Of a stretch of 32,030 bases of DNA, positions 1-32,030 are shown piece by piece. Each line of letters starts with the position of its first letter. Positions within the stretch are counted from its first letter, which is position 1. This DNA is from Armatimonadota bacterium. Its GTDB lineage: Bacteria; Armatimonadota; Hebobacteria; GCA-020354555; CP070648. The translations under genes were made by a program, and so were the position numbers. The notes beneath the pieces were generated by a model. It searched no databases, was not told where the DNA came from, and saw nothing but the letters and a program-made list of their open reading frames with translations. The DNA lies in NCBI GenBank assembly GCA_020354555.1, contig CP070648.1:2892456-2924485 (forward strand). Reading direction: 5' to 3'.

Positions 1-792
1 GAGGCGGATTATCCCCTCACGGTGCTGGACATTGACCGTCGGAAGATGGCGCAGGTGATTGCCGCGGGCGCACAGGCTGCGGCGACTCCCGCCGAGGTCG
101 CTGAGGCGTGCGACGTCATCATCCTCTGCCTGCCCGGCAGCCATGCGGTGGAGGAAGTCATGGAAGGCCCGGATGGCGCCCTCACGCGGCTGGAAGGGGG
201 CCGGCTCGTCATTGACACCGGCACCAGCCGACCCGCGACGGCCGTGCGATACGAGAAGCTCTGCGCTGAGAAGCGGGCCGGGTTCATTGACGCGCCCATC
301 ACATGGCGCAGCGAGGGGCTCATTATCATGGTCGGCGGGACGACGGAGAACTTCGAACGCGGGCGCGAGGTGTTGGAGCGGCTGAGTTTCAAGCTGAGGC
401 ACGTCGGGCCGATCGGCTCCGGGCAGATGCTCAAGCTCGCGAATCAGATGATCCTCGCCGGGCAGTTGGCGGTGCACGCGGAGGCGGTGACGTTCGCGGA
501 GAAATGCGGCCTCGACCCGCGGTTGCTGCGCGACTATCTCGACTTCCCGATCTCCGAGGCGCTGTACGGCGATGACTTCACCGGCGGCGGCCAGCTCGCG
601 CTGCATTACAAGGATCTCGGCTACACCCTGGAGTTGGCCCACGACAACGGCGCGAACATTCCCGTGACCGGCGTTGCCCACGAAGCCTTCAAGTTCGCGC
701 ACGTCTCAGGCGAGCCCGACTGGACGCAGCCCGGCATCGTCACATATTGGCGGAGGCTGGCCGGGGCGGAGGAGCCTGCCGCATCTTCGTAA
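1..792 (+). CDS. NAD(P)-dependent 3-hydroxyisobutyrate dehydrogenase-family oxidoreductase (5' truncated)
   Basis: The frame is open from the first base, so the N-terminal part of the Rossmann fold, with its GxGxMG motif, lies outside the window. What remains shows the rest of the beta-hydroxyacid dehydrogenase fold. There is a strand-loop DVIILCLPGS, then the cofactor-side VIDTGTS segment, the IDAPI stretch and the SGQMLKLANQM helix. That helix holds the family's catalytic lysine in the usual GxxxKxxxN context. The all-alpha C-terminal domain follows and the stop is TAA at 790. Family members oxidise or reduce small beta-hydroxy acids such as 3-hydroxyisobutyrate, tartronate semialdehyde or gamma-hydroxybutyrate in the cytoplasm. 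The substrate cannot be read from the sequence. The converging DapA-like and epimerase-like genes fit a sugar-acid setting, but they are on the other strand. Confidence 0.85.
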   Translation, partial: EADYPLTVLDIDRRKMAQVIAAGAQAAATPAEVAEACDVIILCLPGSHAVEEVMEGPDGALTRLEGGRLVIDTGTSRPATAVRYEKLCAEKRAGFIDAPITWRSEGLIIMVGGTTENFERGREVLERLSFKLRHVGPIGSGQMLKLANQMILAGQLAVHAEAVTFAEKCGLDPRLLRDYLDFPISEALYGDDFTGGGQLALHYKDLGYTLELAHDNGANIPVTGVAHEAFKFAHVSGEPDWTQPGIVTYWRRLAGAEEPAASS

Positions 793-870
793 CCCGTGGG
801 AGATGTCGGACGTTTGCACCTGGTTGTACGGGGTACCTCTTGTGTAGGCCAACGGGGGCTCTCGGCTACG

Positions 871-1419
871 ATGAGACGTTTCGCGCTTACGGCCAAGTTC
901 GTTGCCATCCCCTTCCTGGTCATGGTGCTCATCAGCGCACCAATCATCATCGTCGGGCTCCTCATCTTCGTCATCTTCGGGCGCTCCATGCTGCACGACT
1001 ATGGGGCGGACCCGCCGGCAGAGGTGTTCCGGAAGGTGTTCCGCCAGCCACTCCCGCACGGAGTCTCGGACCTCGTGGTCGCCGGTCATGGTATGGGGCA
1101 AGGCCATGTTGTCTTCATGCGCTTCCGCGCGACGGACGAAGCCCTAGACAACTTCTTGGCGCGCGCTTCTCGTGACGACAAAGAGATGTACATGCACGCC
1201 GTGCCCGAAGCTCTGCGCACACGAGTGCCGAGGCGCGAATTCGAGAGCCGCGACTGGTACGAGCGCGACGCGTGGAAGACACGCGTGGATGAGCCCCTGC
1301 GCATTGCCGATGCGGAGTACTACTGGTTCGACGCATCACAGTACGGCGGAGGATGGATAGGTTCGATTGCGGTCCACCGCGAGAGAAACGTGGTGTATGT
1401 GATCGCGCAGATCCTGTAG
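871..1419 (+). CDS. Hypothetical membrane-anchored protein
   Basis: I do not recognise this 182-residue protein. The ATG at 871 was chosen over the upstream in-frame start at 796, because it places a basic MRR N-terminus directly before one strong hydrophobic segment (about residues 8–34) and gives a normal N-in signal-anchor. The remaining ~145 residues are soluble, rich in charged and aromatic residues, with DYGADPP, a central basic stretch and a C-terminal YYWFD...GGWIGSIAVHR region that looks like beta strands. There is no clear Shine-Dalgarno, only a G-rich run about 12 nt upstream. The gene follows the oxidoreductase by 78 nt on the same strand and ends 37 nt from the converging lyase gene. 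It could be an extracytoplasmic small-domain protein; no function is proposed. Confidence 0.55.
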   Translation: MRRFALTAKFVAIPFLVMVLISAPIIIVGLLIFVIFGRSMLHDYGADPPAEVFRKVFRQPLPHGVSDLVVAGHGMGQGHVVFMRFRATDEALDNFLARASRDDKEMYMHAVPEALRTRVPRREFESRDWYERDAWKTRVDEPLRIADAEYYWFDASQYGGGWIGSIAVHRERNVVYVIAQIL

Positions 1420-1456
1420 CGGGCGCCGCTGCCGCACTGGCCGTTGCTGGAGTGGC

Positions 1457-2521
1457 TCAGCCCCTCAACCACTCGTCCACGTGCGCGGCGACGAAGTCGT
1501 CGTCGTTGAGGTGCGGGTACGCGCGGTACACGCGGTCAATCTCCTGCGCCTGGCCGGCGGACAAGCACTCATTCGGGTTGAGGCACCAGATGCCTTCGAG
1601 CAGCCCCTGGCGCCGCAGCACTTCGTGAATCCCCGCGATGCACCCGGCAAAACCGTTCGCGGCATCGAAGAACGCCGCGTTGCAGTCCGTCACCTCGGCG
1701 GCTAGCGTCAGCGTCTCCGAAGGAATCGGGTCCCCGCGCTCCGCAATCGCGTGTATCCGCTCCAACTGCTCGACTGCGCCGCGCGTCCACACCGCCCAGT
1801 GGCCGAGCAGCCCGCCGGCGACCCGCGCGCGATGGTCCCCGAAGCGGTACTCCTGAAGCAGGTCCACGATGATGTTGTCGTCGTTGCCGGTGTAGAGCGC
1901 GATGTCGCCGGCCCGTCCCGCTTCGCAGATCGCGCGCACAACGTCAAGCGTCTGGTAGCGATTGAACGGCGCGATCTTGATCGCGAGGACGTTTTCGATC
2001 TCGGCGAACTGGCGCCAGAACTCGTACGGCAGAATCCGCCCGCCGACGGCGGGCTGCAAGTAGAACCCGAACACCGGCAGGATCTCCGCGACCTCGCGGC
2101 AGTGCTCGATGAGCGCGGGGACATCCGCGTCGGCCAGCGCGCTCAGGCTCACCAGGCCGGCGTGATAGCCGTGGCTCGCGGCGAACGTCGCTTCTTTCAA
2201 GGCCTGCGGCGTCTTGCCACAGACCCCCGCGACTTTCAACACCCGCCGCGCCTGTCCTGAGGGATGCGCGTCAACCGTCTCCGAAGCCAACTCCAGCACC
2301 GGCTCGAAGAGGTCAATGCCGGGTTGGCGAATCTCGAACTGCGTCGTGTGCACACCGACGGCGACGCCGCCCGCGCCCGCGTCGAGGTAGTACCGCGTCA
2401 GCGCGTGCTGGCGCCGTTCGTCGAGTCTGCGCTCCGCCGTCAGTGCCAGCGGGTGCGCGGGGATGACCATGCCGCGCTTGACGTTCTCACGAATGGCGGA
2501 TGCAATCTCGCTCAGTCGCAT
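1457..2521 (-). CDS. Dihydrodipicolinate synthase (DapA) family lyase/aldolase
   Basis: This 354-residue TIM-barrel protein carries the class I aldolase signs of the DapA/NAL family. These are a TT pair (GVHTTQF, about residues 58–59), a Tyr in GFYLQPAVGG (about 154) and the Schiff-base lysine in LAIKIAPF (about 182). It is some 60 residues longer than a typical DapA, with a distinct C-terminal part, so it is unlikely to be the lysine-pathway enzyme. Related long members are generally annotated only as DapA-family proteins. The ATG at 2521 was chosen because it lies 2 nt after the stop of the upstream epimerase-like gene, which implies translational coupling; a longer reading would run into that gene. 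The likely reaction is pyruvate-type aldol cleavage or condensation of a sugar acid, but that is inferred from the fold and the neighbour. Confidence 0.85.
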   Translation of the reverse strand: MRLSEIASAIRENVKRGMVIPAHPLALTAERRLDERRQHALTRYYLDAGAGGVAVGVHTTQFEIRQPGIDLFEPVLELASETVDAHPSGQARRVLKVAGVCGKTPQALKEATFAASHGYHAGLVSLSALADADVPALIEHCREVAEILPVFGFYLQPAVGGRILPYEFWRQFAEIENVLAIKIAPFNRYQTLDVVRAICEAGRAGDIALYTGNDDNIIVDLLQEYRFGDHRARVAGGLLGHWAVWTRGAVEQLERIHAIAERGDPIPSETLTLAAEVTDCNAAFFDAANGFAGCIAGIHEVLRRQGLLEGIWCLNPNECLSAGQAQEIDRVYRAYPHLNDDDFVAAHVDEWLRG

Positions 2522-2523
2522 CG

Positions 2524-3564
2524 CTAGTACTTTCCCGTCGTGACCTCGAAGTGCGTCGGCTTGTCGTAGGATCGCCCGCCGGCCACGATCCATTCGGCGG
2601 TCCACCGAATCATGTGCGCCAGCGGCACGCGCGGAGGGCCGAACAGCGCCGCGGCCTTGGCGGCGTTGCTAAGGTACGCGGTCGCGCCCTCCTCGCCGGT
2701 GAAGGTCACCGGCTTGCCCATGATGCGCGCGCACTCCTCGGCGACGGAGCGCACCGAGACCGTCTCCGGCCCGGTGATGTTGATGGCGGCAGCAGGGGAC
2801 GCGCACAATTCCAGGCACAGCAGCGCCTGGTTGGCCGCGTCGCCCTGCCAGATGCAGTTGAAGCACCCGACCGTCAGGTCAACCGGCTCGCCCTGCCACA
2901 CCCGCCGCGCGATGTCATGGATCACGCCGTAGCGCAGGTCGATCGCGTAGTTGAGGCGGAACAGGCACACCGGCGTTCCGTTCTTCTTGCTGTAGTACTC
3001 GAAGACGCGCTCGCGCGCGAGGCAGGACTGCGCGTATTCGCCGACGGGGGCGGGGGCATCGCTCTCGACGGAGCCGCCGGTCTCCGGCGCGACGAAGGGA
3101 TAGACGCAGCCGGTCGAGAACGCGACGACGCGGCTGGCGGTGAAATGCGCCGCGACGTGGGCGGGCACGAGGGCGTTGATCGCCCACGTCAGTTCCTCAT
3201 CACCCGAGGTTCCGAACTTGCGCCCGGCCATGAATATGATGTTGTCCGCGCGAGGCAGCTTAGCCACGGCAACGGGATCGAGCAGGTCGCACGTCATCGG
3301 GACGACGCCCAGCCCCTCGATGCGCTCGCGCGCGCCCGGCTCCGGGAAGCTGTCCACGCCGTGCACGCTCTTCTTCACGCCCGCCTGGTTGATGGCCCTC
3401 ACCGCTGCGCCGCCGAGGGTGTGCCCGATCTTGCCGCCGATGCCGAGGACCATGATGTCTCCGTCGAGCCGGCGCATCATCTCGACGAGCGCCTCTGATG
3501 GCGTCGCGAGGAACTCGTCGAGCTGCTCTTCGGTCGCGATCGAGTCGGGCAAAGACAACGTCAC
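2524..3564 (-). CDS. NAD-dependent epimerase/dehydratase-like protein with altered active site
   Basis: This is a 346-residue extended-SDR-type protein. The GTG at 3564 is chosen because a strong AAGGAGG lies 6 nt upstream; the longer reading to 3627 lacks this. The nucleotide-binding glycine motif GIGGKIG is at residues 41–47, followed by acidic VDSF and CDLLD segments as in NAD-binding SDRs. AFSTGCVYP (148–156) matches the SDR Ser/Thr region. The catalytic tyrosine candidate is Y177 in GEYAQSCLARE. The lysine expected four residues later (YxxxK) is Cys181, which is unusual. The gene is coupled to the downstream DapA-like lyase by a 2-nt gap, so the two probably act together, perhaps on a sugar or sugar acid. 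Either this is an SDR subfamily with different chemistry, or it binds nucleotide without classical catalysis. Confidence 0.85.
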   Translation of the reverse strand: MTLSLPDSIATEEQLDEFLATPSEALVEMMRRLDGDIMVLGIGGKIGHTLGGAAVRAINQAGVKKSVHGVDSFPEPGARERIEGLGVVPMTCDLLDPVAVAKLPRADNIIFMAGRKFGTSGDEELTWAINALVPAHVAAHFTASRVVAFSTGCVYPFVAPETGGSVESDAPAPVGEYAQSCLARERVFEYYSKKNGTPVCLFRLNYAIDLRYGVIHDIARRVWQGEPVDLTVGCFNCIWQGDAANQALLCLELCASPAAAINITGPETVSVRSVAEECARIMGKPVTFTGEEGATAYLSNAAKAAALFGPPRVPLAHMIRWTAEWIVAGGRSYDKPTHFEVTTGKY

Positions 3565-3702
3565 GGCGGCCTCCTTCGGCGGGCGGCGGCTACCAGCCTT
3601 GGCAACAATCCTGAATCGGGCAAACAAATGGGCGAGTGACGCACAGCCCTGAGCATTTCGATTAGACGGATGGGGACCGAATCCTGCCCGGCGGCGGGGC
3701 TG

Positions 3703-4467
3703 TCACCTCCGCCGCGCTTTGTCCAGCTTATCGAAGCGCAGCAGGAGGTGAAGCAACGCGAGGAAGCCGGGCAGCAGGACCACCGCGGCATACGCGATTC
3801 CCCAGACACCCTCGGTCGTGGGATTGAGCCAGAGGTGACTGGGCACCGCAGCCGTCAGCAACGGCGGGAGGATGACGAGGCCGGCGATCACCGCGGCGGT
3901 GGCGGCTTGTGAGCCCGCGGCGGTCCAGGAGCGCATCGAGCAGTACAGCCCGAGCGAGGCGAACGACGCGCTGCCCGCGATCGCCAGCCCGTAGGCGATC
4001 CACAGGGGAAGGGCGCCGTCGGTGGTCGCCGAGAGATCCACCAGGAGCATCAATGCCGGGAGGATGACGAGACCGAGCATCCACAGCGGCAGGAGTGTGC
4101 CCAGGAGTTTCCCAAACACGATCCCTTTGGCTCCGAGGCGGCTGATGACCAGCGCATCCCAGGTGCCGAGGGCGCGCTCCTGGACGATGGCGCGGCAGGT
4201 GTGCGCCGAGGCAACGAAGCTGATCACCGCGGCCCAGCAGAAAGCGATGAAATAGGCCAGTGCATCGGCCCAGTCGGTGACCCAGTCGTTTCGCTGGGCA
4301 GCAACGCCTGCGATGATGAATGGAACCAGTACCGCGCCTGAGGCGAGTCCGAGCCAAGGGAGCGGCCCGGCGCGCCGCAACCGCCGCGGCACCGCCTCGC
4401 GCCGGATGATGGGGTTGTCGACGACGGCGCGGAGATGCAAGCTGCGCTGCACGGACACCGGAGTCAC
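3703..4467 (-). CDS. ABC-2 type transporter permease-like protein
   Basis: This 254-residue protein is predicted to be polytopic, with about six hydrophobic segments beginning near residue 36. After the second there is ERALGTWDALVISRLG followed by GIVFGKLLG. That matches the cytoplasmic coupling region of ABC-2 permeases (ER..GT.e.L..t.l....i..GK). The N-terminal ~30 residues, NPIIRREAVPRR, resemble the NP-[IV]-x-x-[RK]-E start seen in membrane-spanning permease subunits. No ATP-binding subunit is adjacent, so it is either an orphan or works with a partner encoded elsewhere. The GTG at 4467 is uncertain; other GTG codons lie 9 and 15 nt further in, and none has a convincing Shine-Dalgarno. 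The substrate is unknown. Confidence 0.7.
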   Translation of the reverse strand: MTPVSVQRSLHLRAVVDNPIIRREAVPRRLRRAGPLPWLGLASGAVLVPFIIAGVAAQRNDWVTDWADALAYFIAFCWAAVISFVASAHTCRAIVQERALGTWDALVISRLGAKGIVFGKLLGTLLPLWMLGLVILPALMLLVDLSATTDGALPLWIAYGLAIAGSASFASLGLYCSMRSWTAAGSQAATAAVIAGLVILPPLLTAAVPSHLWLNPTTEGVWGIAYAAVVLLPGFLALLHLLLRFDKLDKARRR

Positions 4468-4795
4468 CCGCGGTCAGTCTTCGTCTTTCGGGCCGACTCT
4501 CCTGCCGGCGACCAGCCGTGGCGCCCACGGCATGGGAAAACCGCGCCAATCAGTAGGAAGAAGGCGCGGAGCGCGCGAGGTCCCGTGGCGAGGCAGCGCC
4601 GGCCATGGGTCCCGCCCACGACGGTTTTCGGCCTGTGGGTCAATGAGCAGTGGCACGTGGCGGTTATACCGGGCCAGGCGCGCCGGTCGCACCGTGCGAG
4701 CGACCGGCTACTTGGTGCGGCCACCCAATCAGAAGGACGCCATCCAACTGCGGGGCGCCGCGCGCGGCATGCTGTGCCCCTACTGGCTACGGCCG
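4468..4795. other. Intergenic stretch without a convincing gene
   Basis: These 328 bases lie between the activase stop and the permease start. Open frames here (for example 4474–4692 on the minus strand) have arginine/proline-rich translations with no recognisable features and look like GC-rich chance frames. The only structure I see is the 9-bp hairpin listed separately at 4682–4708. Confidence 0.6.
4682..4708 (-). terminator. GC-rich hairpin downstream of the activase gene
   Basis: A perfect 9-bp inverted repeat, GCCGGTCGC / GCGACCGGC, with a 9-nt loop sits about 90 nt after the stop codon of the minus-strand activase gene. It has no following T-run, so it is at best a Rho-type or processing stem rather than a classical intrinsic terminator. 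Confidence 0.35.
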
Positions 4796-7700
4796 TCAGT
4801 GGCGCCTGCCCTTCGGCGCTCCCTTCCTCCGCGCGTATTCGCGCGCCTGGTGCATGAAGGCCTCGATGCGCGTGTCCTCGCTTGCCTGCTCGGTGCCGTC
4901 GTACACCATGTTGAGGAAGGGGAAGCCGCCCTCCTCCTCCTTGACGCGCTTGATGATGGCGTGGGCGATCGTCCCCGGCATGCAGGTGAACGGCATGGTG
5001 CTGACGACCCCCGCGGCGCCCTTGCGCACGAAGTCTATCGCCTTGCCGACGGTGAGAATCGCCTCGCCCTCGAAGGTGCGGTGGAGATACGGCCCGCTGA
5101 GGCCGAGCACCTCGCGCGTCGGCGGCTCTTCCGCATTGCGCAGGTAGCCGTGGAACGGGCTCACCAGCCGGTGCTCGTCGCGGCGCATGACCCAGTCCAT
5201 GAGCAGGTTCTTGGTCCACAGCTTGAGGTCGTTGTCGAGCCAACTGCGCATCGAGCGGCGGAAGTTGCGGTACAAGAACCACTCGTACACCGGCGCCATC
5301 CACACCTCGCCGCCGAGGGCCTGGATCTCATCAGCGACGTAGTTGTTGCTGAAGCGGTGCGCGCGGACGAAGATCTCGCCGACGACGCCGATCACCGGGC
5401 GGGGCTCGGAGCGGTCAACTCTAATCTTGTCGAACGCGCGGCGCGCCTCGCGCATCACCGGGTCGAGCGGCTGGTCGTTCCGGATCGCGTCGCACACGGC
5501 GTCGAGATGCTGGCGATAAACGCGTTCCGTGGCGCCCGGCTCGACCTCGTACGGGCGGGTCTCCCACAGCGCCTTGGACAGCACGTCAATCGCGACGATG
5601 GCCTGCCAGCCGACGCGCAGGAACTTGCGCCCGATCATGCCGAGGTCATTCCAGAAGCTCGACGCCTGGTTGGGCGCGTACATGGGCACGTCTTCGAACC
5701 CGATCTCGTCGAGCACCATGCGCTGCAAGGCGCTGTACTGCCCGAAGCGGCACGGGCCGCCCGAGCCCCCCATGAAGAACGCGTACTTGTCGCGGTCGAA
5801 GTCGGGCTGCATGGCGCGCTTGACCATGTCGCCGGTGGTGATGATGCAGGGGTAACACTCCTTGCCTGACGTGTACTGCCGCCCCCAAGAGAGCGTCTCC
5901 TGGTCGCTCTCCGGCAGCACCTCGGCGGGCATCCCGCTCGCCTCGAAGGCCGCGGCGAGGCCGTATGCGTGATCCGCCATGTACGGAAGGAGCACGGTGC
6001 GCTTGGAGCCGGGCGCGATCGTGAACCAGCGCAACCGGTGGCCGTTGGCGATCTCGCGGCCGTCGGACGCGGCGAGGCTGTCGAGGAATGCCTCGCAGCG
6101 GGTGATCATGCCCGCGTCTGCGCTGTGCTCGTCCACCTCGATCTGGAGATACGGCTTGTCGCCCATGCGCTTGCGGAAGTACTTCGTGATGAACGAATCC
6201 GGGCCGCAGCCGAAGTTCGTGATGTAGAGCGACGTCAGGCGCGGGTCGTCGGCGACGATTTCCGCGGCGGCCAGGATCTTCTGCCCGTAGCGCCAGTACA
6301 TGTTGGGCCAGTCCTCGGCGAGCCTCACCGAATCCAGCGGCAGGAAGTCCATGGGAATGGGCAGGATGCCGAGATCGCGCAGCTTGCGCGGGAGTTCGAG
6401 GTTGGCGCCCGGGTCGCAGCCGTTGTAGGAGCGGCTGATGACGACGACCGCTTTCTGGTGGTCGTCGAGCGACGCGAGCACTTCCTCCCCGCGCTCCCGG
6501 CAGGACTGCTGGAATTTGTCCCAGGCGATAAGGCCGGCGTTGAGCGCGCCGGCGATGGTCTGGCGGTCCTTGCCGAGATACGTCGAAGCCATCCCGCCGA
6601 GGACACGGTAGATGTGCTCCGGGCCGAGGTACATGTACGTCGCAGGCTGCAAGACCTTCACGCCCGCCGCTTCGAGATCAACCGCGGAGCGCACGGTGTA
6701 CGGGAAGCTCTGCACGTACGGGCAGACGAACGAATCCGTCATCTCCTCCTCTTCGCGCGGGAGGTTGATGACGCTGGGTAGGAAGAGGTAATCCACGCCC
6801 TTGTCGAGCAGGTCGAGGACGTGGCCGAGCGCGACCTTCATGGGGAAGCAGGTCTCGACGATCGAGCCCTCGACGCCGCGGTGGATGATGCGCTTGGTCG
6901 TGGGGTCCGACAGAACGACGCGGCATCCCAATTCGGTGAAGAAAGCGTGCCACAGCGGGAACACCTCGTGGAACAACAGGCTGCGCGGGATGCCCACGCG
7001 CGGCGCGTCCTCAGGCAGTTCCTCGCTCGGAGTGTAGGCGTTGAGCAGGAACTCCGTCCGTTCAGCGAACAGATCGGGCAGACCCTCGCCCTTGCCCACG
7101 CGGCGCTCGACGTCGTACTTCTCGCACCGGCTGCCGTAGAAGCGCGGCTGCTCGCGCTCGACGGTCACGCGGTTCACTTCGCAGCGGTTGGGGCAGTCCT
7201 TGCACTCGAACGACGTGATCTCGTACTTGCGTTCGGAGAGGTCGAAACCCCTGAACCTGCTGCCCGTGCCGGTGTCGTTCTCCATCGCGAGCAACGCGCA
7301 GCCGATGGCGCCGGTGACCTCGTAATGCGCCGGAACCGTGATCGACTTGCCCGTGACCTTGGCGAACGCTGCGGCCACCGCGCGGTTGGCCGCGACCCCG
7401 CCCTGGAAGAAGATGCGATTCCCGACGCGCTTGCCCGCCACGACGCGGTTGAGGTAGTTGTAGACGATGGAGTAGCTCAGTCCCGCGACGAGATCCTCGG
7501 TCGGCGTGCCGGTCTGCTGGTGGCGCACGAGTTCCGATTCCATGAACACGGTGCAGCGCTCGCCGAGGTTGGGGGGCGCCGTCGCGGAGAGGGCCATGTC
7601 GCCGAACTGCTCCTCGATCTTGATGCCGAGCTTCTCCGCCTGTTCCTCGAGGAAGGATCCCGTGCCCGCCGCGCAGACCTTGTTCATTTCGAAGTCAACG

Positions 7701-9040
7701 ATGGCGGTGTTGTCGAGGGAGATGAACTTGGAGTCCTGTCCGCCGATCTCGAAGATCGTGTCAACGCGGGGATCGATTTCGATGGCGCCCCTGGCCTGGG
7801 CGGTGATCTCGTTCTTCACGATGTCCGCGCCGACGAAGTCGCCGGTGAGGTACCGCCCCGAGCCGGTGGTGCAGACGCCACGAATTTCGACGCGGTCGCC
7901 GACCTCGGCGCCGATCTCGCGCAGGCCCCGGCGCACCGCCTCGATGGGCGCGCCCGCGGTCATGAGGTAGCGCTTTGCGATCACGCGCTTGTTAGTGTCG
8001 AGGACGACGAGGTTGGTGCTGATCGAGCCGACGTCTACGCCGAGATAGGCCGGTATGCGCTCCCCGGGGCCGGGCGCGGGCGCCATCTCCGCCTGCTCGT
8101 AGCGCACCATGTCGAGTGCCGGTCGCAGCGGGTCGAGGGCCGCCGTCTGCGGCCGTTCGCCCTCCCCCGCCAGGAACGTATCCATCCGCGCGAACCCGGC
8201 AAAGCCATTCGCCGGCGCGCCGTCGCCGCGCGCGGCGTGCACCGCGCCGATGGCGCCCATGACCGCGAAGTGCTCGGGCACGCGCAACTCGTCGTCGCTT
8301 AGCTCGAGCACGTCGTGGAACGCGCGAACGATGCCCGGGTTGGCGGCGACGCCGCCGTGGAAGTACACGGGGGGGTCGAGCGTCCGCGCGGAACTGACGG
8401 TGCTCTTGAAGTTGCGCGCCATGGCGAAGGAGAGGCCAGCGACGATGTCATGGGACGGGGTCGCCTTCTGCTGGAGGTGAATCATGTCGGATTTCGCGAA
8501 CACGCTGCAGCGGCCGGCGAGGCGCGGGGGATGCTCGGAACGCAGGGCGAGCTCGCCGAACTCCTCGATGCTGAGGCCGAGGCGATGCGCCTGCTGGTCG
8601 AGGAACGAGCCGGTGCCCGCGGCGCAGATGGTGTTCATGGCAAAGTCGGCGATGGCGGGCTTGCCGTCGTCGCCGGGCTGGAGAAAGACGAGCTTGGAAT
8701 CCTCGCCCCCGATCTCAATGATGGTGCGCGCGTCGGGATGCAGCACCGCCGCGGCCGCCGCCTGCGCGACGACTTCGTTTACGCAGTAGGCGTCGAGCAG
8801 CTCCGCGAGCAGCTTGCCGCCGGCCCCGGTGACAGCGACGCGGCGGATGCGCTCCGCCGGGAAGCGCTCAAGCATGTCCGCGAGCACGCCGCGCGTCGCT
8901 CGCACGGGCTGGCCGCGGTGTCGGATATAATGATGTTCGACGATGCCGTCCTTGTCATCAATGAGAACAGCTTTGACACTTACCGAGCCAAGGTCTATGC
9001 CCAAGTCGAGTTGGTCTGAACGAGACGAAGGGGTGGTCAC
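4796..9040 (-). CDS. Double acyl-CoA dehydratase activase fusion (BadF/BadG/BcrA/BcrD ATPase x2 + DUF2229)
   Basis: This 1414-residue protein has two ASKHA ATPase domains of the HgdC/BadF type. The first spans about residues 10–265: DLGSVSVKAV, IEIGGEDSK, CAAGTGSF near 139, RCSVF near 178, GGVAAN. The second spans about 330–590: DVGSISTNLV, FEIGGQDSK, CAAGTGSF near 455, RCTVF near 494, GGVAAN. The CAAGTG and RC(S/T)VF cysteines are those that hold the bridging [4Fe-4S] cluster in known activases. Then come a Cys cluster (CKDCPNRC, about 612–619), a DUF2229 region (about 680–890) and a dehydratase-subunit-like C-terminus with GKECYPC and GGPCRFG. Known activases use ATP to inject a low-potential electron into 2-hydroxyacyl-CoA dehydratases or benzoyl-CoA reductases; the substrate of this large fusion class is not established. 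The start is GTG at 9040 with CAGGAG about 11 nt upstream. It suggests anaerobic metabolism. Confidence 0.93.
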   Translation of the reverse strand: MTTPSSRSDQLDLGIDLGSVSVKAVLIDDKDGIVEHHYIRHRGQPVRATRGVLADMLERFPAERIRRVAVTGAGGKLLAELLDAYCVNEVVAQAAAAAVLHPDARTIIEIGGEDSKLVFLQPGDDGKPAIADFAMNTICAAGTGSFLDQQAHRLGLSIEEFGELALRSEHPPRLAGRCSVFAKSDMIHLQQKATPSHDIVAGLSFAMARNFKSTVSSARTLDPPVYFHGGVAANPGIVRAFHDVLELSDDELRVPEHFAVMGAIGAVHAARGDGAPANGFAGFARMDTFLAGEGERPQTAALDPLRPALDMVRYEQAEMAPAPGPGERIPAYLGVDVGSISTNLVVLDTNKRVIAKRYLMTAGAPIEAVRRGLREIGAEVGDRVEIRGVCTTGSGRYLTGDFVGADIVKNEITAQARGAIEIDPRVDTIFEIGGQDSKFISLDNTAIVDFEMNKVCAAGTGSFLEEQAEKLGIKIEEQFGDMALSATAPPNLGERCTVFMESELVRHQQTGTPTEDLVAGLSYSIVYNYLNRVVAGKRVGNRIFFQGGVAANRAVAAAFAKVTGKSITVPAHYEVTGAIGCALLAMENDTGTGSRFRGFDLSERKYEITSFECKDCPNRCEVNRVTVEREQPRFYGSRCEKYDVERRVGKGEGLPDLFAERTEFLLNAYTPSEELPEDAPRVGIPRSLLFHEVFPLWHAFFTELGCRVVLSDPTTKRIIHRGVEGSIVETCFPMKVALGHVLDLLDKGVDYLFLPSVINLPREEEEMTDSFVCPYVQSFPYTVRSAVDLEAAGVKVLQPATYMYLGPEHIYRVLGGMASTYLGKDRQTIAGALNAGLIAWDKFQQSCRERGEEVLASLDDHQKAVVVISRSYNGCDPGANLELPRKLRDLGILPIPMDFLPLDSVRLAEDWPNMYWRYGQKILAAAEIVADDPRLTSLYITNFGCGPDSFITKYFRKRMGDKPYLQIEVDEHSADAGMITRCEAFLDSLAASDGREIANGHRLRWFTIAPGSKRTVLLPYMADHAYGLAAAFEASGMPAEVLPESDQETLSWGRQYTSGKECYPCIITTGDMVKRAMQPDFDRDKYAFFMGGSGGPCRFGQYSALQRMVLDEIGFEDVPMYAPNQASSFWNDLGMIGRKFLRVGWQAIVAIDVLSKALWETRPYEVEPGATERVYRQHLDAVCDAIRNDQPLDPVMREARRAFDKIRVDRSEPRPVIGVVGEIFVRAHRFSNNYVADEIQALGGEVWMAPVYEWFLYRNFRRSMRSWLDNDLKLWTKNLLMDWVMRRDEHRLVSPFHGYLRNAEEPPTREVLGLSGPYLHRTFEGEAILTVGKAIDFVRKGAAGVVSTMPFTCMPGTIAHAIIKRVKEEEGGFPFLNMVYDGTEQASEDTRIEAFMHQAREYARRKGAPKGRRH

Positions 9041-9091
9041 TTTGCTTCGGACTCCTGCGATCCGTGCTGGTTTGGGTCGGGTGTATTAGAA

Positions 9092-9120
9092 ATGTTAGCG
9101 CAAGGACGCGGGAAGGTCAA
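9092..9120 (-). promoter_or_regulatory. Sigma-70-type promoter for the activase gene
   Basis: The minus strand reads TTGACC, a 17-nt spacer, then TAACAT; a second AT-rich TAATAC follows just downstream. The spacing is ideal and the -35 matches 5 of 6 bases. The start of transcription would fall near 9084, giving a leader of about 44 nt before the GTG at 9040. Confidence 0.55.
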
Positions 9121-9205
9121 CGGGCGCAAGCGCTTATTCACACACCAAGGTGAACGGGAAGACACCTCCTGGGGCTGCCCGTTTGTGGTCGGCGCCGCGC
9201 GTGGC

Positions 9206-11092
9206 CTAGCTCGGGGCGGGGTGGTAGCGCTGCGGATGGTGGGCGAGGTCGGCGGCGGCCGCGGCGATGCCGGCCGGGGTGAGATCGTTGATTTCGAGGA
9301 GCGCCGCCCGCGGACCATGCTCGATGAAGCGGTCGGGCAGGCCGAGACGACGCATCGGCACGACGACGTCGTGCGCTTGCAGCAGCTCGAGCACGGCGCT
9401 GCCGAACCCGCCCTGAAGCGCATTCTCCTCGATTGTGATCAGCCCGCCGCAGCGGGCGGCGAGATCGAGGATGAGTTTCTCGTCCAGCGGCTTGACGAAG
9501 CGCGCGTCCACCACGGCGGCGGACACGCCCTGGCTCTCCAGCAGGACCGCTGCGTCGAGCGCGGGCGCCACCATGCTGCCCACGGCGAGCAGCGCAACCT
9601 CCGCACCCTCGCGCAAGACCTCGCCGACGCCGACGGGAATGGCCGGCGGAAGCTGATCCGGAAAGTGCGCCGCGGCGCGCGGGTAGCGTATGACCGCCGG
9701 CCCGTCGCCGGCGAGCGCGGTGCGCAACATCGCGGCAAGCTGCTCGCCGTCGCGCGGGGCCATCACGGTCAGGTTCGGGAGATGCCGCAGGTATGAGAGG
9801 TCGAAAACCCCGTGGTGCGTGGGGCCATCCTCGCCCACAAGCCCCGCGCGATCAACCGCAAGCACCACCGGTAGGCGCTGAAGGCACACGTCGTGCAGCG
9901 CCTGGTCGTAGGCGCGCTGGAGGAACGTCGAGTACACCGCGACTACCGGACGCAGACCCGCCGAGGCGAGGCCCGCCGCAAACGTAACCGCGTGCCCTTC
10001 GGCCATCCCCACGTCGAAGAACCGGTCCGGAAATCTCTGGCAGAAGGGCACGAGGCCCGTTCCGTCGGGCATAGCGGCGGTGACGGCGACGATGCGTTTG
10101 TCATCCTGCGCGAGCCGCACTAACGTCGCGCCGAAAACGGAGGTGAACGACGAGTCGCCCGCCGGCAGTGCCGGCTCGCCGGAGTCAATATCGAACGGCG
10201 CGATGCGGTGGAAGCGGCGCGCGTCGCGCTCGGCGGGATCGTAGCCCTTGCCTTTGGTCGTGATGACGTGAACCAGCACCGGGCCTTTGATGCTGCGCGC
10301 GTGACTGAGCGTTTCCACGAGGGCGTCAACATCGTGCCCGTCAATCGGGCCAAGGTAGGTGAAGCCGAGTTCCTCGAACAGCATGCCGGGCACGAGCAGG
10401 TGCTTGACGCTGGCCTTGAGCTTGTCGACCGCGTCGAGCATCGCCCCGCCGAGGGGGAGCCGCTGGACGGCGGCCTCGAAGTTGTCCTTGGCGCGCAGGT
10501 AGTGCGGGTCCGCGCGCACGCGGCTGAGGTAATGAGCCAGCGCGCCGACGTTGCGCGAGATGGACATCTCGTTATCGTTGAGCACGATCATGAGATCCTT
10601 GCCCAAGTGGCCCGCATGGTTCATGGCCTCGAAGGACATGCCGCCGGTCATTGCACCGTCGCCGATCACTGCGACGACGGCGTGTTCTTCACTCGCCAGA
10701 TCCCGCGCGGCGGCACACCCGAGAGCGACCGAAATCGAAGTGCTGCCGTGCCCGGTGTCGAAGCAGTCGTGCTCGCTTTCGGCGCGGCGCGGAAAGCCCG
10801 ACATCCCCCCGAGCTCTCGCAGCGTCGCCAGGGCCTCGGCACGCCCGGTGAGCAGCTTATGAGTGTAACACTGATGGCCGACATCCCAGATGATCTTGTC
10901 GCGCGGGCTATCGAGGACATAGTGCAGCGCGACGGACAGCTCGACCACGCCGAGATTCGCCGCCAGATGCCCGCCGCGGCGCGACACGACCTCGATCAGG
11001 CGGTCGCGGATGTCCTGCGCCAACTCCTTCAACTCGGCGTTTGACAGCCGCTTGAGGTCGGCGGGGCCGGATATCGTATCGAGAATTGACAT
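9206..11092 (-). CDS. dxs: 1-deoxy-D-xylulose-5-phosphate synthase
   Basis: Dxs condenses pyruvate with glyceraldehyde 3-phosphate, using thiamine diphosphate, to start the MEP isoprenoid pathway; the product also feeds thiamine and pyridoxal synthesis. The 628-residue length is normal. The thiamine-binding signature GDGAMTGG is at residues 144–151, followed by the metal-site LNDNEMSIS. The N-terminal [11 protein letters not shown] and [15 protein letters not shown] blocks are typical of Dxs. The catalytic Glu lies in [14 protein letters not shown], and [13 protein letters not shown] marks the pyrimidine domain, followed by the transketolase C-domain. The ATG at 11092 gives the usual Dxs N-terminus, with a GGATAGG-like site just upstream. 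The gene lies beyond xseB on the same strand but is separated by 272 nt containing a repeat, so it may be transcribed separately. The ispA gene that often precedes dxs is absent. Confidence 0.97.
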
Positions 11093-11141
11093 TGCCTATC
11101 CAATAACCTCTCATCGAGCCCGCACGGGCAGCAAGCTGCGT

Positions 11142-11252
11142 GTCGTCCAGAGCGCAAGCGAAGGGTTTCCCGGCGCAAGACTCCTCGCTTCCCCCCGGGC
11201 TGCGCTGCGCTGTGCTCAGGGCGAGCGCTCGCGGTGAACGTGAGGAATGACG
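11142..11252. repeat. Dispersed MITE-like repeat in the xseB–dxs gap
   Basis: The stretch begins GTCGTCCAGAGCGCAAGCG and ends, on the other strand, CGTCATTCCTCACGTTC. Inside are GAAGGGTTTCCC and CCTGAGCACAGCGC (minus strand) and a perfect 12-bp palindrome GCGAGCGCTCGC at 11221–11232. The wording matches the widespread short dispersed elements whose ends read GTCATyCTGAGCG...GCGAAG in many environmental genomes. Recognition is from memory of the pattern; copy number elsewhere cannot be seen here. The flanking bases 11093–11141 and 11253–11364 hold no gene. Confidence 0.5.
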
Positions 11253-11364
11253 GGGCCGCTTGCCTCATCACGGCTCACGATCCGATACTGCTGTCATGGG
11301 GCGGACTACAGCACTATGATTCGCCGCGGCACCTGAGGCGACCTTCGCTGCACGGAGCGCACAA

Positions 11365-11661
11365 TCACTCGGGATCGCCCGGCTCGTCGTCTCCCGGCGG
11401 CTCGAGTTCCCCGGCAAGCTCCTCGATGCGCCCCTGAGCGACCCGCAGCCGCTCTTCGCAGAACCGCCACAGGCCCATCGCCTCCTCGTGCAGGCGCAGC
11501 GAATCGTCCAGCGTTTCCTCCCCGCTCTCGAGGCGCTCGACGATCTTCTCCAGACGCTCTAGAGCCTGCTCGAAGGACTGGGCGGCAGCGCTCTCCCCGC
11601 CGGCCTTGAGGGCTGCCTTGCTCGAAGCGCCTTTGCCCGTTGGACTCCCTTTCTTCTTCAC
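11365..11661 (-). CDS. xseB: Exodeoxyribonuclease VII small subunit
   Basis: XseB is the small helical subunit that assembles in several copies on XseA to form exonuclease VII, which degrades single-stranded DNA during repair. The 98-residue protein has the family core: FEQALERLEKIVERLESGE, then the SLRLHEEAMGL and CEERLRVAQGRIEEL helices, and an acidic, proline-containing tail. The GTG at 11661 was chosen because it sits 2 nt after the xseA stop with GAGG just upstream, and because the preceding frame overlaps xseA and is not XseB-like. The N-terminal ~30 residues (Lys/Gly/Ser-rich) are longer than in the shortest homologues. The tight spacing implies coupled translation with xseA. Confidence 0.95.
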   Translation of the reverse strand: MKKKGSPTGKGASSKAALKAGGESAAAQSFEQALERLEKIVERLESGEETLDDSLRLHEEAMGLWRFCEERLRVAQGRIEELAGELEPPGDDEPGDPE

Positions 11662-11663
11662 GT

Positions 11664-12923
11664 TTACCTCTGTGTCACGTTCTCTTCCGGCTCGCGCGGG
11701 ACGACCCTGTCCACCTCGCACCATGCGGAGCCGTCGTGGAGGATCACCTCGGTCTCGTCGCCGGTGGAAAGCTGGCCGACGGCACGCACCACCGTTCCCT
11801 CCGGCGACAGGCGCATCACGCAATAGCCGCGGCTGAGCACTGCCAGCGGGTCGAGGGCGCGGCACCGTTCGCCCAGCGCCGTAATGCGCGCCTGGCGTCG
11901 CTCGACTTCCTGTCGGGCGGCGACGCGGATCCGGCGCAGCGCCTCATCGGTGCGCTGCCGCGGCTCCGCGAGCAGCGCCGCGGGAACGCCGAGAACCCGC
12001 CGCCCGCGCAGCAGACTCAGCTCCCGACGATGACGCTCGAGCAGGCGCACGACCGCGTTCCGCGCGCGCTCGCGCAGCCGCACGGCATGAGCGCACATCG
12101 CCGCCGCGTCTGGCGTCAGCACTTCCGCCGCTGCCGACGGCGTCGGCGCGCGCAGGTCGGCGACGAAATCGGCAATGGTGAAGTCCGTCTCGTGCCCCAC
12201 CGCGCTCACCACCGGCACCGGCGAGCCCGCAATCGCGCGTGCCACCGGCTCTTCGTTGAACGCCCACAGTTCCTCCAATGAGCCGCCGCCGCGCGCGAGC
12301 ACGATGACCTCCGCGTCGGGGACTTCCGCCGCCTCGGCCAGGGCGCGAACGATGGACGGAGCCGCGCCCGCTCCGGAAACCGCCGCCGGCACCAGAGTCA
12401 CCGCCACCCCCGGCCAGCGCCGCTTGGCGATGACTGAGAAATCGTGGAACACCGCGCCGTCGGCCGAGGTGACGACCGCAATGCGCCGCGGGAAAGACGG
12501 GATCGGCCGCTTGCGCGCGGCGTCGAACAGTCCCTCGGCGCGCAGCTTCTCCTTCAACTGCTCGAACAGCAAGTGCAGGGAGCCGACCCCGTCGGCCACC
12601 GCTTCGGTGACGTAGAGCTGATACTGACCGGCGCGCTCGTAAACCGTGATGCTACCGTGGGCGAGAATGCGCGCGCCATTCTCCGGCACGCACGACATGC
12701 GCTCGGCGTACTCGCGAAACGCCACGCAGCGGATCTGGCTCGCCTCGTCCTTCAGGGTGAAGTACACGTGGCCGGAGGTATGCCGCACGCAGTTGCTGAC
12801 TTCCCCCCGCACCCACACGTCGCGCAGCCCTTCGTCGCGCTCCAGCAACGCGCGAACGTACCGGGTCAGCTGCCGGACGCTGAAGATGAAGCGATCGGCG
12901 GGAGCGGCGGGGCGCTCGTTCAT
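11664..12923 (-). CDS. xseA: Exodeoxyribonuclease VII large subunit
   Basis: XseA is the catalytic subunit of exonuclease VII, a metal-dependent enzyme cutting single-stranded DNA from both ends. The 419-residue length is normal. The N-terminal OB-fold shows FSVRQLTRYVRALLE, VWVRGEVSN and HVYFTLKDE. The catalytic domain shows FPRRIAVVTS, then VIVLARGGGSLEELWAFN with the RGGGS motif, and GHETDFTIADFVAD and RAPTPSAAAE. A coiled-coil region rich in Arg/Glu follows, ending with the LSRGYCVM segment. The ATG at 12923 overlaps the nusB stop as ATGA, and the stop is followed 2 nt later by xseB, so nusB, xseA and xseB form one coupled unit. Confidence 0.97.
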   Translation of the reverse strand: MNERPAAPADRFIFSVRQLTRYVRALLERDEGLRDVWVRGEVSNCVRHTSGHVYFTLKDEASQIRCVAFREYAERMSCVPENGARILAHGSITVYERAGQYQLYVTEAVADGVGSLHLLFEQLKEKLRAEGLFDAARKRPIPSFPRRIAVVTSADGAVFHDFSVIAKRRWPGVAVTLVPAAVSGAGAAPSIVRALAEAAEVPDAEVIVLARGGGSLEELWAFNEEPVARAIAGSPVPVVSAVGHETDFTIADFVADLRAPTPSAAAEVLTPDAAAMCAHAVRLRERARNAVVRLLERHRRELSLLRGRRVLGVPAALLAEPRQRTDEALRRIRVAARQEVERRQARITALGERCRALDPLAVLSRGYCVMRLSPEGTVVRAVGQLSTGDETEVILHDGSAWCEVDRVVPREPEENVTQR

Positions 12924-13360
12924 CGGTCGTTCTCCGGCTGGGGCTGGGGCTCGGCCTGACGCTCGCCGAGGTCGCGCAGCAGGCTGCCGAGCACGCCGTT
13001 GACGAACTTGCTTGACTCGGCGGTGCTGTACTTCTTGGCCAGCTCCACGGCCTCATCTGCGGAAACCCCGTGCGGTATGTCGGGCAAGTGCAGGATTTCG
13101 AACATGGCGAGGCGCAGGACATTGCGATCCACGGCGGCCATGCGGTCGAGGCTCCAGTCCTTCGCGTAACGCGCGATCAGCTCATCGATCTCCGTGACAT
13201 GGGCGACCACACCGCGCACCAATTCGCGGGCGAACTCGACGCCTGCCTCGTCCAGCCGCCCATAGGCCTCGACAATCGCTTGGTCCACGGGGGTCTTGCC
13301 GACGTCGATCTGGTAAAGCCACTTGAGTGCCTGCTCGCGAGCCGCGCGTCGCTTGCTCAT
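12920..13360 (-). CDS. nusB: Transcription antitermination protein NusB
   Basis: NusB, with NusE (ribosomal protein S10), binds boxA RNA and supports antitermination, chiefly on rRNA operons. The 146-residue all-helical protein begins with the standard SKRRAAREQALKWLYQ and continues with ELVRGVVAHVTEIDELI, DWSLDRMAAVDRNVLRLA and the C-terminal EAVELAKKYSTAESSKFVNGVL signature (quoted here only in pieces of the family consensus). A TAGGGGAACG ribosome site precedes the ATG at 13360, and two hairpins fill the space back to accC. The stop overlaps the xseA start by 4 nt. Confidence 0.97.
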   Translation of the reverse strand: MSKRRAAREQALKWLYQIDVGKTPVDQAIVEAYGRLDEAGVEFARELVRGVVAHVTEIDELIARYAKDWSLDRMAAVDRNVLRLAMFEILHLPDIPHGVSADEAVELAKKYSTAESSKFVNGVLGSLLRDLGERQAEPQPQPENDR

Positions 13361-13376
13361 CGTTCCCCTACCGCGC

Positions 13377-13407
13377 AGTCTCGGCTGTCACGAAAGCAAC
13401 CGAGACT
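13377..13407 (-). promoter_or_regulatory. RNA hairpin just upstream of nusB
   Basis: On the minus strand AGTCTCGGTTG and CAGCCGAGACT form an 11-bp stem with one G·U pair and a 9-nt loop. The G·U favours the transcript of this strand. The stem ends about 16 nt before the nusB ATG, close to its ribosome site, and has no T-run. It could stabilise or process the mRNA, or limit nusB translation. Confidence 0.45.
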
Positions 13408-13414
13408 CCTCCGG

Positions 13415-13476
13415 AATGGGGTTCGCAAGCATAATTGTCCAGTCTGCCGGCCCTCCGGTAATGGACGAACCCCATT
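13415..13476 (-). promoter_or_regulatory. Long inverted repeat overlapping the accC stop
   Basis: A perfect 11-bp inverted repeat, AATGGGGTTCG at 13415–13425 and CGAACCCCATT at 13466–13476, encloses 40 nt that contain a further GTCCA/TGGAC pair and a CCGG/CCGG pair. The right arm overlaps the TAA of accC. No T-run follows. It is a candidate processing, attenuation or mRNA-stability element. Confidence 0.4.
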
Positions 13477-14824
13477 AGAGCCCCATCCGGCGTCGGATAA
13501 AATCAGTGGTGGTTTCACCGCGTCGGAAGAAGGCGTTGGCAAGCACCTCGCGGTGGAAGGAGATGGTCGTCCGAAAACCGTCGATCTCAAATTCGGCGAG
13601 CGCGCGCTGGGCGCGGGCGATCGCCTCGCGGCGGTCCCGGCCCCACACGATGAGCTTGGCGAGGAGCGGATCGTAGTACGGCGGCACATGATAGCCTGCG
13701 TAGAGGTGCGTGTCCACGCGTACCCCCGGCCCACCTGGAAGACGCAGGCCATTGACCGCGCCCGCCGACGGCGCGAATTCGCGCTCGGGGTCCTCGGCGG
13801 TGATGCGGCATTCGATGGCATGGCCGTGGAACTGGATGTCCTTCTGCGCGTGAGCGAGCTTCTCGCCGGCCGCGAGCCGGATCTGCTCCTTGACCAGATC
13901 CATGCCGGTGACGCACTCCGTCACCGGGTGCTCGACCTGGATGCGGGCGTTCATCTCGAGGAAATAGAACTTGCGGTTGGTGTCGAGCAGGAACTCGACG
14001 GTGCCGGCGTTGGTGTAGCCAACTGCCTTGGCGGCGCGCAGTGCCGCGTCCCCCATGCGGTGGCGCAGGGAAGGCGACAAGGCCATGGACGGCGACTCCT
14101 CGAGCAGCTTCTGGTGCCGCGAGGTCTGAATCGAGCACTCGCGCTCGCCGAGGTGGATCATGTTGCCGCGCTTGTCGGCGAGGATCTGGAATTCGATGTG
14201 CCGCGGCTCCTCCAGGTAGCGCTCGAGGTAAACCTCCGAGCGCCCGAACGCGGCCTCCGCCTCCGAGCGCGCTACGGGCAGGCTGCGCACGAGGTCGTCG
14301 TCGTCGTGAACGATGCGAATGCCGCGCCCCCCGCCTCCGGCCGCCGCCTTGATGATCATCGGGTACCCAGAGCGCGACGCCACCTTCAGCGCATCCTGAT
14401 CGTTGACCACGATGGCCGGTTCCTCCGGCGGGATGACGGGGACGCCGGCGGCGTGCATGGTGTGCTTGACCTGCGCCTTGTCCTGAAGCGCCTCGATGGT
14501 GTCCGCGCTGGGGCCGATGAAGGCGAGCTTGCACAAGTCGCAGTTCTCGGCGAAGCTCGCGGTCTCGGCGAGGTTGCCATAGCCCGGGTGGACGGCGTCG
14601 GCCTCGGTGATGAGGGCCGCGGTGATGATGTTGGGAATGTTGAGGTAGCTGTCGCGATTCGCCGGCGGGCCTATGCACACTGCCTCGTCGGCGAGCCGCA
14701 CGTGGAGTGCGTCCGCGTCGGCCTGCGAGTACACCGCGACCGTGGGTATGCGCATCTCGCGGCAAGCGCGGATAACACGCACCGCGATCTCACCGCGATT
14801 GGCGACAAGGATCTTCTTGAACAC
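13475..14824 (-). CDS. accC: Acetyl-CoA carboxylase biotin carboxylase subunit
   Basis: AccC carboxylates the biotin on AccB with ATP and bicarbonate, the first half-reaction of malonyl-CoA formation for fatty acid synthesis. The 449-residue length fits the family (about 447). The GTG at 14824 gives the standard FKKILVANRGEIAVRVIRA N-terminus, with GGAGAG about 9 nt upstream. ATP-grasp features follow: the glycine-rich loop GGGGRGIRI, HIEFQILADKRGNMIHLGER, and EMNARIQVEHPVTE with the metal and catalytic residues. The C-terminal domain ends GFRTTISFHREVL. The gene is separated from accB by a pilin-like gene, which is unusual. accA and accD are not in the window. Confidence 0.97.
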   Translation of the reverse strand: MFKKILVANRGEIAVRVIRACREMRIPTVAVYSQADADALHVRLADEAVCIGPPANRDSYLNIPNIITAALITEADAVHPGYGNLAETASFAENCDLCKLAFIGPSADTIEALQDKAQVKHTMHAAGVPVIPPEEPAIVVNDQDALKVASRSGYPMIIKAAAGGGGRGIRIVHDDDDLVRSLPVARSEAEAAFGRSEVYLERYLEEPRHIEFQILADKRGNMIHLGERECSIQTSRHQKLLEESPSMALSPSLRHRMGDAALRAAKAVGYTNAGTVEFLLDTNRKFYFLEMNARIQVEHPVTECVTGMDLVKEQIRLAAGEKLAHAQKDIQFHGHAIECRITAEDPEREFAPSAGAVNGLRLPGGPGVRVDTHLYAGYHVPPYYDPLLAKLIVWGRDRREAIARAQRALAEFEIDGFRTTISFHREVLANAFFRRGETTTDFIRRRMGL

Positions 14825-14852
14825 AAAGGCTCTCCGCCTGTCGGGGTCGGGG

Positions 14853-15239
14853 TCAGAAGCGCTCGTGGCCGGGGGTCGTGCAGCGCACAGTGCCCGTCGC
14901 CGGATCGTACGCGTAGGGGTTGCCTGAGACGGAGCAGGCTTTGGCGCCGCCGCGGATCTCGGCAAGCGATCCCGGAGGCTGCTCCGCATCCATGCGGTAC
15001 GCCGCGATTTCCTGGCGCAGCCCGCGCAGATTCTGCTGGCACTCCACTGCCCGGGCTTGCTCCAGCGCGGCGCCCGGCCGGGTGCGCGCTTGCGTGGCCA
15101 GGTCGTCCACCTCAGTGCCCGCGCCGCTCGGCGCAGTCGGCCTCCCGTACAGCATGTAGATCACGATGAGGATGATGACCGTGACGACCAGCAGCTCGAT
15201 GAGCGTCGCCCACCCGGCCTCAGATCGCTTCGGCTTCAA
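14853..15239 (-). CDS. Prepilin-like / pseudopilin-type membrane protein between accB and accC
   Basis: This 128-residue protein has a short basic leader (MKPKRSEAG), then WATLIELLVV and a hydrophobic helix to about residue 31, as in type IV prepilins (G^FTLIELLVV). The Glu that normally sits at +5 after the cleaved Gly is at +6 here, because an Ala is inserted. The periplasmic part resembles pilin-like proteins of the CxxNL...Y...CxxxGxxYxYD...VxC type, with Cys67, Cys102 and Cys120 and YAYDPATGTVRC. The TTG start at 15239 lies inside the accB end (20-nt overlap) and has GGGAG 6 nt upstream; no later start keeps the leader. It could be a pseudopilin, or simply a signal-anchored protein. Its role in a carboxylase operon is unknown. 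Confidence 0.75.
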   Translation of the reverse strand: MKPKRSEAGWATLIELLVVTVIILIVIYMLYGRPTAPSGAGTEVDDLATQARTRPGAALEQARAVECQQNLRGLRQEIAAYRMDAEQPPGSLAEIRGGAKACSVSGNPYAYDPATGTVRCTTPGHERF

Positions 15240-15687
15240 TTTCGACTCCCTCGGCTGCGGCCAGCGGCTGGATCAGCATCAGGGGCTGACCGTACTCCAC
15301 GGCCGCCCCGTCCGCCGCCAGCACCTCGCGCGCCACGCCGCCCACTGGCGACAGCACGTCATTCGGCACCTTCATCACCTCGATCGCCCCGATCACCTGT
15401 CCCACCGCAACGGTGTCGCCCGGCGACACCTTCGCGCTGTGATCGGTCGCGGCGCGGAAGATGCCCACCATCGGCGCGACCACCGGAAACGACTCCGGCG
15501 CCTCCCCGGCGGCCCGCGGCTCCGGTTCCACCGCGAACACCGGCGCTTCCTCTTCCGCTCCGATGCCCTCGCGCTTGAGGCTGATCTTGAAGTCGGGCAA
15601 TTCGACGGACAACTCGGTGACACCCGACTCGCGCATGATGGCGATCAGCTCGCGGATGCGTTCGAGTTGGAAGTTGTCCTTTGGCAT
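15220..15687 (-). CDS. accB: Biotin carboxyl carrier protein of acetyl-CoA carboxylase
   Basis: AccB carries the biotin that AccC carboxylates and the carboxyltransferase uses. The 155-residue protein has an N-terminal helix region (QLERIRELIAIM), a beta segment ELSVELPDFKISLKR, a Pro/Glu/Ala linker (about 42–68) and the biotinyl domain from about 69. The biotin-accepting lysine is K106 in IEVMKVPND, where the usual EAMKM reads EVMKV. APMVGIF and SPVGGVAREVLAADG are typical strands. The ATG at 15687 lies 10 nt after the efp stop. The C-terminal 10 residues after LMLIQPL are an acidic extension overlapping the next gene's start. Confidence 0.96.
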   Translation of the reverse strand: MPKDNFQLERIRELIAIMRESGVTELSVELPDFKISLKREGIGAEEEAPVFAVEPEPRAAGEAPESFPVVAPMVGIFRAATDHSAKVSPGDTVAVGQVIGAIEVMKVPNDVLSPVGGVAREVLAADGAAVEYGQPLMLIQPLAAAEGVEIEAEAI

Positions 15688-15697
15688 GGTGCTGTCT

Positions 15698-16261
15698 TCA
15701 GGTCGAGACGCGGGCGACGTACTCGCCGCTGCGCGTGTCGACGCGGATGACGTCGCCGGTGTTGATAAACAGCGGAACGTCCACCACCGCGCCGGTCTCG
15801 ACCTTCGCCGGCTTCGAGCCGCCTGACGCGGTGTCGCCGCGCAAGCCCGGGTCGGTCTCGGCGATCTCAAGCTCGACGGTGTCCGGAAGCTCGACCCCGA
15901 TCAAGCGGCTATTGTGCATGACGACCGAGACCTCCAGGCCTTCCTTGAGGTACTTCGCGCCGTCGCCGAACTCATCGGCGCCGAGCGTGATCTGGTCATA
16001 GGTATCGAGGTCCATGAGGACGTAGTCCGTTGCCACGCGATAGAGGTACTGCATCGGCTTGCGCTCGACGTGCGCCATTTCCATCCGCTCGCCCGCGCGG
16101 AAGGTACGATCGAAGACATTGCCGCTGCGGATGTTGCGCAACTTGGTGCGCACGAACGCGCCGCCCTTGCCCGGCTTGACGTGCTGGAACTCAACGATTT
16201 GAAAGACCTCGCCCTCCAACTCGATGGTGAGGCCGCGCTTGAAATCGGCCGTTGAGATCAT
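15698..16261 (-). CDS. efp: Elongation factor P
   Basis: EF-P binds ribosomes stalled at polyproline and promotes peptide-bond formation. The 187-residue length is standard. The KOW-like domain I carries the loop KPGKGGAF with the tip lysine K32 (equivalent to the modified lysine of E. coli EF-P). OB domains II and III follow, with [19 protein letters not shown] and [14 protein letters not shown], and the C-terminal [17 protein letters not shown] signature. The type of lysine modification cannot be told; no modifying enzyme is in the window. It is the first gene of the minus-strand housekeeping run, with a good promoter about 50 nt upstream. Confidence 0.97.
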
Positions 16262-16312
16262 GTGAGAACCGTCCGAGAGAAGCGGGCCCGTTCCCGGCCG
16301 CCCGCCAGCGCT

Positions 16313-16341
16313 AGTGTACTATCGCCCGGCCCGGAAGTCAA
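16313..16341 (-). promoter_or_regulatory. Sigma-70-type promoter for the efp–accB–accC operon
   Basis: The minus strand shows TTGACT, a 17-nt spacer, then TACACT. The -35 matches 5 of 6 bases and the -10 matches 4 of 6. Transcription would start near 16305, leaving about 44 nt before the efp ATG, the same leader length as predicted for the activase promoter. Confidence 0.6.
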
Positions 16342-16537
16342 GCAGTGCGAGAGCGGCGGCGTGGAGCGCGGAGCGGGGGAAACCGCTGCCGGATGTGGAA
16401 CGGGCGCTCCCGCCGGTTCATCTCGGCGCCGCGGCGTCGGCGCCAGCCACGGCGTGCTCGCACCGACGCCAACAACACTCGGTCACACTGGCGGCAGTAG
16501 CGGCGCTGTGGAGCGGCGGGGGCGTGAGGAGGTGCTT

Positions 16538-16696
16538 CTAGCCGTCCTCGGGTTCCCGGCAACAGGCGGGCAGGCTGCCACCGGCCCGGTGGGCGGCGAC
16601 GCATTCACAGCACTTGCCGCGCCGGGGGCAGTCGTCAGAGGTGCATGGGCAGTTGTCAAGATTGCTCTGCAGATTCGGGCATTCGGGCTTCGGCAT
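16538..16696 (-). CDS. Small cysteine-rich protein, DUF6485-like
   Basis: This 52-residue protein carries nine cysteines: C6, C16, C18, C23, C29, C30, C32, C45 and C46. The order CPN..., CPCTS..C, RRGKCCECVAAH and LPACC matches, from memory, small bacterial and archaeal DUF6485-type proteins (CPN-x-N-x-C-x-C-T...RRGxCCECVxxHR...LPAC). The arrangement suggests binding of zinc or an iron-sulfur cluster; the function of the family is not known to me. The ATG at 16696 has GAGGT 7 nt upstream, and the stop is TAG. It lies upstream of the efp promoter on the same strand, with about 200 nt between, so it is likely a separate transcript. The next base stretch, 16262–16537, holds only the efp promoter. 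Confidence 0.7.
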   Translation of the reverse strand: MPKPECPNLQSNLDNCPCTSDDCPRRGKCCECVAAHRAGGSLPACCREPEDG

Positions 16697-17199
16697 GTTC
16701 TACCTCGCATCGGATTCGTGTGCGAACTCTCCGCGTTTCATCGCACACCGCCTGTGAGGTTCGGCGGGCGACGCCGGATCACCTGCGGAGGACCAGCGTG
16801 GGCGTTTCGTCCGGAGCAAGCGCAGCGTTCCGGCGCCTCGCTCCCCACACGCACGGTGGTTCTGAGCAACGGACAGCACACCCGCGCGGCGCAATCGAGT
16901 GCAGCGCGGGCCAAGGCTGCCCTTGAATGTCCGGAGCCGGGTCGGCCGGGACGCTCGCCCTGCCGGCGCCACGCGTCGGCGCCGCTCGGCATCCCCCGGA
17001 TTATCGTGATTTCATGCAGGGAAGTGGCGAGGGCGTGCCGAATGGCCCCTGCGGTCGCTCGACAGCAGCCCCGGCGTCGGGACGTCGCTGGGCCAGCTAG
17101 CCGTGTCCGCGTATCTGCTCTAAATCGTCGCAGCCCTGGACGGCCAGCCCGGTCCCTCGCGGGTGCTGCTTGCCGGAGTCCGGCTCGGGAGGTGCTACG
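16697..17199. other. Intergenic region between divergent genes, no gene seen
   Basis: These 503 bases separate the small Cys-rich gene (-) from the large secreted protein (+). Long open frames cross it on both strands, but their translations are Arg/Ala/Gly-rich without domain signs and extend through coding or promoter DNA. I found no convincing promoter on either strand; the only clear signal is the GGGAGGTG ribosome site at the right end. Confidence 0.55.
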
Positions 17200-20100
17200 A
17201 TGCGTGGGTTCCGCTTCTTCCTCATCGGTTGCCTGATCGCCGGCGCCGCTTGCCCAATGCTCGCCGCCGGTTATCGCATATCGGTCGGCGAAGGGCTGGA
17301 CGAGATTCCCGTCGTCGTCGTCAGCGGCACGCCTTACGAGATGGGCTATTCCTACGGCAACCTCATGACTGCAGAGGCCCTGGCCTGCATGACCGTCTAT
17401 CTGGATGGCGCTCAGGCCGAGGACCCGGTGCGCTACTCGAACGCGGCGCTCGACGCCGCGTGGGCGGCGGTGGAGCCGTATGTCCATACGCGGTTCATCG
17501 AGGAGATGCAGGGCGTGGCCGACGGCGCGGGAATGAGCTACGACGTGCTGCGCCGCGCGCACTGCGTCACGCTTCTGTCGAACTACGCCTGCAGCGGCGT
17601 CGGAGTGTGGGGTGAGGCGAGCGCCGACGGGCATCTCTACCAGATCCGCAATCTCGATCACGGCTCCGGCGTCGAGCTCGGACTCGGGGCGTATCCGGTC
17701 ATCGTCGTCTATCTCCCCGAGAGCGGCATCCCCCACGCGAACGTTGGGTTCGCGGGATTGGTGGGCTCGATCGCCGGCATGAACGCCGAGGGCATCGCGA
17801 CGACCGAGATCGGGGAGTCCCCGGGCTCGGATTATCCCTTCGACCTCGACGGCATTCCGTTCTTCGTGATGTTCCGCGACATCCTTCAGGACGCCCCCAG
17901 CCTGTACCATGCCCTCAACATCGTCGAGAATGCGAACCGCATCAAGAAATACTACTTCTTCATCGGCGATGGCGACTGGTTGGCAGCGGCGAAGATCAAG
18001 GCGTTCGATCCGTACCTCTGGATCTGGCTCGACAACGACGAGGACGACGAGCTGTGGCCCAACGTGCTACCCAACGTCGTGTACGGGACGATGAACAACG
18101 CCGCCGCCTGGGCGCATCTCAACACCAACTACGGCAATTACGATGCCGCTCTCATGGTAGAGATATCGCGCCTCGTCTCCGACGGCGACTCGAGCCTGAT
18201 GAACGTCGTCTACGACGCCACCACGCGCGAGATGTGGGTCGCCTACGCCGAGGGCGCAGAGTATGCGTACGAGCGGCCGTACGTCTACTTCAACCTCAAT
18301 GACTACGTGCCAGTAGAGACCCCAGAGGTCGGCGGCTACGGATTCTACGAGGTCATCGGCAGCGGCGCGGACGAGATCACGGTGCTGCACACCGGCGGCG
18401 ACCACTACCAGATGGGCTACTGGCACGGGTATCTCCTGCGCGATCAAGTGCAGGCGAACTGCGCCAACGCGCTGGCGGCGGCCGAGGCCGGGGGCATCAC
18501 CGAGGAGATGTGGCGGTGGGCAATCGACTCGATGTGGCTCTACACCCCGTGGGAGTACCTGCAGGAGATGGAGGGACTGGCGGACGGCGCCGCCCTGCCG
18601 GTCGAGATCATCTGGAAGATGCACGCCATTCCGGACCTATCCGAGTTTCACTGCAGCGCCTTCGCGGCGATGGGCAACGCGACCGTTGACGGTCACTGTA
18701 TTCAGCTCAGGAACCTCGACTACGGACTGGAGTTGGCGAGCCAGGATAACCCGTTGTTGGTCGTGTACGAACCCCTCGGCCGCAACAAGTATGTCAACGT
18801 GACGTTCGCGGGCATGCTCGGCTCCATCGCCGGCATGAGCTACGAGCATATTCCGGTGAGCGAGATGGGGGACGATTTCGATTACGACTTCGAGACGCTC
18901 GAAGGTGAGCCGATGCCGTTTGTCCTCAAGGACGTGCTCGAACTCGCGCAGAGCTACACCGAGGCGGAGAACATCATTTCCGCCGCCGCCCGCACCAGCT
19001 CGCTGTGGTACACCGTATCGGACCCCGAGGAAGGCCAGGCCGGGCTCATGCAGACCTCCCCGGTGCGGTTCGACGTGTCCCATCTCGGCGAACCGCCGGG
19101 CGGGGTGCTGCCGCCGATTCCCGACGTCATCTACGGCGGCTACTACGATTTTGAATCGCGCCTCTACAACGATCTCGTAGCGAACTGGGGCAACATAGAT
19201 CCCGCGGTGGCCATCGCGATCTCGGTCCACAACGCGATGAACTCCAACCTGATGAACGCGGTGTACGACGCGACGACACTCGAGATGTGGGTCGCCTATG
19301 CTGAGGGCTACGACCGGGCTGCCAACCGCCCCTACATCTACTTCGACCTCAACTGGCCGACCGAGCCGGTGGCCAGTGCTCAGGCATCGCCGCCAAGCGC
19401 ATCAACGAATGACCTAATCGACTTCAGCGGCGCGGCGTCGTACCACCCCAACCCGAATCATGCGATCGTGTCCTACGAATGGGACTGGGAGAGCGACGGC
19501 ACCTACGACGCGACCGGGGTCACCGCGAGCCACGCCTTCGTCGATGCCGGGCTCCATACGGTCACGCTGCGGGTCACCGACGACTTCATCCCCGGCAACA
19601 CGGCGACGACGACAGTGATGGTCGAGGTGACGGCACGGCCCGTGATTACGAGCTTTGTCATCAACGCCGACGCTCTGAGCACGCAAACGCTGCCGGTGAC
19701 GCTGACCATCGCGGCGACCGACGCGGCGCAGATGCGGTTCCGCAACGACGGTGGGGCGTGGAGCGCGTGGATGCCGTACGCGACGAGCGCGCCGTGGGTG
19801 CTCGCGGCGGGGCCCGAGGGGTGGCGCAAGGTGGACGCGCAGTGCATCAGCGACATCGGCATCGGCTCGTTTGCGGTGAGCGATCTGATCTTCTACGACA
19901 CCACCGACGTGGCGCCGTGGGGCAAGGTGGTGATCGAGGGCGGCGCGGCATACACGGAGAGCCTGGAGGTGACGCTGGATCTCTACGCCACGGGCGCGAC
20001 GCAGATGCGGCTCAAGAACCTCTACGCGGACGCGTGGGGGGAGTGGCAGCCGTACGCGCGGACGACGCAGTGGACGCTGGCGGCGGGCGAGGAGGGCGCG

Positions 20101-21003
20101 CGCGCGGTGTACGTGCAATACCGCGACATGTACGGGGCGCTGTCTGCGCCGCGGGCGGACACGATCTGCTATGACACGGCCGAAGCGCCGGTGGGGCGGG
20201 TGCTCATCAACGGCGGGGCGCAGGAGACGGCGACGCGGTCGGTGACGCTCAACCTGCGGGCGCGGGCGGCGGCGGAGATGCGCTTCAAGCAGCGCTACGC
20301 CGACGCGTGGGGCGCGTGGCAGCCATATGCGGCGACGGCGCCGGCGACCTTGACGCCGGGAGACGACGGGCCGCGCGCGGTGTACGCGCAGTTCCGCGAT
20401 TACCTCGGCACCCAGTCGGCGGCGGTGTGCGACACGATCTACCTCGAAACCGAGGCGCCGCCGGTGGGGTTGATCCGCATCAACCGCGGGGCGGAGCTCA
20501 CGCTGCAGCGGTCGGTGACGCTCAACATCTGGGCGCGCGGTGCGACGGAGATGCGCTTCAAGCACCGCTACGCCGATGCGTGGGAGGCGTGGCGGCCGTA
20601 CGCGACGAGCGTGGCGTGGATGCTGCTCGAGGGCGCGGACGGGGAGCGCGCGGTGTACGCGCAGTTCCGCGATCGGCTGGGCAACATGTCGGATGCGGTA
20701 TGCGACACCATCTACTACGACAGCTTCGCGCCGCCGGAACTCAAGTACTTCCGGATCAACGACAACGCGGAGCGCACCGCGAGTCGCGAGGTGACGCTGA
20801 GCATCGGCGCGAGCGGCGCGGCGCAGATGCGGTTCAAGAACCGCCCGGATGATCCGTGGAGCGCGTGGCAGCCCTATGCGACCCGCGCCCAGTGGCTGCT
20901 GGCGTTGGGCGCGGACGGCGAGCGCGCGGTCTATGCGCAGTGCCGCGACTACCTCGGCTGCCTGTCACAGGTGCAGGCGGATACGATCATTCTGGAGCGG
21001 TAG
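17200..21003 (+). CDS. Secreted tandem C45-like Ntn hydrolase with PKD domain and five C-terminal repeats
   Basis: This 1267-residue protein starts at the ATG at 17200, with GGGAGG 8 nt upstream. A signal peptide (MRGFRFFLIGCL..., cleavage probable after MLAA near residue 23) marks export. Two homologous Ntn-type domains follow, about 25–375 and 380–720. Each has a GxxYxMGYxxG opening, a nucleophile candidate before a TADG-like strand (Cys131 in NYACSGVG, Cys485 in FHCSAFA), an IRNLDxG or LRNLDYG motif, FAGxxGSIAGM, and a nearly identical ending VYDATTxEMWVAYAEG. This pattern fits the C45 acyltransferase/amidohydrolase group. A PKD domain (about 720–810, VSYEWDWESDGTY) is followed by five ~91-residue beta repeats (from about 814, 908, 999, 1090, 1182) with MRFK...AWxPYA...RAVYAQFRD...DTI. 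No anchor is seen at the C-terminus. The substrate is unknown; amide or acyl cleavage outside the cell is inferred. Confidence 0.85.
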   Translation: MRGFRFFLIGCLIAGAACPMLAAGYRISVGEGLDEIPVVVVSGTPYEMGYSYGNLMTAEALACMTVYLDGAQAEDPVRYSNAALDAAWAAVEPYVHTRFIEEMQGVADGAGMSYDVLRRAHCVTLLSNYACSGVGVWGEASADGHLYQIRNLDHGSGVELGLGAYPVIVVYLPESGIPHANVGFAGLVGSIAGMNAEGIATTEIGESPGSDYPFDLDGIPFFVMFRDILQDAPSLYHALNIVENANRIKKYYFFIGDGDWLAAAKIKAFDPYLWIWLDNDEDDELWPNVLPNVVYGTMNNAAAWAHLNTNYGNYDAALMVEISRLVSDGDSSLMNVVYDATTREMWVAYAEGAEYAYERPYVYFNLNDYVPVETPEVGGYGFYEVIGSGADEITVLHTGGDHYQMGYWHGYLLRDQVQANCANALAAAEAGGITEEMWRWAIDSMWLYTPWEYLQEMEGLADGAALPVEIIWKMHAIPDLSEFHCSAFAAMGNATVDGHCIQLRNLDYGLELASQDNPLLVVYEPLGRNKYVNVTFAGMLGSIAGMSYEHIPVSEMGDDFDYDFETLEGEPMPFVLKDVLELAQSYTEAENIISAAARTSSLWYTVSDPEEGQAGLMQTSPVRFDVSHLGEPPGGVLPPIPDVIYGGYYDFESRLYNDLVANWGNIDPAVAIAISVHNAMNSNLMNAVYDATTLEMWVAYAEGYDRAANRPYIYFDLNWPTEPVASAQASPPSASTNDLIDFSGAASYHPNPNHAIVSYEWDWESDGTYDATGVTASHAFVDAGLHTVTLRVTDDFIPGNTATTTVMVEVTARPVITSFVINADALSTQTLPVTLTIAATDAAQMRFRNDGGAWSAWMPYATSAPWVLAAGPEGWRKVDAQCISDIGIGSFAVSDLIFYDTTDVAPWGKVVIEGGAAYTESLEVTLDLYATGATQMRLKNLYADAWGEWQPYARTTQWTLAAGEEGARAVYVQYRDMYGALSAPRADTICYDTAEAPVGRVLINGGAQETATRSVTLNLRARAAAEMRFKQRYADAWGAWQPYAATAPATLTPGDDGPRAVYAQFRDYLGTQSAAVCDTIYLETEAPPVGLIRINRGAELTLQRSVTLNIWARGATEMRFKHRYADAWEAWRPYATSVAWMLLEGADGERAVYAQFRDRLGNMSDAVCDTIYYDSFAPPELKYFRINDNAERTASREVTLSIGASGAAQMRFKNRPDDPWSAWQPYATRAQWLLALGADGERAVYAQCRDYLGCLSQVQADTIILER
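19641..21000 (+). repeat. Five tandem ~273-nt coding repeats
   Basis: Units begin near 19641, 19921, 20194, 20467 and 20743 within the large secreted protein. Units 2 to 5 are spaced 91 or 92 codons apart and units 3 and 4 are the most alike. A 28-nt stretch at 20373–20400 is repeated without change at 20646–20673, exactly 273 nt away. That points to recent duplication or gene conversion. Confidence 0.85.
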
Positions 21004-21084
21004 GGGGCTAAGCTACGAGAGAATCACCGTGGGCCCGACCGGGACACAGGTGCGATAACGGCGTGAGGGGCGCTGACTGACAAC

Positions 21085-21122
21085 CGACGGGCGACGCCGA
21101 AGTAGTAGGGCGCCGCCCGTCG
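21085..21122 (-). terminator. Strong hairpin between convergent genes
   Basis: A 14-bp stem (21085–21098 with 21109–21122) has a 10-nt loop. It has one A/C mismatch on the plus strand that becomes a G·U pair on the minus strand, so it is fully paired in the transcript of the minus-strand zinc-ribbon gene, whose stop lies 3 nt away. It can serve both converging genes. There is no T-run on either side. Confidence 0.5.
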
Positions 21123-21124
21123 CG

Positions 21125-21742
21125 CTAGTTGCCGCCGAGCTTGGTGCTCCACAGTCGGAACCAGCCGTGCTGGCCGACCATCACATCGCCCATTTGCTCC
21201 CGGCTCGTGCGCACCATATCCATCTTCCATGAGCCGCCCTCTCGCACGAGGTACATGCAACACACGCTCTTCGCGGGCGGGGTCGAACTGGCCTGAGAAG
21301 TGGTGACGTCCAGGGTTATCTTGACGCCGCCGTTGTCGGGCTCCACCGAGCGTATGGCGTACACGGGCGCCGGCCCCGGTGCCGACCCCGGCGCTTGCGA
21401 CGCGGCCTGCAGTTCTTCGGGATTGATCATCTCGCGACTGCGGACGGAGAGCAGGCGATATGCTGTTCTGACGTCGCCGCTGTGCTGAGCCTGCAAGTAA
21501 GTCATGAGGCAGGTGGTCGGCGACGATCGCACGTGCCAGCAGTACCCCGCGAGGCCAAGCACGACTGCGATCGCGAGCAGCACCGAGGCAGGAACGCGGC
21601 GCCGACGCCGGGGGTGCTTGGGCTGGGGCGGCGGGGGTGTAGGCGGGGGCAACGAGCGATAGCAGCGCCAGCATACCTTGTCGGTCGCGGCGACTTCGGT
21701 GCCGCAGTTTGGGCACTTCCTCGGCTGATCCGGCGAACGCAC
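21125..21742 (-). CDS. Zinc-ribbon, single-pass membrane protein with DUF4878/NTF2-like domain
   Basis: The 205-residue protein begins with a zinc ribbon, CPNCG...CWRC (about residues 10–28), then a Pro-rich and Lys/Arg-rich linker, one transmembrane helix (VPASVLLAIAVVLGLAGYCW, about 50–69) and an extracytoplasmic domain. That domain starts TCLMTYLQAQHSGDVRTAY and ends with a beta segment GSWKMDMVRTS, resembling DUF4878/NTF2-like lipoprotein domains. The GTG at 21742 has GGAGGG 6 nt upstream. Cys residues in the outer domain (SVCCMY) are notable. An AT-rich TAATAT is present about 30 nt upstream, but no good -35. Function unknown. Confidence 0.75.
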   Translation of the reverse strand: MRSPDQPRKCPNCGTEVAATDKVCWRCYRSLPPPTPPPPQPKHPRRRRRVPASVLLAIAVVLGLAGYCWHVRSSPTTCLMTYLQAQHSGDVRTAYRLLSVRSREMINPEELQAASQAPGSAPGPAPVYAIRSVEPDNGGVKITLDVTTSQASSTPPAKSVCCMYLVREGGSWKMDMVRTSREQMGDVMVGQHGWFRLWSTKLGGN

Positions 21743-21850
21743 GGTCGCCCTCCGTCACGTCAACGCCATATTACTGATTGGACTATTCCACAGAACCGAG
21801 TGTTCCCCTCTCGCCCGGATCATCCATATCACGCCTGAGGCGCGTGTCGG

Positions 21851-21867
21851 GCGGCGCTGAGCGCCGC
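21851..21867 (-). terminator. Short GC hairpin after the GHMP kinase gene
   Basis: GCGGCG and CGCCGC are separated by CTGAG, about 50 nt after the minus-strand kinase stop codon. There is no T-run. Confidence 0.35.
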
Positions 21868-21915
21868 ACGGCACCGCGGCTCGCGCCGACCGATCGCGGC
21901 TACGGCCGCAGCGGG

Positions 21916-22923
21916 CTAGCCTTGCTCCACGGTCAGGCCTTGGCGCGCGATGCGGTAATCGAGGTGCTTCGCGCCCCCGGCCTCGAGCGCGGCGATGACG
22001 GCCTGCCGCTTGTCATCCGGCGCGACGGTTATCATGCAGCCTCCCCCGCCCGCGCCGCAGATCTTGCTCGCCCACGCGCCCGCGGCGGCGGCGGCGGCCA
22101 TGAGTTCGTCAATATGGGGGGTCGTGACGCCCTCGGCGAGCTGCTTGCGATTCTGCCACTCCTCATCCACCAGTTCGGCGAAGCGGGCGAGATCCTTGCC
22201 CCCGAGCGCGTCTTGCATGGCGAGAGCGGTGCGCTTGATGGCGTGCATGCAGGAGCGGTTATCGCCAAGATCCTCGATGTAGGCCTTGAGCATGTTCCAG
22301 TTGCTGGTGCCGGAGAAGCGGCTTTCGCCGGTGAAGGTCAGGATGATGGAAGTCTCGAGCGCGCGCAGGAAGTCTTCGTCCGTCACCAGGGGCCGGCGCT
22401 CGTTGCCGTCCACGCGGAACCAGATGGCGCTGACGCCGCCGTAGAGCGCCGCGAAGTAATCCTGCTTGCCCGTCGGAATGCCGATGCACTGCGCCTCGAT
22501 GTTGGCGCCCCAGTCAACGAACTGATCGGCCGTGAAGTCCGTGCCATTGAGACGATCGAGAGCGCCGGTAAGGGCGATGAGGAGCGAGGAAGAGGCACCC
22601 AGACCCGATCCTTGGGGCACGGTGTTGCGCGTCGTCACGTTAACGCCTATCTCGGGCGAGTAGAACTTGATGATGCGCGCCACGAGGTCGAGTTCCTGGC
22701 CGACGGGCAGTGAGGCGACATCCGGGGCCTCGAGTGTCGCGCCGGTATCCTCGGAGCGCAGGTGGATGCGCGCGTCGGCGCGCGGCTCGACGGTGACGTG
22801 GCTCAGGAAGTTGACACCCATGTTGAGCGTGATGCCGCCGTCAACGAACACGCACAACGGATAGATGTCGAGGGTTCCTCCGGCCAGGTCTATTCGGGTC
22901 GGCGCGGTGGCGCGAATGGTCAT
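21916..22923 (-). CDS. GHMP-family sugar kinase
   Basis: This 335-residue kinase has the three GHMP motifs. Motif 1 is APTRIDLAGGTLDIYP (about 7–22), the ATP loop PQGSGLGASSSL is at 103–114, and motif 3 is KICGAGGGGCM near 290–300. The pre-motif-3 helix WQNRKQLAEGVTTPHID resembles the D-glycero-D-manno-heptose 7-phosphate kinase (HddA) and fucokinase branch more than mevalonate-type kinases. It likely phosphorylates a sugar or sugar phosphate, possibly for envelope glycans; the substrate is inferred only. The ATG at 22923 has GGGAGG 6 nt upstream, and that site lies inside a perfect palindrome. The gene is divergent from a sugar isomerase gene. Confidence 0.9.
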   Translation of the reverse strand: MTIRATAPTRIDLAGGTLDIYPLCVFVDGGITLNMGVNFLSHVTVEPRADARIHLRSEDTGATLEAPDVASLPVGQELDLVARIIKFYSPEIGVNVTTRNTVPQGSGLGASSSLLIALTGALDRLNGTDFTADQFVDWGANIEAQCIGIPTGKQDYFAALYGGVSAIWFRVDGNERRPLVTDEDFLRALETSIILTFTGESRFSGTSNWNMLKAYIEDLGDNRSCMHAIKRTALAMQDALGGKDLARFAELVDEEWQNRKQLAEGVTTPHIDELMAAAAAAGAWASKICGAGGGGCMITVAPDDKRQAVIAALEAGGAKHLDYRIARQGLTVEQG

Positions 22924-22929
22924 GACGGG

Positions 22930-22941
22930 CCTCCCGGGAGG
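22930..22941. promoter_or_regulatory. Palindrome containing the GHMP kinase ribosome site
   Basis: CCTCCCGGGAGG is a perfect 12-bp palindrome. Its GGGAGG half (minus strand) is the Shine-Dalgarno of the kinase gene. It may be chance, an operator, or a site where ribosome access is limited. Confidence 0.3.
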
Positions 22942-22950
22942 ACATGCGAG

Positions 22951-22979
22951 TTGGCAGTTGCGGTGCTAGGTTCTATGCC
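22951..22979 (+). promoter_or_regulatory. Weak candidate promoter for the sugar isomerase gene
   Basis: TTGGCA is followed after 17 nt by TATGCC. The -35 matches 5 of 6 but the -10 only 3 of 6. It faces the isomerase gene, about 200 nt away. Confidence 0.25.
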
Positions 22980-23190
22980 GCCGCAGCTTGTTCCTTGTCC
23001 GCGTCGCTCCCGAGGCCGCCATTGCGGCATCTTCCGCGGTCCGCCGTACGGCGTGGGAAGGATTCCGGTAACGGCACGCGCCGTCGGACGCAGGAGGGGA
23101 ACTCGCGCCGGCATGGAACAGGAGGTCGCGCCCGTCATCGTCGAATGCGGTGCTTGCGCGCCACGGCGGGCTGCGGAAGGAGATGGTCTG

Positions 23191-24006
23191 ATGCGGATCG
23201 GATTCGTGACCAGGTATTCGCAGGAGCGCGCGGAGTTCGCCGGCGGGGCAGGCTTCGACGGCCTCGAGATTGCAGTGGGCGGCGCGCTGCCGGCCAAGTC
23301 CGAGGTGCGGCGGATCAAGGAGACGATGGCGAGCAACGGCCTCGCCACGCTCACGGTCTTCCACGGCGAGAACTATGCCGCCGCCGACGCCGCCGCCGCG
23401 CGCAAGGCCCGCAGCAACTTCGGCAAGGTGTGCGGCATCGCCCGCGAGTTGGGCACGAAGATCGTGACGCTCAACGCCTGGGTGCCCCGCGACGCATCGC
23501 TCACCAACAAGTTCGCCCACTACAAGCGCACCTTCGGCGAGCTCGCCAAGGTCGCGCGCGATAAGGGCTGCGTCATCGCCATCGAGAACTGCCCCCACGG
23601 GTTCTGCAACATCGCGTGGAGCCCCGCCAACTGGGAGCGCATGTTCGACGAGTTGCCGACCAAGGCGATCGGGCTGGAGTTCGATCCATCGCACCTGGTG
23701 TGGCAGGGGATAGACTACGTGTCCGCTCTACGGCGGTTCGCGGACCGCGTCTATGCGTTCCACGCCAAGGACACCGAGATCATGGGCGATGTCCTCGGCT
23801 ACGTCGGCATCTCCGGACCCGGCTGGTGGCGCTTCCGCATCCCGGGCCACGGCGACATCAACTGGAAGCGGCTGTTCACCGTGCTCGATGATATCAACTA
23901 CAGTAGGGACGTCATCATCGAACACGAGGATCCGGTGTTCTCCGGCGATCGCTGCGATGACGGCCTGCGGCTGGGGCTCAAGTTCCTGCGCCAGTTCGTG
24001 GTGTAG
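23191..24006 (+). CDS. Sugar phosphate isomerase/epimerase (xylose-isomerase-like TIM barrel)
   Basis: The 271-residue protein has the AP-endonuclease-2/xylose isomerase-like barrel with metal ligands in the expected places. These are E132 in AIENCPHG, D165 and H168 in EFDPSHL, H191 and D194 in AFHAKD, and a late Glu in IIEHEDP (244 or 246). The ATG at 23191 is supported by GGAAGGAG upstream, and the longer frame to 22762 would overlap the divergent kinase gene. Members isomerise or epimerise keto-sugars, inositol derivatives or similar polyols using a divalent metal. The divergent kinase suggests a shared sugar pathway, but nothing fixes the substrate. Confidence 0.9.
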   Translation: MRIGFVTRYSQERAEFAGGAGFDGLEIAVGGALPAKSEVRRIKETMASNGLATLTVFHGENYAAADAAAARKARSNFGKVCGIARELGTKIVTLNAWVPRDASLTNKFAHYKRTFGELAKVARDKGCVIAIENCPHGFCNIAWSPANWERMFDELPTKAIGLEFDPSHLVWQGIDYVSALRRFADRVYAFHAKDTEIMGDVLGYVGISGPGWWRFRIPGHGDINWKRLFTVLDDINYSRDVIIEHEDPVFSGDRCDDGLRLGLKFLRQFVV

Positions 24007-24043
24007 GCGAGTCCTGATGCCATCTCACTCGACTGGACATGAC

Positions 24044-24062
24044 GCGCGGCACCGCGCCGCGC
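24044..24062. terminator. GC hairpin between convergent genes
   Basis: GCGCGGC and GCCGCGC with a 5-nt loop lie between the stops of the isomerase (+) and the phosphate transporter (-). No T-run flanks it. Confidence 0.4.
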
Positions 24063-24098
24063 ACCCCCGTGCGATTCCGTGTCAGCGGCGCCCGGCCG

Positions 24099-25085
24099 CT
24101 ATGCCCAGGCGGAAATGACGAAGTAAGCCAGGCCACCGAGGATGGCCGACACCGGCGGGGTGACGATCCACGCGATGACGATGTTCGTCGCCACTCCCCA
24201 GCGCACGGCCGACAGCCGCTTCGACGCGCCGACGCCCATGATGGCGGAGGAGATGACGTGGGTGGTGCTGACGGGTAGGCCAAAGTGGCTGGCGGTCTGG
24301 ATGACGAGCGCCGATGAGGTTTCGGCGGCGAACCCGTGGATAGGCTGGAGCTTGATGATGCGCATGCCCATGGTCTGGATGATCTTCCAGCCGCCGGCGG
24401 CAGTGCCCAGCGCCATAGCGAGGGCGCACACCAGCTTGACCCACCACGGGACGACGAAGCTACCGAGGTAGCCGCCGGTAACGAGCGCCATGGTGATGAT
24501 GCCCATGGACTTTTGCGCGTCATTCGTGCCGTGGCTGAATGCGACGAAGGCGGCGGAGAGGACTTGCAGCCGACGGAAGTGAGCGTTGATTCTGGCCGGC
24601 ACCGCCGCGCGGAAGAGCCAGAACAGCGCGACCATCAGAGTCAACCCGACGACGAAGCCGACGGCCGGGGATACAAGCAGGGAGCTGAAGATGTGGATGA
24701 GGCCGGACACATTGAGGATCGCGAATCCCTCGTAGGCAGCCGCGGCGCCGATGACGCCCCCGACCAGGGCGTGCGACGAACTCGACGGTATGCCCCAATA
24801 CCACGTGATGAGGTTCCACGTGATGGCGCCGAGCAGCGCGGCGAGGATCACGCTTTGCGTGACCGCGCTCGGGGCGACGATGCCTCTCCCGACGGTCTTC
24901 GCGACCTCGGTGGAGATGAGGGCGCCGACGAAATTGAGGACTGCCGCCATGCCCACCGCGCGCATCGGCGACAGCACCCGTGTCGAAACGGACGTGGCAA
25001 CGGCATTGGCCGTGTCGTGAAAACCGTTGATGAAATCGAAGACGACGGCGGCCCCAACAACGGCGGCGGTGAGGGGCCTAAGCAT
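24099..25085 (-). CDS. PiT-family inorganic phosphate transporter
   Basis: This 328-residue inner-membrane protein shows the two inverted PiT signature repeats. One is near the N-terminus, DFINGFHDTANAVATSV, and one in the middle, FSHGTNDAQKSMGI. About ten hydrophobic segments are predicted. PiT proteins take up metal-phosphate with protons or sodium at low affinity. It is encoded 53 nt after the DUF47 gene, the usual partner order. The ATG at 25085 gives a normal N-terminus but has no strong Shine-Dalgarno, so its translation may depend on the upstream gene. An in-frame alternative start was not seen. Confidence 0.95.
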   Translation of the reverse strand: MLRPLTAAVVGAAVVFDFINGFHDTANAVATSVSTRVLSPMRAVGMAAVLNFVGALISTEVAKTVGRGIVAPSAVTQSVILAALLGAITWNLITWYWGIPSSSSHALVGGVIGAAAAYEGFAILNVSGLIHIFSSLLVSPAVGFVVGLTLMVALFWLFRAAVPARINAHFRRLQVLSAAFVAFSHGTNDAQKSMGIITMALVTGGYLGSFVVPWWVKLVCALAMALGTAAGGWKIIQTMGMRIIKLQPIHGFAAETSSALVIQTASHFGLPVSTTHVISSAIMGVGASKRLSAVRWGVATNIVIAWIVTPPVSAILGGLAYFVISAWA

Positions 25086-25138
25086 ACCGTACGACCATGC
25101 TTTCGATGATCGCCGTCAACCGCGCTCGCAGACACGCC

Positions 25139-25762
25139 CTACGCATACTTGACAACCACACTCTCAATGATGTTTGCGATGTCCTCGCATTTGTCTATGG
25201 CCATCTCGACGTGCTCGTAGATCTCCTTCCACTTGATGGCGTCCATGGGGGTCGCCGTCCTGAACAGCTCGGCGAGGGCGCGGCGCGACACGCGGTCGCC
25301 GTCGTTCTCCAGGCGGTTGATCTCGATGCAGTGGTCGAGTAGGCGGCGAGGCCGCTTGAGGTCGTGCAGCCCGCCGATGCACTTGACGATCTCCTCGGCT
25401 GACTTCTCGAGAATGGTCACGAGATCCGACATGTACCGCGCCGGCTCTCCGACATCATAGAGTATCATGCGGTCAGCGGTCGCCTCGATGTAATCGAGGA
25501 TGTCGTCCAGGGTGGATGCGAGGTCGCGAATGTCCTCGGGATCAATGGGCGTGACGAAGGTCGTGTTGAGGCGCTCCATTATCTCATGGGTCGTGATGTC
25601 GCCCTCGTGTTCGGTCTCCTCGATGAGCTTGCCCAGCTCCGCGGCGCGGTCATAGTGATTCACCATCTGGTGCAAGTAACGCGCGCCCTGGACGATGTTG
25701 GTCGCCGCAGCATCGAACAGATCGAAGAACTGTTCATTGCGGGGAATGATACGCAAACGCAT
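25139..25762 (-). CDS. DUF47 family PhoU-like phosphate transport accessory protein
   Basis: The 207-residue all-helical protein has the DUF47 layout: MRLRIIPRNEQFFDLFDAAA at the start, then AELGKLIEETEHEGDITTHEI, TPIDPEDIRDLASTLDDILD, and the C-terminal WKEIYEHVEMAIDKCEDIAN. The conserved acidic E-x2-x-D/E-x-D residues are those expected to bind metal in PhoU-type bundles. DUF47 genes sit next to PiT genes in many bacteria and are thought to control or assist the transporter. The ATG at 25762 has GGAGAGGG 5–10 nt upstream; the longer frame has an Arg-rich, non-conserved N-terminus and was rejected. Confidence 0.93.
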   Translation of the reverse strand: MRLRIIPRNEQFFDLFDAAATNIVQGARYLHQMVNHYDRAAELGKLIEETEHEGDITTHEIMERLNTTFVTPIDPEDIRDLASTLDDILDYIEATADRMILYDVGEPARYMSDLVTILEKSAEEIVKCIGGLHDLKRPRRLLDHCIEINRLENDGDRVSRRALAELFRTATPMDAIKWKEIYEHVEMAIDKCEDIANIIESVVVKYA

Positions 25763-25852
25763 AGCGCCCTCTCCTTCGATTCGTGTGCGCCGTTGGGCGT
25801 GCAGGCCGGGGTCTCCTCGCCAACGTCCGGCGGAACGCGCACGACGCCCGCC

Positions 25853-25935
25853 AGCCTGCATTGTTCATGCCCGTGCCGCGTCGGCGCGGTCGGCCTCTCG
25901 TCGGCGCAGCTCGGATGCGCGGGGGCATTCATGAC
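25853..25935. repeat. 83-nt element, copy B
   Basis: This element lies between rnc and the DUF47 gene. Compared without gaps, 51 of 83 bases match the stretch 31325–31407 upstream of hisS, with 27 of 33 at the AGCCTGCATT end and all of ATTCATGAC at the other end. The rest of the gap 25763–25986 holds nothing else that I can identify. Confidence 0.45.
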
Positions 25936-25986
25936 GGTCAGCTCGCCCACGATGCAGCATTTCTCGGGTCGCCATAAGCAGGCGAG

Positions 25987-26718
25987 CTAGTTGGCGCTGC
26001 CGACGATGCGCTCGAGCCGTTCCATGTCCTCGAGCGCCTCCTTAGCCGCTTTTTGCTCCGCCTCCTTCTTGCTCTTGCCGACACCTTCACCAAGCAGGTG
26101 GGTGCTGAAGCGCACCTCCACCGCGAAGGTCTTGTCGTGATCCGGCCCCTCCTCGGCGGCGACGCGGTAGACCGGCGGTTGTTTGTGCCGGCTCTGCGTC
26201 AGCTCCTGGAGCAGCGTCTTGTAGTCACGCCGCTGCTCGTCCTGCTCCAGAACCCGGATCGGCTCGTCCAGCAACCGCAGCACCAGCGCGCGCGCGGCGC
26301 GCAGCCCGCGGTCGAGGTAGGTGGCGCCGATGATCGCTTCCAGAGCGTCAGACAGCAGAGACGGCCGGTCACGCCCGCCGCTTTGCGCCTCCCCTTTCGC
26401 GAGGATCAGGAAGTCGCCGAGGCCGATGTGGCGAGCGGCTTCGCTGAGCGTCACCTCGCTCACCACTGCGGCCTTGAGCTTGGTGAGGTCGCCCTCGCTC
26501 CAGTCCGGGAACTTGTGGTAGAGGTGCTCGGCGATGACCTGCCCGAGCACGGCGTCGCCCAGGAACTCCAGGCGCTCGTTGCTGAGGTCCGGTTCGCCCT
26601 CCGGGCGATACGAACGGTGCACCAGCGCTTCCACCAACAGCCGCGGGCGGCGGAAGGTGGTACCGAGCCGACGCTCGAGTTCTCGCCGCTGCTTAATGTC
26701 CAAGTGCTGTCGATGCAT
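25987..26718 (-). CDS. rnc: Ribonuclease III
   Basis: RNase III cuts double-stranded RNA in rRNA and mRNA processing. The 243-residue protein has the nuclease signature NERLEFLGDAVLG (about 47–59), with E51 and D55 as metal ligands, and DALEAIIGA with D124 and E127. The C-terminal double-stranded RNA-binding domain begins near YKTLLQELTQ and ends with GVGKSKKEAEQKAAKEAL. The ATG at 26718 lies 12 nt after the acyl-CoA ligase stop, so it is the last gene of the hisS–aspS–ligase–rnc run. It may act on the stems seen elsewhere in this window; that is only a suggestion. Confidence 0.97.
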   Translation of the reverse strand: MHRQHLDIKQRRELERRLGTTFRRPRLLVEALVHRSYRPEGEPDLSNERLEFLGDAVLGQVIAEHLYHKFPDWSEGDLTKLKAAVVSEVTLSEAARHIGLGDFLILAKGEAQSGGRDRPSLLSDALEAIIGATYLDRGLRAARALVLRLLDEPIRVLEQDEQRRDYKTLLQELTQSRHKQPPVYRVAAEEGPDHDKTFAVEVRFSTHLLGEGVGKSKKEAEQKAAKEALEDMERLERIVGSAN

Positions 26719-26730
26719 GAGTGGGCGTCG

Positions 26731-28269
26731 TCACTGCTCGTTGCGGAGATCCTGCTTGAGAATCTTGCCGGTCGCCGTCTTCGGCAACTGGTCGCGGAAC
26801 TCGATCTTGCGCGGCACCTTGAACCGTGCCAAGCGCTCCCGGCAGAACGAGATGATCTCTCTTTCGGTCGCGCTCTTGCCCTCCGCCAACGCGATGAAAG
26901 CCACCGGCACCTCGCCGCGCAATTCGTCGACCATGCCCACGACGGCCGCTTCGGCCACCGCCGGGTGCTGGTACAACACCTCCTCGACCTCGCGCGGATA
27001 GACGTTCATGCCGCTGCAGATGAGCATGTCCTTCTTGCGGTCCACGATGTAGATATAGCCGTCCTCGTCAATACGTCCCATGTCGCCGGTGTGCATCCAG
27101 CCGCCGCGCAGCGCCTCCTGCGTCGCCTCGCGCTGGTTGTGGTACCCCAGCATCACGCTCGGCGCCTTGACCACGATCTCGCCGATCTCGCCGGTGCGCA
27201 CCTCGCGGTCGTGCTCGTCGAAGATCTTCACCTGGATGCCCGGCAAGGGCAGGCCGACGCTGCCGATCTTGTGCGGCCCCTCGAGCGGGTTGACCGAAAC
27301 GACAGGCGAGCACTCCGTGGGGCCGTCACCTTCGAGGATGGGCACCCCGAACTCCGCCTTGAATCCCTGGAATACCTTCGCCGGCAGCGGCGCGCCGCCC
27401 GAAACACAGTACTTCAGCGTGGTTATCGGCGGGCGCTGCTCCCGGGGCACCTGGAGCATTACTGCAAACATGCTCGGCACCCCGCAGAAGAGCGTCACCT
27501 CGTGCTCGTGAATCGCTTGCAGCACGTTCGCAGGGATGAACCGCTCGAGGATCGCGACCGAGGCGCCGATGGTCACCGGGAACACCATCAGCACCAACTC
27601 AGCGAAACTGTGGAACATCGGCAAGACGCACAAGGCGACGTCGTCCCGGTCGAGGGGTATCGCCCGATGGCAGGCCTCGGCGTCCCAGATGATGTTGCGG
27701 TGGGTGAGCATGGCGCCTTTGGGGTGCCCGGTCGTCCCGGAGGTGTACAGGAACACGGCCACGTCGCGGGTCATGCCCCGCTCCTTGAAGTCGAGGGCCG
27801 ACTCGTCGGCGCGCGCCAGGGCATCGGCCCCCTGCTGCATGAGATCGTCCCAGCGCAGGAAGGAGCTTGGCGCGTCCTCCGCGGGGATGACGATGCCGTG
27901 CTGCAAGTCCGGCAGCCGCTGCCAGATCTGGTGCAGCGCCGGCTCGTAGGCGGCATGAGCGACAATCGCCTTCGCCCCGGCGTCGGAGAGGATGTAGTGC
28001 GCCTCCTCCGGCGTGAACGTCGTGTTGATGGGGACGCTGATCGCACCGAGCTTGGCGTTGCCGTAGTAGGCGGTGACGAACTCGGGGCCGTTGAGCGCCC
28101 AAATCGCCACGCGATCGCCCTTGCGGATGCCGATGTCGTACATGGCGCGTGCGTAGCGGTCGGTGAGGTCGGCGAACTCCCCGTAGGTCGTACGTTTGCC
28201 GCGGAAGATCAAGCAGGCGCGATGGCGGAACCTGCGCGCGCTCTCGTCAAGCATCTTGCCCAGCGTCAT
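26731..28269 (-). CDS. Long-chain acyl-CoA synthetase (AMP-binding ligase)
   Basis: The 512-residue enzyme activates a carboxylic acid with ATP and CoA. The P-loop YTSGTTGHPKG is at residues 175–185, then GDGPTECSPV (A4/A5 motif), GGWMHTGDMGRID, the hinge region VDRKKDMLICSGMNVYPREVEE, and the catalytic lysine in TATGKILK (about 502). The sequence is closest in style to FadD-like long-chain ligases, but the chain-length choice is not readable. The ATG at 28269 overlaps the aspS stop as ATGA, with GGAGGT 6 nt further upstream, and rnc follows after 12 nt. A lipid gene inside a tRNA-synthetase run is uncommon. Confidence 0.93.
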   Translation of the reverse strand: MTLGKMLDESARRFRHRACLIFRGKRTTYGEFADLTDRYARAMYDIGIRKGDRVAIWALNGPEFVTAYYGNAKLGAISVPINTTFTPEEAHYILSDAGAKAIVAHAAYEPALHQIWQRLPDLQHGIVIPAEDAPSSFLRWDDLMQQGADALARADESALDFKERGMTRDVAVFLYTSGTTGHPKGAMLTHRNIIWDAEACHRAIPLDRDDVALCVLPMFHSFAELVLMVFPVTIGASVAILERFIPANVLQAIHEHEVTLFCGVPSMFAVMLQVPREQRPPITTLKYCVSGGAPLPAKVFQGFKAEFGVPILEGDGPTECSPVVSVNPLEGPHKIGSVGLPLPGIQVKIFDEHDREVRTGEIGEIVVKAPSVMLGYHNQREATQEALRGGWMHTGDMGRIDEDGYIYIVDRKKDMLICSGMNVYPREVEEVLYQHPAVAEAAVVGMVDELRGEVPVAFIALAEGKSATEREIISFCRERLARFKVPRKIEFRDQLPKTATGKILKQDLRNEQ

Positions 28270-30062
28270 GATGGCACCTCCGTTTTGTCGTCGCCTGGCG
28301 CTTGCGGCTTGCGCGGCACCAGGCGCAGATCCAGTTCGGCAAGCTGTTCCGCATCAACATCGGTCGGCGCGCGGGTCAAGGGATCGGTGCCGGCGGCGGT
28401 CTTCGGGAAGGCGATTACCTCGCGTATGCTCTCCTCGCCCACCGCGAGCGCCACCAAGCGGTCGAAGCCGAAGGCGATGCCTCCGTGGGGCGGCGCGCCG
28501 TACTCGAACGCCTCGAGCAGGAAGCCGAACCGCCGCTGCGCCTCCTCCAGCGGCATGTTGATCAACCGCAGCACCTGCTCCTGGAGATCGCGCCGGTGAA
28601 TTCGGATGCTCCCGCTCGCGATCTCGTTGCCGTCGAGCACCAGATCGTACAGCCGTCCCCGAACGGCGAGCGGCTCGCTGTCAAGCAGCGCGAGATCCTC
28701 CTCCTTCGGGCTGGAGAAGGGATGGTGCATGGCTTGCACCGCCCCGTCCTCCCCACGCTCGAACAGCGGGAAGTCGGTGACCCACAGGAGCTTGAGGTCG
28801 CCCGCCTTGGCGAGCCCCAACTCCCCGGCCAACTGCTGTCGCAAGGAACCCAGGATGGAGCACGCGCGGTCACGCTCGTCCGCGGCGATGAGGATGAGGT
28901 CGCCCGCTGCGGCGCCGGCGGCGGCAGTCACCGCGCGCTGCTCATCCTCGGAGAGATGTTTCGCCACCGGCGAGCGCAGCCCGTCTTGTTCGACGACCAT
29001 CCACACCAGGCCTCGCGCTCCGAGCTTGGTCGCGGCGTCCACCAGGGCGTCGAGCCGGGCGCGAGAGAACTCGCCACAGCCCGGCGCAGCCAGCGCCGTG
29101 ATGATACTCCCCTGCTCGAGCGCCTGGCGGAAGACACGGAACTGCGTCTCGCGGAAGCACTCCGAGATGTCCTTCAACTCCATGCCGTACCGCAGGTCGG
29201 GCTTATCGGTGCCGAAGCGATCCATCGCCTCGCGGTAGGTGAGTCTGGGAAATGGCGGGGTGACCTGGACGCCGGCGGCGGCGAGGGCCGCCTGGGTGAT
29301 GCCCTCGCTGACGGCGATGACGGCCTCCTCGTCGGCGAACGACATTTCGAGGTCAATCTGCGTGAACTCGGGCTGGCGGTCGGCGCGCAGATCCTCGTCG
29401 CGCAGGCAGCGCGCGATCTGGTAGTAGCGCTCCATGCCGCTGGCCATGAGCAGTTGCTTGAGAAGCTGCGGCGACTGCGGCAGGGCGTAGAACTTGCCGG
29501 GCTGGAGGCGGCACGGCACCAGGAAGTCGCGCGCGCCTTCGGGGGTGCTGCGGATGAGCAGCGGGGTTTCGATCTCCCAGAATCCCTGAGCGTTGAGGTA
29601 CCCACGCACCGCCTGCGCCATCTCGTGGCGCACGCGCAGGTTGCGCTGCATGCGGCCCGTGCGCAGGTCGAGATGCCGATAGCGCAGGCGCACCATCTCA
29701 TCCACCGGCTTGTCGTCGGCGATCTCGAAGGGCGGCGTGCGCGACGCATTGAGGATCTCGAGTTCCTGTGCCCGCACCTCGACCTGGCCGGTCGGCATGT
29801 CGGGGTTCTCGGTGCCTTCCGGACGCCGCGTCACCTCGCCGGCGACGGCGAGGACGTATTCCGAGCGCACGCGCTGCGCAGCCTCGTGCGCTTTGGGCGC
29901 CTGTGCCGGGTCAAAGACGACCTGTACGACGCCGGATCGGTCGCGCAGGTCAATGAAGATCAGCCCGCCGTGGTCGCGCGTCGTCTGCGCCCATCCGGCG
30001 AGGCGCACGTGGTCGCCGACGTGCTCCGCACGCAGCTCGCCGCTGTGGTGAGTCCGCGTCAT
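28266..30062 (-). CDS. aspS: Aspartyl-tRNA synthetase, probably non-discriminating (Asp/Asn)
   Basis: The 598-residue bacterial-type class II enzyme has an N-terminal anticodon-binding OB-fold, the catalytic core (RYRHLDLRT, motif 2 CLRDEDLRADRQPEFTQ, motif 3 GFDRL) and the bacterial GAD insertion. The ATG at 30062 is preferred over a GTG two codons upstream because it overlaps the hisS stop as ATGA. With that start, residue 31 is His (RDHGG) and residue 83 is Gly (RRPEG). Discriminating AspRS such as that of E. coli has Leu and Lys at these places; His31 and Gly83 are associated with enzymes that also charge tRNA-Asn. Such an organism would use GatCAB to convert Asp-tRNA-Asn. It overlaps the acyl-CoA ligase by 4 nt. 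Confidence 0.97.
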   Translation of the reverse strand: MTRTHHSGELRAEHVGDHVRLAGWAQTTRDHGGLIFIDLRDRSGVVQVVFDPAQAPKAHEAAQRVRSEYVLAVAGEVTRRPEGTENPDMPTGQVEVRAQELEILNASRTPPFEIADDKPVDEMVRLRYRHLDLRTGRMQRNLRVRHEMAQAVRGYLNAQGFWEIETPLLIRSTPEGARDFLVPCRLQPGKFYALPQSPQLLKQLLMASGMERYYQIARCLRDEDLRADRQPEFTQIDLEMSFADEEAVIAVSEGITQAALAAAGVQVTPPFPRLTYREAMDRFGTDKPDLRYGMELKDISECFRETQFRVFRQALEQGSIITALAAPGCGEFSRARLDALVDAATKLGARGLVWMVVEQDGLRSPVAKHLSEDEQRAVTAAAGAAAGDLILIAADERDRACSILGSLRQQLAGELGLAKAGDLKLLWVTDFPLFERGEDGAVQAMHHPFSSPKEEDLALLDSEPLAVRGRLYDLVLDGNEIASGSIRIHRRDLQEQVLRLINMPLEEAQRRFGFLLEAFEYGAPPHGGIAFGFDRLVALAVGEESIREVIAFPKTAAGTDPLTRAPTDVDAEQLAELDLRLVPRKPQAPGDDKTEVPS

Positions 30063-31321
30063 TTGCACACCTTGCCGCCGAGCGCACCCGGCAGATCGCT
30101 CAGCGCCACTTGGGTCTGCTCGCCCGTCGCCATGTCGCGTACGGTGGCCGCGCCTGACCTGAGTTCGTCTTCACCCAGTATCACCACGCGCGACGCGCCG
30201 ACGCGGTTCGCCTCCTTCATCTGGGCCTTGAGGCTGCGCGCGCTGTAGTCCATGTCCGCGGCGATGCCCGCGGACCGCAGTCCCCGCAGCGCCCGCAGCG
30301 CCGCCTTGCGTGCGGCGTCGTCGGCCGCCGCCACGTACACCATGCCGTCGGCGCGCGGAGGCGCCGCACCTTGCGCCTCCATGATGAGGAGCATGCGCTC
30401 GACGCCCGCGCCGAAGCCGACCCCGGGCGTCGGCGGCCCGCCCAACTCCTCGACCAGGCCGTCGTAGCGGCCGCCGCCGATAACGGTGTCCTTGGCCGCC
30501 AGCGCATCATGGATGATCTCGAACGCCGTGCGCGCGTAGTAGTCGAGGCCGCGCACGATGCGAGCGTTGACGTGATACTCCAGCCCGAGGTCCGCGAGGC
30601 ACTGCTGCAAGCCCTCGAAGTGGCCGCGACACGCCGCGCACAGGTGATCCAGGATCCTCGGCGCGTCGGCAGTCAACTCGCGGCAGCGCTCGTTCTTGTC
30701 GTCGAGTATGCGCATCGGGTTGCGGTCGAAGCGACCTTGACACACCTCGCACAGCTCGGAGAGCACCGGGCGCAGTGCATCCTGAAGTGTCTGCCGGTAT
30801 TGCGGGCGGCACTCCCGACACCCGACGCTGTTGATCTCGAGGCGGCCGCCGCTGACGCCGAGAGCGTCCAGCAAGTCGCGCCCGAGGGCGATGATCTCGG
30901 CGTCAATGTCCGGCCCCGGCGCACCGATGGCCTCCACGCCGACCTGGTGATGTTGGCGATAGCGCCCGGCTTGCGGACGCTCATAGCGGAATATCGGCGC
31001 GATGTAGTACAGCTTCTGCGCCCCGGGCAGCCCGTACAGCTTGTGCTGCACGTACGCGCGCACGACCGGCGCGGTGCCCTCGGGGCGCAGCGCCATCGCC
31101 CGGCCCCCGCGGTCCTCGAAGACGTACATCTCCTTGGCGACGATGTCGGTCTCCTCGCCCACCGCGCGGGCGAACAACGCCATGTCCTCGAACACCGGCG
31201 TGCGGATCTCGCGGTAGCCGTAGCGCGCGCAGAGGTCGCGAAAGCACGCCTCCAGTCGCTGCCAGCGGCACACGTCTTCCGGCAATATGTCCTGAGTCCC
31301 ACGGGGAGCTGAGTAGCGCAT
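30059..31321 (-). CDS. hisS: Histidyl-tRNA synthetase
   Basis: HisRS is a class II synthetase that charges tRNA-His. The N-terminal YSAPRGTQDILPEDV, motif 2 FRYERPQAGRYRQHHQVGVE, the histidine motif GLDYYARTAFE and GGGRYDGLVEELGG (motif region before motif 3) are all present, and a C-terminal anticodon domain ends the protein. A Cys-rich insertion (GCRECRPQYR, LCEVCQGRF, CAACRGHF) is seen in many bacterial HisRS. I place the start at the ATG at 31321 (420 residues). A second ATG at 31333 would add MQAI, but that region belongs to a repeated 83-nt element. The stop overlaps aspS by 4 nt, so hisS is first in the run. Confidence 0.96.
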   Translation of the reverse strand: MRYSAPRGTQDILPEDVCRWQRLEACFRDLCARYGYREIRTPVFEDMALFARAVGEETDIVAKEMYVFEDRGGRAMALRPEGTAPVVRAYVQHKLYGLPGAQKLYYIAPIFRYERPQAGRYRQHHQVGVEAIGAPGPDIDAEIIALGRDLLDALGVSGGRLEINSVGCRECRPQYRQTLQDALRPVLSELCEVCQGRFDRNPMRILDDKNERCRELTADAPRILDHLCAACRGHFEGLQQCLADLGLEYHVNARIVRGLDYYARTAFEIIHDALAAKDTVIGGGRYDGLVEELGGPPTPGVGFGAGVERMLLIMEAQGAAPPRADGMVYVAAADDAARKAALRALRGLRSAGIAADMDYSARSLKAQMKEANRVGASRVVILGEDELRSGAATVRDMATGEQTQVALSDLPGALGGKVCK

Positions 31322-31324
31322 GAT

Positions 31325-31407
31325 AGCCTGCATTATTCATACCTGTCGCGGGTCGGCAGCATCGTCGTTGCGTGCGCCATAGTCGCTGCTCGCGGATAAT
31401 TCATGAC
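31325..31407. repeat. 83-nt element, copy A, in front of hisS
   Basis: This stretch resembles 25853–25935 at the same ungapped spacing (51 of 83 bases, 27 of the first 33). Read on the minus strand, it contains an ATG-AAT...TAA frame of 23 codons whose stop overlaps the alternative hisS ATG at 31333. It may be a dispersed intergenic repeat, a shared leader, or a conserved promoter region. Confidence 0.45.
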
Positions 31408-31793
31408 TCTTGTGCGCCGCAGGCGTAGCCCAGACGCGCAGTCTGCCTGAAGTCTGCGCTCGTCATGAGTAATCCGGGTGATAGGGGAAATCCCTCGACA
31501 CGCAAGTCTTTCGTCGGGGTCGGCGGCTAATCCTTCCCGAACATGACGGGGGGGCGTTTCCATGGCGGTCCGGTCCCGCCTCAGCGCAAGATGCGATCAT
31601 CAGACCGGGTTGCGCGTCACCGGCGGCTGAGGAGGCACGGCTTGACACCGCGAGGGAGCGGAAGACTCCATGCCGGATGCGGCACGGGCGCACCGGGACG
31701 TACGACGCCGCAGCGAGGTGTGCGCGAAAGAGCATCCGACGGGCCCTGGAAAGTTGGGACGGAGGCGTCCAATGGGTGCGCGCGACGGAGTCG
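31408..31793. other. Leader or intergenic region upstream of hisS, no gene seen
   Basis: Together with copy A above it, 460 bases lie between hisS and the stalk-protein gene. A 7-bp inverted repeat TCATGAC (31401–31407) / GTCATGA (31462–31468) encloses a small CAGAC/GTCTG stem. A TTGACA on the plus strand (31642–31647) has no matching -10. Open frames here are short and Arg/Pro-rich and are not credible. The T-box consensus was looked for and not found. Confidence 0.5.
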
Positions 31794-32030
31794 TCACCTG
31801 GTGATGATGTTGGCGGTTTTGGTCTTGGCGTCCCAGTGGACGCGCATGCCGAGGGATTCCGCGACATAGCGCACGGGAAGCAGCAACCCGCCGCCCATCG
31901 ATGGGATCGCCGGCAGGTGCTTGTCCTGCATCTCCTTCGGCCAGCGACCCACGGGAAGGGTCACGGATGCCTCGCCGCGGCTAAGGTTGACTTCCTGTTT
32001 CGCCTTGTCCTGCGTCGCCTTCACGCCGGC
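31794..32030 (-). CDS. Copper amine oxidase N-terminal (stalk) domain protein, C-terminal part
   Basis: The frame is open to the window edge, so the N-terminal part of the gene is missing; about 78 residues are visible. The end LLPVRYVAESLGMRVHWDAK followed by ANIITR is the typical repeat-type stalk domain (LVPVRxVxExLGAxVxWD...T.tV.I). These domains are common as extracytoplasmic modules in Firmicutes and Armatimonadota, where they are generally not linked to amine oxidation. The catalytic or partner domain, if any, lies outside the window. It is separated from hisS by 460 nt on the same strand. Confidence 0.85.
   Translation of the reverse strand, partial: AGVKATQDKAKQEVNLSRGEASVTLPVGRWPKEMQDKHLPAIPSMGGGLLLPVRYVAESLGMRVHWDAKTKTANIITR

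Follow-up and report, generated by a model that had tools for sequence, protein, structure and literature searches.

A predicted secreted protein with two C45-type cysteine Ntn-hydrolase domains in an Armatimonadota bacterium

Comparison with described C45 enzymes

Bacterial C45 enzymes are common, and the literature we searched contained no useful functional paper on them. Two described systems stand closest to the gene considered here. Isopenicillin N acyltransferase (IAT) of Penicillium (PDB entries 2x1c and 2x1d) is a single-domain enzyme for which Cys103, Asn119, Asp121, Asn246 and Arg268 have been singled out (PMC13044924). N-acylethanolamine acid amidase (NAAA, 6dxw) and acid ceramidase (5u81) are likewise single-domain, and are lysosomal enzymes of animals; the corresponding residues of acid ceramidase are Cys143, Arg159 and Asp162, and mutation of its Asn320 reduced autocleavage (PMC5915598).

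The gene at 17200-21003 (+ strand) of the window (the whole stretch of DNA analyzed, 32,030 nucleotides) is an intact open frame encoding 1267 amino acids. It stands by itself, its neighbors lying on the opposite strand; GGGAGGTG precedes its ATG, and a scan for a promoter and terminator of the gene returned nothing above chance. Residues 1-24 (17200-17271, +), from the start codon on, were read by eye as a signal peptide, MRGFRFFLIGCLIAGAACPMLAA having a basic n-region, a hydrophobic core and LAA at its end, such that export of the product is likely. The signal peptide is followed by an N-terminal C45 domain (residues 25-375, 17272-18324, +) containing Cys131, Arg150 and Asp153, a C-terminal C45 domain (residues 376-722, 18325-19365, +) containing Cys485, Arg504 and Asp507, a PKD domain (residues 722-807, 19363-19620, +; Pfam PKD_4 E 4.9e-10 and PKD E 3.4e-7, both above cut-off), and five repeats of ~91 residues that align with one another (residues 812-905, 906-997, 998-1088, 1089-1178 and 1179-1267; 19633-21000, +). 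The two cysteines are 354 residues apart.

Each half belongs to the C45 family in its own right. Against NF040521 (C45_proenzyme, curated cut-off 85 bits), the whole protein scored 227.8 bits, and the N-half and C-half, scored separately, 117.7 and 117.0 bits, scores well outside what chance would give. The Pfam AAT profile (PF03417) gave the protein only 15.2 bits, under the gathering cut-off of 23.2 that several paralogues from the same genome pass. Because an alignment of the tandem protein placed every single-domain row on the N-half, the halves were modeled separately by AF2 from 37-row alignments, giving a pLDDT of 93.2 for the N-half and 92.6 for the C-half, with a pTM of 0.92 for each. 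The top Foldseek match in the PDB for both models was IAT (2x1c/2x1d, TM 0.66-0.72; E against 2x1d 9.6e-16 for the N-half and 8.9e-16 for the C-half), followed by acid ceramidase and NAAA, and the family profile matches the same three enzymes by sequence. These models place a cysteine Ntn-hydrolase fold in each half. The first-pass annotation had described a secreted protein with two C45-like Ntn-hydrolase halves, both with their nucleophile, joined to a PKD domain and five repeats in a family that is usually single-domain. Its description of the domains was borne out by profile search, structure prediction and self-alignment, a single domain is indeed the norm for C45, and secretion is likely.

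The protein nonetheless differs from each of its closest described relatives. It shares the nucleophilic Cys and the Asp of NF040521, but it carries two copies of the domain in one chain together with PKD and repeat domains, and it lacks the Asn of the HTNH motif and a following Arg found in the canonical members compared. It has counterparts of IAT Cys103 and Asp121 but not of Asn246 and Arg268, and it has an Arg three residues before the Asp, as does acid ceramidase. The Cys...RNLD layout is that of NAAA and acid ceramidase, and NAAA is the top match of the subfamily profile, although identity to these enzymes is about 15%. The phylum also has a C45 subfamily of single-domain proteins (e.g. 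L064, L065 and L105-L131), in which the same residues are conserved and HTNH is lost too, but whose members have one C45 domain each. The product of the 17200-21003 gene is thus an unusual fusion inside a known enzyme family, not a new kind of enzyme.

A candidate two-headed amidohydrolase

The nucleophile column is Cys in 48 of 48 aligned domains, and Cys131, Arg150, Leu152, Asp153 and Glu102 are invariant in 38 domains of the subfamily. Cys131/Asp153 in the N-half and Cys485/Asp507 in the C-half correspond to IAT Cys103/Asp121, and sequence alignment to Cys103 would site both cysteines in the active site. The reading we favor, with moderate confidence, is that the gene encodes a secreted, two-headed cysteine Ntn amidohydrolase, made of two fused units from secreted single-domain paralogues, that cleaves itself and hydrolyzes N-acyl amides. 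After export, each C45-type proenzyme unit would cut its own chain just before its Cys, at Ala130-Cys131 and His484-Cys485, freeing an N-terminal Cys to act as nucleophile. The three resulting chains, with predicted masses of about 11.5, 39.3 and 85.9 kDa, would be held together by their folds, and the largest would carry the PKD domain and repeats, a tail that may attach it to a surface or polymer. Such a protein, with two nucleophiles per chain, would make it possible to study how neighboring self-processing enzymes mature and cooperate.

With regard to activity, the substrate of each unit would be a small N-acyl amide. The likeliest role appears to be extracellular: once self-cleaved, the enzyme would hydrolyze N-acyl amides or transfer their acyl groups, as suggested by the family membership and by the presence in the same genome of a gene that fuses a C45 domain to a neutral ceramidase domain. 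An extracellular amidase or acylase had also been the first proposal for this gene, and the family match, the fold and the retention of Cys, Arg and Asp all agree with it. The C45-ceramidase fusion hints at lipid-amide substrates. Counting against the favored reading are an Asn/Arg pair missing from the subfamily (see below), departures of each half at conserved positions, the lack of an operon partner that would indicate a substrate, and the lack of another genome with this architecture. No conserved gene neighbors stood out as a substrate clue in the short loci around 25+ relatives.

Alternatively, only one half could be active, and the other could be a pseudo-enzyme with a regulatory or binding role whose Cys persists through recent descent. 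Each half does depart from its relatives, and at different conserved positions. In the N-half, Gly163 stands in place of a Gln that 37 of 38 relatives retain and adjoins a 2-residue insertion, and Tyr154 is changed to His; in the C-half, Asn195 and Arg226 are replaced by Ser547 and Lys577, and Gly-Tyr stands where most relatives have Ser/Thr-Met. However, neither half has lost its Cys, Arg or Asp, and the N-half is under purifying selection (dN/dS of 0.22 against its nearest paralogue; values for the C-half are 0.64-0.75, over distances too long to be informative). We therefore consider a single active half rather unlikely.

Origin of the two halves

The tandem was at first attributed to internal duplication, on the strength of lined-up motifs and near-identical ends of the two domains. 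As stated, that origin is not supported. At 72% identity, a separate single-domain gene of the same genome is closer to the N-half than the C-half is (35-38%), and a direct sister relation of the two halves is rejected (AU test, p 5.8e-5), largely because the N-half has close paralogues. In a larger tree, support of 100/100 joins the N-half to three single-domain genes from this genome (G000:C1, 3.84 Mb) and to L117, which is single-domain as well but comes from a different family of the phylum. The C-half groups with the secreted paralogue L065, although support of 88/90 is not conclusive, and it begins with GYGFYEVIGSG, similar to the GYGFLTTIGSG found right after the L065 signal peptide. 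The simplest and best-fitting account is that two older secreted paralogues were probably fused, each unit deriving from a different single-domain gene, and that the second would have contributed only its mature part, without the signal peptide.

The likeness of the domain ends, VYDATTREMWVAYAEG and VYDATTLEMWVAYAEG, is itself real: they are 68% identical over 40 residues, versus 31% elsewhere (p 1.3e-5). Single-domain paralogues carry the same end motif, which is thus a family motif and not the mark of a recent duplication. That the ends were made alike by recent gene conversion was also considered and is rejected, as codon identity is no higher there (13/24) than elsewhere (47/90).

An older internal duplication, after which the N-half would have given rise to the single-domain genes of the array, deserves separate consideration. 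Trees that hold both lineages together (the two halves with the array and L117) are not firmly rejected (AU p 0.41 and 0.052), and the domain ends are more alike than the remainder. A clade test on the larger tree that included the array but omitted L117 (p 1.8e-7) was mis-specified, since L117 belongs inside the group, and was set aside. Against an old duplication, L117 comes from a different family yet falls inside the N-half lineage at full support, the C-half tends to group with L065, and the C-half begins where a mature enzyme begins. We regard this history as unlikely, and fusion of two secreted paralogues as the probable one.

The missing Asn/Arg pair and the distribution of relatives

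The HTNH Asn and following Arg, which align with IAT Asn246 and Arg268, are invariant in the 22 canonical C45 relatives compared and are likewise retained by canonical C45 members within this phylum. Equivalents are absent from the 32-sequence subfamily of the window protein, as judged by sequence alignment across a gappy region; the segment at this place reads VVYxSM or similar in the subfamily, with Thr-Met in the N-half and Gly-Tyr in the C-half. The missing Asn matches acid ceramidase Asn320. Because the subfamily lacks the pair, activity and self-cleavage of the window protein can be called only likely, and the oxyanion hole must be built otherwise, perhaps from backbone near Glu203 and Glu555, by analogy with Glu225 of acid ceramidase. 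We offer only tentatively the fullest version of the two-headed enzyme, in which two self-cleavages would yield three chains, the middle one combining the catalytic part of the first unit with the pro-part of the second, and the oxyanion hole would form without the standard Asn.

Loss of the pair throughout the subfamily could instead mean that its members no longer carry out Ntn hydrolysis and that the fold serves another purpose, such as binding, but the invariance of Cys, Arg, Asp and Glu in 38 diverse sequences is hard to explain without catalysis, which makes this improbable. A subfamily of this kind, present in dozens of genomes of the phylum, would offer a test of what an Ntn active site really requires.

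C45 matches occur in 111 of 291 genomes of the phylum, and a profile built from the relatives of the window protein matches 93 of the 291. Among the matches listed from these genomes there is no second C45-C45 frame, and no second genome with the same architecture, in a survey that scored only some candidates per genome and could miss rare tandem copies. A search of 400 genomes of the phylum to which an Anaerolineaceae match belongs gave single-domain matches only, and plasmids gave only weak single-domain matches. In the family's only other genome, a secreted subtilase terminates in repeats resembling those of the tail, so that the tail looks like a general appendage.

The genome itself encodes 13 C45 domains in 12 genes and is a good place to seek C45 substrates. 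Gaps of 100 N lie near two related loci, indicating that the neighborhood of this gene family is hard to assemble. The joined gene might accordingly be a chimera of the scaffolded assembly, in which one such gap cuts the nearest paralogue of the N-half and a second lies right against a copy of the last repeat that is 98% identical, but this is very improbable, since the window contains no N, one continuous frame with a short linker crosses the join, and both halves are distinct from every other copy.

Several other loci are of note. At L062:5153-9808 (G000:C1 about 3843881-3847519), three C45 genes follow one another on a single strand; their identity to the N-half is 58-72%, and the last of them runs into a 100-N scaffold gap. 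At L063:4234-4520 (G000:C1 about 2210233), the copy of the last repeat includes the stop codon, begins right at its gap and diverges past the stop; a second gene with this tail may end at this point. At L065:3705-5603, a weak match to S-layer homology (PF00395, 19.3 bits, cut-off 20.8) comes after the C45 protein, and the locus is cut by a scaffold gap. The ceramidase fusion, at L069:2354-4918 (G000:C1 about 4785353-4787914), joins a neutral/alkaline ceramidase N-terminal domain (PF04734, E 5.1e-32) to C45/AAT, a combination with no other instance among the matches listed from the 291 genomes. L117, at L143:1295-5745 (G045:C14), has as same-strand neighbors a glycoside hydrolase family 2 gene and a URO-D family gene. 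Finally, 90 bases of the window (31329-31418) are 81% identical to a sequence elsewhere in the genome (L063:6862-6773).
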